DNA of 64,000 nucleotides from Rubripirellula amarantea (lineage in GTDB: Bacteria; Planctomycetota; Planctomycetia; Pirellulales; Pirellulaceae): assembly GCF_007859865.1 (NCBI RefSeq), contig NZ_SJPI01000002.1, forward strand, positions 578,721-642,720. The letters run 5' to 3'. Each line of letters opens with the position of its first letter. Position 1 is the stretch's first letter. Positions 1 through 64,000 of the stretch are shown here, in pieces. The position numbers were made by a program, and so were the translations under genes. The notes under the pieces were generated by a model that was not told the DNA's origin, searched no databases, and saw only the letters and a list, made by a program, of their open reading frames with translations.

Positions 1-875
1 ATGCCGGGGGTCACGACCAAGACTTCGTAGGCGGCAACCCGACCACCGCCGATTTTTGGCAGCAGTGTTTGTGCGACCACGCCGATCAAAGTGGACGCCA
101 GTTGGGTGCGGATTTGGTCCTGCAGGTTACCGGGGAACGCGTCAATGATCCGGTTGACCGTGCCTTGAGCACTGTTGGTGTGAAGAGTGCCGAATACGAC
201 GTGACCGGTTTCCGCAGCACTAATGGCCGCTTCAATGGTTTCCAAGTCACGAAGCTCGCCGACCAAAATCACGTCAGGGTCTTGCCGGAGAGCACGGCGA
301 ATCGCCTCAGAGAAGCTCGGGACGTCAACGCCCACTTCGCGTTGGTTGATTGTCGACTCGATGTGATCGTGATAGAACTCGATCGGATCCTCGATCGTGA
401 TAATGTGGTGGTCGACGGTCGAGTTCAGCAGGTGAATCAGCGATGCCAACGTGGTCGACTTGCCCGAGCCCGTCGGGCCGGTGACCAAGAACAGACCACG
501 AGGCCGGTGAACCATCTTCACTACGGCTTCGGGCAGGCCGAGTTGTTCGGGGGTCAACTTGTCGTTGGGGATCTGGCGAAGCACCATCGAGATGAAGCCC
601 CGTTGCTTGAACACCGAAACCCGGAACCGAGCTTGGTCGCCGAACGCAAAGCCAAAGTCACACGAGCCGGTTTCTTGCAGTTCCCGCTGGCAACGTTCAG
701 GCGTGATCGACTTCATCAACGCCACGGCGTCCTCCTGCTCGAGCGTCTTGGTCTCGAGTTTTCGCATTCGACCGTGCAGGCGAAATACGGGGGGTTGGCC
801 GACCACAATGTGGATATCGCTGACGCCTTGCTTGATGGCTGCTTGAAGCAGCTTGTCGATCAGCACCGTTGCCAT
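1..875 (-). CDS. pilT: Type IV pilus retraction ATPase PilT (3' end cut by window edge)
   Basis: Hexameric ATPase at the cytoplasmic base of type IV pili that drives pilus depolymerisation (twitching). The visible 291 codons start at ATG 875 with MATVLIDKLL and contain the Walker A motif GPTGSGKST, the Asp box IEDPIEF, Walker B DVILVGELRD and the His box GTLHTNSA, in the family order. The sequence VGELRDLETI is typical of PilT rather than PilB. The frame runs off the left edge after about 290 residues, so roughly the last 50-80 residues are missing. It lies 367 bp downstream of pilB on the same strand. PilT versus the paralogue PilU cannot be settled without the C-terminus. Confidence 0.93.
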   Translation of the reverse strand, partial: MATVLIDKLLQAAIKQGVSDIHIVVGQPPVFRLHGRMRKLETKTLEQEDAVALMKSITPERCQRELQETGSCDFGFAFGDQARFRVSVFKQRGFISMVLRQIPNDKLTPEQLGLPEAVVKMVHRPRGLFLVTGPTGSGKSTTLASLIHLLNSTVDHHIITIEDPIEFYHDHIESTINQREVGVDVPSFSEAIRRALRQDPDVILVGELRDLETIEAAISAAETGHVVFGTLHTNSAQGTVNRIIDAFPGNLQDQIRTQLASTLIGVVAQTLLPKIGGGRVAAYEVLVVTPG

Positions 876-1242
876 AAATTAGGTTCCCTCGAGGCCGAAG
901 ACCGGAACTCTTTCCGATCGACGAAGTTAGATAAGTTGGGAAGAAGAGGAGCATAGTCAGCCGAAAGCAATTCCGGCTCACGTTGCTATTATTCCCATGA
1001 AACTGGCAAAGGCCAGTAAATTCGCCTTAAAGCTTTGCGATGGACGCCGCAGCAGCAGCGATCGTGAAACGCACCCCCAGGGCATTCACGGCCAATTTCG
1101 GCTCGAAATCAGGGCGGGACGCTGACTAGCCGAGCGGGGTAATTGGCCATGGTTTGGCAAGGCGCCGTTTTAGGCGAAACACGTGCCAAAATCGCGGTGG
1201 GAGATGCCCGTTTCAGCGTCTGCGGGGAACCGCAAATACGGC
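876..1242. other. Intergenic region between pilB and pilT
   Basis: The 367 bp between the pilB stop and the pilT start hold no convincing coding frame, hairpin terminator or repeat. The pilT promoter is expected here, but no clear -35/-10 pair was recognised. Confidence 0.5.
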
Positions 1243-3006
1243 TTACAGCGAGTCCAGGTCCTGCATCATATTGCTGAACGCCAGGTCCTCTTGTTCGGTC
1301 TTTTTCGCCACACGATAGACCTCTTCAAATGACGTGATTCCGCGGATCGCCTTGAGCATCCCGTCGGTGTAAAGCGTTGACATACCGTTCTTTATGGCGT
1401 TGATGCGGATTTCTTGAGTGCCCGCTCCCTTAAACATCAACTCGCGCATCTTGCTGTTGATCAGCATCAGTTCGTAGATACCGATTCGACCCCGGTAGCC
1501 CGAGCGTCCGCAGTACGTGCAACCCTTGCCGCGAGAGAACTCCGCACGCTTGATCAGCTCGGGGGGAAGGCCCGTTTCGGCTAGCACGCTTTCGGACGGT
1601 TGGAACCGCACCTTGCAGCGGGGGCAAATGGTCCGCACCAATCGCTGAGCCAAGACCGCGATGACGGAGCTTGCCACCATGTAGGATGGTACACCGATGT
1701 CCACCATGCGTGATATAGCACTGGGCGCGTCGTTCGTGTGTAGCGTACTGAAAACCAGGTGTCCAGTTAATGAAGCCTGGATTCCCATCGACGCGGTCTC
1801 GTGGTCACGCATTTCGCCGACCAGGATGATGTTGGGAGCTTGCCGCAGCATCGCTCGAATGATCAGGGCGAAGTCGAGCCCGATACCGTGCTGAACTTGC
1901 ACCTGGTTGATGCCCGGAAGGTAGTACTCCACCGGGTCCTCGGCGGTGATCACTTTCCGGTCCGGGCGGTTCAGCGCGTTCAGCGCGGCGTACAAGGTCG
2001 TCGTCTTACCCGACCCCGTGGGGCCTGTCACCAAAATGATTCCGTTGGGCCGGCGAATCAACGAGTTGAAGTTTCGGAAGTCGCGTTCGGACAATCCGAG
2101 CTGACGAACGCCCACCTTGATGTTGTCCTTGTCGAGCAACCGCATGACGCAGGACGACCCGTGATTGGTGGGGATGATGGACACCCGAAGGTCGAGCTGC
2201 TTGTCGCCGACGGTGATTTTGATCCGCCCGTCGGTGGGGCGTCTCTTCTCTGAAATGTCAATTTTGGCAAGGATCTTGATCCGGGCGATGATGGCCGAGA
2301 GCATCCGCTTAGGTGCGTTCTCGCGTTCCACGCAGACGCCGTCGATGCGGTAGCGGATTCGCACTCGATCTTCGAAGGGTTCAACGTGGATGTCGGAAGC
2401 TCGTAATTGGACGGCTTCGGCGATCATCAGGTTGACCAATCGGATCACGGGAGCGGCGCTGTTGTCGTCGTCATCCTCCATTGCCCCGCCATCGCCGCCT
2501 TCGTCCGTTTCGGTGAAGTCGATCGCGGTATCGGTGAATTCCTGCAGCATCGAGTCAGCGGATTCACCTTCCACCTGGCCGTAGTACTTATTGATCGCAC
2601 CGAGGATGGCGGTTTTGGGGGCCAGGACGGATTCGATCTTTCGGTTGAGGATGAACCGCAGTTTTTCGATGGTTTCGAGGTCGAAGGGGTCTGAAATCAA
2701 GACCGTGAGGGCTCCGTCTTCTTCCAGGTAGGGCAAGACATTGTTTTCGCGAGCGACCGATTCGGGCACCAATTCGATGACTTCTTCGGGAATATTGACC
2801 GTTCGGAGATCGACGTAAGGGATTTTGTGATGCTTGGCGAGAGCCTCGGCGACCTCCTCGGGCGTAGCGTATTCCATCTGAACGAGCACGGCGCCGACAT
2901 CGGCGCCTGTGTTTTTAGCGACTTCTTCGGCTTCGCTAAGCTGGTCCAGGGAAATGACTCCGGACTTCAAGAGAAGGTCGGTGAAGTCATGCATCGCTTG
3001 GCTCAT
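1243..3006 (-). CDS. pilB: Type IV pilus assembly / type II secretion ATPase PilB (GspE family)
   Basis: Cytoplasmic ATPase that powers pilin polymerisation or pseudopilus assembly. The N-terminal MshEN/GspE-N domain (about residues 1-150) is followed by an acidic linker and the ATPase core with Walker A GPTGSGKTTT, the Asp box ITAEDPVEY, Walker B NIILVGEMRD and His box STLHTND. A four-cysteine zinc site follows (CPRC and CTYC). ATG 3006 is preferred because AGGAA lies seven bases upstream; a TTG at 3024 would add six residues. At 587 residues it has family length. Its partner pilT lies downstream. The context favours pili over type II secretion, but PilB and GspE are hard to separate by sequence alone. 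Confidence 0.92.
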   Translation of the reverse strand: MSQAMHDFTDLLLKSGVISLDQLSEAEEVAKNTGADVGAVLVQMEYATPEEVAEALAKHHKIPYVDLRTVNIPEEVIELVPESVARENNVLPYLEEDGALTVLISDPFDLETIEKLRFILNRKIESVLAPKTAILGAINKYYGQVEGESADSMLQEFTDTAIDFTETDEGGDGGAMEDDDDNSAAPVIRLVNLMIAEAVQLRASDIHVEPFEDRVRIRYRIDGVCVERENAPKRMLSAIIARIKILAKIDISEKRRPTDGRIKITVGDKQLDLRVSIIPTNHGSSCVMRLLDKDNIKVGVRQLGLSERDFRNFNSLIRRPNGIILVTGPTGSGKTTTLYAALNALNRPDRKVITAEDPVEYYLPGINQVQVQHGIGLDFALIIRAMLRQAPNIILVGEMRDHETASMGIQASLTGHLVFSTLHTNDAPSAISRMVDIGVPSYMVASSVIAVLAQRLVRTICPRCKVRFQPSESVLAETGLPPELIKRAEFSRGKGCTYCGRSGYRGRIGIYELMLINSKMRELMFKGAGTQEIRINAIKNGMSTLYTDGMLKAIRGITSFEEVYRVAKKTEQEDLAFSNMMQDLDSL

Positions 3007-3252
3007 CAGTATTTCCTGGTTCAAGATGAGAGAGAAAAGGTCGTCGTGGCCCCTTTATGGTACTCGAATCTGAGTCCAGCACTGCAACCCGTAGTTTAGA
3101 ATTCCACGCGGACAGTCGATCCACGGACGCTCAGGTCTCACAGACAGTGTGATTGGCCTGAGCGTTTGACGATCAGCAGGCAGTGATATCCCGCCAGCTT
3201 CCCGAGGTCGTTTCAGGACGGGAGGTCGCGCCCCAGCCAGCAGGGTCCGCGT

Positions 3253-3816
3253 TTAGAGAAGTTTCATGAACTCACGCATCCACGCGGGGTGTGCGGGCCA
3301 AGCGGGAGCGGTGACCAGGTTGCCGTCGACATGGGCGCTGTCCATCGTGGGAGCCGGGGGGCTGTAGGTGCCACCGGCAGCTTCCACTTCGGGTTTGACG
3401 GCTGGGTAGCAACTACACGTACGGCCCGAGAGCACGCCGGCGGCCACCAGGATCTGTGGTCCGTGGCAAATTGCGGCGATCGGCTTTTTGGTGGTCGCGA
3501 AATGTCGGACGGCGTTGAGAACGTCTTGATTGAGTCGCAAGTATTCCGGTGCTCGGCCGCCGGGAATCACCAGTGCGTCGTAGTCGGCCGGCCGCAGGGA
3601 CTCAAAATCCGCGGTGATGGCGAAACGATGTCCCGGCTTTTCGCTGTACGTTTGGTGCCCTTCAAAATCGTGGATCGCTGTGGCGACGGATTCGCCCGCC
3701 ATCTTGTCGGGACAAACGGTGTCGACGTGATGTCCGGCGCAAAGCAATATCTGGTACGGCACCATGGCTTCGTAGTCTTCCACAAAGTCGCCAACGATCA
3801 TCAGGATTTTTTTCAC
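3253..3816 (-). CDS. DJ-1/PfpI family protein (class I glutamine amidotransferase-like)
   Basis: A 187-residue single-domain DJ-1/PfpI protein. The nucleophile elbow with the conserved cysteine is [15 protein letters not shown], and the [11 protein letters not shown] segment matches the family's glycine-rich turn before it. Relatives act as intracellular protease/chaperones, glyoxalases or deglycases in stress responses, and the exact substrate cannot be read from the sequence. GTG 3816 is chosen as start because homologous sequence begins at [11 protein letters not shown]; the frame stays open upstream to 3930 but that part looks non-coding. It appears monocistronic and lies in the opposite direction to the flagellar operon. 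Confidence 0.85.
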
Positions 3817-3984
3817 GGAATGGGCCTTCAAGTGAAAAGGTGAAAGGGATGCGGTTGAAAAAGCGAACCTTATGGCGATCTTTGCCAAATGTCTACAAGT
3901 AAGGCGGCTAAGGAGAACGCTAGGAGCCAAGACGCAAACTTTCGAGCCACAAGTTCTAGCTCGCCAGTTTCACATCGCCAGTGT

Positions 3985-4044
3985 CTAGAACGTTGGTTTC
4001 TAGGACGCTGATTTCTAGGACGCTGATTTCTAATACGCGAGTTT
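3985..4044. repeat. Short tandem repeat, 15 bp x 4
   Basis: Four adjacent 15-bp units; the two central ones are identical (ctaggacgctgattt) and the outer two are degenerate. They lie between the divergent PfpI gene and flgF. Confidence 0.9.
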
Positions 4045-4070
4045 GAACAACGCCGAGTCGCCTTAGCGTT

Positions 4071-4106
4071 CCAGATCACCTTAACGATATCACCTTAGTG
4101 ATCTGG
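4071..4106. promoter_or_regulatory. Inverted repeat upstream of flgF
   Basis: A perfect 9-bp inverted repeat, ccagatcac (4071-4079) and gtgatctgg (4098-4106), sits about 90 bp before the flgF start. It could be an operator or a transcript hairpin at the head of the flagellar operon. No factor is identified. Confidence 0.35.
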
Positions 4107-4195
4107 GATTGCCTTTGGCCTTGCTTGCACCGGGCCAGACTTGTTACTCCCCAAGGGTACTTGAGCGAAAATTTGAATTTCTAGGGAGTTTTGCG

Positions 4196-4948
4196 ATGCC
4201 ATATGGCCTCTACATGTCGGCGGCTGGTGCTCATGCACAAAGTCATCGTATGCAACAACTCAGCAACAACCTTGCCAACGTCGATACACCCGGCTTCAAA
4301 CCGCAGGAAACGATCCTGCAGGCTCGGTTCGCCGAGATGATCGAACAAGGACAAGTCAGTTCAGGTTTAGGCGGAGCTGATGACATTGGCGGCGGAGTCA
4401 CGATTCAGCCATCGCAAACCCAGTTTTCCCAGGGTGCCGTGAAGTCAACGGGACGCGAAACTGACTTCGCGATCAACGACGAAACATCTTTCTTTGTGGT
4501 CAACCACGCCGGCGAACAGCGACTCACCCGAGCGGGTGACTTTCTGTTTGATTCGCAAGGCCGGTTGATCAACCAAAACGGTGACGCGGTGATGGGAAGC
4601 AACGGGCAACCCATCCAAATCGAACCGAACAAGCCTTACCAAGTGGGCGCCCAGGGTCGCATTCAACAAGGCGGCACCACTCACGAATTGATGTTGGCAA
4701 AGCCCAAGAGCATGGGGGATCTGACACACTTGGGTGGCAATCAATTCAAGCCTCTCGCACCGTTTGATCTTGTCGCTCGCGGAGATCGCCAGGTAGTAGG
4801 AGGTATGTTGGAACATTCCGCCGTCAGTCCGACGAGTGCGATGATGGAGTTGATCGAGACCTCACGCGTCTACGAAGCCAACGTGCGAATGATTCAAAAC
4901 CAAGACTCCGTGATGGGGACGCTAATCAGTCGCGTGCTTCAAAACTAA
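4196..4948 (+). CDS. flgF: Flagellar basal-body rod protein FlgF
   Basis: Rod component of the flagellar basal body, exported by the flagellar type III system to the periplasm. The N-terminus MPYGLYMSAAGAHAQ with the rod motif NNLANVDTPGFK, and the C-terminal amphipathic segment ending SVMGTLISRVLQN, are the two conserved Flg rod/hook ends that pack as coiled coils. At 250 residues it fits FlgF. ATG 4196 is chosen because GGGAG lies about eight bases upstream; in-frame codons run back to 4109 but show no homology. It precedes flgG, as in many bacteria. A FlgG-type paralogue is the alternative, but the neighbour is a better FlgG. Confidence 0.88.
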   Translation: MPYGLYMSAAGAHAQSHRMQQLSNNLANVDTPGFKPQETILQARFAEMIEQGQVSSGLGGADDIGGGVTIQPSQTQFSQGAVKSTGRETDFAINDETSFFVVNHAGEQRLTRAGDFLFDSQGRLINQNGDAVMGSNGQPIQIEPNKPYQVGAQGRIQQGGTTHELMLAKPKSMGDLTHLGGNQFKPLAPFDLVARGDRQVVGGMLEHSAVSPTSAMMELIETSRVYEANVRMIQNQDSVMGTLISRVLQN

Positions 4949-5080
4949 ACGCGACTGAGTCGGCGATGCCTACCTAGGCGAATCGCAAGCGACGCGACTC
5001 CTAACGAAGCAACGTCCCGGCTCAACAAAACACTGAACTCTTCTGCCTAGAACCCAATCCCTTACGCCTGAAGCCTACTC

Positions 5081-5887
5081 ATGAGTGTTCAAACCCTATA
5101 CACCGCCGCCACCGGAATGGAGGCGATGGAAACGAAGCTCGACGTGATCGCCAATAACCTGGCCAACATCAACACGACGGGCTTCAAGAAGGATCGCGCT
5201 AACTTCGAGGACTTGCTGTATCGCACCGAAGTGCATCCGGGCGTGAAAGACGCCAATCAAACGCCCACCGCCGTGGGGACTCAGGTCGGTCTCGGGGTTC
5301 GCGTCACCAGCACGCAAACAGATCAACGGCAGGGGACTCTTCAGCAAACCGGCCGCGAACTTGACGTCGCGATCCAAGGCAAGGGTTACCTGCGAGTGCT
5401 CGATCCATCGAGCCAGCAAACGATGTACACTCGCGCCGGGAACCTCGACATCAACGCCGACGGGCAATTGGTGATCGGTTCGGCAAGCGTGGGACGGTTG
5501 ATCGATCCACCAATCCAGATTCCCAACGATGCCACGGCGATCTCAATTAGCGGCAATGGCGAAGTGATGGTGCGGGTTCCTGGTCAAACCGAACTCGCGC
5601 TTCAGGGCCAAATCCAAATGGCTCAGTTTGTGAACCCGGACGGTCTGCAGAAAACCGGCGAGAACATGTACCTGCAAACCGATGCTTCGGGACCGGAGCA
5701 AGTCGGCACGCCTGGCGATCAAGGGATTGGCGAGATTCGTCAAGGGAACCTGGAAGCGTCCAACGTCGAGCCGGTTCAAGAGTTGATCGACCTGATCACC
5801 ACCCAGCGAGCCTTCGAGCTCAACAGTCAAGCCGTTCAGGCCGGCGACCAGATCATGCAGAACATTTCGAACCTGCGTCGCTTCTAA
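5081..5887 (+). CDS. flgG: Flagellar distal rod protein FlgG
   Basis: Forms the distal rod that crosses the periplasm inside the P and L rings. At 268 residues it has the usual FlgG length. The N-terminus MSVQTLYTAATGMEAMETKL followed by NNLANINTTGFKKDRANFEDLLY is the FlgG signature, and the C-terminus carries NVEPVQELIDLITTQRAFELNSQ, the conserved C-terminal helix region. It lies 132 bp after flgF on the same strand and leads into the ring genes flgA, flgH and flgI that assemble around this rod. Confidence 0.95.
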   Translation: MSVQTLYTAATGMEAMETKLDVIANNLANINTTGFKKDRANFEDLLYRTEVHPGVKDANQTPTAVGTQVGLGVRVTSTQTDQRQGTLQQTGRELDVAIQGKGYLRVLDPSSQQTMYTRAGNLDINADGQLVIGSASVGRLIDPPIQIPNDATAISISGNGEVMVRVPGQTELALQGQIQMAQFVNPDGLQKTGENMYLQTDASGPEQVGTPGDQGIGEIRQGNLEASNVEPVQELIDLITTQRAFELNSQAVQAGDQIMQNISNLRRF

Positions 5888-6003
5888 GATTCAGTAAAGC
5901 AGTTTGTCGGATTGCCGAAAGTCTTGGCGACTTTGGTTATCCCCAAACACTGTTATCCCCAAACGCCTTGTTTGGTTTGAAATTCCACGGATGGAAATTG
6001 AAG

Positions 6004-7185
6004 ATGATGTTCACAGGCAAGATGCCACTCACCCTGCTTCTGGTGCTCGTGATGGCGTCGTTGGTTTGTGCGCAGGATTCCGCGGTCATCAATGCTCACA
6101 CACGTTGGGTTCTCAAAACCAAGTCGAACGTCCGAGTCAATTCACCGATCGTCCGTTTAGAAGACGTGGTCGAGCCAACTGATCCCAACATGGCTGGTTG
6201 GAAACGAATCGCCCGGTCGCCAATCGGTTTGGTTCCCGTCGGGGGCCAGACGATGACCATCGAACGCGATCGTCTTAGCCCCATCATCTTGGCCGCCGAG
6301 GCAACGCCACGAATCATCGACTGGGTCGGTCAGGACACCATTCGCGTCGTCTATGACAAGAACTACAAGCCTCAGTCGCATTCGTCGGTCGCGCAAGTTG
6401 CGTACACGCAAGGTACGGTTGCTGGGGCAGTGACTAATGCCGGTTCTTATGCAACGGGTTCCTATGAAGCTGGTTCCTATAAAGCGGGCGAATCAGGGCA
6501 AGATTCCCAGGTCGGATCAGTCGAGCGATTAACCGCATCGGAAAGTCGCCGCGTGGTGCATTGGATTGAGCTAGCGATCGAGCGGTTTCAGCCCAGCATT
6601 CATGAATCCTACGAAGTCGAAGTCGAGGCTGATCAACCAGGACTCGCGGCGCTTCGATTGATTGGCGGCGTGACAGATTGTGCGCCCGTCAGTGAACCGC
6701 ACGAAGGCGTTTGCGTGTTCGCGATTGAAGCCAGGTCGGCTGACGGCACAGTGCGTTCCGACATCAGCGTTCGGCTTTCCGCTCATCCCACCGTCGTGGT
6801 TCCTGCTCGAACGCTGGGGCGAGGACATCGGATTTCGGCCAACGACTTAGAGTTACAGCCGATCCCCGCCGAACAGTTGAGCGGCGATGTGATTGTGGAC
6901 ATGGATTTGCTGATTGGCAAAGAGGTTCGCGGTACGCTGCGAATCGGCCAGCCCATCGGTCATGGTGAAATTGGAGAGCCGATTTTGATTCACCGAGGCG
7001 ACTTGATCGAACTGCGAGTTCTCGGTGGCGGTGTGAGCGTGTCGACCAATGCGAAGGCGGTCGACAGCGGTGCCCATGGAGAATTGATTGAAGTGGAGAC
7101 CATGGCTCCACGCAAGCGAATGGTCGCGCGAGTGTCCACTATTGGCGTCGCGGAAATTGTCACACGTGCACCGATTGTTAGGTAA
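6004..7185 (+). CDS. flgA: Flagellar P-ring assembly chaperone FlgA
   Basis: Periplasmic chaperone for FlgI polymerisation. A signal peptide (hydrophobic TLLLVLVMASLVCA) opens the protein. The C-terminal third is the SAF/ChapFlgA domain: VVVPARTLGRGHRISANDLE, then IGKEVRGTLRIGQPI, then the RGDLIELRV strand. At about 393 residues it is longer than the roughly 220 of E. coli FlgA because of an N-terminal extension of about 200 residues. That extension holds a Tyr/Gly/Ser-rich stretch near residue 145 made of imperfect repeats of AGSY. ATG 6004 or 6007 is preferred over the TTG at 5968. Placed between flgG and flgH, as expected for ring assembly. Confidence 0.88.
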   Translation: MMFTGKMPLTLLLVLVMASLVCAQDSAVINAHTRWVLKTKSNVRVNSPIVRLEDVVEPTDPNMAGWKRIARSPIGLVPVGGQTMTIERDRLSPIILAAEATPRIIDWVGQDTIRVVYDKNYKPQSHSSVAQVAYTQGTVAGAVTNAGSYATGSYEAGSYKAGESGQDSQVGSVERLTASESRRVVHWIELAIERFQPSIHESYEVEVEADQPGLAALRLIGGVTDCAPVSEPHEGVCVFAIEARSADGTVRSDISVRLSAHPTVVVPARTLGRGHRISANDLELQPIPAEQLSGDVIVDMDLLIGKEVRGTLRIGQPIGHGEIGEPILIHRGDLIELRVLGGGVSVSTNAKAVDSGAHGELIEVETMAPRKRMVARVSTIGVAEIVTRAPIVR

Positions 7186-7194
7186 CCAGGATTG

Positions 7195-8040
7195 ATGATG
7201 AAATCGCCCAACCTACTTGTTGGCATTCTGTTTGGTGCACTGCTTTGTGTGGCGTCGCGTCCCGCGATCGCCCAGAACAGTTCGCTGTTGCATGCGCCGA
7301 TGCCGCGAGTGAGTCTTAGCGGGCCGCAGTTCGACAATCCGATGAACGCCGGTCCGCTGGCGAATCCGCGTCCCGAGCAACGCGTGGCTGAACAAGCATT
7401 GCCGCAACCTAGTGATGGACAAGTTGCCCCGTACAAACCCGGTATGGTCGTTCAAGCGGGCGATTCCAACGCCGATCGCCCGCCGGTGCTGCTAAACGGA
7501 GTCAGTTGGACCTACCAACCGGCACCGCCAATTCGAACGTTCCAGAAAAACGATGTGGTCACCATCCGCGTCGACGAGATCACTCGCGTGCAGGCCGACG
7601 GATCCGCCCAAATTCGCAAAACGACGCTCTACGAAGCGGTGCTGAGTGATTGGATCAAGCTGACTGATTTCCGCTTGCGACCTGACCCGCAGGGCAACGG
7701 TGATCCGACGATCGGGACGGAATCCAACAACAACTTTCGAGCTCAGTCGACGGTTCAGTCTCGCGAGTCGTTGACGTTTAACATCGCCGCGACCGTGGTC
7801 GACATTCGGCCCAATGGAAACCTTGTTCTTGAAGCCCGCAAGCAAATTCGCGTCAACGACAATTTGTGGGAAACATCGCTGACGGGAATGTGTCGTGCAG
7901 TGGACATCGCGCCCGACAATGTGGTACTGAGCAAGGACTTGATCGATCTAGAGATTCAGAAAGAAGACCGCGGGCACTTGCGCGACGGTTACAAGCGAGG
8001 CTGGTTTCAAAGGATCTGGGATCGAGTGCAGCCGTTTTAG
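7195..8040 (+). CDS. flgH: Flagellar L-ring protein FlgH
   Basis: Outer-membrane ring protein of the basal body; its presence implies a Gram-negative-type envelope. The signal peptide ends near AIA|QN. The mature part has the FlgH core FQKNDVVTIRVDEITRVQADGSAQ, later SRESLTFNIAATVVDIRPNGNLVLEARKQ-type beta segments. No canonical lipobox is visible, although enterobacterial FlgH is a lipoprotein. ATG 7195 (or 7198) follows AGGA and starts ten bases after the flgA stop, so the two genes are probably translated from one transcript. Confidence 0.9.
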   Translation: MMKSPNLLVGILFGALLCVASRPAIAQNSSLLHAPMPRVSLSGPQFDNPMNAGPLANPRPEQRVAEQALPQPSDGQVAPYKPGMVVQAGDSNADRPPVLLNGVSWTYQPAPPIRTFQKNDVVTIRVDEITRVQADGSAQIRKTTLYEAVLSDWIKLTDFRLRPDPQGNGDPTIGTESNNNFRAQSTVQSRESLTFNIAATVVDIRPNGNLVLEARKQIRVNDNLWETSLTGMCRAVDIAPDNVVLSKDLIDLEIQKEDRGHLRDGYKRGWFQRIWDRVQPF

Positions 8041-8150
8041 TCTGCGTGCTTGAGTGATGTGGAGGGCGACGACCTGTTTTGTGCAGTCGGATCGTCAATC
8101 AACCTCTCGAGCAACAAGGCAGCAATACCGTTCGACGCGAAAGTCATTTG

Positions 8151-9281
8151 ATGAAACATCCACTCACTCAGATCTTCGGACACATGGTCGCCGTCGTTGT
8201 CATCGGCGTGCTGGTGTTCAATCAAACGGTTTTCGCCGAAGGATTGAAGCTGGGAGACCTCTGCCGCGTCAAAGGCCAAGAATCTAACACCCTGCAAGGG
8301 TTGGGTTTGGTCGTCGGTCTTCGAGGAACTGGCGATTCGGATGCATTGCCCACCTCGCGTGCGTTGGCTCGCATGATGCAGTTGATGGGCGGCCCGATGG
8401 CGACCGATCGAATGGGCAACTTGGACTTAAGCGATGTCGCGGATGCCAAGAATGTTGCCATGGTGTTCGTTAACGCTCGGATCCCGCCGGCGGGTGCGCA
8501 ATCGGGCGACATGCTCGATGTGACGGTGAACGCTATCAGTGCCAAGAGTCTCGACGGCGGAACGTTAATGCTGACGCCGCTATTGGGACCTCGCAGCGAC
8601 AACCCGACGGTGTACGCGATGGCTCAAGGCCGTTTGGCTGTTTCACGCGACGGGCCTGCGACGACCGCATCCATCCAAGGTGGTGCCAAAATGGAAGCGT
8701 CGGTGCCCGCTGTCTTTCAAAAGGACGGCAAGCTTACGCTCGTTTTGGAGCGAGATTTTGCAAGCTTCGACACCGCTCAACGAGTGGAGGATGAGATCAA
8801 CAACCTGTCGTCGTTGACGCTAAGCGATTCGCTGGCTCGCAGCAGTGGAAACTCGATTGGCGGCGTGAAGTCGTCTCGAACGTGGGCCAAGGCGATTGAC
8901 CAACTTCACATTGAAGTCGGCATTCCCGAGGTTTACCGAGACAATCCGATCAAGTTCATTTCATTCTTGTTGGGCACGACTATTCAAATCAACAGTCATT
9001 CCAACCGCGTGGTCATCAATGAAAAAGACGGAGTGGTCGTGATCGGCCGAGACGTCGAGATCGCGCCCGTGCTGGTGACGCACCGAAACCTGCGGATCGA
9101 CGCGGGCGGGGGCGGTGGTTTTACTCAGGTTTCTGATAAATCAGACGTTCCATCCAATGCCAAGTTAAAAAGTTTGGCCGACGCGTTGAACGCATTGGAT
9201 GTGCCCACGGATGACTTGATCGCCATTATCAAAACGCTCAAGCGAAAAGGTGACTTGTATGGCGAGGTTGTTTTTCAGTAA
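8151..9281 (+). CDS. flgI: Flagellar P-ring protein FlgI
   Basis: Forms the peptidoglycan-level bushing of the flagellar rod. ATG 8151 gives a signal peptide (HMVAVVVIGVLVFNQTVFA) followed by the conserved start of mature FlgI, LGDLCRVKGQESNTLQGLGL. The family segments GLGLVVGLRGTGDS and, near the C-terminus, ALNALDVPTDDLIAIIKTLK are present. At 376 residues it has normal length. An upstream in-frame start at 8079 is less likely since it precedes the signal peptide. Follows flgH by 110 bp; FlgA in this operon is its chaperone. Confidence 0.94.
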   Translation: MKHPLTQIFGHMVAVVVIGVLVFNQTVFAEGLKLGDLCRVKGQESNTLQGLGLVVGLRGTGDSDALPTSRALARMMQLMGGPMATDRMGNLDLSDVADAKNVAMVFVNARIPPAGAQSGDMLDVTVNAISAKSLDGGTLMLTPLLGPRSDNPTVYAMAQGRLAVSRDGPATTASIQGGAKMEASVPAVFQKDGKLTLVLERDFASFDTAQRVEDEINNLSSLTLSDSLARSSGNSIGGVKSSRTWAKAIDQLHIEVGIPEVYRDNPIKFISFLLGTTIQINSHSNRVVINEKDGVVVIGRDVEIAPVLVTHRNLRIDAGGGGGFTQVSDKSDVPSNAKLKSLADALNALDVPTDDLIAIIKTLKRKGDLYGEVVFQ

Positions 9282-9399
9282 GCATAGCGATCTGTTCACG
9301 ATGTGAACGGATGTTGCAGCCGTTTTGCTTGTCGTAAAGCGGTTGCCATCTCGACTGGTTAGCAAGCGAGCAAGTGACGGTTAGTGAAGGTTGAATCTT

Positions 9400-9750
9400 A
9401 TGAACCCCCTCTCATCTTCATCGAAGTTGCCGCCGCTTTCCCAGACGCAGTTGTCCCAATCGCAGTTGTCCCAATCACCAGGGGCGGTACCGCCGAAACT
9501 GGATGCGGCCGGCGGCAGTGAAGAATTGCGAGAAGCATTCACGGATTTCGTCGGCCAGACCCTTTTTGGAAGCATGCTGACATCAATGCGAAAGACCGTT
9601 GGTACGCCGGCATACATGCACGGCGGACGAACCGAAGAAGTGTTTCAGCAGCAGATGGATCAATACCTCGTCCAAGACTTAACGGACGCCTCGGCTGACA
9701 CCTTGGCCGATCCGATGTTCGAACTATTCAACATGCAAAGAAGATCGTAA
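9400..9750 (+). CDS. flgJ: Rod-binding protein, FlgJ N-terminal type
   Basis: Short rod-capping protein with only the FlgJ N-terminal domain: LREAFTDFVGQTLFGSMLTSM, then YMHGGRTEEVFQQQMDQYL. The glycosidase domain of proteobacterial FlgJ is absent, so peptidoglycan cutting must come from another protein. At 116 residues it matches single-domain rod-binding proteins. ATG 9400 follows GAAGG; an earlier TTG at 9391 is possible. The N-terminal linker contains an in-frame 15-bp duplication giving QLSQSQLSQS (9446-9475). Its stop overlaps the next start by one base (TAATG). Confidence 0.85.
   Translation: MNPLSSSSKLPPLSQTQLSQSQLSQSPGAVPPKLDAAGGSEELREAFTDFVGQTLFGSMLTSMRKTVGTPAYMHGGRTEEVFQQQMDQYLVQDLTDASADTLADPMFELFNMQRRS
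9446..9475. repeat. In-frame 15 bp x 2 repeat in flgJ
   Basis: Two identical copies of cgcagttgtcccaat, in frame, in the N-terminal linker of the rod-binding protein. Confidence 0.85.
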
Positions 9751-10244
9751 TGGATACCTGGAACGATCGCGTCGCTGCCTACGCGGCTGAGGTCGCTGAA
9801 ATTGCTGAGACCATCGACCTTATCCTTGATGAGACACGGGTACACACCGTGGGCGTCAAGTCGAAAGAGGTGAACGAATCAACCGCTCAGTTGCAGCACG
9901 CTCTTGAAGAGCTCGAAGAGATGATCGGTAAGCGTGAGACGTTGCTGAAAGATCCTGAAGCACCGACGGCCGGCACGACGCTGATCGAGAAACTGCGGTC
10001 GACGTTCAACATCGAAGACGCTCGGTTGGCGAAGAAGTGCGAGGAAGTTTCGCATCAGATCGAGTTGACTCACCAACGAGCATTGTCGCTGTTCGTTTGC
10101 CAATTTCACTTGTCGGATCTGACCACCGATATGGTGCGAATTTTATCAGGTGTCACGGCTAAGCCGACCTACCAACGCGACGGAAGCACCCAGGCCAACC
10201 AAGGGTACCAGGGCGGTGGCGGATTTCTTGACGAAGCCGCGTAA
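9750..10244 (+). CDS. FlgN-like flagellar chaperone (putative)
   Basis: A 164-residue, mostly alpha-helical protein with long heptad-like stretches (TAQLQHALEELEEMIGKRETLL and a later helix ending in HQRALSLFVCQFHLSD), the shape of FlgN, the export chaperone of the hook-junction proteins FlgK and FlgL. It starts inside the flgJ stop codon (TAATG), so the two are translationally coupled, and flgJ-flgN is a common order. Sequence identity to known FlgN is not obvious, and the expected flgK does not follow. The C-terminus is Gly/Gln-rich and probably disordered. Confidence 0.6.
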   Translation: MDTWNDRVAAYAAEVAEIAETIDLILDETRVHTVGVKSKEVNESTAQLQHALEELEEMIGKRETLLKDPEAPTAGTTLIEKLRSTFNIEDARLAKKCEEVSHQIELTHQRALSLFVCQFHLSDLTTDMVRILSGVTAKPTYQRDGSTQANQGYQGGGGFLDEAA

Positions 10245-10611
10245 CGCAGCACGTTTGCATGTTTCGACGATATTTGCATCAGCCGAAGCGTCACGTCGAT
10301 TCACGATGCGCTGTTGTTAAGCTATTGCTGAGCCCTTGCTGAGCTGATCTTGATTATCGCTGGGTTGCCGTTCTCTGCTATCGCTAACCGCGGCGTGCTT
10401 CTTCTTGCCCTCGCCACACGGAACCTGTGACGAAACATCCTGTGACGAAACGTCAGGTGGCGAAACAAAGTGGCGAAACGGAAGCGTGAAACGGAGTAGC
10501 GATACGCCGATGGCGCTGACCACGGGCCCTGCTAGGATGGCGGTTGTGGAATTGCAACGGCTGCTGGCCTTGCATTTGGCTCGGTGGTTTTGAAATTGCT
10601 AGGGGTTTTCG
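10245..10611. other. Gap after the flagellar operon
   Basis: The 367 bp between the FlgN-like gene and the M28 peptidase contain no supported gene. They hold two repeat-rich patches: imperfect copies of ttgctgagc around 10324-10346, and the 14-15 bp array at 10424-10496. No hairpin with a T-run was seen. Confidence 0.6.
10424..10496. repeat. Short tandem repeat, 14-15 bp x 5
   Basis: Five degenerate units around the core tgacgaaac / tggcgaaac. The first two (cctgtgacgaaacat, cctgtgacgaaacgt) differ at one base. Confidence 0.8.
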
Positions 10612-12642
10612 TTGAATTGGAATTGGACTTGCGCCGTCGTTCTATCGCTTGGGCTAGCGAGCGTATCTCGTGCTGAGGCACCCGTCGTCCTGCCCTCGCC
10701 CGTCGTTTTGCCGTCGATTGTGCAAGACATCGAATTCCTCGCCTCTGATGAACTCAGGGGACGCAGTGTTGCCGATGACTCGATCGATGTCGCGGCCAAC
10801 TACATTGCTCAACGGATGTCGGACATCGGCTTAGACACAAATGCTTTTAACGGCGAACCGTTCCAGCCGGTTTCGATTGAACTGGAAGCCAGTGCTGGGG
10901 CGGCGGACGCAAACCGGTTGGCCTTTCGCGTTTCCGATCAATCGGGGCAGCAAGTCGAGATCGTTGCAGAGCTTGATGCTGATATGAACCCATTGGCTGC
11001 CGGGGCGGACAAGGCAAATCTAACAGCGCCGCTCGCGTTTGTCGGTTATGGAATCACAGCACCGAAGCTTGGCTACGACGACTACCAAGGCGTGGATGTG
11101 GCTGGGCATGTGGTCGTGATCTTACGCAAAGAACCGCAGGCCGCTGATCCCGATTCGGTTTTTGAAGGTGCTCGCAATACACGGCACGCGTTCTTTGCCA
11201 CCAAAATCCAGAACGCGATCGAGAACAACGCCAAGGCAATCATCTTCGTGAACGACGTGGGGAGTGTCGCTGCGGCGGTCAAGCAGCAAGAGAACCGGAT
11301 CGCTGCGGAGCTCAAGCGTCGCAAGACCATGGAAGAACAAATCGCAGCCCTGCCGGCCGAGGCAATCAACAACCGCCAAAACGTCGCCGAGCGAATCGCT
11401 CAGATCGACAAACTGGTCGACGCGATGAAACAAGAGTTACGGGCTATCGAAAAAGGCGTGATGTCGGTCAATGAAGCTGGTTCGCGAGATCGCAGTGCCG
11501 CGAATACGTTGCCGATTGTCTCAATGTCCCGCACCACACTTGACCAACTGTTGGTTGCTTCGAGCGGTAAGACGTTGGCGAGTATTGAATCCGAAATCGA
11601 CCAGAAGCTGAAGCCTCAGTCGCGTTTGCTATCAAATGTGGTGGTCGAATATAAGAATCAGGTAACGCCGTCGAGCCGCGTGAGCAACAACGTTGTGGGC
11701 GTGATTCCCGGTCGCGGCTCGCTCGCCGAAGAAACCGTGGTTGTGGGAGCTCACTATGACCACGTGGGAATGGGCGGAATCGGTTCGCTGGCTCCTGGGA
11801 CCATCGCGGTTCACAACGGAGCGGACGACAATGCGTCGGGCACCTCGGTGATGTTGGCTACTGCCGAACGAATGGTGTCCCAGCTCGCCGGTATCGGATC
11901 CCACCGTCGCGTTGTCTTTATCGCGTTCACGGGCGAAGAACGCGGGTTGTTGGGTAGCAAGCACTACGTGCGTAATCCTCGGTTCGCGCTGCGTTCAACG
12001 GTCGCAATGATCAACCTGGACATGGTAGGGCGACTGCGAGAGAACGAACTGACGGTGTACGGGACAGGATCCGCGATCGAAATGGACGAGATCGTGGAAT
12101 CGGCTAACCGCTCAGTCGGGTTTCGGCTCGACAAGGTAAAGTCGGGCTATGGTCCGAGTGACCATCAATCGTTCTACACTGCGGGGGTACCGGTGCTGTT
12201 TTTCTTCACGGGGCTGCACAACGACTATCACCGACCAACTGATGATTTCGGAAAAATCGACATGAAGGGCATGACCCGGATAACCGATATAGTTTCCGGA
12301 TCAACTTTCCAACTCGCGGTACGCTCGAAACGGCCTGAGTACGCGGAAACGGAGAACAACGTCCAAATTCGTTGGCAAAAGACAGCGTTTTTGGGGGTTC
12401 GACTACGAAACCGCGAAGACAGAGCCATCATTGAAGCGATCGTGCCCGGTTCGCCGGCCGAGAAGGCAAGTATCCAGGCCGGGGATTGGTTGCTGCAAAT
12501 CGGAAATACAAAGCTCGTGAAACGGGCGGACGTGTTTTCCGCGATGCGTGGTAAACGACCTGGTCAAAAGCTCAACATTACCCTCGATCGGCGTGGCAGC
12601 ACGTTGGTGGTTCCGGTGACGTTGGCGGAAAACCAACCGTAG
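10612..12642 (+). CDS. Secreted M28-family aminopeptidase with PDZ domain
   Basis: Probable exported zinc aminopeptidase. A signal peptide (CAVVLSLGLASVSRA) follows the TTG start at 10612, which has AGGGG eight bases upstream and no better start nearby. Metal and catalytic residues of M28 are visible in order: GAHYDH (His about 381), GADDNASG (Asp about 405), TGEERG (Glu pair about 441), NLDMVGR (Asp about 468) and TGLHNDYH (His about 536). A PA-like domain (about 100-310) before the catalytic core holds a charged coiled-coil insertion (about 225-285). A PDZ domain fills residues 590-672 (PGSPAEKASIQAGDWLLQI). At 676 residues it is longer than bare M28 peptidases because of the insertion and PDZ. 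Substrate unknown. Confidence 0.9.
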   Translation: MNWNWTCAVVLSLGLASVSRAEAPVVLPSPVVLPSIVQDIEFLASDELRGRSVADDSIDVAANYIAQRMSDIGLDTNAFNGEPFQPVSIELEASAGAADANRLAFRVSDQSGQQVEIVAELDADMNPLAAGADKANLTAPLAFVGYGITAPKLGYDDYQGVDVAGHVVVILRKEPQAADPDSVFEGARNTRHAFFATKIQNAIENNAKAIIFVNDVGSVAAAVKQQENRIAAELKRRKTMEEQIAALPAEAINNRQNVAERIAQIDKLVDAMKQELRAIEKGVMSVNEAGSRDRSAANTLPIVSMSRTTLDQLLVASSGKTLASIESEIDQKLKPQSRLLSNVVVEYKNQVTPSSRVSNNVVGVIPGRGSLAEETVVVGAHYDHVGMGGIGSLAPGTIAVHNGADDNASGTSVMLATAERMVSQLAGIGSHRRVVFIAFTGEERGLLGSKHYVRNPRFALRSTVAMINLDMVGRLRENELTVYGTGSAIEMDEIVESANRSVGFRLDKVKSGYGPSDHQSFYTAGVPVLFFFTGLHNDYHRPTDDFGKIDMKGMTRITDIVSGSTFQLAVRSKRPEYAETENNVQIRWQKTAFLGVRLRNREDRAIIEAIVPGSPAEKASIQAGDWLLQIGNTKLVKRADVFSAMRGKRPGQKLNITLDRRGSTLVVPVTLAENQP

Positions 12643-12843
12643 ACTCAAGCTTTTTCCAAAACGTGCCCTTTCGGGAACTGATCGAATTGGAATTCGCTTA
12701 GAACAAGAAAAATTCGTCTTGCCGCGGCTAACTTGTGGTGACACAATCCGAGGCGATACGGATAGAAGTGATTGAGCGAGGTATGAAACCAAGCGAATCA
12801 CTTCGGCGAATGGACGCAACAAAATTACGCAAGGAGAGCGGAC

Positions 12844-13467
12844 GTGCGATTGAACGCAAAAACGGCTACGAAACTGGCTTTGACTCTTGGTTTCATGGTG
12901 CTCGGTGCGGTGGCACCCACGGCCGCCAAAGCCCAAGACTCCAACGGTCACCGCGTCGCGGTGATCGATGTGGCCTTCATCTTCAAGAATCACCCCGGCA
13001 TCAAGAGCCAAGTGGCTGCCGTCGAGAGCGATTTAAAGGGTTATGAAGCAACCCTGAACGGCAAGCGAGACGAATTGAAGGCGGCTGCTGAAGGTCTGAA
13101 GACTTTCAAAGTGGGTTCGCCTGAGTACTCGGCTCAAGAAGAAAAGGTTGCTTCGCTTGAATCGAAGCTTCGCTTGGACATGGCTCGCAAACGTAAAGAA
13201 CTTGCTGACGCCGAAGCACAGATCTACTTCCAAAACTACCAACGTATCGCTAAGACCGTTGAGCTGATCGCCAAGCACAACAAGGTCAACATCGTGCTTC
13301 GCTACAACAGCGAAAACATGGACCTTGAAAAGGGTGAATCCGTCATCCGTGGCGTGATGAAGAACATCGTTTATCACGACGACTCGCTCGACATGACCAA
13401 GGGCGTGATGGATTACTTGGACAAGGTTCAAGTTGCCAACAGCGGAACCGGCGCAGCACGTCAGTAA
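12844..13467 (+). CDS. OmpH/Skp-family periplasmic chaperone
   Basis: Skp-like trimeric chaperone that holds unfolded outer-membrane proteins in the periplasm. GTG 12844 is set by AAGGAG eight bases upstream. A signal peptide (ALTLGFMVLGAVAPTAAKA) is followed by the first beta strand RVAVIDVAFIFKNHP and then two long charged helices (residues about 60-150). At 207 residues it has family length. In many bacteria skp lies just before lpxD or lpxA; here lpxC and lpxA follow within about 200 bp, which supports an outer-membrane biogenesis unit. Confidence 0.87.
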   Translation: MRLNAKTATKLALTLGFMVLGAVAPTAAKAQDSNGHRVAVIDVAFIFKNHPGIKSQVAAVESDLKGYEATLNGKRDELKAAAEGLKTFKVGSPEYSAQEEKVASLESKLRLDMARKRKELADAEAQIYFQNYQRIAKTVELIAKHNKVNIVLRYNSENMDLEKGESVIRGVMKNIVYHDDSLDMTKGVMDYLDKVQVANSGTGAARQ

Positions 13468-13683
13468 GCTGGTGGATGATTGCTCCCGCAACGGAAGTCA
13501 ATTTGGCTTTCGGCGGGGCGTGGTGAAGTAGCTAGGGCTCACGTGTCGAAAGTCGCAAGGCTTTCGGCGAAGGCTAGAAGCCGAAGCCCTGGATGACCTT
13601 TGCTGCGAAGAAGACGTAGAAGATCACAAACGAGTGCATGGATGTGCTCGTTGCAATTTGAAGGTTCAGGGAGGGACGATCGC

Positions 13684-14583
13684 GTGCAACGCTTTCGGAA
13701 TGAACATACGATTGCTTCGTCGTGCGAAATCCACGGACGAGGCTACTGGAGTGGCGAAGAAGTCACCGTGGCGGTCCATCCCGCGCCGGTTTCTTCAGGC
13801 ATCCGCTTCATTCGAACCGACCTTCCCGGTCGCCCGTCGTGCCTTGCCAACGCAAGCACGCGGCAGGACGCATCGCTGCGAACCAATTTGGTCGAAGGCG
13901 AAGCGAAGTTTCAGATGGTTGAGCATCTGATGGCTGCTTTGTCGGCGCTTGAAATCGACAATTGCAATGTCGAGATCAACGGTGAAGAGCTTCCTGGCCT
14001 TGATGGCAGTTCACTCGGCTTCGCTCATGCTCTTGCTCGTGCTGGATTGATCATTCAGGCAGCACCGCGGCGGCGTTTGGTTTTGGATCAACGGTACCGC
14101 GTTAGCAGTGGTGACGGATGGATTGAAGCCACGCCTTCAAAGCGACAAGAAACGTACTTCGAGTACCACCTTAGCTTTGACGACGACACGCCGATCGAAC
14201 CGCAAGCGTTTTCGATTGAACTGACGCCCAATGGCTTTCTTCGTGAAGTCGCGTCCGCTCGAACCTTTGTGACCGCCGACCAGGCTGATCAGATTCGTGC
14301 GGCTGGATTGGCTTCTCACGTGACCAATCAAGATATCGTCGTGATCGGAAGTAGCGGTCCGGTCGACAATGAATTTCGTTTTCGCAACGAATGCGCTCGG
14401 CACAAGACGCTCGACTTGATCGGCGATCTCGCGCTCTCTGGCATCGACGTTGCTGGTCGATTCACATCGTTTCGTGGTGGCCACAAGCTCAACGGAAAGA
14501 TGGCGAGCTTGTTGGCTGACTTATCCGCCAAGCAATCGGCACGCTCCTTGGATGCGGCGCAGGACATTCGAAAAGTCGCTTAG
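13684..14583 (+). CDS. lpxC: UDP-3-O-acyl-N-acetylglucosamine deacetylase LpxC
   Basis: Zinc deacetylase for the committed step of lipid A synthesis. GTG 13684 follows a strong GGGAGGG. The conserved pieces are visible: the zinc-binding EHLMAAL, LDGSS, the SARTF segment, RHKTLDLIGD with the second zinc His and Asp, and GGHKLN with the catalytic His. At 299 residues it is a single-function LpxC, not the LpxC-FabZ fusion found in some phyla. lpxA follows by 59 bp. The frame is open back to 13600, but that Arg-rich stretch has no family similarity. Confidence 0.92.
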   Translation: MQRFRNEHTIASSCEIHGRGYWSGEEVTVAVHPAPVSSGIRFIRTDLPGRPSCLANASTRQDASLRTNLVEGEAKFQMVEHLMAALSALEIDNCNVEINGEELPGLDGSSLGFAHALARAGLIIQAAPRRRLVLDQRYRVSSGDGWIEATPSKRQETYFEYHLSFDDDTPIEPQAFSIELTPNGFLREVASARTFVTADQADQIRAAGLASHVTNQDIVVIGSSGPVDNEFRFRNECARHKTLDLIGDLALSGIDVAGRFTSFRGGHKLNGKMASLLADLSAKQSARSLDAAQDIRKVA

Positions 14584-14642
14584 CGTCATCCAGCAGATCA
14601 TTTCCTCACAGCATTGCATTTCTTCAAAAGAGCCTCGCAACC

Positions 14643-15452
14643 ATGAGCACCGATATCGCTCAAACCGCCGTCGTTGATCCCCGAGCAAAGCTGGGCACGA
14701 ACGTCAAGATTGGCCATTTTTGTATCATTGGCCCTGATGTGACGATCGGTGACGACACGCGGCTGGAAAACAACGTCGTCTTATCCGGCATCACGCGGAT
14801 TGGCGAAGATAACCATTTCTTTTCCAACTGTGTCATCGGAACTCATCCGCAAGACACGACCTATCGCGAAACCGCAACCTGCGTCGAAGTGGGACACGGA
14901 AACATCTTCCGCGAGTTCTGTACGGTCAACCGAGCGACCGAAAAGGAAGACGGCGTCACTCGCGTCGGTGACAACAACTACTTCATGACCAACACCCATA
15001 TTGCCCACGATTGCAAGATCGGTGATCGCATTGTGATCGCGAACAACGGAATGCTTGGCGGTCACGTCCACGTTGGTAACGATGTCACCATCGCCGGCGG
15101 TGTTGGTGTGAATCACTTCGCATCCATCGGTCAAATGAGCTTTGTGTCGGCAATGAGCCGCGTGCTGCACGATGTTCCCCCCTACATGATCGTTGACGGC
15201 CAGCCTGCTCGTCCACGTGCGGTGAACAGTGTCGGACTCAAGCGTCATGATTTCCCTGAAGAAGACATTCGTCTGCTTTCGAAGTCCTACCGATTGCTCT
15301 ATCGCTCTTGCGTTGGATTGGAAGCGGCACGAGAAGAGATTTTGTCATACGGACCTTTGCGTCCAGCGTTAAAAGAACTTTTTGATTGCGTCGAGCGTGC
15401 CGGGTTGGGCAAGCATGGACGCAGTCGTCAACATCGAAAGAAAGCTGCGTGA
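14643..15452 (+). CDS. lpxA: UDP-N-acetylglucosamine acyltransferase LpxA
   Basis: Transfers an R-3-hydroxyacyl chain from ACP to UDP-GlcNAc (or UDP-GlcNAc3N) at the start of lipid A synthesis. The N-terminal two thirds are hexapeptide repeats of a left-handed beta helix (for example VKIGHFCIIGPDVTIGD). The catalytic His lies in THIAHDCKIG (about residue 122). The C-terminal helical domain includes LLYRSCVGLEAAREEI. At 269 residues it has normal length. ATG 14643 starts after the short gap from lpxC. Its TGA overlaps the GTG start of the following oxidoreductase by four bases. Confidence 0.94.
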   Translation: MSTDIAQTAVVDPRAKLGTNVKIGHFCIIGPDVTIGDDTRLENNVVLSGITRIGEDNHFFSNCVIGTHPQDTTYRETATCVEVGHGNIFREFCTVNRATEKEDGVTRVGDNNYFMTNTHIAHDCKIGDRIVIANNGMLGGHVHVGNDVTIAGGVGVNHFASIGQMSFVSAMSRVLHDVPPYMIVDGQPARPRAVNSVGLKRHDFPEEDIRLLSKSYRLLYRSCVGLEAAREEILSYGPLRPALKELFDCVERAGLGKHGRSRQHRKKAA

Positions 15453-16537
15453 GTAAGCTACGTACTGCCGTCGTCGGCGCCGGTCACCTCGGTCGCATCC
15501 ATGCCAAGTTGATCTCGCAAGTAGATGGAGCCGAGTTGGTCGCTGTCAGCGATCCCTTCGAGGCCGCTCGCAAGATGGCGAGTGAGCAGTTTGGGGTCGT
15601 GACTCATGCCGACTATCGCGATGCGATCGAAGGCTGCGATGCTGTGATCATTGCGTCCCCCACCGGGACTCACGCTGAGGTCGCTGAATCGTTCTTGAAG
15701 GCTGGCAAGCACGTCTTCGTTGAAAAACCAATCACCATCGAAGGTTCCGACGCGGACCGCCTAGCGATGATCGCCGCCAAGAAGCGGTTGACGTTGCAAG
15801 TGGGCCATGTCGAACGATTCAATCCAGCCTTCACCGCGCTTGAATCACTCGCGTCGGATGTGAAGTATGTCGAGGCCGTCCGTGCGTCTTCGTTCCCTGG
15901 TCGATGCCTTGATGTAGGTGTCGTGATGGACTTGATGATCCATGACTTGGATTTGGTCTTGTCGATGACAACGGCGGCGGTCACGAGCGTTCGCGCATCC
16001 GGCATGTCCGTGATCAGCGATCACGAAGATGCCGTCGAAGCAAGAATCGAGTTCGCGTGTGGCTTGGTCGCCAATTTGAAGGCCTCACGAATCAGTCCCA
16101 CGCCGGCTCGTTCCATGCAAGTGTATGGACCGCGAGGGTTTGCCGAGATTGATTTTGGTGCTCCATCGTTGTCGATCGTTCGTCCGTGCGACAGCGTCGT
16201 CAATCGTTCGTTCAATCTTTCGGCTGAAGTGGAAAGCCCGCTGGGATACGGAGCCCAGTTGTTTAGCACTCGGTTGAAGTGTGAAACGTTGGAACTTGAA
16301 CCACGTAACGCGATCTTGGACGAGTTGCATGATTTCGTGATCAGCATCCAAACTGGCGTTCCGCCGATGGTGGACGGAGTAGCGGGGGCTCGGGCCGTCA
16401 CCGTGGCTCAGCAAGTCTTGCAAGCCGTGGAAGAGCGAGTTTGGTACGCCGACGCGAGTCCTGCCGAGTGCGGACCTCACGCTCGAGTTCGTGAAAGCAT
16501 TGAACAGGCGACGCGTCGAATCCGCCGAGCTGCCTAG
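15449..16537 (+). CDS. Gfo/Idh/MocA-family oxidoreductase, GnnA-like candidate
   Basis: NAD(P)-dependent sugar oxidoreductase. The Rossmann motif VGAGHLGRIHAK opens the protein, and the family motif EKPITIEG follows at about residue 92, then GHVERFNPA. GTG 15449 overlaps the lpxA stop (GTGA), so the genes are translationally coupled. Known biology: GnnA, a Gfo/Idh/MocA enzyme beside lpxA in Acidithiobacillus and Leptospira, oxidises the 3-OH of UDP-GlcNAc so that GnnB can aminate it for amide-linked lipid A. The position here makes that role the leading inference, but no GnnB-type aminotransferase is in the window. A general sugar dehydrogenase is the alternative. Confidence 0.8.
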   Translation: MSKLRTAVVGAGHLGRIHAKLISQVDGAELVAVSDPFEAARKMASEQFGVVTHADYRDAIEGCDAVIIASPTGTHAEVAESFLKAGKHVFVEKPITIEGSDADRLAMIAAKKRLTLQVGHVERFNPAFTALESLASDVKYVEAVRASSFPGRCLDVGVVMDLMIHDLDLVLSMTTAAVTSVRASGMSVISDHEDAVEARIEFACGLVANLKASRISPTPARSMQVYGPRGFAEIDFGAPSLSIVRPCDSVVNRSFNLSAEVESPLGYGAQLFSTRLKCETLELEPRNAILDELHDFVISIQTGVPPMVDGVAGARAVTVAQQVLQAVEERVWYADASPAECGPHARVRESIEQATRRIRRAA

Positions 16538-16554
16538 TCTAAGAAGCTAAGCGT

Positions 16555-16584
16555 CACGATTCGCCACGATTCGCCGCGATTCAA
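16555..16584. repeat. Short tandem repeat, 10 bp x 3
   Basis: Two identical cacgattcgc units and one degenerate unit, 18 bp after the GnnA-like gene's stop. Confidence 0.7.
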
Positions 16585-16727
16585 CTCGTTTCGCGTGCGG
16601 GACGCAGTGTTTGGAGTTGAGCTGTTTTCAGATTGCAGCGTTTTCCGCACATCTCACCGGCTTTCGTTGAAAGCGGGTGTGTTTGGATGCACGATCAGGG
16701 CTCGCATGCTCGCCAATGGTCGCGGAG

Positions 16728-17891
16728 CTATTTGATTTTTCCGATTCCAGCATTGGGCTGGATCGTTCGCAGTACGCTCTTGAGCTGATTCTTCAACGGT
16801 GCCCGTTTGAGCGTATTGATGATGGATTGCTTGGCTCGACGAAACGTGCGATGAAGACTCGATCCGCAAACGTTTCCATGCGACACGGTGGTGATGGTAT
16901 CGGTTTGCTTTCGCTTGTACGGTTGTTCGCCGTAACCCATGTCGATGCACTGGATCCCCAATGCGGTGGATTCACGGACAATGGCTTTGAAGAGAGCCGT
17001 TCCGGGCGAGTAGATCGAGAACGCTGGGTTGTAGACGGGGAACCAATAGTGCAGCAAACCCGCTTCGATCATCCCGTAGTGCATTGCGACCACTTCATCG
17101 CCCGCTCGCAGGACCGAAAGCATGCCTCGCATGGTACAGTTCGCAATCGGTTGATCGTTAGGTTTGGCGTGCAACAGACGCGCCATCTCTCGTGTCCAAT
17201 CCGGTGTGAACAGGTCAAGGATGTTGGTTCGGCGGTACTGATTGCGCTTCCACTCGATCGCTTGCGCTAGCAGTTCGGGGTCGCGGCAATCCATTTCCAG
17301 TCGAACGTCACCGAGTTCGCGTTCCATTTTACGTGTCTTTTGATCCTGCTTGCGAATCGTTTTGTGCTCTCGTTCGAGCGACGATAGAAACGCGATGGAA
17401 TCCGAACCAAGTGAGGCGCTGAACGATTGAGTGGAACCGTCAACCCAATCCGAACTCAAGTCAGCGGTCTGGCCCACCAATGCATGGAAGTCGAACGAAC
17501 GCAGACCGCAGCGATCAAGCATCCACAACCAATCCAGTTCGGTGTCGGGAGCCATCACAACATTGTGGGCGTCGTTAAAAAAGCGACCTGCGGGAACGGC
17601 CGTTCGTCCCACTTGGTGAATCGGCAGCATGCCAAGCAGCCGATTGCGCTCGAGCATCAAGATTACGTTGACGTCGCCGCGAGCGGCATGAACGGCATCG
17701 ATGAATTCAAGCGAGAAGAACGGAGTACTGAATTCCGGCTGAGTCGCGCGGAGCTCTTTCCAGCGCTGACGAGCCGAAGCGTCCAAATGATGCCAACCGA
17801 TCATTTCGGCACTCGTGATGGTGTCGTATTCCGCTGGTTGACGGTTGATCTGTTGAGCAACGGATCGCAAGCGATCGGCCTCATGCGTCAT
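16728..17891 (-). CDS. CelD/BcsL-type GNAT acetyltransferase (FemAB-like fold)
   Basis: Cytoplasmic acyltransferase of the double-GNAT CelD/FemAB-like group. The second GNAT half is recognisable: VLRAGDEVVAMHYGMIEAGLLHYW, the coenzyme-binding YSPGTALFKAIVREST, and the strand CIDMGYGEQPYKR. Relatives act in cellulose or exopolysaccharide production or on peptidoglycan precursors, and the substrate is not evident. ATG 17891 (MTHEADRL) is chosen; the frame is open to 18011, but the extra part lacks similarity. It is 387 residues long and is transcribed toward, and convergent with, the lipid A operon. A strongly basic C-terminus (HRTFRRAKQSI) may contact membrane or nucleic acid. Confidence 0.75.
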   Translation of the reverse strand: MTHEADRLRSVAQQINRQPAEYDTITSAEMIGWHHLDASARQRWKELRATQPEFSTPFFSLEFIDAVHAARGDVNVILMLERNRLLGMLPIHQVGRTAVPAGRFFNDAHNVVMAPDTELDWLWMLDRCGLRSFDFHALVGQTADLSSDWVDGSTQSFSASLGSDSIAFLSSLEREHKTIRKQDQKTRKMERELGDVRLEMDCRDPELLAQAIEWKRNQYRRTNILDLFTPDWTREMARLLHAKPNDQPIANCTMRGMLSVLRAGDEVVAMHYGMIEAGLLHYWFPVYNPAFSIYSPGTALFKAIVRESTALGIQCIDMGYGEQPYKRKQTDTITTVSHGNVCGSSLHRTFRRAKQSIINTLKRAPLKNQLKSVLRTIQPNAGIGKIK

Positions 17892-18258
17892 CGTGTCGGT
17901 GGTCAGGTCTTCAGGACCGAGTAAAGTACTCACGGCGAGCAAACGGGTAGGCGTGCGAAGGACCGGATTCCGATACCGAAGCGAGTCCAGTCCGGAAACT
18001 GCGGTTCCCAATCGGAACCTGCGGCCAGGAACATTGATGCTAATTCAACCCCTTTGCAGATCGAGTCTGGTGGGAGTCACGATTGGCAAAAGCCGTCAAT
18101 ATCAGCCGGATGTGCCGGTTGTACCAGGAATTTCGCGAGGGAATGAAGTTTGGAAAGTCGAGCTGAAATGCTTTGGCGAATCACGCCATGGCTGTCATCG
18201 CGACAACCATGGCCGATTGAGTAGCTCATTTTAGCTTGTCGATTCCGCCTTCGGGTCG

Positions 18259-19797
18259 CTAGTTCGCATTGCGGTTGATGGGTTCTTCCACCACCATCGC
18301 CTCGGGGAAGTCGGCCGCTTTTTCGCCGCCAACACGTTCCCATCGCTTGTTGTTGAACCCACCTTTGGGTTGGTTCATCGGAATGTCCATCCCACCGGCG
18401 TCACCGAGCATCCGATAGAGCTCGTCTTCCATTTCCTTCGCCACGGACTTGTAATCAGGGTCGTACAGCAAGTTCTTGGTCTCGCCAGGATCCGTGGTCA
18501 GGTCGTACAGCTCGTCAGCGTCCCACAAACCGTAGTACGTGATGTACTTAAAGCGGTCGCCACGCAAGGCAAACTGAGTCGGTGATTGAGGAAAGTTCTT
18601 CTCCCAGTAGTAGACGTACAAAAAGTTCTTGCGCCATTCCATCTCGGGATTGTTGGGCAGTTCCAAGAAGCTTTCACCGTCCATGTAGTCCGGTGTTTCC
18701 AAGCCAGCCGCATGCAAGACGGTAGGACCGACGTCGATGTTTCCGATCACTTTCTCGACGACGGTGCCGCCCTCGAACAGATCCGGACACTGCATGATCA
18801 TTGGTACTCGCATCGACTCTTCGTACGACACTCGCTTGTCGATCAGGCCATGCTCGCCCCACATGAAACCATTGTCGCCCATGTAGATCACTAGCGTTTC
18901 GTCGTGAATGCCCATTTCTTTGAGCTTGTCTAAGACGCGACCAACACTGTCGTCCACCGCGAGTGCTGATTCGCAATAGCGGCGGTAAAGCCAATCAAGT
19001 CCCTTGTCGCTGTGGTAGCTGAAGTCGATGCCGTGCCACGAATTGCGTTGATCGCGAACCCAGCGAGGCGTGTTGTTTTCAGCGGAAAGCTCGTCGCCGC
19101 GTGGCAGGAAGCTTAGATCCTCGTTCTCGTACTTGCCTTCGTGACGCTCAGCCGGTGTGAAATTCGAGTGAACCGCTTTGTGCGAAAGGTAAAGGAAGAA
19201 TGGCTTCTCGGAAGACTTTTGTTCGTCCAACCAATCGACGGCGTAGTCGGTCAATTCGTCGGTGATGTATCCCTTCTGCTTCACCCGTTTGCCGTTCACG
19301 TTTAGCGTGTACTTGGGGCCTGGTGGCAAGTAGTTTCCTTGACCTTTGAAGCTGATCCAATGGTCAAAGCCTGGTCTTGGGTCATCGTGGTGACCGCCCA
19401 TGTGCCACTTGCCAATGAAACCAGTCGAGTAGCCAGCGCGTTGCAAGAACTGCGGGAAAAACAAAGTGCCCTCGGGAACATTGCGATTGTTATCAATGAC
19501 GCGATGCTTGTGGGTATAGAGTCCCGTCAGGATCGATGCTCGCGAAGGCGAACACAGCGACGTGGTCACGAATGCGTTCTTCAAGTGCACGCCGTTCTTG
19601 GCGATCGAATCCATGTGCGGCGTTTCAAGAAACGGATGCCCCATGAATCCCATCGCGTCATAACGATGATCATCGGTCAAGATAAAGACAACGTTTCGCG
19701 GCTTGACGCCATCGCGTTTGGGAGCGTCAGGCAACTCTTGCGCATCGGCAACGGAAACAAAACAACAGGCAAGCAGTGCAAAGAGCGGCAAACGCAT
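18259..19797 (-). CDS. Secreted arylsulfatase-type sulfatase
   Basis: Type I sulfatase that hydrolyses sulfate esters, probably on algal polysaccharides. The active-site motif is CSPSR (Cys to be converted to formylglycine by an FGE enzyme), within SLCSPSRASILTGLYTHKH. The metal-binding start is FILTDDHRYDAMG and the later DNGFMWGEHG supplies the second Asp-Asn pair. A signal peptide (FALLACCFVSVADA) exports it. At 512 residues it is a normal length. It lies alone between a GNAT gene and the DUF4340 gene. Sulfatases of this type are abundant in marine Planctomycetes, which supports the assignment of host. Confidence 0.93.
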   Translation of the reverse strand: MRLPLFALLACCFVSVADAQELPDAPKRDGVKPRNVVFILTDDHRYDAMGFMGHPFLETPHMDSIAKNGVHLKNAFVTTSLCSPSRASILTGLYTHKHRVIDNNRNVPEGTLFFPQFLQRAGYSTGFIGKWHMGGHHDDPRPGFDHWISFKGQGNYLPPGPKYTLNVNGKRVKQKGYITDELTDYAVDWLDEQKSSEKPFFLYLSHKAVHSNFTPAERHEGKYENEDLSFLPRGDELSAENNTPRWVRDQRNSWHGIDFSYHSDKGLDWLYRRYCESALAVDDSVGRVLDKLKEMGIHDETLVIYMGDNGFMWGEHGLIDKRVSYEESMRVPMIMQCPDLFEGGTVVEKVIGNIDVGPTVLHAAGLETPDYMDGESFLELPNNPEMEWRKNFLYVYYWEKNFPQSPTQFALRGDRFKYITYYGLWDADELYDLTTDPGETKNLLYDPDYKSVAKEMEDELYRMLGDAGGMDIPMNQPKGGFNNKRWERVGGEKAADFPEAMVVEEPINRNAN

Positions 19798-19906
19798 GGC
19801 ATTCCAAATTCAGGGGGCGAAATAGAAACGCCCATGATAACCGAAAACGACCCAGGGGACTTAGTTGCCGACCCCGAAAACCACTGATGGGCGGCTTCAG
19901 GGCTGC

Positions 19907-19971
19907 GATTCCTGATTAGGATTCCTGATTGGGATTCCTGATTGGGATTCCTGATTGGGATTCCTGGTTGC
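19907..19971. repeat. Short tandem repeat, 13 bp x 5
   Basis: Five 13-bp units of gattcctgattgg; the middle three are identical and the two ends degenerate. The array stops 17 bp before the end of the DUF4340 gene on the minus strand. Confidence 0.95.
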
Positions 19972-19988
19972 GGTATCAGATTCCAGTA

Positions 19989-22010
19989 TCAGTTACCGGG
20001 CGCACCGAAATTGAATTGCGGTCCACCTTGCAAAGCACCTTGGGGTGGAGTTCCCGCATCGGCGCTCTCTTCGCTCTTGAACAGGTCGTTGCGTTGGATG
20101 CGAAGCTGCGTGTAGGTCGTTTCGGGAATCACGTAATACCAGTCTGCGAAACGGGCGTTCAGTTCCGCGACGCGATTCGCCGCTTCCTTGAGACGGTCCT
20201 TACGCTCGTCAAGCAAACGCTGGTTTGATTTCGTGATCTTCTCTTGCTCGGCCTCCAAGCGTTCTTGCTTTTCCTCGTCCGTCATTTGAGTGTCGTCCGC
20301 AGCAGTTTCATCCTCAGTCATTTCAGCCGCGGCGTCACCGCTTTCGGCAGGTTCGCTGGCGTCTGCCGCAGGCGCGTCCGCTTCTTCGGTGGACTCGTTG
20401 TCTTCGGTGGACTCATCGCCGGTTTCTTCCGACTCCTCAGCGGTTTCATCTTGAGCCTGACCTGAACCGACTGCCTCGCCGCTGCCTTCGACTTCCGTTT
20501 CGCCTTCTTCAACGATGGTGTCTTCGGTACTGGCGTCCTCAGTACTGGCTTCCTCGGTACTGGCGTCTTCTGTCATCGGTTCCTCGGCGGATGCGTCGCC
20601 CTCTGCGGATGCGTCTGCGGCGGGCTCCTCCTCGGTCATGTCGGAGTTGTCCGTTGCGGGCTGTTGTTCCATTTCCTGCTCAGTCGCCGATTCTTCCGAA
20701 TCTTCGAATCCCGTCAGCGGCTCTTCCTCTTCCATTTCGTCCGCAGCGGCCGCTTCGACCTCAGGTGGATTCAGTAAGGCATCGAGTTCTTCCAGCGTTT
20801 GCGGAACGGCCTGCAAATCAGGGGCGGGGAACTTGTCTTCATCAACGACGGTGGTGACAAACAAGTACCGGTTCACTCCACCGGCTTCGTCTTCGTCTGC
20901 CGAATCACCATCATCACCAATACCCGCGACATTGCCGAAACGCAAAACGTACTTCACGCCATTGTTGATTGAAACGCTCAGTTCACCATTGGCCGACAGG
21001 ATTTCCGCTTCGCCATCGGTGCCCATGCTGACCGGGTAAAAGCCACGTTGAGCCAGCGACGTCACGGCATCTTGATTGCTCGTCAAATCTTCGCTGGCTT
21101 TCAACGTCGAACTGACGCCTTCCGGCTTGCGGAACACGCCGACGATTTTCAAATCATCCAGTGCGTTCTTCAGTTCGTTCAGTTTGGTGTCGTTAAGTTC
21201 CTTGTCAGCGGCGACCTGAACTTCCTTCGGCGGAGCCATGGGGTTCTTAGGATTGAACTCCATCAACTTATTCAGCGACCACTTCGTGCCCTCTTGGTCA
21301 ACCAACGCCGTGTAGTTGCGAACCAACGCGATGCCGCCGGCACCCAGTTCTGCGGTGTAGTCTTTGATTTCGATTTGTTCGATGTCGATGCTGCTCATTT
21401 GCAACAAGTCGTCTTCGATCCAGTCAGTAAACTTCGTCGTTAAAGGTCCGTCGTCAAACTTCACAACGTAGACCGGGTCTTGGTTGGGAATGCGAACGTA
21501 CCGTTTGGTTTCGTCGTCTTTGACTGGGTCCCCGATGATCAATGACGCAAGCGTTTCTTGCTTGTCGTTCTTGAACGTGACCAGACGGCCAACCCCTTCG
21601 TCGCCGACTTCCAAAGTTTCGAGCTTGGGTTCGATCACACCCAGGTCGTCGTGGTCTTCTGCATTTTCCGTCTGGACGTCTAGGATCTTCACGCCGACCA
21701 GCGAGTTCGCGGCAACCTTCATTTGTTCCAACGCGTCGGCCGGATAGCCATCCTTGGACGGGATTGTCCACAGGCCGGTTTCACGATCCTTGCGGATCTC
21801 GAACGTACCCAGTTGCCCTTGTTCTTCGTCGAACGTGACGATCTTCATGCTCGATGCGGCTAGCGGGTCTTTGAATTCCTGGAACAACATCGATCCAGCT
21901 AACTCTTCGCTTCCCGTGTCGGTTGCGCGAGGCCAAGCGACAAAGGTAGCCATCGCGATGGTGACCAGAGCAATGCCCCAGAAGGAGACAGTCTTAGTAG
22001 CTTCAGACAT
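19989..22010 (-). CDS. DUF4340-domain protein of a Gld-type ABC system
   Basis: Membrane-anchored protein with one N-terminal transmembrane helix (WGIALVTIAMATFVAW) and a DUF4340 region, seen as RDRETGLWTIPSKDGYPAD, followed by LIIGDPVKDDETKRYVR. DUF4340 proteins commonly sit next to GldF/GldG-like ABC genes, as here (gene order ATPase, GldFG fusion, DUF4340). Residues about 416-577 are a very acidic low-complexity stretch with short Glu/Ser/Thr/Asp repeats such as DASTEEASTED, coded by a 15-bp tandem repeat near 20519-20575. It ends in a Gly/Pro/Gln-rich tail. Function is unknown; a substrate-holding periplasmic subunit is an inference. Confidence 0.8.
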   Translation of the reverse strand: MSEATKTVSFWGIALVTIAMATFVAWPRATDTGSEELAGSMLFQEFKDPLAASSMKIVTFDEEQGQLGTFEIRKDRETGLWTIPSKDGYPADALEQMKVAANSLVGVKILDVQTENAEDHDDLGVIEPKLETLEVGDEGVGRLVTFKNDKQETLASLIIGDPVKDDETKRYVRIPNQDPVYVVKFDDGPLTTKFTDWIEDDLLQMSSIDIEQIEIKDYTAELGAGGIALVRNYTALVDQEGTKWSLNKLMEFNPKNPMAPPKEVQVAADKELNDTKLNELKNALDDLKIVGVFRKPEGVSSTLKASEDLTSNQDAVTSLAQRGFYPVSMGTDGEAEILSANGELSVSINNGVKYVLRFGNVAGIGDDGDSADEDEAGGVNRYLFVTTVVDEDKFPAPDLQAVPQTLEELDALLNPPEVEAAAADEMEEEEPLTGFEDSEESATEQEMEQQPATDNSDMTEEEPAADASAEGDASAEEPMTEDASTEEASTEDASTEDTIVEEGETEVEGSGEAVGSGQAQDETAEESEETGDESTEDNESTEEADAPAADASEPAESGDAAAEMTEDETAADDTQMTDEEKQERLEAEQEKITKSNQRLLDERKDRLKEAANRVAELNARFADWYYVIPETTYTQLRIQRNDLFKSEESADAGTPPQGALQGGPQFNFGAPGN

Positions 22011-22179
22011 AGTTAGGTATTAGGTTTCAGGTAACAGGTGTCAGGGAGAGGTTCAGCGAACAGGGTTCAGCAAATGGGCAAATCGTGAGTCGTCGGGTTC
22101 CAGTGATCGGCTTCGAGCGGCAAGCAATCTTTTGGTTTGGCTGTTGCTGGACGCGTCGTTCCTATCACCGGTCCCGTTC

Positions 22180-25125
22180 CTACTTCAGCCTTGATTTGCT
22201 GATGTTTTCGCGTTCTCGCAATCGGCGGGCCGCGAACACGATCACGCCAACGACCAACGGTGGAATGCAAGGCAAAGCCACCGCAGCAGCTTTGACCTGG
22301 TTTTGAATCTTCGTGACCTGGTCGTCAGCGGTTCGCTGGATATCGCGAACCTTCAATTCCTGGTCACGCTTAAGTTTGGTTTGTTGAACGTCAAGCTTGC
22401 GTTGTTCGAGTTCCTGTTGCGTTTGGAAACGCTGCAACTTCGCTTGCAGTTCGACTCGGGACACTTGCCCATCGCTGTTCTTTTCTTGCAACTTGGCGAT
22501 GTCTTCTTTCAAGTCCTTCATGCGAATGTCGACGGATTCCTGAGCATCACGAATCGCTTTGTCGTACTGGTCCTGGAATTCCTTACTTCGCTTACGAACT
22601 TCTTGTTGCGCGACGTCGCGGACCGAATCGATCATACGCAAGCTCGCGAACGTCGGCTCGTGCTTGCGAATTTCAACGAACTCGTCCTCGCCGGTTAACC
22701 AGTCGATGCAGTTGAGAACAAAGGTCACGTTTTGGAACTGGAACTTCGCCTCGGCAATCGTGTCCGGGTCAGCTCGAATCATCAAGAATTCAGGCAGCAT
22801 CAAGTCGGTGTCGGCGACATAGACGACGCGGACCGGGCTAGTGGTCGGCGATTCTTCAACGACCGTCTCCTCGCTATCGTCTGAGCTGTCTTCGTTCGAG
22901 TCGTCGTCTGCTTTGGCAACGTCGTCGGATGCTTTGGCCTTACCTTCAGCTTCGCCTTCGATCGTGATTGCAATGGGAACCTGGGGACGAATGGAGTCCA
23001 CTTCACGCTCGATCGTCGTCTGACCCGACATGATCTCGGACATTTTATCAAACGGGATCATTCCCGATTGACTGCCGGTGCGCAGCAGCGTGGTGTGCTT
23101 GAACTTACTTTCCGGCCGCGGTTCGACGACTCCGGCGACAATCGCCAGCACTTCGTTCATGCCTGAAGTGATCGGGCTTTCGCTCGAAAGCGTTTCCCCT
23201 TCAACGGCTCCCGGTGCATCATTGTCGATGAACAACCACATCCCATTGGCGCTGTCGGCCAAGGCTGGGTAAGGGTTGTACAACTGCCAAGCCAAATCGG
23301 GCGTGTACATGTTTTGGGCGTTCAGCTTGCCCGGTACATCGAGTTCCAGCAGGTCCCATAATTGGCGGATGTCACCCTTGGGTGATGCCCCGCCGCCGCC
23401 GCCAAACATACCGCCTGGTGCCTGTTTGGGAGCTCCAGTGGGAGTGATGTATCGCATGCCCACGGGGGCAGGATCTTCAAAAACAGCAACCGGAACACCC
23501 GAACGAACGGCCTCGAGTAAACGCTCAAATTGCGGGGGAGCGAGTGATGAAGGCTGAACGGCTAGGAGTGCCGCGTACATGTCCTTCGATACCGGACCGT
23601 TCAAATCGACGGCTTCCACTTCGTATTGCTTACTCAGTTCATCGATCAGCGGATGGCGATTGACCTGCTGCATCGACATTCCGGACATCACCGCGCCGCC
23701 CATCAATCGAGCGTCGGTGGCGACGATCCCGATGCGTTTCTTCGCTCCAGATGCGACGGTATCAATCGATCGAACCAATTCATATTCAACCGGAATGCCG
23801 TATTCGAAGATCGGCACTGTGACGTTCTGCAGGCCTGACTTGAACGCAGCGCCAAGAATCAGTTGCTTGGTTTGAGTCGAGCCTTTCTCGCGAACCATTC
23901 GAGTGACGGGTTCGATTCCGAAACGTTCTTCCGCGAGCGCTGCTTCGTCGCTGAACAATTCGATATTGTCGTACAAGTTGACTTCGAGTTCGCGACCACG
24001 GGACGCCGCTTCGCTGCGGAATTCCTTCAACAGGTTGACCAACTCGTAGCGAGTTTTCGCGTAAACTTCGGGGACATCCTTGCTGATGAACGCGTCGATC
24101 ACGACCTTTCGGTCGCTGTCGAGTTCACGGATCAGCTTCTTGGTGGCCGGCGAAAGCGATGAAACTTTGCCTTCGGTCATGTCCTGGCGAAAGATGTCCT
24201 TGTTGCGAAAGAACACCGTCGCTCCACCCGCGATCAAGACCAGCGCCAAAACACGAGCGATGTAGTGCCACGCCATCGTGTTGCCGTCTTTGCCACCCGT
24301 CCAGTGACGCCGCCCGATCAACACCATGCACATGTACAAGCCTATCGCGGCAACGAGCACAAAGTACACGACTGACGAGGTGCTGATCACGCCGCGACCG
24401 AAATCGTCGAACGGGCGAGCGATACCAGATTCGCCGATAAGCGTTGCGAGTCGTTGGCTTGGTGAAACGCCTTTGATGATCGAAGCAAATGCCAGCGGAG
24501 CGTTAAACAGCGCACCGAGCACAAAGCCAACGGTTAGGTTGCCCGTCAGGAACGACGCGACCATTCCGATCGCGATCATCGTCAAACCGACGAAGTAGTA
24601 ACCGAGGTAGGAAGTGAAGATCAGACCAATGTCGACTTGGCCTTCCGTCAAAATCGCCAGCGTCAAAAACGTGCTGATTTGCGAGAACAACAACGAGGCC
24701 GTGAAGATCGCCGACGCAGCCATGTACTTGCCGATCACGATATCAAAGTCATCAGCCGGCAAAGTCAGCAGCAGTTCGTCGGTGCCTTGCCGTTTTTCTT
24801 CCGCCCAAATGCTCATCGTGATCGCCGGGATAAAGACCAGCATGATCAACGGAAACCAGTAATTGAGCTGGTTAAGCGTCGCTAAGTTCTGGGTAAAGAA
24901 CTCGTAGGGCCAGAACGCTGCGACCGAAGTCAAGAACACGAAAATACACAGGAACACATAGCCCGTGGGATTCGAGAAGTAGCCCACGAAATTCCGTTTC
25001 ATGACCGCGTAAGCAGCCTTCTTCGTGCCTGAAAGCAGGGCAACGATCGTAAACAGGATCAGCAGGAAGACGAGGTCGTAGACCAACAAAGTGAGTAGGG
25101 CTGTGGTGACGTTGCTTGTCGCCAT
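22180..25125 (-). CDS. GldF-GldG fusion, ABC transporter permease with Gld-type extracellular domain
   Basis: A 981-residue fusion. The N-terminal part (about 1-285) is an ABC-2 permease with about seven membrane helices and the segment IWAEEKRQGTDELLLTLP typical of GldF. After another helix, residues about 310-700 form the GldG-like periplasmic domain (DMTEGKVSSLSPATKKLIREL and later GIPVEYELVRSID). A Gly-rich loop lies near 568-582, an acidic insert near 731-756, a charged coiled coil at about 835-938, and a last membrane helix at about 942-970 followed by a basic tail. Its ATPase is encoded just upstream. In Bacteroidetes GldA/F/G support gliding; related sets without gliding are widespread, so motility should not be assumed. 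Confidence 0.87.
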   Translation of the reverse strand: MATSNVTTALLTLLVYDLVFLLILFTIVALLSGTKKAAYAVMKRNFVGYFSNPTGYVFLCIFVFLTSVAAFWPYEFFTQNLATLNQLNYWFPLIMLVFIPAITMSIWAEEKRQGTDELLLTLPADDFDIVIGKYMAASAIFTASLLFSQISTFLTLAILTEGQVDIGLIFTSYLGYYFVGLTMIAIGMVASFLTGNLTVGFVLGALFNAPLAFASIIKGVSPSQRLATLIGESGIARPFDDFGRGVISTSSVVYFVLVAAIGLYMCMVLIGRRHWTGGKDGNTMAWHYIARVLALVLIAGGATVFFRNKDIFRQDMTEGKVSSLSPATKKLIRELDSDRKVVIDAFISKDVPEVYAKTRYELVNLLKEFRSEAASRGRELEVNLYDNIELFSDEAALAEERFGIEPVTRMVREKGSTQTKQLILGAAFKSGLQNVTVPIFEYGIPVEYELVRSIDTVASGAKKRIGIVATDARLMGGAVMSGMSMQQVNRHPLIDELSKQYEVEAVDLNGPVSKDMYAALLAVQPSSLAPPQFERLLEAVRSGVPVAVFEDPAPVGMRYITPTGAPKQAPGGMFGGGGGASPKGDIRQLWDLLELDVPGKLNAQNMYTPDLAWQLYNPYPALADSANGMWLFIDNDAPGAVEGETLSSESPITSGMNEVLAIVAGVVEPRPESKFKHTTLLRTGSQSGMIPFDKMSEIMSGQTTIEREVDSIRPQVPIAITIEGEAEGKAKASDDVAKADDDSNEDSSDDSEETVVEESPTTSPVRVVYVADTDLMLPEFLMIRADPDTIAEAKFQFQNVTFVLNCIDWLTGEDEFVEIRKHEPTFASLRMIDSVRDVAQQEVRKRSKEFQDQYDKAIRDAQESVDIRMKDLKEDIAKLQEKNSDGQVSRVELQAKLQRFQTQQELEQRKLDVQQTKLKRDQELKVRDIQRTADDQVTKIQNQVKAAAVALPCIPPLVVGVIVFAARRLRERENISKSRLK

Positions 25126-25243
25126 GATTGTCTTACAGGTGGGTTAAAAGGGAATGAATTGGTACTGATCGTGGCGTCGGCGATGGGGCAGCGTTGATGC
25201 CGATCGCAGGCGGAATGCCGGTGCCACTTGTCAAAGCTTGTTC

Positions 25244-26011
25244 TTAAACCGCAGCGCCGGCGGTCAGTTTGTGGAACGCTTCGTCGAGGTCTCCGCCGCC
25301 GATCGTGCGAAGTTCGTCGACTCCGCCGTCGTAAACCACGCGGCCTTCGTTGATCATGACAACACGATCAGCCATCGCTTCGACCTCTTGCAGGATGTGC
25401 GTCGAAAGCAAAATCGTTTTCGTTTCGCTCAATCGCTTCATCGTTTTGCGAACGCCGCGAATTTGGTTCGGGTCCAAACCGGCGGTGGGTTCGTCGAGGA
25501 TCAGCACATCAGGTTCGTGCAGCAGCGCCTGGCTCATGCCGACCCGTTGCTTGAAACCCTTGGAAAGTTTGCTGGTCGGTTTGTACATCACGCTCGATAG
25601 GTCACAAATGTCGATGACCTTCTCAATCGCGTCCTTCTTTTGTGTTGCCGACATGCCGCGAGCGTCGGCGAAGAAGTCCAGCATCGACCAGGGCGTCATT
25701 TCAGGGTAAAGAGGTCCGTTTTCGGGCAAATAGCCGAGGTGACGACTGCCTTCGATGCGGTCTTCCATCATGTTGTGACCGGCAATGCGACCAAAACCTT
25801 CGCTCGGAGCGATATAGCCGGTCAACATCTTCATGGTCGTGCTCTTTCCGGCACCGTTGGGACCAAGAAACGCGACCAATTCACCTTCAGCGACCGAAAA
25901 CGAAACGTCTCGAGCAGCGGCAAAGGGACCGTAAAACTTGCTTAGCCCCACCGCCTCGATCATTGGCCGCCGGTTCTCGTTGCCGGAAGCCTGATTTGGA
26001 GTATCTGACAT
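25244..26011 (-). CDS. ABC transporter ATP-binding protein, GldA-like
   Basis: Cytoplasmic ATPase of the adjacent GldFG transporter. It contains Walker A GPNGAGKSTT, the Q-loop region, signature LSKGFKQRVG, Walker B DVLILDEPTAGLD and the H-loop STHILQEVE. At 255 residues it is a single nucleotide-binding domain of the GldA/CcmA group. Transcription runs from this gene into the permease fusion (118 bp gap) and then DUF4340, so all three probably form one operon. ATG 26011 begins MSDTPNQASG, an unusual hydrophilic leader of about 15 residues. Confidence 0.92.
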   Translation of the reverse strand: MSDTPNQASGNENRRPMIEAVGLSKFYGPFAAARDVSFSVAEGELVAFLGPNGAGKSTTMKMLTGYIAPSEGFGRIAGHNMMEDRIEGSRHLGYLPENGPLYPEMTPWSMLDFFADARGMSATQKKDAIEKVIDICDLSSVMYKPTSKLSKGFKQRVGMSQALLHEPDVLILDEPTAGLDPNQIRGVRKTMKRLSETKTILLSTHILQEVEAMADRVVMINEGRVVYDGGVDELRTIGGGDLDEAFHKLTAGAAV

Positions 26012-26469
26012 GCGTATCCTGTTGCAGTTTCAATGGGAAGGGAGAAGAGGGCCGGCAATATAGCACGCCCACCCGGTTCTTGAACTTGGGTACGGCACAG
26101 GAAAAACGGCGGTTCGGTGGAGCGGCAAAAATTCTCGAATCTGTCTGCCTCGACCGCGGTTTAGGCCATCACGTCGCGCTCGTTCGCGGCAAGCTGTTTC
26201 TCGTTTGTCAGAAGCAACTTGCGCGATTCGCAATGCTGATCGTGGTCAGTTTAAGCGGTCGATCTGTATCAAACGACGGAATGGGCAATTCCTGGAACCG
26301 ATGATCACGCTGGCACGAGCGGTGTCCGAATCGTGTGGCCGCGGTCTCCGTTACGCTAAGGGCGCGGCCTGGCGATCCTAAAGCAGGTTCACAATCAACC
26401 GCCTCCCGATCACGGCTAACCCGCCGGAGATTCGTCTTGATGCGTCGAGCGGTGACTTTGTCGGACCAC
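26012..26469. other. Intergenic region between rimI terminator and ABC operon
   Basis: About 460 bp without a supported gene. It should hold the promoter of the ABC operon on the minus strand, but no convincing -35/-10 pair or operator was recognised. Confidence 0.5.
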
Positions 26470-26499
26470 AAAAAAACCTCCGCAAGTGGTTTGCGGAGG
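26470..26499 (-). terminator. Rho-independent terminator after rimI
   Basis: On the minus strand a perfect 9-bp stem (cctccgcaa with ttgcggagg, 26477-26499, loop five bases) is followed by seven T. It lies 31 bp past the rimI stop. Confidence 0.9.
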
Positions 26500-26529
26500 C
26501 TTGGTTGGTCAGGAGTGCGTGGCGACTTG

Positions 26530-27048
26530 TTAGCCGGCCAGCTTGCTGATGCGGTTGTGGGGTGAAGCCAATTCTTCGGCAGTCGCTTGGTAGCGGTACT
26601 GCATTAGGTAGGCGTCTTCGTCGGTGTCTTCGTAGAAGTCACGCAAAACGCTGACGGCCTTGAAGCCGATCTTCTTGAAAAACAATTGGGCTTCCAGGTT
26701 CGTTTCGCGAACTTCCAACATGATGCGATTGCGTCGTTCGTTGGACAGCTTACCGAGCAACTTGCTTGTCATGGCCAAGCCAACGCCACCACGACGATGA
26801 TCGGGTGAGACAGCGAAGTTGAGAATGTGCAGTCGATTCTTGTGGAGTTCATAAATCATGAATCCAACCACTTGGTCGTTCTCTTCAGCGACCATGCCGA
26901 TGCAGTTGCGTTGACGCAAGCATCGAATGAAGTCCTCTTCGGTCCATGAGAACTCGAAACTCTTATTTTCAATTGCCAGCACGGCTGGCATGTCGCGACG
27001 AATCATCCATCGAATATGAACGCACGTCTTTGTTTGGTTACTTTCCAC
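26530..27048 (-). CDS. rimI: Ribosomal-protein-alanine N-acetyltransferase RimI-like
   Basis: GNAT enzyme that acetylates the N-terminus of ribosomal protein S18 (RimI). The acetyl-CoA binding motif is VSPDHRRGGVGLAMTSKLL, preceded by VVGFMIYELH and followed by MLEVRETNLEAQLFFKKIGF, the RimI pattern. GTG 27048 follows AAGGAG at ideal spacing, giving 172 residues; the frame is open upstream to 27075. It is monocistronic with its own terminator. Another GNAT specificity cannot be excluded, but motif B and length fit RimI well. Confidence 0.82.
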   Translation of the reverse strand: MESNQTKTCVHIRWMIRRDMPAVLAIENKSFEFSWTEEDFIRCLRQRNCIGMVAEENDQVVGFMIYELHKNRLHILNFAVSPDHRRGGVGLAMTSKLLGKLSNERRNRIMLEVRETNLEAQLFFKKIGFKAVSVLRDFYEDTDEDAYLMQYRYQATAEELASPHNRISKLAG

Positions 27049-27724
27049 GTCGGACTCCTTTCCAGCGAAACGCACCCGAGTTTCAATCCTTTGAAACCCG
27101 CCCCAGCCTCCGCGGCTAGCACAAAACCGATCCCCTCGGCCTCATGCGGCGAAGATTAGCAGAACCATGAAACCGCTCCAAGGTTGAAAACAGGGAAACG
27201 CAAACTTCGGAAACGCAACGTTTTCAGGGGGAAAACGCGGTAGTGTCGAGAAGTGTCATAGCAAAATAGTTCGACGTTGCTGCACTTATCCATCGCACCT
27301 ACCGAACGAGAAAAGTTGCTTTTTTCTCTCAGTGTTTTGCTGGTACGATCACCCTTGGCATCGTTCCGCGAGCTGTTTCACGACCTGCCGACCGGGACGT
27401 GCGAAAAGTTACTGCGGCAAACTTTCGATCGTCGTTTTGCGCGCTGAGATAGCCACTGGTCCCCACTTAGTGACGCCGCTTAGTGAAGCGGTCGAGTGCG
27501 TGGTCTAGTGAAGCGGTCGAGTGCGTGGTCTAGTGAAGCGGTCTAGTGATGTCGATTAGTGACGTGATTCGTGACAGGAAGTTCCGAAGACGGAATTGCT
27601 TTGCCTTGACGATCAGACGTGAGCGAATGCAAGTCATGGCTAATTCCATTCCTTGCTCTAAAGTCTCAAGGATGTTCTTCACACTCAGCTCGGTCGTGAC
27701 AGCAGGTTCAGCCTTCGTCGGCTT
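27049..27724. other. Intergenic region upstream of rimI
   Basis: About 675 bp with no convincing gene on either strand; the frame at 27546-27818 on the plus strand shows no family features. The right half carries the 25-bp repeat at 27481-27556. The rimI promoter should lie at the left end. Confidence 0.5.
27481..27556. repeat. Tandem repeat, 25 bp x 2 plus 13-bp partial copies
   Basis: Two identical 25-bp units (27481-27505 and 27506-27530) starting tagtgaagcggtc, then a 13-base copy of that start and a degenerate tagtgatgtcgat. Confidence 0.93.
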
Positions 27725-28357
27725 TCATCCGAAATCGCCCGACGAGATCCACGCCAGTTCAGTGTCAATCTGCTCCTTTCCGCCCGGTCGGAGTTGGTTG
27801 TTGACGAAGCGGCCGTAACCCGTGTCGCTTGGAATCTGAATCGGTAACATGACGCCATCGCCGCGATCAAGCTAAAGCGAGTCTTGACTGTAGTATCGCC
27901 GGGGACGGCCATCAAACGCTCGGTCAAACGTCCAGCCGGCGCAGCTCAGTTCCGGGCGATTGAACGTCCAGGTGTGAACATTAAATAGATCTTCGCTGGT
28001 TCCATTGCGAACCGTCAAGCGAAGATGGTCACTCTCGTCTGACACGGTGGCTAACGTTTGAAGCGATGCAATGATGGACTTCCAACGCTTCACATCATTC
28101 TCGCAGGCCCTGGCGTCGGGAAATCGCAGGAACGACCAATCGTGGGGCAAAGCGACATCTATCGTAGCAAGCGATTGTTCAAAAGAAGTTGACGAAGATC
28201 GCTGCACATACCCGTTGTGGATTGACACAATGGAAGTGCCCCAAACGGCCGCACCGGAAAGTGCGAGCCGGTCAGCGTCACCGTCGATTGTGATTGTGCT
28301 ACTTGATCGGCGTTGAGGCCTGACGTGAAACAACCCGCGTGAAACCTTGTGGTTCAC
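27725..28357 (-). pseudogene. Interrupted reading frame of unknown function
   Basis: A minus-strand frame reads 161 codons from 28357 to a TAG at 27872. It then continues in the same frame for 48 further sense codons with protein-like composition (VMLPIQIPSDTGYGRFVNNQ, then TELAWISSGDFG) to a TGA at 27725. The 5' end runs into the parB terminator hairpin, so the annotated GTG at 28357 is unlikely to be a true start. Protein-like segments include DVALPHDWSFLRFPD and HTWTFNRPELSCAGWTFD. I recognise no family. It may be a decayed gene, missing its start and split by a stop; a small intact gene of about 140 residues is the alternative. Confidence 0.35.
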
Positions 28358-28368
28358 GCGGGTTGTTT
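28328..28368 (-). terminator. Perfect 16-bp hairpin after parB, probable bidirectional terminator
   Basis: Arms 28328-28343 and 28353-28368 pair perfectly with a nine-base loop. It lies 84 bp past the parB stop. T-rich sequence follows on both strands, stronger on the plus strand (ttttgatttta) and weaker on the minus strand (tgtttcac). The minus-strand edge also resembles half of a parS site. Confidence 0.75.
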
Positions 28369-28451
28369 TGATTTTAGAGGTGCTTGAGGGCTTCAGCTTG
28401 CCAAGCAGAGACCGGCGGTTGAGAGCTCGGTCTCGCTGCTTGTGGCTGGCC

Positions 28452-29426
28452 CTAGCCGGCGATTTTCAACTGAGGCCGAGTGGCGTCGACCAAGATCTCG
28501 CGAAGACGATCGAACTCGTCGGGATCGCTGAAGTGGATCGTGAACTTGCCTTTGCCGCGAGCGGAGCACTTGATCTCGACTTTGGTGCCGAAGATGTGAC
28601 GCATCTCTTGCTGCATCGATTCGACTTCCGGTGAAATCGAGCGACGTTTTTGACGTGAGACGTTCACGATCTTTTTGCCGGTCTCGCTGTCCTCTTCCTT
28701 CTTCAACAGCTCAGCGACGTGAGTCTCGGTCGCACGCACGCTCCAACTGTCTTCCATGATCTTCTTAGCGATGTTGATCTGTACGTCCTCATCACCAATT
28801 GGAAGCAGGGCACGAGCGTGACCAGCGGTCACTTCACCGGCTGACAACAAGTCGAGGATCGCTTGAGGAAGCTCAAGCAGTCGCATCAGGTTAGCGATCG
28901 TGCTGCGGTCGATGGATAGTCGACGAGCCAGGTCATCCTGCTTGCACTTGTGTTCTTGAATGTAGCGTTTGAACGACAGGGCCTTTTCGATGGGCGAAAG
29001 GTCCTTGCGTTGCAGGTTCTCGATGATCGCGAGTTCGGCCACCAAGCGGTCGTCGGCTTCGCGAACTTCCGCACGGATGGTGGGTAAACCAGCGTGGATA
29101 GTCGCTCGCAAACGGCGTTCGCCGCTGATGAGTTGGTACTTACCGTTGACGATGCGAACCAGAATTGGTTGCAATTGCTGGTGGTTCTTGATCGATTCGG
29201 CGAGCGAAGCGATTTCGTCTTGGTTGAACTCACGCCGGGGTTGGAACGGATTGTTCTCGATCTCGTTGGTTTTCAGTTCCAACGATTCGATCCCGTGGCG
29301 TTCGCCATCCACTGGGTTGCCGTCTTCATCGAAGTCGGTGCCCAAGAGTGCGGCGAGTCCTTTGCCGAGGCGACGATCCTTGTTGCCTGCGGCGGAGTTC
29401 TTAGGGGTTGCGGTAGTACTAGTCAC
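28452..29426 (-). CDS. parB: Chromosome partitioning protein ParB
   Basis: CTP-dependent DNA clamp that loads at parS and spreads on the origin region. The N-terminal GKGLAALLG motif (ParA contact region) is followed by the CTPase box GERRLRA, the NLQRKDLSPIEKA segment, the helix-turn-helix DDLARRLSIDRSTIANLMRLL, and GHARALLPIGDE. The C-terminal dimer domain is preceded by an RQKRRS basic stretch. GTG 29426 follows GGAGGT and overlaps the parA stop by eight bases; the frame stays open far upstream, but only because parA lies there. The 324-residue product has normal size. Genes oriC, gidB or gidA are not visible nearby. Confidence 0.94.
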   Translation of the reverse strand: MTSTTATPKNSAAGNKDRRLGKGLAALLGTDFDEDGNPVDGERHGIESLELKTNEIENNPFQPRREFNQDEIASLAESIKNHQQLQPILVRIVNGKYQLISGERRLRATIHAGLPTIRAEVREADDRLVAELAIIENLQRKDLSPIEKALSFKRYIQEHKCKQDDLARRLSIDRSTIANLMRLLELPQAILDLLSAGEVTAGHARALLPIGDEDVQINIAKKIMEDSWSVRATETHVAELLKKEEDSETGKKIVNVSRQKRRSISPEVESMQQEMRHIFGTKVEIKCSARGKGKFTIHFSDPDEFDRLREILVDATRPQLKIAG

Positions 29427-30165
29427 GCTGGAGCACCTCCATGCACAGCTGGGTATAAGCGAACGCACCACGTGATCGCGGCGCGTACTGGAACACGGTT
29501 TTGCCGTGGCTAGGGGCTTCGCAAAGCGAAACGTCCCTGGGCACGACAGAGTCAAAGACGATATCGCCAAAGAAATCGCGGACTTCTTCGTCAACTTCGC
29601 CTGTGAGTTCGAGAGTCGGATCGTACATCGTTAAAAGGATGCCGCCGAAAGTAAGTCGACCGTCGGTGGCGACGATGACTTTCTTGATGGTTTGAATGAG
29701 CTGGGTGAGACCTTCCATGGCGAAGTACTCGCACTGGATCGGCATCAGGACTTCGGTGCTCGCGGTCAATGCGGTCTGCGTCAGCGTTCCGATGCTGGGC
29801 GGACAGTCGATCATCACGAAGTCGTATTGTTCGATAACACTGTCGAGGTGGTTGCGAACGATCTTGGTTTCGGCGTCGCCGGCGGTCGCCAGCTTGTCGA
29901 CGTCATGAAAAGTTCGACTTCCGGGAACAATCGTTAGGTTCTCGACCCGCGTGTCGACGATAAATTCATCGAGTGGGTTGGATTGAACCAAAGGGTGTCC
30001 GTCCGTGGGAGCGATCCCAAGCGACGTGGTAGCGTTGCACTGAGGGTCCATGTCGACCAGCAGAGTGCGTTGTCCCGACATTGCGAGAGCGGCAGAGAGA
30101 TTGACGGCGGTGGTAGTTTTGCCAACGCCTCCCTTCTGATTAACCACGCAAAGTATCCTTCCCAC
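29419..30165 (-). CDS. parA: Chromosome partitioning ATPase ParA (Soj)
   Basis: Deviant Walker ATPase that binds the nucleoid and moves ParB-parS complexes. It has the deviant Walker A KGGVGKTTTAVNL near the N-terminus, the A' motif VDMDPQCNATTSLG and Walker B MIDCPPSIG. At 248 residues with no N-terminal HTH it is a chromosomal Soj-type rather than plasmid ParA. The start is GTG 30165. Its last eight bases overlap parB, which is strong evidence for coupled translation. A candidate parS lies 116 bp upstream at 30281-30296. Confidence 0.95.
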   Translation of the reverse strand: MGRILCVVNQKGGVGKTTTAVNLSAALAMSGQRTLLVDMDPQCNATTSLGIAPTDGHPLVQSNPLDEFIVDTRVENLTIVPGSRTFHDVDKLATAGDAETKIVRNHLDSVIEQYDFVMIDCPPSIGTLTQTALTASTEVLMPIQCEYFAMEGLTQLIQTIKKVIVATDGRLTFGGILLTMYDPTLELTGEVDEEVRDFFGDIVFDSVVPRDVSLCEAPSHGKTVFQYAPRSRGAFAYTQLCMEVLQRD

Positions 30166-30280
30166 GTTTGGTCTGCTTCCAAGTTATTGAAGCACGTTCG
30201 CCTGAGCCGGTTTCTACGTTCACCGGCCCTTTCCTTCGATGGGCGGACAGTACGAAAAAAACGTCTGGTGAAACAAGACT

Positions 30281-30296
30281 GGTTTCACAAGAAACT
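30281..30296. promoter_or_regulatory. Candidate parS site
   Basis: gtttcacaagaaac (30282-30295) matches the central 14 bases of the bacterial parS consensus (GTTTCACGTGAAAC) at 12 positions and keeps the GTTTC/GAAAC palindrome. A nearby gtgaaac at 30268-30274 forms an additional inverted pair with it. It lies upstream of parA, where parS sites are common. The two central mismatches make it uncertain. Confidence 0.4.
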
Positions 30297-30673
30297 AGGC
30301 GCTTTTGGGCGAAACGGCAAAGTGGGCGATGCTGGGTAAGGTTTGCCGGTTGCCGATTCGCGGCACGAACCTTTGAAAGTCGGCCCAGCGGAAAATGCCC
30401 AGGCTGACCAGCGTTAATGGGCAGCCTTCCCAACGTTAGTGCGAAGCAGGGCGAATCTCGTTGCCCGCTGCATCAGGTCTGATACCGGGCTTGCCGATTT
30501 GGCCGCGGGTCCGCCAGAAGATCCGCCGCACGCAAGCAGCGGATAGGCGACATGGGAAAGGTTCAAGCAGAATGAATCATGCCCGAAGGTCCAGCGAGAA
30601 GGTGATGCGAGAATGTCCGGGGCGAAGTACGTCGGTTTTAGCCACCAGACCCCAGCGCAACGGGCTTGCGGTT

Positions 30674-30785
30674 CAGCAAAGCCCACTCAGTAATCACAGT
30701 GCAGTAAAGCCCACTCAGTAATCACAGTGCAGTAAAGACAGTGCCGCAATGACAGGGCAGCAAAGCCCATCCAGCAATCACAGCG
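30674..30785. repeat. Tandem repeat, 28 bp x 4
   Basis: Four head-to-tail 28-bp units beginning cagcaaagccc or cagtaaag at 30674, 30702, 30730 and 30758. Units 1 and 2 differ at one base, unit 4 at four or so bases, and unit 3 is the most diverged. Confidence 0.95.
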
Positions 30786-30824
30786 CGACGACGCCGGGTG
30801 GATCAACGGCTCGGCTCAAAGCAT

Positions 30825-30850
30825 CAAGGGCCAGCTCTCGCTGGCCCTTG
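30825..30850 (-). terminator. Hairpin after the DUF1015 gene
   Basis: A perfect 10-bp stem (caagggccag / ctggcccttg) with a six-base loop 55 bp past the stop. The following sequence has only a short T-stretch (atgcttt), so termination efficiency is uncertain. Confidence 0.55.
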
Positions 30851-30904
30851 TCGCTTGATCTTCATTTGATCCGTCTTTTACCGGGTAGAATCCGGCTTTC
30901 CGCA

Positions 30905-32239
30905 TTACGCCAATGGATTGAACGTCAGGCCCGAGAGCAACTTGGGATAGAAGTACGTGCTCTTCGCTGGCATGCGTTCTTTGTGCAGGCTGATCGCTTC
31001 GACGTCGGATACCTTTGCGGGCATCACGAGAGCGGCCAGGGTGTACGGTTCATCGGAATCGCTTTCCGCTTGGCTGCCTTCGCCATTGATCCCATTCACC
31101 ACTTCGTCGACTTCGTGCACGTAAGTTGGTTTGGAATGTCCGGCCAAACCGAGCAGGTTGTCGAATACCAAGCGGTGCAGCAGGCTCACGCCAAGCTTCC
31201 GCCAATCTTCGCTTTGGGCAGCGGCCAATTGAGTCATCTCCGCGGCAGCACCTTCGTTGGCTTTCGCCATTACCCAGGTGTCGTCGCCGACGGCGTACAA
31301 AGCGATCAAGCCCTGGTCGTCGGCGGTTTCCATATTGCCCCATGCTGCGTGAGCCGCGTTGAGGCCGCCCTCGAGCACTTCGCAGTCAAATTTGCCGGCC
31401 AGCTTAGCGATGATCTCGGTCGAAGAGAACGTTGGCGTCCCGCGAAGCAGGCGGTGAGTTGGAAGAACGATCATTCCTGGGTCGCTCATCCCCACCAGCA
31501 TCGTCATCACATAGTTGGCGGGGTGATCTTCAGGAAGCGATCCACCGTGCTCGGCGGCCAATTGAGCTTTGTAATTGCAGGATGTCTCGTAGCGGTGGTG
31601 ACCATCAGCCACGAACATCGGGCGGTCTTCCATCAACTGGCTGACCTTCGCGCAAACCGCTTCGTCGGTCACTGGCCAAATCGTGTGCTTGACTCCCAGG
31701 TGGTCGGTCGCTTCTAGCGGAGTGATGCCAGCGGTGGCGGCATCGAGCAGTTCGATGACCTCGTTGCTTGGGTCCGGGTAGAGGCCGAAGATTTGACTGT
31801 TGTTCTGCTTGGTTGCCGTGGTCAGCTTGAGTCGATCGACCTTCGCCTTGGGGTGCGTTTCTTCGTGAGGATAGATGTTGCCTTCGCCAAATGGCGTGGT
31901 TCGCACGCGACCTTGGAAACCACGGCGGACGACGGTTTGCCCGTCGACTTCGAACGTTTGGTGGTAGACGTAATACGCGGGTGCGGCTTCCGTCATCAGC
32001 ACGCCTTCGCTCTTCCACTGCTCGACAAATTTTGCCGCTCGCTCGTACTTCTCATCGCCTTTGTCACCAGGCTCGGCACGGTTCAGGATGATGCGAATAA
32101 CGTTGGCAGGGTGCTGCTTGTAAAGCTGGTCTTGCAGTTCGGGATCGATCACGTCGTATGGCGGTGCGATGACATCCGATAAGGCACCAACGTGGTCAAG
32201 GTTGTAGCGAAGGGCAGCGAAAGGAGCAGTTTGTGGCAT
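30905..32239 (-). CDS. DUF1015 family protein
   Basis: Conserved cytoplasmic protein of unknown function, 444 residues, typical of the family. The diagnostic N-terminus is FAALRYN followed by IAPPYDVIDPELQ. Other family pieces are YVYHQTFEVDG, RRGFQGRVR, HEETHPKAKVDRL, FVADGHHRYETSCNY (the most conserved) and VLPTHRLLRG. ATG 32239 is chosen because the IAPPYD region follows at the usual distance; the frame is open upstream to 32320. The gene appears monocistronic. Some DUF1015 genes sit near serine or SAM metabolism; here ahcY is the next gene upstream, but a separate terminator divides them. Confidence 0.9.
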   Translation of the reverse strand: MPQTAPFAALRYNLDHVGALSDVIAPPYDVIDPELQDQLYKQHPANVIRIILNRAEPGDKGDEKYERAAKFVEQWKSEGVLMTEAAPAYYVYHQTFEVDGQTVVRRGFQGRVRTTPFGEGNIYPHEETHPKAKVDRLKLTTATKQNNSQIFGLYPDPSNEVIELLDAATAGITPLEATDHLGVKHTIWPVTDEAVCAKVSQLMEDRPMFVADGHHRYETSCNYKAQLAAEHGGSLPEDHPANYVMTMLVGMSDPGMIVLPTHRLLRGTPTFSSTEIIAKLAGKFDCEVLEGGLNAAHAAWGNMETADDQGLIALYAVGDDTWVMAKANEGAAAEMTQLAAAQSEDWRKLGVSLLHRLVFDNLLGLAGHSKPTYVHEVDEVVNGINGEGSQAESDSDEPYTLAALVMPAKVSDVEAISLHKERMPAKSTYFYPKLLSGLTFNPLA

Positions 32240-32550
32240 TTTTGCGGACTTGCAGATTTTTTGTTCAAGAAAACTGGACAGATGGCCGCAAACGATACGG
32301 GAAAGTCGCATCGAACCCAAGGGTCCGGCCCAATTTGTTTTGTGGCTCCTATGGGGGGTGTGTTAGAGCGGGCCAGCCGATTTCAACTGGCAACCAATTC
32401 CGACTGGTATTCCATCAATCCAAGCATCCCATCAAACAAGGCGACCAGCGCATTTTGGGCCGTTGCGAGCGCACGGAAATCACCAGCGGATAAAACCACA
32501 AGCACGTAAAAATCGCTAGCGCATAGAAATAGAAGAAGTCGCCTGAGCAT

Positions 32551-32586
32551 AAAAAAAGGCTCGGCAATGTTTCCATCACCGAGCCT
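32551..32586 (-). terminator. Rho-independent terminator after ahcY
   Basis: On the minus strand an 8-bp stem (aggctcgg with ccgagcct, 32557-32586) ends in seven T at 32557-32551. It lies about 25 bp past the ahcY stop. Confidence 0.9.
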
Positions 32587-32610
32587 CAGTGGTTCAGACT
32601 TACTCGCGAC

Positions 32611-33957
<1,347 letters not shown>

Positions 33958-34285
33958 GTGTGAGTTCTCTCTTTCAATAAACGTCGGGGAAAACGCCGTC
34001 AAACGAAGTGAAAACGGACCGAACACAGGGACTCCCGCTGGGTCGTCGGGTCTTCATCGATGGCAGAATATGGGTGACAAATGGTCGCTTAGCGAAGCGA
34101 GCCACCCAACACTGAAGCGAGTCATGATAAACGGGCCAGCGGATTTTGGCAGGGGTAAACCAGTTTGCCGCCTCCAATAGCGGAATCCGGCCCCGCAAAT
34201 CACGTCAAACGGTAAAGCTGGTCTTATTGACAACGGTTCTCAATTAGAGCTTGTGTCGATCCACGGGATCAGACAAACTTGACGC
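33958..34285. other. Divergent intergenic region ahcY / hemP
   Basis: 328 bp with no supported gene; it must hold both divergent promoters. The hemP side carries a 17-bp near-palindrome at 34227-34243. Confidence 0.6.
34227..34243 (+). promoter_or_regulatory. Near-palindromic candidate operator upstream of hemP
   Basis: TTGACAACGGTTCTCAA is an imperfect 17-bp palindrome (outer arms TTGA/TCAA with AAC/GTT inside) centred about 50 bp before the hemP start. hemP genes are usually iron-regulated, so a Fur-type site is plausible, but the match to the enteric Fur box is poor. Confidence 0.35.
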
Positions 34286-34483
34286 ATGTCTCAACCCCCG
34301 CGTGACACGACCGAAGAAATGACGCTTAGCGTCCCAATGGCCGAAGGATCATCGCCGATGATGCCAAAGATCGTCCGATTTGCGGACCTGGCCCGATGCG
34401 GTGGCGAGCTATGGATCGAGCACGAAGGGCAACTCTACCGGCTGCAAAAAACCAAACAGGGCAAGCTGATCCTGACCAAGTGA
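34286..34483 (+). CDS. hemP: Hemin uptake protein HemP
   Basis: A 65-residue HemP-family protein. The family C-terminus is clear: GGELWIEHEGQLYRLQKTKQ then GKLILTK, as in HemP proteins encoded beside haem receptors. In proteobacteria HemP is needed for haem-uptake gene expression and binds DNA or haem in some species. Here no haem receptor or transporter gene is next to it, so it is an orphan. ATG 34286 has no strong ribosome-binding site; the alternative ATG at 34319 would remove eleven disordered residues. It converges with trpF across a 15-bp repeat array. Confidence 0.85.
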   Translation: MSQPPRDTTEEMTLSVPMAEGSSPMMPKIVRFADLARCGGELWIEHEGQLYRLQKTKQGKLILTK

Positions 34484-34491
34484 TCGCTTAG

Positions 34492-34566
34492 CCAAGGTGA
34501 CATTAGCTAGGTTGACGTTGTCCAGCGTGATTTGAGCTAGCGTGATTTGAGCCAGGCTACTTCAGC
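34492..34566. repeat. Short tandem repeat, 15 bp x 5, between hemP and trpF
   Basis: Five 15-bp units, the third and fourth nearly identical (ccagcgtgatttgag, ctagcgtgatttgag). The array begins nine bases after the hemP stop and runs into the last codons of trpF on the other strand. Confidence 0.9.
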
Positions 34567-35213
34567 GCCGCGTTCAAGAACTCTGCGATACGTTCGCGCG
34601 ACTTTGTTCCCTTGGGTTGCTCGGCTCCGCTTGCCGTGTCGACACTCTTGGCTCCGCTCACCTGCATCGCAACGGCAACATTCTCGGGCGTCAATCCACC
34701 GGCGAGGGTCCAGTTCACCTCGGGGCTCCGTTCGGCCCACTGACGGACACTATCCCAATCGAGCGTTTTTCCGCTTCCACCGTGCGCGGCGCCCGCGTCG
34801 GCATCGAGTAACACATCGCATCCGGCCGAAATCCAAGGTTGAGTTTTGGATTCGATTGTTTCAGCGTCGAGGGGGCCAGTCGGCAATTTGATCGCACGCA
34901 GCACCGGCAACCTTGTGGCCTCGCGGATTAATTTCAAGTCATCGAGCGTCTCGTCGCCATGCAATTGAATCACGTCGAGGCCGACCTGTTGCGATATTTG
35001 AGCAATGGATTCAGCGGACTCGTTCACGAAGACACCGACGCATTTGATCTCAAGTCGCCGCGCGACCTCGGACAATGCACTCGCTTCATCGGGGCGAACG
35101 TACCGAATGCTGGGCGGAAAGAAGTTCAGACCAATAGCGTCGCCACCCGCTTGGCCGACCGCTTCGATGTCCGACTTGAATCGAACCCCACAGATTTTCG
35201 CGTGAAACAGCAT
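34557..35213 (-). CDS. trpF: Phosphoribosylanthranilate isomerase TrpF
   Basis: Amadori-type isomerase of tryptophan biosynthesis (step 3), a TIM-barrel of 218 residues. The catalytic Cys is in AKICGV near the N-terminus, the motif GLNFFPPSIRYV and the strand VIQLHGDE are typical, the catalytic Asp lies in LLDADAG, and the phosphate loop is LAGGLTPENV followed by VDTASGAE. ATG 35213 (MLFHAKICG) fits the family start. No other trp gene is nearby, so the gene stands alone, as is common in Planctomycetes. It is divergent from the gene at 35289. Confidence 0.95.
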   Translation of the reverse strand: MLFHAKICGVRFKSDIEAVGQAGGDAIGLNFFPPSIRYVRPDEASALSEVARRLEIKCVGVFVNESAESIAQISQQVGLDVIQLHGDETLDDLKLIREATRLPVLRAIKLPTGPLDAETIESKTQPWISAGCDVLLDADAGAAHGGSGKTLDWDSVRQWAERSPEVNWTLAGGLTPENVAVAMQVSGAKSVDTASGAEQPKGTKSRERIAEFLNAALK

Positions 35214-35288
35214 TCGTAACCTTACAACCGGAACAATTGGAACCTTTCCGCTGCACCCGCAGTGGTCGATGTTCCGATACTTAGTGAC

Positions 35289-36011
35289 ATGATGGTCAAG
35301 CGAAGAAGAATCGCCAACCGAGACGCGTTGCTGGTGTTCCTAGCCACCTTTGTACTTGCGTTGAGCTTTCTTCGCGACAAGACACCGGTCCAGGTCGTGC
35401 ATGTTCACGGCTCAAGCCCTCAATCTTACGTCGCGACCCTGTCGGACAGCACGCGGCTGCAACGCAAGCTGCAAAACTGGTCGGTCCCACCGGTGGACGG
35501 TCGCACCGAAGCGTATCACTGGATCAGCGAAGCGAGTCGATTCTACGCTGCTCAGCCCAACGGCCCTCAGGTTTGGCAAAGAGTGGCGGAGGAATCTGAC
35601 CAACTAGCCAACGTCCGCACGCACCAGATCACCCAGCACTACGCGAGCCTCGGCCCCGCCCCCGTTCAGCTCGGCGAACTAGCCACGGCTCCGATTTCGG
35701 CAGACATTCTGACGCTCGCGATTGCATTGTCGCTCGGGTGCATCGCCGTGTTCGCGATCTGGCAAATGATGGTTCCGTCGCGAGAATGGGCGCACGTGAA
35801 ACGCGAAATTCCAATCCTGGATGTTCAGGGCCTAAATGATCAGGGCCTGGATGATCAGGGCCTGGATGGTCAGGAATCGGGTGTGGACGAAATCATCGCG
35901 ATCGAGCTGCCTCAACAATGGGTCAGCGTGAAACAGACGATGGGCGTTCACGTTCGTCGCGCCGTCATGGCATTACTTGTGACCGCGGCGATAGCGCTTT
36001 CGTTTGTATGA
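35289..36011 (+). CDS. Membrane protein of unknown function with three hydrophobic segments
   Basis: About 240 residues, family not recognised. Hydrophobic segments lie near the N-terminus (LLVFLATFVLALSFL), in the middle (ILTLAIALSLGCIAVFAIW) and at the very C-terminus (AVMALLVTAAIALSFV). Between the second and third is a cytoplasmic-looking region with four in-frame 15-bp repeats coding Gly-Leu-Asp-Asp-Gln type units (35817-35876). Start ATG 35289 or 35292; a GTG at 35262 is possible. It precedes an ExeA-like ATPase by about 150 bp on the same strand, and the pair may work together; that is inference from order only. Confidence 0.65.
   Translation: MMVKRRRIANRDALLVFLATFVLALSFLRDKTPVQVVHVHGSSPQSYVATLSDSTRLQRKLQNWSVPPVDGRTEAYHWISEASRFYAAQPNGPQVWQRVAEESDQLANVRTHQITQHYASLGPAPVQLGELATAPISADILTLAIALSLGCIAVFAIWQMMVPSREWAHVKREIPILDVQGLNDQGLDDQGLDGQESGVDEIIAIELPQQWVSVKQTMGVHVRRAVMALLVTAAIALSFV
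35817..35876. repeat. In-frame 15 bp x 4 repeat in the membrane protein gene
   Basis: Four units around ctggatgatcagggc at 35817, 35832, 35847 and 35862, kept in frame so that each adds five residues. Confidence 0.93.
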
Positions 36012-36045
36012 CGCGAGATGCCTCGTTGGCGTGAATTAACATCCG

Positions 36046-36102
36046 GCTAAGTAAAGAGACCCAAGCTGAGTGAAGAAACTCAAGCCGATGTAAAAATGTG
36101 CC
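36046..36102. repeat. Short tandem repeat, 19 bp x 2-3
   Basis: Two similar 19-bp units (starting gctaagtaaagag and gctgagtgaagaa) and a third, weak copy, between the membrane protein and ATPase genes. Confidence 0.65.
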
Positions 36103-36158
36103 GATCATTCTGATTGTGCGGAATACTCCGTCCGACCACTTCGACCGTTTCCTCCATT

Positions 36159-37913
36159 ATGACGGCCAACACGATGCAATCCATCGACAACAATCTAAGC
36201 GTTCCTCCGTTTCCGCCCTTTCCCAGTGTCACTCGCTTTGTTGACATTGGTAGCGTCGCCGACACCCTAGAACGGCTCGGTCGCAGCATCACCGCCCGAG
36301 AAGCCATCGCTCTGGTAATCGGGCCTCCTGGTGTTGGAAAGTCATTGATCGCTTTGACTGTTGCTGCCCGCTTCATGCAGTCTCATGATGTCGTCGTGCT
36401 TAACGACACTTCCATCGACGATCGCACGGCTCTGCTACGTCACCTGTTGCACCACCTTGGCATTGATCACGTTGCCGGTCCCGCCAATGACCTTCACTTG
36501 GCACTGGTTGATCGCATTTGCAAATCGCCGTCTAAGAAAGAAGGCCTGTTGATCGTTGTCGACGAAGCTCAATCGCTTGACCCGGACGTTCTCGAAGCGA
36601 TTCGCATGGTGACCAACATCATGAAAGACGGGATTCGCGTGGTCAGCGCGGTGATCTGTGGAGGAGTCAAGCTTGATGAGACACTGACCAGCGCGAGCAT
36701 GGAAGCGTTCAACCAACGTGTTGCCACGCGATGCTACTTGCACCCCATGTCGCTCGACGAAACACGGTCGTACATCCACAGCATCATTGGCCAATGCGGA
36801 GCCGACCCGGGAACCACCATCACCGAAGATGCAATCTCGGCGATCCACCATGGTTGCAACGGTGTGCCGCGACTGATCAATCAATTGATGACGCAGGCGA
36901 TTGATGTCGCTGCGGAAAGTGACCAAGTCATCATCAGCGAAGCAATCGTCGATTCAGCATGGGCTATCTTGCAGCAGTTGCCGTCTCCTATGGTGGATGA
37001 ACCCAAGATTGCTGGCGCTTCATCTCGCAACTCGGGTGATTGTGCGATCGAGTTTGGCGAGTTGTCGGACCTGTCTTCAACCTCATCGGCGATTGCCAAA
37101 GCGTCGGAGCCTATGGCTGTTGAACCGGAGATGTTGGAATCAGACGACCTGCCGTCCCTGCGACCTGAGATCTCGATCGAAACTCCTTCCGCTTCTTGGG
37201 TGGATGACGAAGAGTTGACACTCGCGGATGAACCTGAGTTCGACCATTTGACGATCGAAGGTTCCAGCTTCGACGAGCCAACGATTCGCGAGCCAGCCAA
37301 GGCTGAGACTCCTGTGGTCAAGACTCCTGCTGCGTCGTCTCTGTTTGGAATGTTCGACGAAGAAGAAGAGGTCGCGGTCGGCGCCTCAGTCGCTCGTCCC
37401 ACTGCCGTTGTTGCAAACCAAGAATCGGCTTACGCCGTGACATCGACGCAACCGACCCCGGAACCTGCAAACCGTGCAGCTTCGCAGTCGTGTGGATCGC
37501 TCAATTCGCTGGAAGATTCGTTGCATCAAGAAATCATCGGGATGCGAACCAACGACGATACGGCACACTTGTCGGCTGACGACGGACCCTTTGGTTCACA
37601 CATTTCGTTTGCATCGCTCAACGAATCCGAAGAACCGGAACTGCGAGCGTTGCCCGAAGACGACGAGCGTCCTGTGACGCGCCCGAACTTCCGCTACGTC
37701 GATATTGCCATCGACCGTCCCGGCGACGACATCACTCTTGCTCAACACCACGTTCGTGATGATCGCGACTTGCTTGTGATCGAAGACGACTTGGAATTCG
37801 AAGTCGAAGAAGCGGGCATTACCGATGCTTCGTACGACGATCAACCGGATCACGACCGACCAGTGACCGTCGACTTCCAGGCCATGCTTTCCCGCATGCG
37901 AACCGGTAGCTGA
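36159..37913 (+). CDS. ExeA/GspA-like AAA ATPase with long acidic C-terminal region
   Basis: About 584 residues from ATG 36159 (a TTG at 36114 is possible). The N-terminal ~290 residues are an AAA+ ATPase: Walker A GPPGVGKSL, Walker B LLIVVDEAQSL, then sensor-like IRVVSAVICGGVKL and the C-terminal helical part GVPRLINQLMTQAIDVAAES, which matches the ExeA/GspA and TniB-like group. The remaining ~290 residues are Ser/Glu/Asp-rich and probably disordered, with no peptidoglycan-binding domain seen. ExeA assists type II secretin insertion in Aeromonas; without GspB or secretin genes here the role is open. A regulator of exopolysaccharide or of secretion is possible. Confidence 0.75.
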   Translation: MTANTMQSIDNNLSVPPFPPFPSVTRFVDIGSVADTLERLGRSITAREAIALVIGPPGVGKSLIALTVAARFMQSHDVVVLNDTSIDDRTALLRHLLHHLGIDHVAGPANDLHLALVDRICKSPSKKEGLLIVVDEAQSLDPDVLEAIRMVTNIMKDGIRVVSAVICGGVKLDETLTSASMEAFNQRVATRCYLHPMSLDETRSYIHSIIGQCGADPGTTITEDAISAIHHGCNGVPRLINQLMTQAIDVAAESDQVIISEAIVDSAWAILQQLPSPMVDEPKIAGASSRNSGDCAIEFGELSDLSSTSSAIAKASEPMAVEPEMLESDDLPSLRPEISIETPSASWVDDEELTLADEPEFDHLTIEGSSFDEPTIREPAKAETPVVKTPAASSLFGMFDEEEEVAVGASVARPTAVVANQESAYAVTSTQPTPEPANRAASQSCGSLNSLEDSLHQEIIGMRTNDDTAHLSADDGPFGSHISFASLNESEEPELRALPEDDERPVTRPNFRYVDIAIDRPGDDITLAQHHVRDDRDLLVIEDDLEFEVEEAGITDASYDDQPDHDRPVTVDFQAMLSRMRTGS

Positions 37914-38053
37914 TCGAATGATTGGAATTTGAAAGGCGAAGGGTAACGTTCCAGCGAGCGGTGCCCTTTGCTCATGGGTTACTTCCTCAAACTTCTCACG
38001 ACGTCGTTTGCATTTTGCTCGATTCTCTTGCCGACTCGATCGTTCGACTAGCG

Positions 38054-38389
38054 ATGTCTGGGGATCAGACACCTGTTTTGGTCACGCCAGCCGAATTCAC
38101 GTTCAAGCCAGCATTCTTTGCGGAACTCGCTCGGCAATTAAAGTCGCGAGTGAAAAACCCGATCGACATTGATCTGGTTCGTGAACCTGGCACGCCATTG
38201 GAATGGTTAGGGCATTGGCAACTCAAACGCGTCGCGACCAAGGCGACGCGTATGATCAACGCATCAGGGGTTCGCGTCGACTGCGCCGCAATGTTGCGTC
38301 GGCCACAATCCAAGACGCTTGTCGTCGGTTGCTGTGACTGCGGCACGGCACTACCGCCTTGGGCCGCAAAGATCGAGTTGATACGATAG
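38054..38389 (+). CDS. Small hypothetical protein
   Basis: Reads 111 residues from ATG 38054 (MSGDQTPVLVTPAEFTF); the frame is open from a TTG at 37922. Composition is protein-like and includes LKSRVKNPIDIDLVREPGTPL and a Cys-rich end VGCCDCGTALPPWA that might bind metal. No family recognised. It follows the ExeA-like gene by about 140 bp on the same strand. No good ribosome-binding site is visible, so the start and even its status as a gene are uncertain. Confidence 0.5.
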   Translation: MSGDQTPVLVTPAEFTFKPAFFAELARQLKSRVKNPIDIDLVREPGTPLEWLGHWQLKRVATKATRMINASGVRVDCAAMLRRPQSKTLVVGCCDCGTALPPWAAKIELIR

Positions 38390-38476
38390 CGTCTCGGTTG
38401 GTCCCGATTAGTACACCCCGGCCAACACAACGAGTCCACGGTCAACAGCACCGTGCCACTATCGGAAGCGTTTACC

Positions 38477-39358
38477 ATGAAGAACATTGGATTCATCGGC
38501 ACCGGCGTGATGGGCCGCAGCATGTGCGGGCACCTGATTGATGCGGGTTATCAGTTGACCGTCTTCAATCGTTCGCCCGAAAAGACTCGCTCGCTTGTCG
38601 AAAAGGGGGCGAAGCTTGCCCAATCGCCTGCGGAAGTTGCCGCGGCAAGCGAGGTGACGTTCACGATCGTTGGGTTCCCGTCGGACGTTGAGTCCGTGAT
38701 TTTGGGCGAGAACGGAGTCCTTTCGGGGGCTGAGCCCGGCCACATCATTGTCGACATGACAACGAGTCAGCCATCGTTGGCGGAGCGTATCGCCGAGGTC
38801 GCATCACAGAAGGGCGTGCATTCCATCGACGCACCGGTGAGTGGCGGAGACACGGGCGCTAAGAACGCGGCGTTGTCCATCATGATTGGCGGCGATGTCG
38901 AGCCAGTTCAAACGGTATGGCCGCTGTTTGAGATCATGGGAAAGACACTCGTTCACCATGGCCCGCCCGGGGCCGGCCAGCATACCAAGGTGGTCAACCA
39001 AACGTTGATTGCCTCGGGGATGATCGCCGTGTGTGAAGGATTGTTGTACGCAAGCCGCGCCGGTTTGGATTTGACCAAGGTGCTCGAAAGCGTTTCCTCA
39101 GGTGCAGCGGGTAGTTGGTCGTTGACGAATTTGGGGCCACGAGTATTGAAGGGTGATTACGCGCCCGGGTTCTTCGTGGAACACTTCTTGAAGGACATGG
39201 GAATCGCGTTGGAAGAGGCTCGTCGCATGAATTTGTGCCTTCCTGGACTCGCTCTCGCTCATCAATTGTACCTGGCCGTCGCTGCCCAAGGTCATGCACG
39301 TGACGGCAGTCAGGCGTTGATTTTGGCTCTTGCCGAAATGAATCGCGTGGATTGGTAG
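38477..39358 (+). CDS. 3-hydroxyisobutyrate dehydrogenase-family NAD(P) oxidoreductase
   Basis: Beta-hydroxyacid dehydrogenase, 293 residues. The N-terminal dinucleotide motif is [17 protein letters not shown]. The substrate-binding [19 protein letters not shown] and the catalytic Lys region [15 protein letters not shown] are well kept, and [17 protein letters not shown] follows. Family members reduce tartronate semialdehyde (GarR), oxidise 3-hydroxyisobutyrate (MmsB) or reduce succinic semialdehyde, and the sequence alone does not choose between them. ATG 38477 begins the Rossmann fold directly. It appears to be its own unit. Confidence 0.9.
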
Positions 39359-39412
39359 GATCGAGATCCTATCGACACAACGACGCTGGAAACTTCGTCG
39401 GAAACGACCCGG

Positions 39413-39450
39413 CTAGCGAATAGGACTGGCGAATAGGACTAGCGAATCTT
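39413..39450. repeat. Short tandem repeat, 13 bp x 3
   Basis: ctagcgaatagga, ctggcgaatagga and a third degenerate copy, 55 bp after the dehydrogenase stop. Confidence 0.8.
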
Positions 39451-39531
39451 GCGAACATCGCGAGCGGAGAATCAGCCTTATGATGGCAGTCACATCTATG
39501 CTGCATTTTCGCGACCTGTTACGCTCTGCCC

Positions 39532-40605
39532 ATGTTAGAAACCTTTCAAATCCTGCTTGGTCTTGTGCTTCTGGTCATCGGTGGTGAACTCCTGGTCCGA
39601 GGAGCAGCGTCGTTGGCGGCGGCCATGCAAATATCGCCCTTGGTCATTGGATTGACCGTCGTCGCCTTTGGCACCAGTGCTCCCGAACTTGGCGTTAGCT
39701 TGCAAGCTGCGTTGGCCGGTGATGCATCAATCGCTGTGGGGAACGTCGTTGGCTCGAACATCATTAACATCCTGTTCGTGCTTGGTGCTGCGGCAGTGGT
39801 CGCTCCCTTGATCGTCAGCAGCGACCTCATTCGCAAGGATTTGCCCGTTATGATTGCCGCCACGGCAGTTTTCTGGTGGATGGCGTCCGATGGCAATGTC
39901 TCACGTTGGGAAGGCATCGCGATGTTCGTGACCCTGCTGGTCTACCTTTGGCAGTCGATCACCGGTAGTCGCAAAGCAACGAAGGCTCAGGCAGCCGAGA
40001 TTGAAGAGTACGCTGAAACGCTATTAAGCGCCAAAGACTACTTCATCCAGATCGGGTTCTTGATCGCTGGCTTAGTGATGTTGGGTATCGGTGCGAACCA
40101 GCTAGTCGCCGGTGCGACGTCGATCGCTGAATCGCTCGGCGTTTCGCAACTCGTGATCGGATTGACGGTGGTCGCTATCGGCACGTCGCTTCCGGAAGTG
40201 GTGACGTCGATTGTGGCCAGCTACCGAGGTCAGCGCGACATCGCGGTCGGCAACGTGGTGGGAAGCAACCTCTTTAACATCCTTTGCGTTCTTGGATTAA
40301 CCGCAGCGGTTTCCCCAGTGGGCGTGGAAGTGCCAGCCGATGCAATCTCGTTCGATTTTCCCGTGATGATGGCAGTGGCATTTGTGTGTCTACCAATCTT
40401 CTTCACTGGCTTCCTGATCCGTCGCTGGGAAGGAGCCTTGTTTCTAGCGTTTTATGCACTCTACACGATCGTCATCCTGGTCGTCGCGAAGCAGCCCGAG
40501 CTATCGCAGCACTATCGCGAATTCGTGATTTACGGCGTTGTCCCGTTGATGCTGCTGGCATTGATGTTGTCGTTCGTGCTCAATCGCAAGCCAACTGCAA
40601 CGTGA
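39532..40605 (+). CDS. Calcium/sodium antiporter, YrbG/CaCA family
   Basis: Inner-membrane cation antiporter of 357 residues with about ten hydrophobic segments. The two alpha repeats are clear: VIGLTVVAFGTSAPELGVSL with GNVVGSNIINIL in the first half, and VIGLTVVAIGTSLPEVVTSI with GNVVGSNLFNIL in the second. These carry the acidic ion-binding Glu. The pattern is that of bacterial YrbG-type K+-independent Ca2+/Na+ exchangers. ATG 39532 sits directly at the first helix. No partner gene is implied by the context. Confidence 0.93.
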   Translation: MLETFQILLGLVLLVIGGELLVRGAASLAAAMQISPLVIGLTVVAFGTSAPELGVSLQAALAGDASIAVGNVVGSNIINILFVLGAAAVVAPLIVSSDLIRKDLPVMIAATAVFWWMASDGNVSRWEGIAMFVTLLVYLWQSITGSRKATKAQAAEIEEYAETLLSAKDYFIQIGFLIAGLVMLGIGANQLVAGATSIAESLGVSQLVIGLTVVAIGTSLPEVVTSIVASYRGQRDIAVGNVVGSNLFNILCVLGLTAAVSPVGVEVPADAISFDFPVMMAVAFVCLPIFFTGFLIRRWEGALFLAFYALYTIVILVVAKQPELSQHYREFVIYGVVPLMLLALMLSFVLNRKPTAT

Positions 40606-40670
40606 AGCCGCCTCCCCCGGTTCGCTGATTGCTTGTGTCAGAGACTCGGATGCAACTCCGCTGAAGCACC

Positions 40671-41219
40671 ATGGCCAATCCTTATCGACCGACGACGACC
40701 ACCGGCGATCCTTTGGACGACGCTGCCAGCGAAGTTTCGTTTCGGCTATCGCGCGGCGTGCTACGCCATACCACCGATCATTACTTGCTGCATTACATTC
40801 CCAAGCGGCTTGCGCTGGGCTCGTTGGCTTTGATTGGCTTAAGTGGCTGGGCCATCTTTGCATCGGCAAAATACGGGATGTTAGCGTCGATGACCGTCGG
40901 AGTTAGTTCGCTTGTGATCTCTGCAGCAATCTATTTAGCGATGGCTCATCAGGCCAAGAAAGCGGTCCGGCGCAAACAAGCGGATTTTGGTCTGATGGAA
41001 AACTCCATCGTCAGTGTCCAGGTCAAAGATGGCGCATTGATCGCCGTGACATCCAACGGCCAGCACCAATGGCCAAGCGATCAAGTCAAACAACTTCGAA
41101 CGCACAGCGGCATGCTGATCTCTCCCGAACCTCTCTTGGCGATCTTCATCCCCAAGAACAACCATTCACCCGACGAAGCCTTCAAGACGCTCCGCGAAAA
41201 GCTCTCGCAGAGACCCTAG
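40671..41219 (+). CDS. YcxB-like membrane protein
   Basis: A 182-residue protein with two close membrane helices in the middle (about residues 45-90: LALGSLALIGLSGWAIFA and MLASMTVGVSSLVISAAIYLA). A C-terminal cytoplasmic domain resembles the YcxB C-terminal (PH-like) fold, with LMENSIVSVQVKDG and SGMLISPEPLLAIFIPKNN. The function of the family is unknown. ATG 40671 is 65 bp after the antiporter gene on the same strand, so co-transcription is possible. Assignment rests on topology and the SPEPLLAIFIPK segment. Confidence 0.65.
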   Translation: MANPYRPTTTTGDPLDDAASEVSFRLSRGVLRHTTDHYLLHYIPKRLALGSLALIGLSGWAIFASAKYGMLASMTVGVSSLVISAAIYLAMAHQAKKAVRRKQADFGLMENSIVSVQVKDGALIAVTSNGQHQWPSDQVKQLRTHSGMLISPEPLLAIFIPKNNHSPDEAFKTLREKLSQRP

Positions 41220-41381
41220 CCGACCCGCAAACGGGTCCGCCGTCAATATTTCAATTCCATCGTCGACCCTTCAATTCCACCGCCCGACGCGATGCCAATC
41301 ACCGACGTGTTAGCCTAGATTCAATTACAGTGGATGTCACAAAAATCGCGACGATCTAATTGCCAGTAGGTAATGCCGAGT

Positions 41382-44300
41382 TCATCGCATGTCTGTCGAT
41401 ATTATTGAGCCGAGTTCATGATCCGCTACTGAGGCATTCGGATTTGAACTACGTTTGATGTCTGATCTTTCGCCCTTCTGGGGTTCCACATATAGACTAC
41501 CTCTGTGACTTTCAGGTTGGGATCGAAGTGGTGCAGGTAGCGTTGCAAGCAACGGTCCGAACCAACTTCGCATTTCCTCGATACTGCGGTCCAGGCTATC
41601 GACTGGTGTCTCAATAGGCATAACTGTATCGTCGCTACGGATGACTTTGACAAACGAAACCATCTCACCATCAGAACTAGCTGATAGCGAAGTCCGCGTC
41701 ATACGGTTGATCACCTGCAACGCATCCAAAGCGGTCACGTCACCGTCACCCGATACGTCCGGCAATAGGCCTGCAGTTCGTAAGTTTCCTTCGACTCGAG
41801 CTAGGAGATTAACGATCAACAACGCGTCGAGTGCTGATGTCTGTCCGTCCAGGTTGACGTCACTCGGATAGAGGACGTTTGTTAATGCCTCCGTCCGACT
41901 ACCTACATGCTCGAAGTCCAGTTCGACGGTGATCTCGTGATCTAAGGGCGGCACCAACAAAACATACGTTTGAGGAGAAAGCGATATTGTTTGCAGGGAC
42001 GTTTCGTGCGACGGATCGACTAGTGATCCAAGTATCTCGCGATCAGATGAGATAATTCGTGGCATCGCCAGACTGGTTGGCGACAGGCCTGACGTAGTTA
42101 GGGACAAGTCAGATTCTTGCCCGATCGAAAACACGAGAGTCCGATACTGACTTGATGCCGGTACGGTAATCTGTCCATCGTCTAAATCCAAAATTGCGAC
42201 GTCGACCTGTTCCGCATCTAGTTGAAGCCCGTTTGTTCCCGTTGGAAGCCGAATAGCGACGGATTGGTCCATCGAACCGGCATCCCATATCAAGCGATAG
42301 AAACCTGCGGGTTGCCCATCGAAATCAAGGCTTCCGGATTGGCTATCGCGAACAATCTGTCCTGTCGAGTCTGCCAAGCGTAGATCGAGGAAGGACTCTT
42401 GCCCGGTGGCAAAGACACCGTCCAACGCACTACCCACTTGGTGTAGCACTACGTCCATTTCGCCGGTACCAGAGGTTTGCAGAAGCATAGTGCCTGCAGT
42501 AAATCGTGACGCTTGGACGGTTGATGCCACGATTGTTCCCATCGACAGACCCTGCGATGCAATTTGTTCCACCGAACCGCCCGACCGAATAGCACCGTAG
42601 AATGATCCCAGCACGTTGACGGACTCGATATCGTGATCTGCCACAATGGATGCTTGTGTGGCGGCCACATCATCCGAATCCAACGCACCCACTTCCTCGG
42701 TACTTGAATCAGGCAAATTCGCACTGCCAAAATCGCCCAGTACGTCGATGTCTCCCAAACTGGCGGCACTCAGTCGGCCATTCCAACTTCCATGAATTGT
42801 CATTTGCGTCAATCGTTGCCCAATACTCATCGCCGCCGCGGTGGACGACTCAAAGGTGGCCTCATCAAGTGAATCGGCAACCTGAATGACGGCATTTTCG
42901 GCAGTGCTATTGATCCGCAACGATTGCAAGCTGCCACCCACCGAAATGCGGCCGTGCAACTTCCCATGAAGGTCGACCTGTCCGAGTGATGCTACTGAGA
43001 TGACATCGTTAACGTCGACGGGAATAGACTCGGTCCCAACTTGAAGTCCAACGGCGGTTTCACTATTGAAAAGAATCTCGCCAATGCGTGCGCCCTGCTG
43101 ACTTGCACGAACGGAAACACGTGTCTGGTTGGTGGCATCGCGAACGACGATTCTTTCAATATCACCTTGATTTGCGGTTGCGGAGCTGGTTTCCACATCC
43201 AGTGTTCCGCCACCCGAAATTTCCACGACAATACGGTTTCCTGAGTCATCGATAATCTCAGTAAGCTCGTTCTCATCCACCGAAATCGACTTCGGTACAC
43301 GTCCGATGTTGATTGATGATACGATCAATCGTTGTTCAATTTCTTCGGTAGAGCGACGCACATTGACGGAAACCGTTTGGGCACTATTGAACTGATCTGA
43401 ACTGCGTTCGGATCCTTTTAACCGGATTGTGTAAATACCGGCAGATGGAACCTGATAGCGCAGGTGAGGATCAAGTGAGACAGCGTTGGTGATCGGATCA
43501 ATTGAATCATAGACCGTCGACTTTAGTGCGCCACTTTGGTCATAGACTTCCATTTGCAAGTCCAGCTTTGATCCGAGTGATTGAGCGTCCACGTCGATGA
43601 AAAGTACTTCGTTTTCGCCCGCTTCGACGTTAATCTCTGCTACTTCTGCACCGCCGAAGGCTTGGTAAATGAACGTGCTGACTTGCCCTACACCTGTGAA
43701 GCTGGGGTCGCCGGGGTCCGGGCCAACGAACGCGGGTGGAATCTGAAGCGCTTGGCGGAGTCGCTCAACACTGTCCTCGAACTCTCCAGGTGGCAACTTC
43801 AGTCCAAGAAAAAGCTGCCCGCGACCAAACCGTTCGTCGTCGCTCCGGTCCGTGTCAAGCTTACCCGTCTGCATCAAAAGTCCGTCCTCTACCTGATGTG
43901 ACAACCCAAGCAGATGACCAACCTCGTGACTGAGAGTACTCGCAATTGCTAGAGAGACTGTATCGAGATCTTTGCCATAGACGGTTGGTTCGGTGCGGAA
44001 CGCTTGTGTGAAGACTGCAGCATTGTCCTCGATATCTCGATTGCCAATGTCCACCTTTTGCGCCAGTCCCAGAACACGCTGGAGCGGGTAACTTCCTCCG
44101 ATCATAATGGTGGAATATTCCAAGTCGTCCGATGGGCGTTCCAAGACGAAATCGATCGGGAGATTTAACGGAGTATCAGGATCCTCGAATGAGCCGCTAA
44201 CGATAAAGTCGTCAAGCACGTGCTCATACACTCGCTCAATGATGGCATCGCGTTCGGAAGCCGGGCGACCGACATCCGCCGGGTCGAAGGCGGGTAAATG

Positions 44301-46238
44301 AAAAGAGTACTGGTTGTGGTCAGTAAACCTACCTCCTTCAAAATCCAGATACACTGTTTGGATGCGATTGCTTCTCGCATTAGTGCTGACTTTGGTATCG
44401 AAGCGGACGATGTACTCACCGGTCGTGGTACCGCCATCGGCTGCCGTGACGGATGCACCGCTGGATACATAGTTCTGGTTGCCAAAGCTGGAAACGCCAA
44501 CATAGTAGATGCCGGGTGTTACCAACACGCGTTCTAGCCACGAATCGCTGCTATTTCCGGTGACGGGATCAAACGCGTCGTCGTTGCTGGCTAACTCGTT
44601 TCCGTCCGAATCAAACAGCCGCACGTAAGAGTCTAGCGAAGATCCATAGGGACTGGCGTCAATGTCGACCTTCAACAAAGTGGGGCGTTCCATATCGCTG
44701 AAGTCCAAACGAAACATGTCGATATCATTGATATCATCGATTGCCGAATTTCGTTGGGACGTTTCGTAGGGAACGAGCAGCCCCATATTAGCGGCCGCGG
44801 TAAATGTGTCGCCGATTGAGTCGCTGGTCAGACCATCTGCTTTCTCAAACAGAGCTGTGAGTACATAGAAATTATCTACTTCAGTCGTCGACCCATCGAC
44901 GCGTACGACGTAAGTTCCGGGTTCGAGCAGCCTTCGGATGACGGGATCAAGGCCTCGGTATTCCGTGTCAGGATCGACGCCACTCTCGCTGACTTCAAGA
45001 ACATCCGCGGAAGCGTTCATCAAGGTTAAACGCCCGTCCAGGGTCGACATTCCAATTTCTTGCGCATCAATGTCGAGTGTTAGCCATCCGCGGCTGGTGA
45101 GTTCAAATTGATAGTGATCGAGGTCGTCATCCGGACGCACCTCTGCTCCACGAATTTCCAACGGCACATTCGGCAAGATCGAAACTGGGGTGGCTGTTTC
45201 AAACGTGTCGTTGAATTCGTAGGCGCCAAAAGGAATCCGAGGCGATGAGGTAAAGCTCAAGCGGTAAGCCCCCACTGAATCGTCTTCGCCGCTCACGCGT
45301 ACCGCGACTGCCCCACCGACACGATCACGGTATCGCAACAGTGAATCGCCCGAGTCGTCGCCTGTGTCGGGATCGACGCCGTCGAGGTTGCTGGCCAATA
45401 GCTCGCCGGTAGCCAAGCGATATAGTTCGATGGCTGAATTAAGTTCGGATCGTTCACCGTCACGAGCATCAATATCAATGACCAAGTCGCCAGGGACTTC
45501 GTTGTCGAATGAGAAGTAGTCGACGTCTCCTTGGGCTATCACCGCATCGACGGCTAGAACTCGTGGAATCACCGAACTGATACGTGATGCAGTCCCCAGC
45601 GTGTCGTTCGGTTCAATCGAATCATTTTCAACCGGTTCACCAGTTCCAGTCCCAGTTCCACCGCCATTGTTGCCTCCGCTACCAGATCCTGTATCGTCGC
45701 CCAGCTCTACACTGAACTGATAATCGACCATCCGAATTTCTGTGTAACCGTGATCAGCAATGTGTGCTGGTAGCAACGTTACAAAATACGTCCCCGGTTC
45801 TAGCAAACCAAAGTTGTGAACGAGTTCCGTTGATTCGCGATCGTTGTAGATCGTTTCCAGTGCGCTACTTGAAGAATCTGAATCGTACAACAAGACCACA
45901 ATTTGGTGATCGTCGAATACCGCAAACTGTTGCAGCCGAAATGCGACGTGCTGAGCCGACTCAACATCGAAACTAAAGTTGTCGGGGTCGATGTACCGCG
46001 TATCGTCCGGGTCACCTGCAAAGTACCCAAGGTTACCTTCGATGATTTGCTCACCGACAATACCAATGTCTTGCGCTTGTGCACGAGAGTCGTTGTACGG
46101 TGTTTCTTGAACCAGCGTTGCCGTCAACAATCTTCGCTGTTCTAGCGTTTCCAGCGAAAGCATACGGCATCGATTGGGACGTTGGATCTGGCAATCACGT
46201 CGCGATAGCGGACGTGTTGGTGTCGGTAATTGGGACAT
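41382..46238 (-). CDS. Giant secreted protein: PPC repeats, metzincin protease and dockerin
   Basis: A 1618-residue exported protein. The N-terminus has the planctomycete leader motif MLSLETLEQRRLL (about residue 26-38) instead of a standard signal peptide. Four or five PPC-like beta domains follow (for example DVDYFSFDNEVPGDLVIDID and DIDMFRLDFSD). A metzincin-type catalytic site is at about residue 769: HEVGHLLGLSH, with a later LLMQTG as candidate Met-turn. Another PPC-like domain, a long beta-rich region, and a C-terminal dockerin type I pair (about 1457-1519: DVNLDGQTSALDALLIV and DVSGDGDVTALDALQVI) follow. After the dockerin comes a tail of about 100 residues. ATG 46238 is preferred; the frame is open to 46316. 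Likely an anchored surface protease; cohesin partners were not seen. Confidence 0.82.
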   Translation of the reverse strand: MSQLPTPTRPLSRRDCQIQRPNRCRMLSLETLEQRRLLTATLVQETPYNDSRAQAQDIGIVGEQIIEGNLGYFAGDPDDTRYIDPDNFSFDVESAQHVAFRLQQFAVFDDHQIVVLLYDSDSSSSALETIYNDRESTELVHNFGLLEPGTYFVTLLPAHIADHGYTEIRMVDYQFSVELGDDTGSGSGGNNGGGTGTGTGEPVENDSIEPNDTLGTASRISSVIPRVLAVDAVIAQGDVDYFSFDNEVPGDLVIDIDARDGERSELNSAIELYRLATGELLASNLDGVDPDTGDDSGDSLLRYRDRVGGAVAVRVSGEDDSVGAYRLSFTSSPRIPFGAYEFNDTFETATPVSILPNVPLEIRGAEVRPDDDLDHYQFELTSRGWLTLDIDAQEIGMSTLDGRLTLMNASADVLEVSESGVDPDTEYRGLDPVIRRLLEPGTYVVRVDGSTTEVDNFYVLTALFEKADGLTSDSIGDTFTAAANMGLLVPYETSQRNSAIDDINDIDMFRLDFSDMERPTLLKVDIDASPYGSSLDSYVRLFDSDGNELASNDDAFDPVTGNSSDSWLERVLVTPGIYYVGVSSFGNQNYVSSGASVTAADGGTTTGEYIVRFDTKVSTNARSNRIQTVYLDFEGGRFTDHNQYSFHLPAFDPADVGRPASERDAIIERVYEHVLDDFIVSGSFEDPDTPLNLPIDFVLERPSDDLEYSTIMIGGSYPLQRVLGLAQKVDIGNRDIEDNAAVFTQAFRTEPTVYGKDLDTVSLAIASTLSHEVGHLLGLSHQVEDGLLMQTGKLDTDRSDDERFGRGQLFLGLKLPPGEFEDSVERLRQALQIPPAFVGPDPGDPSFTGVGQVSTFIYQAFGGAEVAEINVEAGENEVLFIDVDAQSLGSKLDLQMEVYDQSGALKSTVYDSIDPITNAVSLDPHLRYQVPSAGIYTIRLKGSERSSDQFNSAQTVSVNVRRSTEEIEQRLIVSSINIGRVPKSISVDENELTEIIDDSGNRIVVEISGGGTLDVETSSATANQGDIERIVVRDATNQTRVSVRASQQGARIGEILFNSETAVGLQVGTESIPVDVNDVISVASLGQVDLHGKLHGRISVGGSLQSLRINSTAENAVIQVADSLDEATFESSTAAAMSIGQRLTQMTIHGSWNGRLSAASLGDIDVLGDFGSANLPDSSTEEVGALDSDDVAATQASIVADHDIESVNVLGSFYGAIRSGGSVEQIASQGLSMGTIVASTVQASRFTAGTMLLQTSGTGEMDVVLHQVGSALDGVFATGQESFLDLRLADSTGQIVRDSQSGSLDFDGQPAGFYRLIWDAGSMDQSVAIRLPTGTNGLQLDAEQVDVAILDLDDGQITVPASSQYRTLVFSIGQESDLSLTTSGLSPTSLAMPRIISSDREILGSLVDPSHETSLQTISLSPQTYVLLVPPLDHEITVELDFEHVGSRTEALTNVLYPSDVNLDGQTSALDALLIVNLLARVEGNLRTAGLLPDVSGDGDVTALDALQVINRMTRTSLSASSDGEMVSFVKVIRSDDTVMPIETPVDSLDRSIEEMRSWFGPLLATLPAPLRSQPESHRGSLYVEPQKGERSDIKRSSNPNASVADHELGSIISTDMR

Positions 46239-46564
46239 AAGACGACATAGATGCGAGTCATGATGGGGCGTTCGCGAGTGACACGATGGAACGTGCCGGA
46301 CCCACACCATGATCATAGTCGATCCCCAGCGTTATGGGGGGGCTTGGTTTCCGCATGCATCAAGCATTACCAATGAACGTGGATGTAGAATCATCCAGCG
46401 ATCACGCAGTCAATCGAGAACGGTCGTCGTGGCTCGCCAGAGAGCCAACTCAACTCATCGTATTCGACTTGTCCGCCAATGCCGATTCGCCTCTGAGCTA
46501 TGCCGTTGTTTGGCGACTTTGTTTGGCGACTTTGTTTGGCGACGTTGCTGACTGTTTTGCGGTG
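46239..46564. other. Intergenic region before the giant protein gene
   Basis: 326 bp with no supported gene on either strand; the right half holds the 13-bp repeat at 46508-46546. The giant gene's promoter should lie in the left half. Confidence 0.5.
46508..46546. repeat. Short tandem repeat, 13 bp x 3
   Basis: gtttggcgacttt twice, then gtttggcgacgtt, ending 18 bp before the polysaccharide deacetylase stop (minus strand). Confidence 0.9.
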
Positions 46565-47371
46565 TTAGCCTTCTTGCTTGGACTTTACCCAGGCAGCAGC
46601 TTCTTGGAAGGTTGCGACCCAGACGTTGTCGTCGTTTTGCAGGAAGCGAAGCAGTTCTTTGTGGTCTTCAGCGCTGATCGCCAAGTGATCGCCACCCACC
46701 CCGTGGAACATGAAGACCACCCAACCGTTCTTTTCGCGTGCTGCGGTCACTTGGCTTAGTTGATACGCCAAGTCTCGCTGGTCGCCCGCAACCGTCTTTA
46801 CCTCGTACAGGTCAATCTTGCCTTCTTCGGGAACGTGGAATCCGTTTCTGGTCGTTCGTGCCGCGAAGAATCGTTCTTTGACCATCGGGATATAGCTGTG
46901 ATTGTCTTCGCCGATCGTCGTGCCGCCGCAAGGGTAGGCGAACGTGGCTGTCTCGCGCTTGACGCCATTGCTGACCAAGTTGGCAAGGTTCTCATCAAGC
47001 TCTTTCGCCATCCGAGCATCATCGTAGTCCTCGGCCGCGTTGCCGGGCTTCACCCAATCGTACTTCCGGGCGCACGGATGGAGGATCGTGTGTCCCGCTA
47101 ACTCGTGCCCCTCTTCGCGAATCCGATCTACTTCTTCTTGGGACCAAAGGTAGGTGGCACCCCCGGTGCAAAAGAAAGTGCCCTTCAGTTTCGCAGCCTT
47201 GAGTTGCGGCAGTGCATGATCGATTTGACTTCGGATCCCGTCGTCATACGTGAGTGTCACGCAATAAGTCTTGCCCTCTGGCCAAAACCCATCTTCGGCA
47301 GCCGCCATTGACGGGGCCGCGATCAGCAACGCGACAAATGCGATCCATGTTGACTTAGAAATGACACTCAT
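46565..47371 (-). CDS. Secreted polysaccharide deacetylase (NodB-like, CE4)
   Basis: A 268-residue exported carbohydrate esterase. The signal peptide (WIAFVALLIAAPSMAAA) is followed by NodB motif 1 TLTYDDGIRSQ, in which the catalytic Asp pair is visible, and motif 2 AGHTILHP with the two metal His; motif 3 TFAYPCGG and the distal VFMFHGVGG are also present. Family members deacetylate GlcNAc in chitin, peptidoglycan or other surface glycans. ATG 47371 (MSVISKST) is chosen; the frame is open to 47479. It runs in the same direction as the giant protein gene but is separated by 326 bp. Confidence 0.9.
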   Translation of the reverse strand: MSVISKSTWIAFVALLIAAPSMAAAEDGFWPEGKTYCVTLTYDDGIRSQIDHALPQLKAAKLKGTFFCTGGATYLWSQEEVDRIREEGHELAGHTILHPCARKYDWVKPGNAAEDYDDARMAKELDENLANLVSNGVKRETATFAYPCGGTTIGEDNHSYIPMVKERFFAARTTRNGFHVPEEGKIDLYEVKTVAGDQRDLAYQLSQVTAAREKNGWVVFMFHGVGGDHLAISAEDHKELLRFLQNDDNVWVATFQEAAAWVKSKQEG

Positions 47372-47495
47372 AGCGTTAAGCTCTTGGGAGATAGACCAAT
47401 GGCAATGCACGAAGCGGGAATGACGCCGCTTTGCAAAACGAGTACTCATGATAACCCGAAGCGCTGGCAAGGACGTCAACTAATTACCCGCTAAC

Positions 47496-47536
47496 GGGTC
47501 TGACTTCTATGGCGTAATTTCCCGGGTCTGACTTCT
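47496..47536. repeat. Duplicated 13-mer gggtctgacttct
   Basis: The 13-base word gggtctgacttct occurs at 47496-47508 and 47524-47536, 28 bp apart, in the gap between the deacetylase and S1 genes. It could be a remnant of a small mobile or REP-like element, but no inverted repeat or transposase accompanies it. Confidence 0.5.
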
Positions 47537-47630
47537 GGCATTTGGCGATGCACAGTCCTCTGCCTGTCGTTGGCAAGGACTGTGAATGAAGCACGATGTA
47601 GCGGATGCCTGTGGTCAAGGCCCGTTCGGT

Positions 47631-49250
47631 CTACCAACGCAGGCCGAACTTCTCGCCACCGGATTCGCGGTTGTTGCCACCTTTAAGTGGCCCAGAGTGG
47701 GAAGCTTTGACGGCGACTTCGCGTTGTGGCTCGTCTTCCTCTTCTTCTGGCTTGGACGTTTCGGGGGCACCGATCGATTGTGCCTGCTTGATTGACAAGC
47801 CGACCTTTTGCGCGTCTCGATCGAAGGACACCACTTTCACTTCCACTTCGTCACCTTCGTTCACAAAGGCGTCCACTTTGGAAACACGATGGTGCGCCAA
47901 TTCGCTGATGTGCACCAAGCCTTCGACTCCGGTGCCAAGTCGGACGAAGGCTCCAAACGGGGCAACTCGAGTGACGGCGCCTTTATGAACGCTGCCGACT
48001 GGGAATTCCGCTTCTGCGGCGTCCCAGGGATTTTCGAGCAAATCGCGGTACGAAAGCGAAATCTTTCCGGTTTCTTTGTCCATCTTGTCGATGCGGACCA
48101 TTACCTTTTGGCCGACTTCCAAGACATCGCTGGGGTGCTTCACTCGATCCCAGCTCAGTTTGCTGATGTGGATCAGGCCATCGAGCCCACCGAGGTCGAC
48201 GAAAGCACCGAAGTCCTTGATGCTGCGCACGACGCCTTCGCCTTCGTAGCCAACATCAAGTTTTTCGAGTTGCTCTTTCTTCTTCTCTTCACGCTCACGG
48301 TCCAAGATCGCTCGACGCGATAGAACCAGGTTCCCGCGACGCTCGTTAGATTCGGTCACCACGCAAAGAAACTTCTGGTCAACAAATTCGGATGTGTCTT
48401 CCACGCGATAGTCAGCAATTTGACTGATCGGAATGAAGCCTTTCATGTTGCCGACTTTGACTTCTAAGCCACCGGAATTGTGTCCGGTAACGACTGCATC
48501 AACGACACTGCCTTCGTCGATGTCTTCCCAGTCCGACGCTTCTACTGCCGCGCCGGGAAGTCCAAGCGAGAACAATCCGTCCGCCTTGCTAAAACTGCGA
48601 ACGACGACTTCGATGGAAGCTCCGATGGCAGGTTCTTCGGTAAACATTTCAAACGGAACAACGCCTTCGTCGGGACCACCCAAGGCGACGAACACGCTAT
48701 CGTCATGGATCTTCAAGACCGTGGCAAATAGGCGTTGACCTTCGGACAATGGTTCTTTGCGGTCTGGCATTCCAGCATCGCCGCCGAGCATGCCTTCGAC
48801 ATCCGCTGCGGCTAGTTCAGCATCAAGTTCGGCCTGCAGGTCGTCGTCGAGGCCGCCTCGCATGGAAGGTACTGCAACCTTTCCGGGCAAAGCAGGCTTG
48901 GCGCGACGTTCGGCGGATTCGGGAGCATCACCAATGACGCGGGGGCGAGGCGCCTTTTTGGGCTTCGATGGCTTTTTGCCGGCTTTGGAGTTCTGCTTTT
49001 CTAGCTGCTCGGTGCTGACTGACGGAGACGCCGGCTTGGCGACTCCGAGTCCGCGGGCTGCCAACGGGCCTCCGCCGCTGCGTGCGGCACCGGCAAGCGG
49101 GGCCGGTTTGGATGCCGCAGCGGGCTCACTGGAAGCCTGTGTTTCCGGCTCATTCCCCACTGTGGGCGGTGTTTCTGGCGTAGTCGCCGCCGCGGGTTCG
49201 GCAGTGACAGACTCGGCGCTGTTGGTTTCAGGGGTGTCGCCGTTACTCAT
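47631..49250 (-). CDS. S1 RNA-binding domain protein (RpsA-like, four S1 domains)
   Basis: A 539-residue RNA-binding protein. The first ~165 residues are Ala/Pro/Glu/Lys-rich and likely disordered. Four S1 domains follow, with starts near [56 protein letters not shown] and [18 protein letters not shown]; the last two are the most typical ([21 protein letters not shown]). E. coli S1 has six domains; four is common in other phyla. The C-terminus is basic/Gly-rich. ATG 49250 starts MSNGDTPE. Role as ribosomal S1 or as a general translational RNA binder cannot be separated. Confidence 0.85.
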
Positions 49251-49561
49251 CAGTGATCATTCATTAGGAGTTCAGAAGGGATTCCAGGGCCTCGTAGTTT
49301 AAGCGCTACACGTAACGCGTCCAATGGTGCTTTCTTGGCAAAGCGATGACTGATTTCCCGCGAAAGTTCCCTTACAGCCCGGTTGATCCGGCGAATCGGC
49401 ACAGTCGTCACCGACAGCGATCATTCGCGGATACGAACTGGATTTCGCTGCATCTGGCTGGCTCCACGGCGGTTTGTGACACACCTTTCCATTGGAGTCA
49501 CGCATTCGTACACGTGATCCGCACAGCGGGGGACTAGAACTCAAGCAATAAAGGCTTTGGT
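49251..49561. other. Divergent promoter region, S1 protein / BLUF cluster
   Basis: 311 bp with no supported gene. It must hold the promoter of the S1 gene on the minus strand and that of the sensory cluster on the plus strand. No clear operator or -35/-10 pair was recognised. Confidence 0.5.
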
Positions 49562-50047
49562 ATGTCCCAGGGAAAAATGTCATCTGACGTCTTGGACTCA
49601 TCCGATTTGGTCCAACTTGTCTACGTCAGCGCAGCCACCGTCGCGTTCAGCGATGATCAACTCGATCATCTGTTGGAGGTCGCTCGTCACAACAACGCCG
49701 CCCTCGATGTTACGGGTGTGCTGCTGCTGCGAGAAGGAACGTTCTTTCAAGTTCTCGAAGGATACTCCGACGTCGTCCAAGATCTTTACGACAAGATCGC
49801 GTTGGACCAACGGCACGGCAAAGTGTTGGTTCTGACCAAGCGTTCGATCGAAGAACGCAACTTTGGTGACTGGAGCATGGGGTTCGTTCGCGATCAACGT
49901 GTGATCAACGAACTACCGGGCTTCGTAGATTTCTTCAGCGGTCGCACATTCCTAGACCTCGCCGGTGACTCACGCCGCGTGGAACAGACCCTCGACGGCT
50001 TCCGCCGAGGTCGTTGGCGTCGGCAAGTGGCCGATGGAATTTGTTGA
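49562..50047 (+). CDS. BLUF-domain blue-light photoreceptor
   Basis: A 161-residue single-domain BLUF protein that should bind FAD and sense blue light. Key residues are present: the flavin-contacting Tyr in LVQLVYVSAAT (about residue 21), the Asn in ARHNNAALDVTGVLLL, the Gln in FFQVLEG (about 62) and the Trp in GDWSMGF (about 103). A C-terminal helical tail of about 45 residues (SRRVEQTLDGFRRGRW) may be the output or dimer contact. ATG 49562 opens MSQGKMSSDV. It is the first gene of the sensory cluster and 126 bp before H-NOX, so light input may meet the gas signal in the same pathway. Confidence 0.93.
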   Translation: MSQGKMSSDVLDSSDLVQLVYVSAATVAFSDDQLDHLLEVARHNNAALDVTGVLLLREGTFFQVLEGYSDVVQDLYDKIALDQRHGKVLVLTKRSIEERNFGDWSMGFVRDQRVINELPGFVDFFSGRTFLDLAGDSRRVEQTLDGFRRGRWRRQVADGIC

Positions 50048-50173
50048 CGACGTTGATTGATTGATGGACGGCGTACCCAATGCAAGCGCCGTCGCCAGAT
50101 GATGACTGATCGTTCAGTCACGGCTCACGTGAAGAGCCAACACAAAGTGGAACTCATAGTCGAGGAAGGTGTC

Positions 50174-50743
50174 ATGAAAGGGATCGTATTTACTGAGCTG
50201 ATTGAAATGGTGGAAGAGGATCTTGGAATCGAGATCGCCGACCGAATGATCAGCGGCGCAAAGACTTCGAATGATGGCTCGTACACATCCGTAGGAACCT
50301 ACGACCACGCAGAACTTATCCAGCTCGTGATTTCGCTGTCGGCTGAAACGGGCATCCCGGTACCCGATTTGGTTCAAGCGTTCGGCAAGCACTTGTTCGC
50401 ACGCTTCCATGAACTTTACCCCCAATTCTTTGCGGGCATCGATTCGGCAATCGACTTTCTTCCGATGGTGGAAGCCTACATTCACGTCGAAGTTCGAAAG
50501 CTCTATCCCGACGCCGAACTTCCGTCGTTCCAGTGCGAAACGAGCGGCGAAATGTTGAGCATGACCTACCAATCCAAGCGTCCGTTTGCGGACTTGGCCG
50601 AAGGTTTGATCGCGGCTTGCATTACTCACTTTGGCGATCCCATCGACATGACTCGCAAGGACCTTGGCGCACAAGACGGAACGCAAGCCTGCTTCCTGCT
50701 GCGTCCTACTTCGGATGTGCCAGCGGAAGAAGTGGCGGTCTAA
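50174..50743 (+). CDS. H-NOX haem-nitric oxide/oxygen binding sensor
   Basis: A 189-residue stand-alone H-NOX protein. ATG 50174 follows GAGGAAGG, while in-frame codons continue upstream to 50057 without family similarity. The proximal haem ligand is His104 in YIHVEVRKLYPDAELP, and the YxSxR haem-propionate motif is at 132-136 (YQSKR). The N-terminus MKGIVFTELIEMVEEDLG is family-typical. Bacterial H-NOX proteins bind NO (some also O2) and control a partner kinase or cyclase. Here its stop overlaps the kinase start (TAATG), the classical H-NOX/HNOK arrangement. Whether it binds O2 depends on distal-pocket residues I cannot judge here. Confidence 0.94.
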   Translation: MKGIVFTELIEMVEEDLGIEIADRMISGAKTSNDGSYTSVGTYDHAELIQLVISLSAETGIPVPDLVQAFGKHLFARFHELYPQFFAGIDSAIDFLPMVEAYIHVEVRKLYPDAELPSFQCETSGEMLSMTYQSKRPFADLAEGLIAACITHFGDPIDMTRKDLGAQDGTQACFLLRPTSDVPAEEVAV

Positions 50744-52083
50744 TGTCTGACATCGAACTGCTGAAGCGACGATTCGAGCGAGAGAGAGCGGCCCGAAAGG
50801 CGGCTGAGTCTCTGCTGGAACAAAAGTCACTTGAGGTCTATCAAGCGAACCTCAAACTTAGCGAACTTGCCGAACACACCGAAGCAATTGTCGAAACCGC
50901 TGCCGACGGCATTGTGACGTACGGACAAGATGGTGTCATTCGTTCGTTCAATCGTTCGGCGGCGAGGATCTTTCAACGTGAATCCGGAATAGGGTTAAAC
51001 GTCCGCGATTTGTTTCAATGCAGCGACACGTTGTGCAGCGTGCTTTTTTTGGCCGATGACTTCCGGGAATCGAACGCGAACAACGAACCACTTGAATTTG
51101 TCGGAGTGCGTGCCAGCGGACAAGCGTTCCCAGCCGAAGTTTCGACCAGTCGCGTCGAACTGAACGAATCGTTGGTCTACACGTCGCTCATTCGCGACCT
51201 GTCCAAACGCAAAGAATTAGAGGTGCGGTTGGGGCAAGCTCAAAAGATGGAATCCGTGGGTCAGCTAGCCGCTGGGATCGCGCACGAGATCAATACGCCC
51301 ATCCAGTTCGTTGGCGACAACATCAAGTTCTTACAAGGAGCGTTTGAGGACATTTCTGATCTGCTGGCGCTGTATGACCAGTTGGTGGAAGCGGTCGATG
51401 GGAATCAACCCACGCAAGAGGTCCTGTCGCAAGTCAAGCAGCAGTGCGAGATCGCCGATCTTCCGTTCCTGCAAGACGAGTTTCCCAGCGCGATTGCTCA
51501 ATCCCTCGAAGGAATCGAACGCGTCGCCACGATCGTGCGAGCAATGAAAGAATTCTCGTTGCCAGCGACCCAAAGCAAGTCCGCGATCGATATCAATCGA
51601 GCCATCGAAAACACCTTGGCGGTCGCAGCGAATCAAGCCAGCGAGATTGCAACGATACAAACGGAACTCGATCCGTCGCTGCCACCGGTTCTTTGCCTCG
51701 CCGGCCAAATGAACCAGTGCTTTCTCAATCTACTCACCAATGCGGTCGAGGCGATTGCTGATCACTGCGAACCAGGTGCCGGAAGAATCAAAATCAGCAC
51801 TCGCGCCGACAAGGATGCAGTCGAAATTCGCGTCGAAGACAATGGCCCCGGCATCCCAGCGGAAATCACCAACCGTATCTTCGATCCGTTCTTTACCACC
51901 AAGCCCGTGGGCAAGGGCACCGGCCAAGGACTTTCGTTTGTGTATGGCGTGATTGTCGACATGCATGACGGGACCATCCACGCGCAATCGCCTCCCAACG
52001 GCGGGACCACATTTGTTGTCTCCCTTCCCGCTCACAACTACGCCGAAACGAAGGGGAGGGCTCATGCGAATTCTGCTCATTGA
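50743..52083 (+). CDS. PAS-domain histidine kinase coupled to H-NOX
   Basis: A soluble 446-residue kinase with no membrane segment. An N-terminal coiled coil (RRFERERAARKAAESLLEQ) leads to a PAS domain (about 45-160: IVETAADGIVTYGQDGVIRS). The phospho-acceptor is in [11 protein letters not shown] (about residue 181). A longer than usual dimerisation region with an insert follows before VRAMKEFSLP. The ATPase has the N-box FLNLLTNAVEAI, G1 DNGPGIP, F-box FDPFFTTK and G2 [10 protein letters not shown]. It begins inside the H-NOX stop codon (TAATG), so H-NOX is its likely input. The next kinase gene overlaps it by 20 bp. Confidence 0.93.
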   Translation: MSDIELLKRRFERERAARKAAESLLEQKSLEVYQANLKLSELAEHTEAIVETAADGIVTYGQDGVIRSFNRSAARIFQRESGIGLNVRDLFQCSDTLCSVLFLADDFRESNANNEPLEFVGVRASGQAFPAEVSTSRVELNESLVYTSLIRDLSKRKELEVRLGQAQKMESVGQLAAGIAHEINTPIQFVGDNIKFLQGAFEDISDLLALYDQLVEAVDGNQPTQEVLSQVKQQCEIADLPFLQDEFPSAIAQSLEGIERVATIVRAMKEFSLPATQSKSAIDINRAIENTLAVAANQASEIATIQTELDPSLPPVLCLAGQMNQCFLNLLTNAVEAIADHCEPGAGRIKISTRADKDAVEIRVEDNGPGIPAEITNRIFDPFFTTKPVGKGTGQGLSFVYGVIVDMHDGTIHAQSPPNGGTTFVVSLPAHNYAETKGRAHANSAH

Positions 52084-53401
52084 TTCCGACCCCAATCGAC
52101 CTCAACGGTACGAGCGATGGCGACAAAGACTGCAACCGTTTGACGATTCGCTGACCACAGCATCGTCACCATCCGAGGCCGGGGCAATTGTCGCTTCGTC
52201 TCACTTCGGTCTTGTCATCCAAGTTTCCGGTTCGGATCGCAGTGCGAATAATGAAGCCCTCGGTCACGCCGTCGACGAACTGCGTTCTCGCGCTGGCTAT
52301 GTGATCGACGCGGTCGAGAATGCCATCGAACGAGGGCACGCGTTCACGCTCGGCTACGACGACTGCGTTATGGATGATTGCGATGATGTCGAATTGGCGA
52401 AGCGAATCAAGAACGCCAGCGATCTCGAAAAACTCAATCAACGTTTGGCCCAGGCTCAAAAGCTCGAATCCATCGGCGAACTTGCCGCCGGAATCGCTCA
52501 CGAAATCAATACTCCCATTCAATATGTTGGCGACAACACCCGATTTGTCCAGGAAGCCTGTGGTGACCTGGAAGCTGTGTTGAAAACCTGCCAATCGTTA
52601 CTCGTCGCCGTTGACACCGGAATCAACGTTGACGAGGCAACGGACAAGCTGCGCAGCGCGATGGGCGATGCGGACATCGATTACTTGATCGAGGAAATCC
52701 CATCGGCGATCTCGCAAACGCTCGAAGGCGTTGACCGAGTCGCAAACATTGTGCGTGCGATGAAAGAGTTCGCTCATCCGGGCGTTTCCGAAATGACGCT
52801 GACGGATCTAGCACACGCGATCGGCAACACGGTCATGGTGGCTCGAAACGAGTGGAAGTATGTCGCGGAACTGGTAACCGATTTCGACCCCAACATGCCG
52901 CTGGTTCCTTGCTTGCCAGGTGAACTCAATCAAGTGTTGCTCAATATGATCGTCAACGCGGCCCACGCGATCGGCGATACCCTTGGCGAAACACCGGATG
53001 CGAAGGGCACGATCACCATTAGCACCAAGTCTCAACCGCACCATGCCGAAATCCGCATCACGGACACGGGCAGCGGTATTCCAGAAGACCACTTGGAACG
53101 CATCTTCACTCCGTTTTTCACCACCAAAGGTGCTGGCAAGGGAACGGGACAAGGCTTGGCGATCGCTCAGTCAGTCATCGTCGAAAAGCACGGTGGATCC
53201 ATCGATGTGGAAAGCGAACGCGGCCAAGGAACCACGTTCGTGATTCGGATTCCTTTGCAAAACGAGCCAGCCAGGTCTAACGAGCCAGCCACGCATAACC
53301 AGCCAGCCAAGCAAGCTAGCGCCGGCACGTCAGGCGTACCGCCGGTGGCGCTCTCGCGAGCCGCGGGGACGATCCCGATCCCCATCTCGCAGCCTCATTA
53401 G
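52064..53401 (+). CDS. Histidine kinase with degenerate N-terminal receiver
   Basis: A 445-residue soluble kinase. The N-terminal ~110 residues resemble a receiver ([11 protein letters not shown] keeps the acidic pair), but the phospho-acceptor position reads LVIQVSGSD, with no Asp, so it is probably unphosphorylatable. The H-box is [11 protein letters not shown] (about residue 146), the same family and same dimerisation insert as the preceding kinase, which suggests duplication. Complete N, G1 (DTGSGIP), F (FTPFFTTK) and G2 ([10 protein letters not shown]) boxes indicate active ATP binding. ATG 52064 lies within the end of the previous gene after GGGGAGGG. The C-terminal tail carries 18-bp in-frame repeats (53261-53314). 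Confidence 0.92.
53261..53314. repeat. In-frame 18 bp x 3 repeat at the kinase C-terminus
   Basis: Three 18-bp units around aacgagccagcca, coding [12 protein letters not shown] and NQPAKQ, just after the kinase catalytic domain ends. Confidence 0.85.
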
Positions 53402-53443
53402 CTTGGCAGCCTCACTAGCTTGGCAGCCTCACTAGCTTGCCGG
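53393..53443. repeat. Short tandem repeat, 17 bp x 3, across the kinase stop codon
   Basis: Units cctcattagcttggcag, cctcactagcttggcag and cctcactagcttgccgg. The TAG in the first unit is the stop codon of the kinase. Confidence 0.92.
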
Positions 53444-53512
53444 GCAAGCACTGGGGTTACGACTCGCATCCGAGTCGTCACGAACTGAATGAAAACAAGA
53501 ATAGAGCGGACC

Positions 53513-54721
53513 ATGGAAATCAAAACAAAAGTCATGTTTGTCGACGACGAAGCCAACGTACTCGCGGGCCTGCGTCGCATGCTTCGTTCACAGCGAAAGG
53601 TGTGGGACATGCGATTCGCAAACGGCGGTGAAGACGCGTTGCAAGAACTTGCCAAGGATCCCGTGGACGTGATCGTAAGCGACATGCGAATGCCAGGCAT
53701 CGACGGTGCCGAACTCCTTTCGCGAGTATCAGAGCTCTACCCGAACACCGTACGTCTGGTGCTTAGCGGCCAATCCGAACATGAAAAGATCTTTCGAGCC
53801 ATCGGTCCGGCTCACCAATTCATGTCCAAGCCTTGTGACCCCGATGTTTTGATCAGCACGATCGATCGAGCTTGCGGACTGCAAAGTCAATTGTCCGACG
53901 AATCGCTTAAGAACGTCGCTTCGCAAATCACGACGCTTCCAAGCTTGCCGACGATCTATCGCGAATTGGTGTCCGAACTTGAATCGAACGATGCGTCGAT
54001 GGATCGCATTGGACGGATGATCGGTAGCGACCTCGCGATGACGGCCAAAGTTTTGCAACTGGTGAACTCGTCCTTCTTCGGATTGCCGACTCACGTGACT
54101 TGCCCCACCCACGCGGTTTCGATGCTGGGGCTGAACATCATCCGACCATTGGTGCTGACCGCGAACGCGTTCTCGCAGTACGAGGATCCTGGTGTCGAGG
54201 GGTTTTCGCTTGAAACGTCAATTCAACACAGCTTAGCGGTCGCAACCTCCGCCCGATCGATCGCCGAGAGCGTAAGTCAGCAGAACCACTTGGTGGACGA
54301 CGCGTTCATTGCGGGGATGCTTCACGATGTCGGGAAACTCATCCTAGCGGTGAATCTTCCCGAGAAGTACAGCGAGGCGTCGCGTTTAGCGAATGTCGAA
54401 AATGTTCCTCTTTGGCAGGCGGAGCTTGACGTCTTTGGAACCACGCACGCGGAAGTGGGCGCTCATTTGCTCGGCCTTTGGGGACTGCCAAATCCGATCA
54501 TTGAAGCGGTTGCGTTTCATCATCGACCCAGTGATGCCGAAACGACATGCTTCACTCCGCTTACCGCTGTGCACGTCGCGGATGTGCTGCAAGATTCGAA
54601 CTATCCCAACGATGATTCGCCCGCGAGTCTCACCTGGGACCTCGATTACCTCAACGCGATACACGCCACCGGGCAACTGGACGGTTGGTCCATCATGGTG
54701 GACTCGGGAGTCCTCTCATGA
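53513..54721 (+). CDS. Response regulator with HDOD output domain
   Basis: About 402 residues (ATG 53513; ATG 53489 would add eight). The receiver (1-120) keeps the acidic pair in VMFVDDEA, the phospho-acceptor Asp in VIVSDMRMPG, the Thr/Ser region and Lys in FMSKPC. An HDOD domain follows (about 135-340: LPSLPTIYRELVSELES, NSSFFGLP, MLGLNIIRPLVLT). HDOD domains usually lack the HD catalytic pair, but here AGMLHDVGKLI preserves HD, with HHRPSDAE later. HDOD proteins act in signalling and often bind partner proteins or nucleotides. Its ATGA overlap with the next gene indicates coupling. Confidence 0.9.
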   Translation: MEIKTKVMFVDDEANVLAGLRRMLRSQRKVWDMRFANGGEDALQELAKDPVDVIVSDMRMPGIDGAELLSRVSELYPNTVRLVLSGQSEHEKIFRAIGPAHQFMSKPCDPDVLISTIDRACGLQSQLSDESLKNVASQITTLPSLPTIYRELVSELESNDASMDRIGRMIGSDLAMTAKVLQLVNSSFFGLPTHVTCPTHAVSMLGLNIIRPLVLTANAFSQYEDPGVEGFSLETSIQHSLAVATSARSIAESVSQQNHLVDDAFIAGMLHDVGKLILAVNLPEKYSEASRLANVENVPLWQAELDVFGTTHAEVGAHLLGLWGLPNPIIEAVAFHHRPSDAETTCFTPLTAVHVADVLQDSNYPNDDSPASLTWDLDYLNAIHATGQLDGWSIMVDSGVLS

Positions 54722-56019
54722 GTTCCAAAGTCTTACTCGTTGACGATGAGCCCAACGTGTTGAAGGGCTACCAACGTCACCTTCGAAAAAGCCACGACAT
54801 CGAGCTTGCCGTTGGCGGTGACGAAGCGATCGAAGCCATCCGGACTCAAGGCCCGTTCGCCGTCGTCGTGTCCGACATGCAGATGCCCGAAATGTCCGGC
54901 GTTGAACTGCTCAGTAAGGTTCGCGACATCAATGAACACACCGTTCGCATTATGTTGACGGGGAACGCGGATCAAAAGACGGCAGTGGACGCGGTCAACG
55001 AAGGCAACATCTTTCGATTCTTAAACAAACCTTGTTCGCCCGAGAAACTCGCCCAAGCGATTGATGCTGGCCTGGATCACTATCGTTTGGTCACCGCGGA
55101 AGCGGAACTGTTAAACAAGACCCTGGCCGGAAGCGTTCGGATGTTGACCCAGGTGTTGTCGCTGGCGATGCCGGAAGCGTTCGGGATGACCCAGGAATCT
55201 CGTCGGCTCGCTCGAGCGGTCGCCGAACGAATGTCCCAGGTGGGCTGCGTTGACTTGGCGGCTGTTGAGATAGGTCCCATGTGGCAAGTCGAAATGGCGT
55301 CGATGTTGATGAGGGTCGGTTGTGTATCGTTACCCACGGACGTGCTTCGCAAGTATTTGACCGACCAAGCTCTCTCGGCTGATGAGGCTAAATTGGTCAA
55401 AGAAACGCCTCAGCTAGGTTACAACCTCGTTTCGGCGATCCCAAGACTGCAACCAGTTGCCGAGCTCATTCGTGCCCAAAATGATCCTGCCGTCGACGAG
55501 ACTCCGATCGTGGCAAGGATTCTAAAGGTCATTGGTGACTACCAACGCTTTCAAGCTGCCTCGTCGCCCTTTGCCGCACTGCAACGATTGGCTGGTTCAA
55601 CGCGATACGACTCTCGCGTCGTCGATGCGTTAGCCGAAATCATCTCGGACAGTTGTGAGATCCGTGATGTCGAGATCTTCGGCCTCAAGGAAGGCATGAT
55701 CCTTGAATCCAACGTTGAAGATGTCATGGGACGAGTTCTGATCGCGACCGGTGCGGAAGTCCATGACGCCATGATTCAAAAGCTCGCGTTGCTGAAACGC
55801 TCTGCCGCCGGTGTTCGCGAACCGATTCGCGTCCGAGTCGTTGTCAGCACCCAATCGCCCGATCATGCGGAATCCGGTGCTGAACAAGTCGATCCTGGTC
55901 AGGCTAAAGCTGGCGTGGCCACGGTTGCCGACACCAAAGCAGTTAACTCCAAACGCGAGCCGTCTGATGATTCATCGGGCTCAGCACCGACCACCAAAAC
56001 ACTTTTAGCTAGTGCGTGA
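54718..56019 (+). CDS. Response regulator with degenerate HD-GYP-like domain
   Basis: 433 residues. The receiver (1-120) has LLVDDEPN, the phospho-acceptor VVVSDMQMPE and the RpfG-like FRFLNKPC. The following ~220 residues have the helical layout and the C-terminal GLKEGMILESNV segment of HD-GYP regulators, but neither an HD pair nor a GYP triplet could be found, so phosphodiesterase activity on cyclic-di-GMP is unlikely. The last 60 residues are a disordered Ala/Ser/Asp tail. ATG 54718 overlaps the preceding stop (ATGA). The domain could still bind a nucleotide or a partner. Confidence 0.85.
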   Translation: MSSKVLLVDDEPNVLKGYQRHLRKSHDIELAVGGDEAIEAIRTQGPFAVVVSDMQMPEMSGVELLSKVRDINEHTVRIMLTGNADQKTAVDAVNEGNIFRFLNKPCSPEKLAQAIDAGLDHYRLVTAEAELLNKTLAGSVRMLTQVLSLAMPEAFGMTQESRRLARAVAERMSQVGCVDLAAVEIGPMWQVEMASMLMRVGCVSLPTDVLRKYLTDQALSADEAKLVKETPQLGYNLVSAIPRLQPVAELIRAQNDPAVDETPIVARILKVIGDYQRFQAASSPFAALQRLAGSTRYDSRVVDALAEIISDSCEIRDVEIFGLKEGMILESNVEDVMGRVLIATGAEVHDAMIQKLALLKRSAAGVREPIRVRVVVSTQSPDHAESGAEQVDPGQAKAGVATVADTKAVNSKREPSDDSSGSAPTTKTLLASA

Positions 56020-56052
56020 CGTAAACCCAAGTTTTGCAACCGGAGAAAATCC

Positions 56053-56433
56053 ATGCTTTCGATTTTGATTGTTGATGACGATGTGAATTTGCTGAGCGGA
56101 TTGCGTCGCGCGTTGCACGACCAGCCCTACGATTTGTTTACCGCGAATTCGGCAGAGATGGCGATCGACATGTTCCATCGCAAAGCCTTCGATCTGGTCC
56201 TTGTGGATCAAAAGATGAGCGGGCTTAGCGGAGCGGAATTGATCGCGTGGATCGCTCAGGAGTTTCCTGACACGGTGCGTTTAATGCTCACCGGTCACGC
56301 TGATGTGAACATGATGATGGACGCGATCAACAATGGAAAAGTGTTTCGGTTCCTCACGAAGCCCAGCCATAGCGTTGACATTGCGTTGGCGATTTTGGAA
56401 GGACTGGAATCAAAGCTCGCCAGTGCGGTTTAG
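56053..56433 (+). CDS. Single-domain response regulator (CheY-like)
   Basis: A 126-residue lone receiver: acidic pair LIVDDDV, phospho-acceptor LVLVDQKMSG, Thr in MLTGHAD and Lys in FRFLTKPS. The FRFLTKP end resembles the receiver of the preceding gene, so both may respond to the same kinases. With no output domain it may act as a phosphate shuttle or sink, or as a protein-binding switch. It starts 33 bp after the previous gene, probably in one operon, and is the last gene of the cluster. Confidence 0.9.
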   Translation: MLSILIVDDDVNLLSGLRRALHDQPYDLFTANSAEMAIDMFHRKAFDLVLVDQKMSGLSGAELIAWIAQEFPDTVRLMLTGHADVNMMMDAINNGKVFRFLTKPSHSVDIALAILEGLESKLASAV

Positions 56434-56517
56434 TCTTCGGATGCACTGATCGAATCAAATTTCCGTCTGGGTTAGGTCCGCTAGTTCAGCAAACGCCGTG
56501 GAATTTTCGGTCAATCG

Positions 56518-57966
56518 TTAGCACTCGCTAATATTGACCGTGATTTGGACGGCGAGGCCGCCTTCGGACGTTTCCTTGTACTTGGTGTTCATGTCCTGCG
56601 CTGTTTCCCACATGGTTCGAACGACCGCGTCCAGGGATACGCGAGCTTCGGTGGGGTCACGGTGCAGCGACATTTGCGCCGCGGTAATTGCTTTGATCGC
56701 TCCCATCGCATTGCGTTCGATGCAGGGGATTTGGACTAAGCCTCCGACCGGATCACAGGTCATCCCCAGGTGATGTTCCATCGCAATCTCAGCCGCCTCG
56801 GTTGCTTGGCGAGGTGAACCACCGAGGCATTCACACAACGCCGCAGCGGCCATCGCCGACGACACGCCGATCTCGGCTTGGCAACCGCCCATCGCCGCGG
56901 AAATGGTGGCGCCCTTTTTAAAGATGCATCCGATCTCCGATGCGTTCGCCAGAAAATCCATCCAAGCGACATCGGCGGGCCCGGTACGATTACCAGTTTC
57001 TGCCTGCTCACTGGTTTCACAAAAACACAGGTAGTACATCAGCACAGCCGGTATGACGCCGGCGGCACCATTGGTTGGCGCGGTGACGACGCGGCCGAAC
57101 GCAGCATTCTCTTCGTTAACAGCCAACGCAAAGCAACTTACCCAATCGAGCACGCGCGAAAAGTCATGAGTTTGCCGAGTGACCAACTGCATGAATTCAT
57201 CGAACTCGGCGGGAACTGAACTACCGAGCAACGATGTAGAGGTGTGCGCGGCGCGACGTTGAACGTTCAACCCACCGGGAAGGATCCCTTGAGTCCGACA
57301 GCCGCGGTGAATGCTCGCCAGCATCGCATCTTTGATTGCAGACATCTCAGATAGAATCTCTGAGTCGCTACGAAGAGACCGCTCGTTGTGCAGTACCACT
57401 TTGCTGATCGGCAGCCCTTCGCGATCGCAATGGCGCAGAAGGTCTTCGGCATTCTCGATGCTCCAGGGCATCTCAGTGGCAACGGGACCTGGTGTTTCGC
57501 CGGCCTTGATGATGAACCCGCCACCAATCGAATAGAAATCCGCTTGATCGGTTTCTTTCTCGTTCGCAAACGCCGTGAAGCGAATCCCGTTGGGGTGCTC
57601 GGGTAACTGTTGATCGGAATGAAAAACGATGTCCAATGGCGGATCAAAGTTAATCTCGTGCTGGCCTAGCAATTTGATTCGCTTGCCTTTAGCGATCTGT
57701 TTCACCAAGGTCGGTATTCGGTCAACGTCCACCGTGCGAGGATCATGACCGCAAAGCCCCATTTGGATTGCGATGTCCGTGCCGTGACCCTTGCCCGTTT
57801 TGGCCAGCGAACCAAATAGCTCGACTTTCACTCGCGAAAGCTCTGATAAGTCCGAGGCGGGCAATTCGGCCAGGAACCGTTGGGCCGCCTTCCATGGCCC
57901 CATCGTATGCGAGCTCGACGGGCCAACCCCGATCTTGAACATGTCGAAGACACTAAGCGCTGGCAC
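56518..57966 (-). CDS. sdaA: L-serine ammonia-lyase (iron-sulfur type)
   Basis: Deaminates L-serine to pyruvate using a [4Fe-4S] cluster. The N-terminus [20 protein letters not shown] is the family hallmark. Cluster cysteines are visible in [20 protein letters not shown] and in [19 protein letters not shown]. At 482 residues it is a single-chain enzyme (alpha and beta parts fused), like E. coli SdaA. GTG 57966 gives the usual [10 protein letters not shown] start. It converges with the sensory operon, separated by 84 bp with no hairpin seen. No link to neighbouring genes is apparent. Confidence 0.96.
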
Positions 57967-58129
57967 GTTGGCAACTCATAAAGAATGTTCACTTCCACGA
58001 GGGCGACCCGAATGATCGCGAACAATCGCGAATGAAATGTTGTCTAGCGGAATCGTCGATTGGTGCATCGTCGACACTGAACCAACGATGCTATGACTTC
58101 AGTGCCGGGACTCTGTTACCGGGACTCTA

Positions 58130-58185
58130 ATACCGAGATGTCGATACCGAGGTGTCGATACCGAGGTGTCGCTTCCGAGATACCG
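58130..58185. repeat. Short tandem repeat, 14 bp x 4
   Basis: Units ataccgagatgtcg, ataccgaggtgtcg, ataccgaggtgtcg and cttccgagataccg, ending one base before the stop of the membrane-anchored protein gene. Two weaker ccgggactct units precede them. Confidence 0.92.
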
Positions 58186-58186
58186 T

Positions 58187-58669
58187 CTAACGCGACCCAC
58201 CGCCACCCATGCCGGGCGGAGTGGTCGGGCCTTCATCAGTCAAGACTATGGTCTCGCCCGCGTAAATGCTCACGTCGTTGCTCGATTCGTAAGCGAACTT
58301 GGCATGACGATTGAAAAGCATCTTGCCATCGCTTGGTTTGTAAACAGCGAACAGGTCATGCGTCTTGATCGGTAATCCACTTCGCCAACTGAACACTTCG
58401 ACCAGTTCGCCATTGGAGTCCTCGAAGGTTCGCGATGGTTGCTTCCCAAGCAATTCCTGGACGTCCGAATTGGTGAAGTAGGTGTCAGGCAGTTTGTTCA
58501 GCTCAACGCTGCGAGCGGCGATTTTGTCATAGGCCGCATCCACGCCTGGTCTAGCAACGAGGTAGTCATAGGCTAACCCAATCAGCAGCAAACCCAGCAC
58601 GGCGAACAGGACAATCCGAAGAGTGTTTCCGCCGTTGCCGCCGGAAGGTTTAGAAGGAGTAGTGGACAT
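58187..58669 (-). CDS. Small membrane-anchored protein of unknown function
   Basis: 160 residues from ATG 58669 (MSTTPSKPSGG). A single transmembrane helix (TLRIVLFAVLGLLLIGLAYDYLV) follows a Gly/Ser-rich cytoplasmic start. The periplasmic part has VELNKLPDTYFTNSDVQELL and then a beta-rich section (EVFSWRSGLPIKTHDLFAVY). It ends in a Gly/Pro tail (TPPGMGGGGSR). I recognise no named family; such small helix-plus-domain proteins are common in Planctomycetes. The open frame continues to 58780 without similarity. Confidence 0.75.
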   Translation of the reverse strand: MSTTPSKPSGGNGGNTLRIVLFAVLGLLLIGLAYDYLVARPGVDAAYDKIAARSVELNKLPDTYFTNSDVQELLGKQPSRTFEDSNGELVEVFSWRSGLPIKTHDLFAVYKPSDGKMLFNRHAKFAYESSNDVSIYAGETIVLTDEGPTTPPGMGGGGSR

Positions 58670-58856
58670 TGGCGATCTCGTAAACAAAAACGTTGGGGAA
58701 CAAAAGTGTGTCACAACCTCAGGTCGTTCACACGTCAAAGGCAAGGCATCACTGCGATGTGCACAGCGTACCTCATGCAAGCAGAGAAGTGGGAAGTAGG
58801 AAGTGGAAGTTTTTGTCCCATGAACATCCGTAGCCCAGACAACCTAGGTTAGGCCC

Positions 58857-58915
58857 AACGCTACTCAACTAATTGCTACTTAACACACCGCTACTCAAGC
58901 ACCGCTACTCAACCC
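58857..58915. repeat. Short tandem repeat, 14-15 bp x 4
   Basis: Four units around ccgctactcaa at 58857, 58872, 58887 and 58901. Confidence 0.85.
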
Positions 58916-59289
58916 ATTGCTGCGGTGATTTCACTCGACATCAGTGGCTTTGTTAGTGGCTTTGCGTCCGTCCGACTGATTTGCGAATCCGTGATGATCG
59001 TTTCGTCTGGGCACCCTTGCGAGACTAGGAAGGCAGGGAAACCGACACTCTCGCGACTAGTCCATTTGATACCGAAGCTCGACACGACGACGGATTGTCC
59101 AGACGTTCGCCGGTGTTTGTTACTGCGTCGATCCTTCGCCAATTCGGCGAGCTGGATGTCACCGCTAAAGATGCCAACGCTAAATGTGCGTTCCGCTCTC
59201 TCCGTTGTGCACTGACGCACGTGTCGTAACGTGCGTCCCAACGCAAACAGTGATTTCGATGTGATGCAGGTTGCTTCGTCGATTGCCAA
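58909..59289 (-). CDS. Doubtful small hypothetical protein
   Basis: A frame of 126 codons with a partly protein-like middle (SVGIFSGDIQLAELAKD, then SVVVSSFGIKWTSRESVGF). No family, ribosome-binding site or neighbour supports it, and its 3' end runs into the tandem repeat. Listed because it is the only candidate in an 830-bp gap; it may well be non-coding. Confidence 0.2.
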   Translation of the reverse strand: MAIDEATCITSKSLFALGRTLRHVRQCTTERAERTFSVGIFSGDIQLAELAKDRRSNKHRRTSGQSVVVSSFGIKWTSRESVGFPAFLVSQGCPDETIITDSQISRTDAKPLTKPLMSSEITAAMG

Positions 59290-59501
59290 TGCGATAGTCT
59301 TACGGTCGAGGCTGCGATTCTAAGAACGATCAAGCATCCGTGCTGTGATGGCGGAATCAGTTGCATCGTGGCTCAAGGCGGGTTGTTTTTAACGGGCATG
59401 GCTCCGGTTCGTTTGGTTGTCGTATGTTTGTTGCGTCACCCACAGTGATCGTGGTTGGAGTGCCGATTCCCCTCGTTCCTCTTTTGTGAATCGATAAGAT
59501 C

Positions 59502-61376
59502 ATGGCTAATATGCCTGCTGATGCTTCCAGCACCGCCGCAAACAATGCAAGTCTTTGGGGAGGCCGAGATCCGTCCGTGCCGCTGAGCCAGAATGCTCAC
59601 TTGTTGCGATGGATCGAAAAGATGGCTCGGCTCACCCAGCCTGATGCGATCCATTGGGTCGATGGAACTCAGGACGAGTACGACACGATTTGTGGCCAAA
59701 TGGTGGAATCGGGCACGTTCGTAAAGCTTAACGAAGATCTTTGGCCGGGATGCTACCTCGCTCGTTCCAATCCCACCGACGTGGCTCGCGTGGAAGACCG
59801 CACGTTCATTTGTTCGCTTTCCAAGGAAGCAGCGGGACCAACCAATAACTGGGAAGATCCGTTCAAGATGCGGCGTAAGCTGAAAGGGTTATTCAGTGGT
59901 TCGATGCGGGGGCGAACCATGTACGTCTTGCCGTTCAGCATGGGCCCGGTAGGTTCGCCAATGTCTCAGTTAGGTGTGCAACTCACCGATTCACCCTATG
60001 TCGTCACCAACATGCGAATCATGGCTCGCATCGGCTTGCCGGTGATTGCCGAGATCGAAAAAGACGAAAAACGGGTCGTGCCGTGCATGCACACCGTTGG
60101 CGCGCCCCTTGAACCTGGCCAACAGGATGTTCCTTGGCCGTGCAATCCCGACAAGTACATCGTCCACTTTCCTGAAACACGCCAAATTTGGTCGTACGGT
60201 TCAGGCTATGGCGGTAATGCGTTGTTGGGTAAGAAATGTTTCGCCCTGCGAATCGCGTCGAACATCGCGCGCGACGAAGGTTGGATGGCGGAACACATGT
60301 TGATCCTTGGCGTCGAAGATCCGGCCGGCGAAAAGACCTACGTCACCGCAGCGTTCCCATCGGCTTGCGGCAAAACGAACTTCGCGATGCTGATACCACC
60401 CGCGGGCTTCGAGGGATGGAAGGTTTGGACGGTGGGTGACGATATTGCTTGGATCAAACCCGATGATGAAGGTCGACTCAGAGCGATCAATCCCGAGGCC
60501 GGCTTCTTCGGTGTTGCGCCAGGTACCTCCGTGAAGACCAATCCTAACGCGATGGCGACGCTCTCTCGGAACACGATTTTCACCAACGTTGCCTTGACGC
60601 CCGAGGGTGGGGTTTGGTGGGAAGGAATGACGGACGAGCCGCCCGCCGAGTGCATTGATTGGCAGGGGAACGCTTGGTCGCCCGAGATCGCGAAAGAAAC
60701 CGGGGCTAAGGCGGCACACCCCAACTCGCGATTCACCGCTCCCGCCTCGCAATGCCCGACGATCGACTCGGCCTGGGAAGATCCTGACGGTGTTCCGATC
60801 GGTGCCATTATCTTCGGCGGCCGCCGAGCCACAACGATGCCGTTGGTTTATCAAGCGTTCAATTGGAGCGCCGGCGTCTACATGGGTGCCACCGTAGGTT
60901 CGGAAATGACGGCCGCGGCGGCGGGCGTGATCGGTCAGGTCAGGAGAGATCCGATGGCGATGTTGCCATTTTGCGGCTATCACATGGGCGACTACTTTCG
61001 CCACTGGATTCGGATGCAGCGAGAGCTTTCCGAAACGCCACGAATCTTTCACGTCAACTGGTTTCGCAAAGACGACGAGGGCAATTTCCTGTGGCCCGGA
61101 TTTAGCGAAAACTTACGCGTGCTGAAATGGATCGTTGACCGTACCCACGGACGAGCGCTCGGCAAGGAAACACCGATCGGCTGGGTGCCGCTATACGAGG
61201 ACATCCACTGGAAAGGTCTCGAGTTTTCACCCGAGCAATTCGAGCTGCTGCAAACGGTCGATCGCACCGCGTGGCGTGACGAAGTCCTTGGTCACGAGAA
61301 ACTGTTCATCGACCTGCACGATCGGCTACCACCAGAAACGGTCTACGAACGCGAGTTGCTGATTTGTCGCTTGTGA
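59502..61376 (+). CDS. pckG: Phosphoenolpyruvate carboxykinase (GTP)
   Basis: Converts oxaloacetate and GTP to PEP, the entry to gluconeogenesis. At 624 residues it matches the GTP class. Visible motifs are the R-loop [16 protein letters not shown], the P-loop active site [13 protein letters not shown] (about residue 287), the metal-binding VGDDIAWI and the guanine-specific segment [10 protein letters not shown] near residue 450. ATG 59502 opens [10 protein letters not shown]. No gene of the same pathway is nearby. The gene ends 14 bp before the convergent hydrolase stop. Confidence 0.97.
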
Positions 61377-61390
61377 TCGTTCAGGGAAGC

Positions 61391-63439
61391 TTACTTTGGT
61401 GAGTCCGTCGGTACGTCTCGGCCGCGGGCCATGTCCAGCATCATCAATGCGTCTTCGGCAAGTAAGAAGCGTTGTCCATGGAGCAACGCTACTGAATCGG
61501 CAAAGGCGGCCAGGTAATCGGATCGGCTTGGGTAGCGTTCTTTGAGCGGTACTCGAGAATCGCCCTCGGTTGCAACCACGGGAAACGGATGGTAACCGCC
61601 ATGCAAGTCAGCCAGGGCACCGGCACCGCCAAGCGATTCGTCGCGAAGGTTCCAGCCGGTGTACGTGGCGGTTGCAGCGGCAACGTCGGGCAATCTTATT
61701 CCCGCTCGCTCATTCCCGTCTTGGTCGACTGTCGGGACGAGCGTTCGATACGCTTTGCCGATTTTCGGTGGCACGTGATCCGCGATGCCCTGATCCGCCC
61801 ATCGCGGGCCCAAGTCCAATCGCAATGGTTGGTGGCACACCGTCGGCACGTCCACTCCCGGGATGCTCGGAAACTGGTCTCGAAATTCGTCGAGGCTTAC
61901 CAATGTGCCCTCATCGATTCTCGGGTAAGCACTCGCCGGCGGTAGCGTATCGCGGGCAACCCAGTCGTCCATGGACGTCAACATTGCTCGCAGCACCGGA
62001 CCACGGTGTTTGAGAGGGTTCCGTAGGTAGCGGCAAATGCCGCGGTCGGTGGGACTTGCTCCCAGATGCTGAGCTCCCGCAATCAAATAGATCCGCGTGT
62101 TCGGATCCAGTTCCAAGTCTCGCGTACCTTCAACATCCGTGTGCAGCAGCGATGCCGCTCGCGACCAATACTCCGTCGACGTTTGCACGAAAAACAATTT
62201 GGGCAGATCGTTCTTGCCACGCAGTCGCGCAAGCGAATCGCCGCTTTCACCGGTTAGTGGATCGACCTGCGGCGAGGTTGCGAAGGGAAAGAAGTCCGCG
62301 GGGGATAGGTTGTTGCGAAGCTGAGTCCCGTAGACCGTCGCCATCGCAAACCGGCTGTTAAAGAGTCCCTTGCCTGCCCCCGCAACATGAATCACTGCGC
62401 CGTCGAAAACGGTGCGGGCGCGTTCGTCAACATTGAACCCCTCGTACATGAAGTGATGAATCAGTCGGCCCGATTGAGATATCCCAAACACGATTGCGCG
62501 ATCACACGCGCCGGCCAGAGGGTTAGAGAGGTTTTGATCGTTGGTGTTCTCGTGGTAGCGGAAAAAAGAAACTGCATCGCGCAATCCCGCCAATCCCAAG
62601 CCTGAAACTCGAGGATCGCGAGCGGTGTAGACGAGCTCGTAGATCCAGCCCGGCTTCATCCCCCCTTGGACATACAGGGCCGCTGGGTTTTCAATCAGCT
62701 TGCCATCGACGTAATCTGCAAACGCCCATTCGTTTCGCGGAATCACGATTGGATCAGCAGACCGACTCGATCGCATCGTCAACTTAGCGGAAGCGTCGTT
62801 AGCATCGACCGTTGGATAGCCCGCCGACGTGCCCCAAGGACTAAAGTAAAACGCTTGGCTGTCGGTTGGCTCATCCACCAAGATCTCGACATAGTTGGGA
62901 CCCGTGATAGGCGATCCATCCGAATTCTTCGCGATCGGAAGCCCTGCTAACAAGCGTCCGGTTCCATCATCGACGACGTCGCCATTCCATCCTGTCCAAA
63001 GAATGGAATAGCCTTCACGCATCAGAAAGCCGTTGCCCGCGTCGTCCAGCGAGGTCGGGTTTACCGAGATCTCGGCGTCGTTGAATGTCATTAGTGCGAG
63101 CTTGCTGCCGCGGTTATGGACATCGTATAGAAGGCATCCGTTGCCCTTTTCGGGATTGGCTGGCCGAAGCAAGAAAAAGTCAGCCCAGAACTCGACACGA
63201 CCGTGCTGATTCTTGGGGGCAAGCTTCAGGTCACACACGCGATCGTTGGCGTCTGCGTTAGGATCCACATCGAAGAACAGACGCCCCGACACGGACTCGT
63301 AAGCACCCGTCCGGCCAAACACGTGTCCGTTGGCGAAAGGAACCCGCTGCGAAACCTCCACACGTGTGACCTCGGCGTAAGCCGATGGCAAGCTCGCTAA
63401 TGCCAAGCCGATGGTGGCAACACATACACACAACTTCAT
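61391..63439 (-). CDS. Secreted alpha/beta-hydrolase-domain protein
   Basis: A 682-residue exported protein of the large 'alpha/beta hydrolase domain' (Abhydrolase_10-like) group. The signal peptide (CVATIGLALASLPSAYA) follows ATG 63439; the frame is open to 63577. Conserved parts are LLYDVHNRGSKLAL, the nucleophile elbow FGISQSGRLIHHF, LVYTARDPRVSGLGLAGLRD and a later GAQHLGASP with the candidate catalytic His. The natural substrate of the family is unknown. It converges with pckG. The assignment to fold is firm; the exact family name is from memory of its pattern. Confidence 0.78.
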   Translation of the reverse strand: MKLCVCVATIGLALASLPSAYAEVTRVEVSQRVPFANGHVFGRTGAYESVSGRLFFDVDPNADANDRVCDLKLAPKNQHGRVEFWADFFLLRPANPEKGNGCLLYDVHNRGSKLALMTFNDAEISVNPTSLDDAGNGFLMREGYSILWTGWNGDVVDDGTGRLLAGLPIAKNSDGSPITGPNYVEILVDEPTDSQAFYFSPWGTSAGYPTVDANDASAKLTMRSSRSADPIVIPRNEWAFADYVDGKLIENPAALYVQGGMKPGWIYELVYTARDPRVSGLGLAGLRDAVSFFRYHENTNDQNLSNPLAGACDRAIVFGISQSGRLIHHFMYEGFNVDERARTVFDGAVIHVAGAGKGLFNSRFAMATVYGTQLRNNLSPADFFPFATSPQVDPLTGESGDSLARLRGKNDLPKLFFVQTSTEYWSRAASLLHTDVEGTRDLELDPNTRIYLIAGAQHLGASPTDRGICRYLRNPLKHRGPVLRAMLTSMDDWVARDTLPPASAYPRIDEGTLVSLDEFRDQFPSIPGVDVPTVCHQPLRLDLGPRWADQGIADHVPPKIGKAYRTLVPTVDQDGNERAGIRLPDVAAATATYTGWNLRDESLGGAGALADLHGGYHPFPVVATEGDSRVPLKERYPSRSDYLAAFADSVALLHGQRFLLAEDALMMLDMARGRDVPTDSPK

Positions 63440-63951
63440 AACGGGTTCCAGTTGATAATCGGCAGGTTGAATAAGCCGTGGTACAGGACAAGTATCGCAA
63501 CGGTCGCGTAAGATACCACCGACTTGCACTGTCGTTCTTGCAACGAAGCTCTCGCAGGTAGCCGTCGTCTTAGACACGACACTGGTTCACCCAAAGCCGA
63601 GCTTTGCACGCGTGCCTACAACCGCGTTGAGGTGCTGCAAGCGAAGGACCCTGGAGCCCCGACTGGTTATCAACGGTAGTGCGATTGCACGGGATGATCC
63701 CACTCGAAGGCATTTGTCTCTCATTCGCGAAGCCATTTGTGCGCAGGACACTTTGTTTTGCTCAGGGCCCTAAATGAACGCGATCAAACATCTCCAGTTT
63801 GAAGCATAGCGTGGTGGCGTTGTGGAACGGTTGACAATATTAAAGCTGGAAAACAAAAAGGGAATTCACTGGACCACATGCCGCTGCACCGTAAGAATCA
63901 AACCCGATGGGTCGATTGTCGAACTAGTCGAAACCAAGGGGCAGGGGCATA
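63440..63951. other. Intergenic region at the right end
   Basis: About 510 bp with no supported gene, repeat or hairpin. It should contain the promoters for the hydrolase gene on the minus strand and for the partial gene on the plus strand. Confidence 0.5.
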
Positions 63952-64000
63952 ATGCTGTATCGACGCATTTTTCTGATTGCAATTTTGATTGCCATCTCGC
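63952..64000 (+). CDS. Start of an exported protein (cut by window edge)
   Basis: ATG 63952 follows a purine-rich CAGGGGC. The 16 visible codons read MLYRRIFLIAILIAIS, a basic start plus hydrophobic run typical of a signal peptide or membrane anchor. Nothing more can be said. Confidence 0.6.
   Translation, partial: MLYRRIFLIAILIAIS

Follow-up and report, generated by a model that had tools for sequence, protein, structure and literature searches.

The stretch of DNA analysed here (the window) is 64,000 nucleotides long and comes from Rubripirellula amarantea. Seven open reading frames on its + strand, at positions 49562-56433, encode in order a BLUF protein, an H-NOX protein, two histidine kinases (HK1 and HK2), a receiver-HDOD protein, a receiver with a degenerate HD-GYP domain (REC-HD) and a lone receiver.

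49562..50047, + strand: short BLUF protein of 161 aa; C-terminal helix; Arg-rich tail FRRGRWRR; PF04940, 6e-30
50174..50743, + strand: H-NOX protein, a stand-alone haem sensor of 189 aa; PF07700 (HNOB), 2.5e-37
50743..52083, + strand: HK1, a PAS histidine kinase; PAS_9 and HATPase_c (Pfam)
52064..53401, + strand: HK2, a histidine kinase whose predicted N-terminal receiver fold has no phospho-acceptor Asp; HATPase_c (Pfam)
53389..53481, no strand assigned: three 17-nt direct repeats spanning the stop codon of HK2, plus an 11-bp hairpin between HK2 and the HDOD gene
53513..54721 (alternative ATG start at 53489), + strand: receiver-HDOD response regulator; Response_reg, 2e-20, and HDOD, 1.8e-54
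54718..56019, + strand: REC-HD, a receiver with a degenerate HD-GYP domain; Response_reg and HD_5, 4.9e-14
56053..56433, + strand: lone receiver of 126 aa; Response_reg, 1.2e-21

The H-NOX stop codon and the HK1 start codon have one base in common (TAATG), HK1 and HK2 overlap by 20 bp, and the receiver-HDOD and REC-HD genes share ATGA at their junction. The ORF coordinates and Pfam matches thus bear out the initial annotation, which had described seven same-strand genes with these overlaps. Gaps of 126 bp, 87 or 111 bp and 33 bp separate BLUF from H-NOX, HK2 from the HDOD gene and REC-HD from the lone receiver, respectively. Long ORFs on the opposite strand flank the cluster (47631-49250 and 56518-57966), so the seven-gene unit is bounded. 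A promoter scan was uninformative (1 site observed, 3.7 expected). The two larger gaps and the hairpin inside the window's cluster count against the two-input reading proposed below.

Sensors, kinases and output regulators

The BLUF domain scores 103.6 bits against a curated Pfam cut-off of 25, and the gene is the only BLUF match in its genome. Y21, N45, Q63, W104 and M106, which we take to be the Tyr, Asn, Gln, Trp and Met of the BLUF flavin site, are invariant in all 11 aligned cluster BLUFs. The closest PDB matches of the predicted structure (mean pLDDT 71.7) are the PixD proteins Slr1694 and Tll0078, with a query TM-score of 0.65-0.68 in the best rows. The FRRGRWRR tail is a newly noted feature common to the cluster BLUFs; it is modelled at a pLDDT below 50 and falls outside the PixD comparison, as the PixD alignments end before it.

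The H-NOX protein, encoded by the sole HNOB match in the genome, scores 128.7 bits against a Pfam cut-off of 25.5. In an alignment of 14 H-NOX rows H104, P117, Y132 and S134 are invariant and R136 is present in 13; we take H104 to be the proximal His and Y132, S134 and R136 to be the Y-x-S-x-R motif, with P117 as the corresponding H-NOX proline. Three further positions were provisionally assigned to the distal haem pocket by matching to the Thermoanaerobacter protein. Leu74 and Leu141 are invariant in the same alignment, and the residue corresponding to Leu9 is Leu or, in one case, Phe in 13 of the 14 aligned segments, where readable.

An H-E-I-N-T box is kept in all 14 aligned HK1 rows, an alignment that omits L064, L068 and L067, the last for its split HK1 frame. 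The first approximately 126 residues of HK2 are predicted to form a receiver fold (model pLDDT 91.3, receiver folds among PDB entries matching best) without a phospho-acceptor Asp. This pseudo-receiver is a newly noted feature, absent from the initial annotation. The Asp is present only in L211 and missing from the other 12 of 13 rows, the window's HK2 among them, and a working receiver in HK2 was rejected.

Neither an HD nor a GYP motif could be read by eye in any of 14 aligned REC-HD homologues, which confirms the earlier description of this sixth gene as a degenerate HD-GYP protein. Its assignment to NosR (NCBIfam NF053512) was rejected, the score being 189.4 bits against a curated cut-off of 400. 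A canonical receiver-HD-GYP protein is encoded by an eighth gene in two BLUF-containing clusters (L061 and L066), a protein of this type is also found in the BLUF-less clusters L197, L198 and L211, and R. amarantea has a homologue unlinked to the cluster. The R. amarantea genome has nine GGDEF and two EAL matches. Pfam found no EAL domain in the window's own cluster, both matches being on other contigs, and that cluster encodes no phosphodiesterase. The HDOD-bearing protein SadB binds c-di-GMP, although in the excerpted account the binding domain is not pinned down (PMC6543031).

Distribution and history of the cluster

H-NOX genes of the cluster's type occur in 13 of 241 genomes of the family, with BLUF directly upstream in 11 of the 13, across five genera; widening the search from the first 199 genomes to 241 added no further cluster-type H-NOX. 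Seven further genomes of the family have the complete seven-gene order, one of them with a split HK1 frame (L067), and an eighth relative, L070, has the first five genes before its contig ends. Both the gene order and the placing of BLUF beside H-NOX, on which the initial annotation had staked its proposal, are thus conserved in relatives. As gene content, though not as biochemistry, a combined light and haem-gas input to one set of kinases and receivers is well supported.

The packing of the genes varies. In L061 eight genes are separated by at most 63 bp, and the distance between BLUF and H-NOX reaches 242 bp in L063. BLUF still adjoins H-NOX in loci whose remaining half-cluster sits upstream (L062, L063 and L213; genes further upstream in L063 fall outside the fetched stretch). 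The flanks differ between several of the seven loci compared, a set without L062, L063 and L070. Outside the family no BLUF gene adjoins H-NOX in a 392-genome sample of the phylum, where four other genomes carry both genes. Among 58 named BLUF loci whose fetched flanks, some of them short, were scanned with two peptide patterns, H-NOX was found only in L139, L141 and L142, which, judged by their place, are G055, G164 and G050 again.

A tree of 38 hand-picked stand-alone H-NOX proteins, from which fused H-NOX proteins of about 500 aa were omitted, places the 11 rows with BLUF within one 13-row clade that includes two BLUF-less rows. The cluster BLUFs and two orphans likewise form one clade with support of 93/98, which is weak (73/87) when four orphans are added. 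These sequence trees fit a single recruitment of BLUF followed by losses, and we infer that the direction was a gain, with BLUF joining the front of an H-NOX operon that already existed. It seems that an NO relay gained the photoreceptor on one occasion and that five genera have retained it. All BLUF-containing clusters probably descend from one event, and the 11 genomes are then not 11 independent observations.

Four related BLUFs have no H-NOX nearby: those of G198, G063 and G193 and an additional copy in G151. G193 and G063 have a cluster-type BLUF without any H-NOX match in the genome and G180 has an H-NOX cluster without a cluster-type BLUF, so neither component needs the other and BLUF appears to be an add-on input and not an obligate part. 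The G193 orphan, the only complete one from a genome without an H-NOX match, has lost Q63 and M106; the other three retain all five flavin-site residues.

All 10 BLUF-containing clusters readable that far have the lone receiver, as do two of eight BLUF-less ones, counts from hand-picked rows, uncorrected for kinship, that omit BLUF-less L200, L201, L202, L208, L209 and L210 (contig or stretch ends, or too short a reading), BLUF-containing L070 (contig end), loci of 3.5 kb only and loci without an adjacent HK1-type kinase. Its presence in G180 and G008, whose clusters have no BLUF, shows that it is not a partner reserved for BLUF, and no such receiver lies alongside the orphan BLUFs in L212, L214 and L283. 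In G151 the second BLUF gene precedes a lone receiver gene by 67 bp, and the 15-kb stretch holds no further gene of the cluster. Both proteins have their nearest counterparts in one cluster, that of G181. It is the only pair of this kind observed, and its receiver is fast-evolving.

A candidate two-input relay

The cluster resembles the H-NOX/HnoK/HnoB/HnoC/HnoD network of Shewanella oneidensis, which as excerpted also comprises a stand-alone H-NOX protein, a kinase and several response regulators; in both, H-NOX adjoins the kinase. The Shewanella network includes HnoC, and its HnoD is a degenerate HD-GYP regulator. Its receiver-EAL phosphodiesterase output, HnoB, is absent from the cluster described here, which in turn has two kinases and HDOD and lone-receiver outputs; no BLUF is named in the excerpted account of the network. 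According to that account, HnoK is inhibited by HnoX in its NO-bound form, and HnoB by HnoD (PMC8846402). The NosP-NosK-NosR system of Burkholderia is similar in having an auxiliary haem NO sensor, a kinase with an H-E/D-x-x-T/N motif and a receiver-degenerate HD-GYP protein (PMC12570481), but NosP is a FIST protein and not an H-NOX, and there is one kinase, one regulator and no photoreceptor.

Cyanobacterial PixD, the top fold match, is like the cluster BLUF a short BLUF protein with C-terminal helices. It works through a response-regulator-like partner, PixE (PMC5899715). The PixD-PixE pair has no haem sensor or kinase. The lone receiver is a candidate counterpart of PixE, which at 43 kDa is larger than this 126-aa protein.

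Rhodobacter AppA, like the cluster, joins BLUF light sensing to a haem-related signal; it is a single protein acting on a repressor, with no H-NOX and no two-component relay. In the literature searched, as far as the excerpts go, H-NOX-kinase NO sensing and blue-light sensing by short BLUFs are treated apart, and no arrangement joining BLUF and H-NOX to one relay was found there.

Our preferred reading, held with about even confidence, is that the cluster is an NO relay, H-NOX/HnoK-like, that acquired a PixD-like BLUF on a single occasion, forming a two-input signalling module. On binding NO, H-NOX would control how active HK1 is, just as HnoK is governed by its H-NOX. The paralogous kinases HK1 and HK2 would phosphorylate the receiver-HDOD, receiver-degenerate-HD-GYP and lone receiver proteins and, through their H-E-I-N-T motifs, probably dephosphorylate them. 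The HDOD and degenerate HD-GYP proteins may be non-catalytic effectors in c-di-GMP signalling. The degenerate HD-GYP protein would probably modulate a true receiver-HD-GYP phosphodiesterase, whose gene belongs to the cluster in some relatives and lies elsewhere in the R. amarantea genome. The initial annotation had tentatively suggested attachment or motility as what is controlled. BLUF would be an accessory protein joined to the front of the operon. Blue light would probably act through contact between proteins; the likeliest partner is the lone receiver, in the PixD-PixE pattern, and failing that the HK2 pseudo-receiver. More tentatively, the relay may be light-gated: BLUF and H-NOX would feed one kinase pair, light entering at the dead receiver of HK2 and at the lone receiver, and the regulators would read NO only under a given light, or the reverse.

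It is rather doubtful that a kinase, and not the lone receiver, is the direct target of BLUF, whether at the HK2 pseudo-receiver or at the HK1 PAS region. A receiver fold without a phospho-acceptor is a natural docking domain, and BLUF remains beside H-NOX and HK1 in rearranged clusters; against this, the pseudo-receiver is also present in the BLUF-less clusters L073 and L075, and the spare BLUF of G151 sits with a receiver and no kinase. An independent BLUF that has the locus, perhaps also a promoter, in common with the relay and signals elsewhere is unlikely: the orphan BLUFs persisting away from H-NOX and the wide spacing from H-NOX in the window and in L063 favour it, but adjacency holds in most genomes with this H-NOX, in five genera and with several different flanks, and survives the rearrangement of the cluster.

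The initial annotation had proposed NO or O2 as the signal, and O2 or redox sensing in place of NO would also be compatible with Cys121, present in 11 of the 14 H-NOX rows. We consider it very unlikely. O2-binding H-NOX proteins have a polar distal pocket, a polar trio with a Tyr, whereas L9, L74 and L141 offer neither a distal Tyr nor any other polar pocket, and the 14 rows have no conserved four-cysteine set. Because these distal residues are apolar, NO appears from the sequence to be the likelier ligand; the NO part of that proposal gains support and the O2 part loses it. Chance neighbourhood or an annotation artefact has a negligible probability and was rejected, given the order and adjacency conserved across genomes of other genera and the trees; nothing turned up in its favour.

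If the light-gated reading is true, this would be the first two-component module, of those found, to take separate plug-in inputs from a flavin photoreceptor and from an H-NOX protein into one set of kinases. The cluster's parts could be built into an optogenetic switch with two inputs. If the inputs converge, the cluster would be a genetic system for how one kinase pair sums two signals, and could show what short BLUFs bind outside cyanobacteria and what roles HDOD and degenerate HD-GYP regulators have. In sunlit water light and NO can vary jointly, which makes such two-input logic plausible.

Composition and gene order of the cluster

The initial annotation placed seven genes on the + strand of the window at 49562-56433, and reading of the open reading frames (ORFs) bears this out, together with the overlaps it had described: the H-NOX gene and the first kinase gene (HK1) share TAATG, HK1 and the second kinase gene (HK2) overlap by 20 bp and the two regulator genes share ATGA. 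Pfam likewise recovers the domains named there, in the order BLUF, HNOB, PAS plus kinase, kinase, receiver-HDOD, receiver-HD_5 (REC-HD, gene 6) and a lone receiver. The only HNOB match and the only BLUF match from a domain search of the Rubripirellula amarantea genome lie inside the cluster, and the long ORFs flanking it on either side are on the opposite strand. Three 17-nt direct repeats span the HK2 stop codon (53389-53439) and a hairpin lies within the HK2-HDOD gap (53456-53481). Outside the cluster a 1644-aa ORF on the - strand (41382-46316), which from sequence reading resembles a large secreted protein of planctomycetes, adjoins a deacetylase-like ORF (46565-47479).

Gene order was annotated in 20 Pirellulaceae stretches. 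The seven-gene order is complete in seven (L061, L064, L065, L066, L067, L068 and L069), where identity to the window proteins ranges from 45-76% (BLUF) up to 65-85% (HDOD); L070 carries genes one to five and then ends. HK1 is split over two frames in L067 (8428-9785, genome labelled Rhodopirellula baltica BR-MGV), either by sequencing error or as a pseudogene. L062 and L063 retain BLUF-H-NOX-HK1 with a lone receiver and REC-HD upstream, and L213, the stretch upstream of L062, encodes HK2-HDOD-REC-HD-receiver, then a second receiver and a third kinase. Genome G180 has the L062-type arrangement without BLUF (L073), and G198 has H-NOX-HK1-HK2-HDOD-REC-HD, BLUF and lone receiver both being absent (L075). 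The second lone receiver and third kinase occupy L062:1135-2909 and L073:10502-12273; a domain search, of L062 only, finds the N-terminal part of this kinase CheX-like.

When the flanks of the seven complete loci and the window were compared, those of the window were common to L068 alone, where a homologue of the window ORF 47631-49250 lies on the opposite side of the cluster. Matching flanks also unite L064, L065 and L067; the other matches are just an eighth gene (L061, L066) and one weak L068-L069 match. The seven genes thus stay joined in at least several different surroundings.

Frequency and history of the BLUF-H-NOX pairing

In a first sample of 199 family genomes HNOB was found in 62, BLUF in 46 and both in 20. 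Cluster-type H-NOX, defined as 311 bits or more (next score 288) with a query alignment built from these same rows plus G008, occurs in 13 of 241 family genomes. That BLUF is conserved beside H-NOX holds in 11 of these 13, where it lies directly upstream; G198 has an unlinked cluster-type BLUF, and the sole BLUF of G180 is of another type. The phylum sample of 392 genomes has HNOB in 42 and BLUF in 32, and besides R. amarantea four genomes of that sample carry the two (G238, G255, G262, G305), in no case adjacent. In a named collection H-NOX adjoins BLUF at 3 of 58 BLUF loci, which belong to K23_9, to the genome bearing the label Rhodopirellula baltica BR-MGV and to one Planctomycetales MAG; these appear to be G055, G164 and G050 of the family set.

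The H-NOX tree (38 rows) places the 11 BLUF-bearing rows inside a 13-row clade (93/89), the remaining two being G180 and G198. A single clade (93/98) of the BLUF tree (44 rows) comprises all 11 cluster BLUFs plus two orphans (cluster-type BLUFs away from H-NOX), those of G198 and G063; support drops to 73/87 with four orphans and fewer outsiders. The simplest account is that BLUF was gained once and later lost, gain and loss being inseparable by the trees alone. BLUF was probably added to a pre-existing NO relay, because a BLUF-less core (H-NOX-HK1, with or without HK2, with HDOD and/or REC-HD) occurs in other genera of the family (L197, L198, L199, L203, L206, L211).

Residues Y21, N45, Q63, W104 and M106, which we take to have their BLUF roles, are invariant in alignment across the 11 cluster BLUFs, and three of the four orphans keep all five. 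The orphan of G193 (L283:7038-7688), a genome without an H-NOX match, has lost Gln63 and Met106 (H at 63, L at 106) and is therefore perhaps blind. Each of the 11 cluster BLUFs has FRRGRWRR at its C-terminus; elsewhere in the examined BLUF ORFs F.RGRW recurs only in the four orphans, and a looser F-x-x-G-R-W ends BLUFs of other families (L110, L121, L131). The BLUF model (pLDDT 71.7) has PixD as its best fold match. In the H-NOX alignment conservation extends to the proximal and the propionate motif, and apolar residues fill the distal positions; among solved chains 6ocv gives the best sequence match (3e-43).

Kinases and output proteins

Alignments show H-E-I-N-T retained in HK1 and HK2; the NosK study connects H-E/D-x-x-T/N with phosphatase activity (PMC12570481). 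The N-terminus of HK2 lacks the acceptor Asp in 12 of 13 aligned rows, and its model (pLDDT 91.3) matches receivers; the L211 HK2 has an intact receiver with the Asp present (Pfam Response_reg 2.5e-26). In the HK1 alignment a seven-residue gap (one heptad) separates the N-terminal helix from PAS in all 10 aligned BLUF-clade rows, two of them without BLUF; four rows outside the clade are ungapped.

HD and GYP are absent from gene 6 in all 14 aligned homologues. By motif reading, the eighth gene of two loci encodes a receiver protein whose HDxGK and HHExxDGxGYP motifs are canonical:
L061:9593-10819, eighth gene, receiver-HD-GYP
L066:3107-4294, eighth gene, receiver-HD-GYP
L211 encodes the same type with identical motifs, L197 and L198 by similarity and motif with N replacing D in HHExxDG, and an unlinked homologue in R. 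amarantea (G000:C4:248225-249322, 44% identity) has both motifs. That genome has 9 GGDEF and 2 EAL matches by domain search. A true and a dead phosphodiesterase side by side, as predicted from motifs, resemble HnoB and HnoD of Shewanella (PMC8846402).

Candidate entry points for light

Beyond the clusters described above, BLUF also lies near a receiver or an HDOD gene:
L284:6579-7710 (G151), second FRRGRW BLUF, with a lone receiver 67 bp downstream
L285:6011-8160, BLUF-HDOD of genus g51
L286:5801-7998, BLUF-HDOD of genus g51
L287:6759-9090, BLUF-HDOD of genus g51

G151 also has a full cluster, apart from this pair. In the tree its second BLUF pairs with the G181 cluster BLUF as sister (94/87; 61% identity). 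The paired receiver best matches the G181 cluster lone receiver (65 of 139), although the receiver tree fails to fix the position of the paired one. The pair appears to be a G181-type cluster lacking its middle, only the first and the last gene being present, and these two genes seem to be retained together. Among clusters readable that far, the lone receiver is present in 10/10 with BLUF versus 2/8 without (Fisher 0.0015, rows chosen by hand and shared descent ignored by the test). Given the PixD-PixE precedent, in which BLUF works with a response-regulator-like partner (PMC5899715), the lone receiver is the first candidate for the entry of light and the HK2 pseudo-receiver the second. Against the lone receiver, it is present without BLUF in G008 and G180, and none lies beside the orphan BLUFs in L212, L214 and L283. 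Near L283, on the opposite strand, are a receiver-GGDEF protein and a CHASE-PAS kinase. In all three g51 genomes examined, BLUFs of a different group precede, in the same orientation, an HDOD gene recognised by BLAST alone, which makes a second BLUF-HDOD neighbourhood.

The literature searched, mostly non-subscription, contains no description of BLUF combined with H-NOX, and nothing joining H-NOX with Planctomycetes, Rhodopirellula or HDOD, or BLUF with HDOD. H-NOX and BLUF are both named in PMC8846402, PMC3482212 and PMC9578409, and some papers name BLUF photoreceptors together with Planctomycetes. Two light sensors per operon are already known, since a PYP operon survey includes two operons with BLUF (PMC12826048). 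The function of the cluster is one that we infer; the seven-gene combination itself is real and conserved, every part of it is already known, and what is novel is the joining of these parts together with the HK2 pseudo-receiver.
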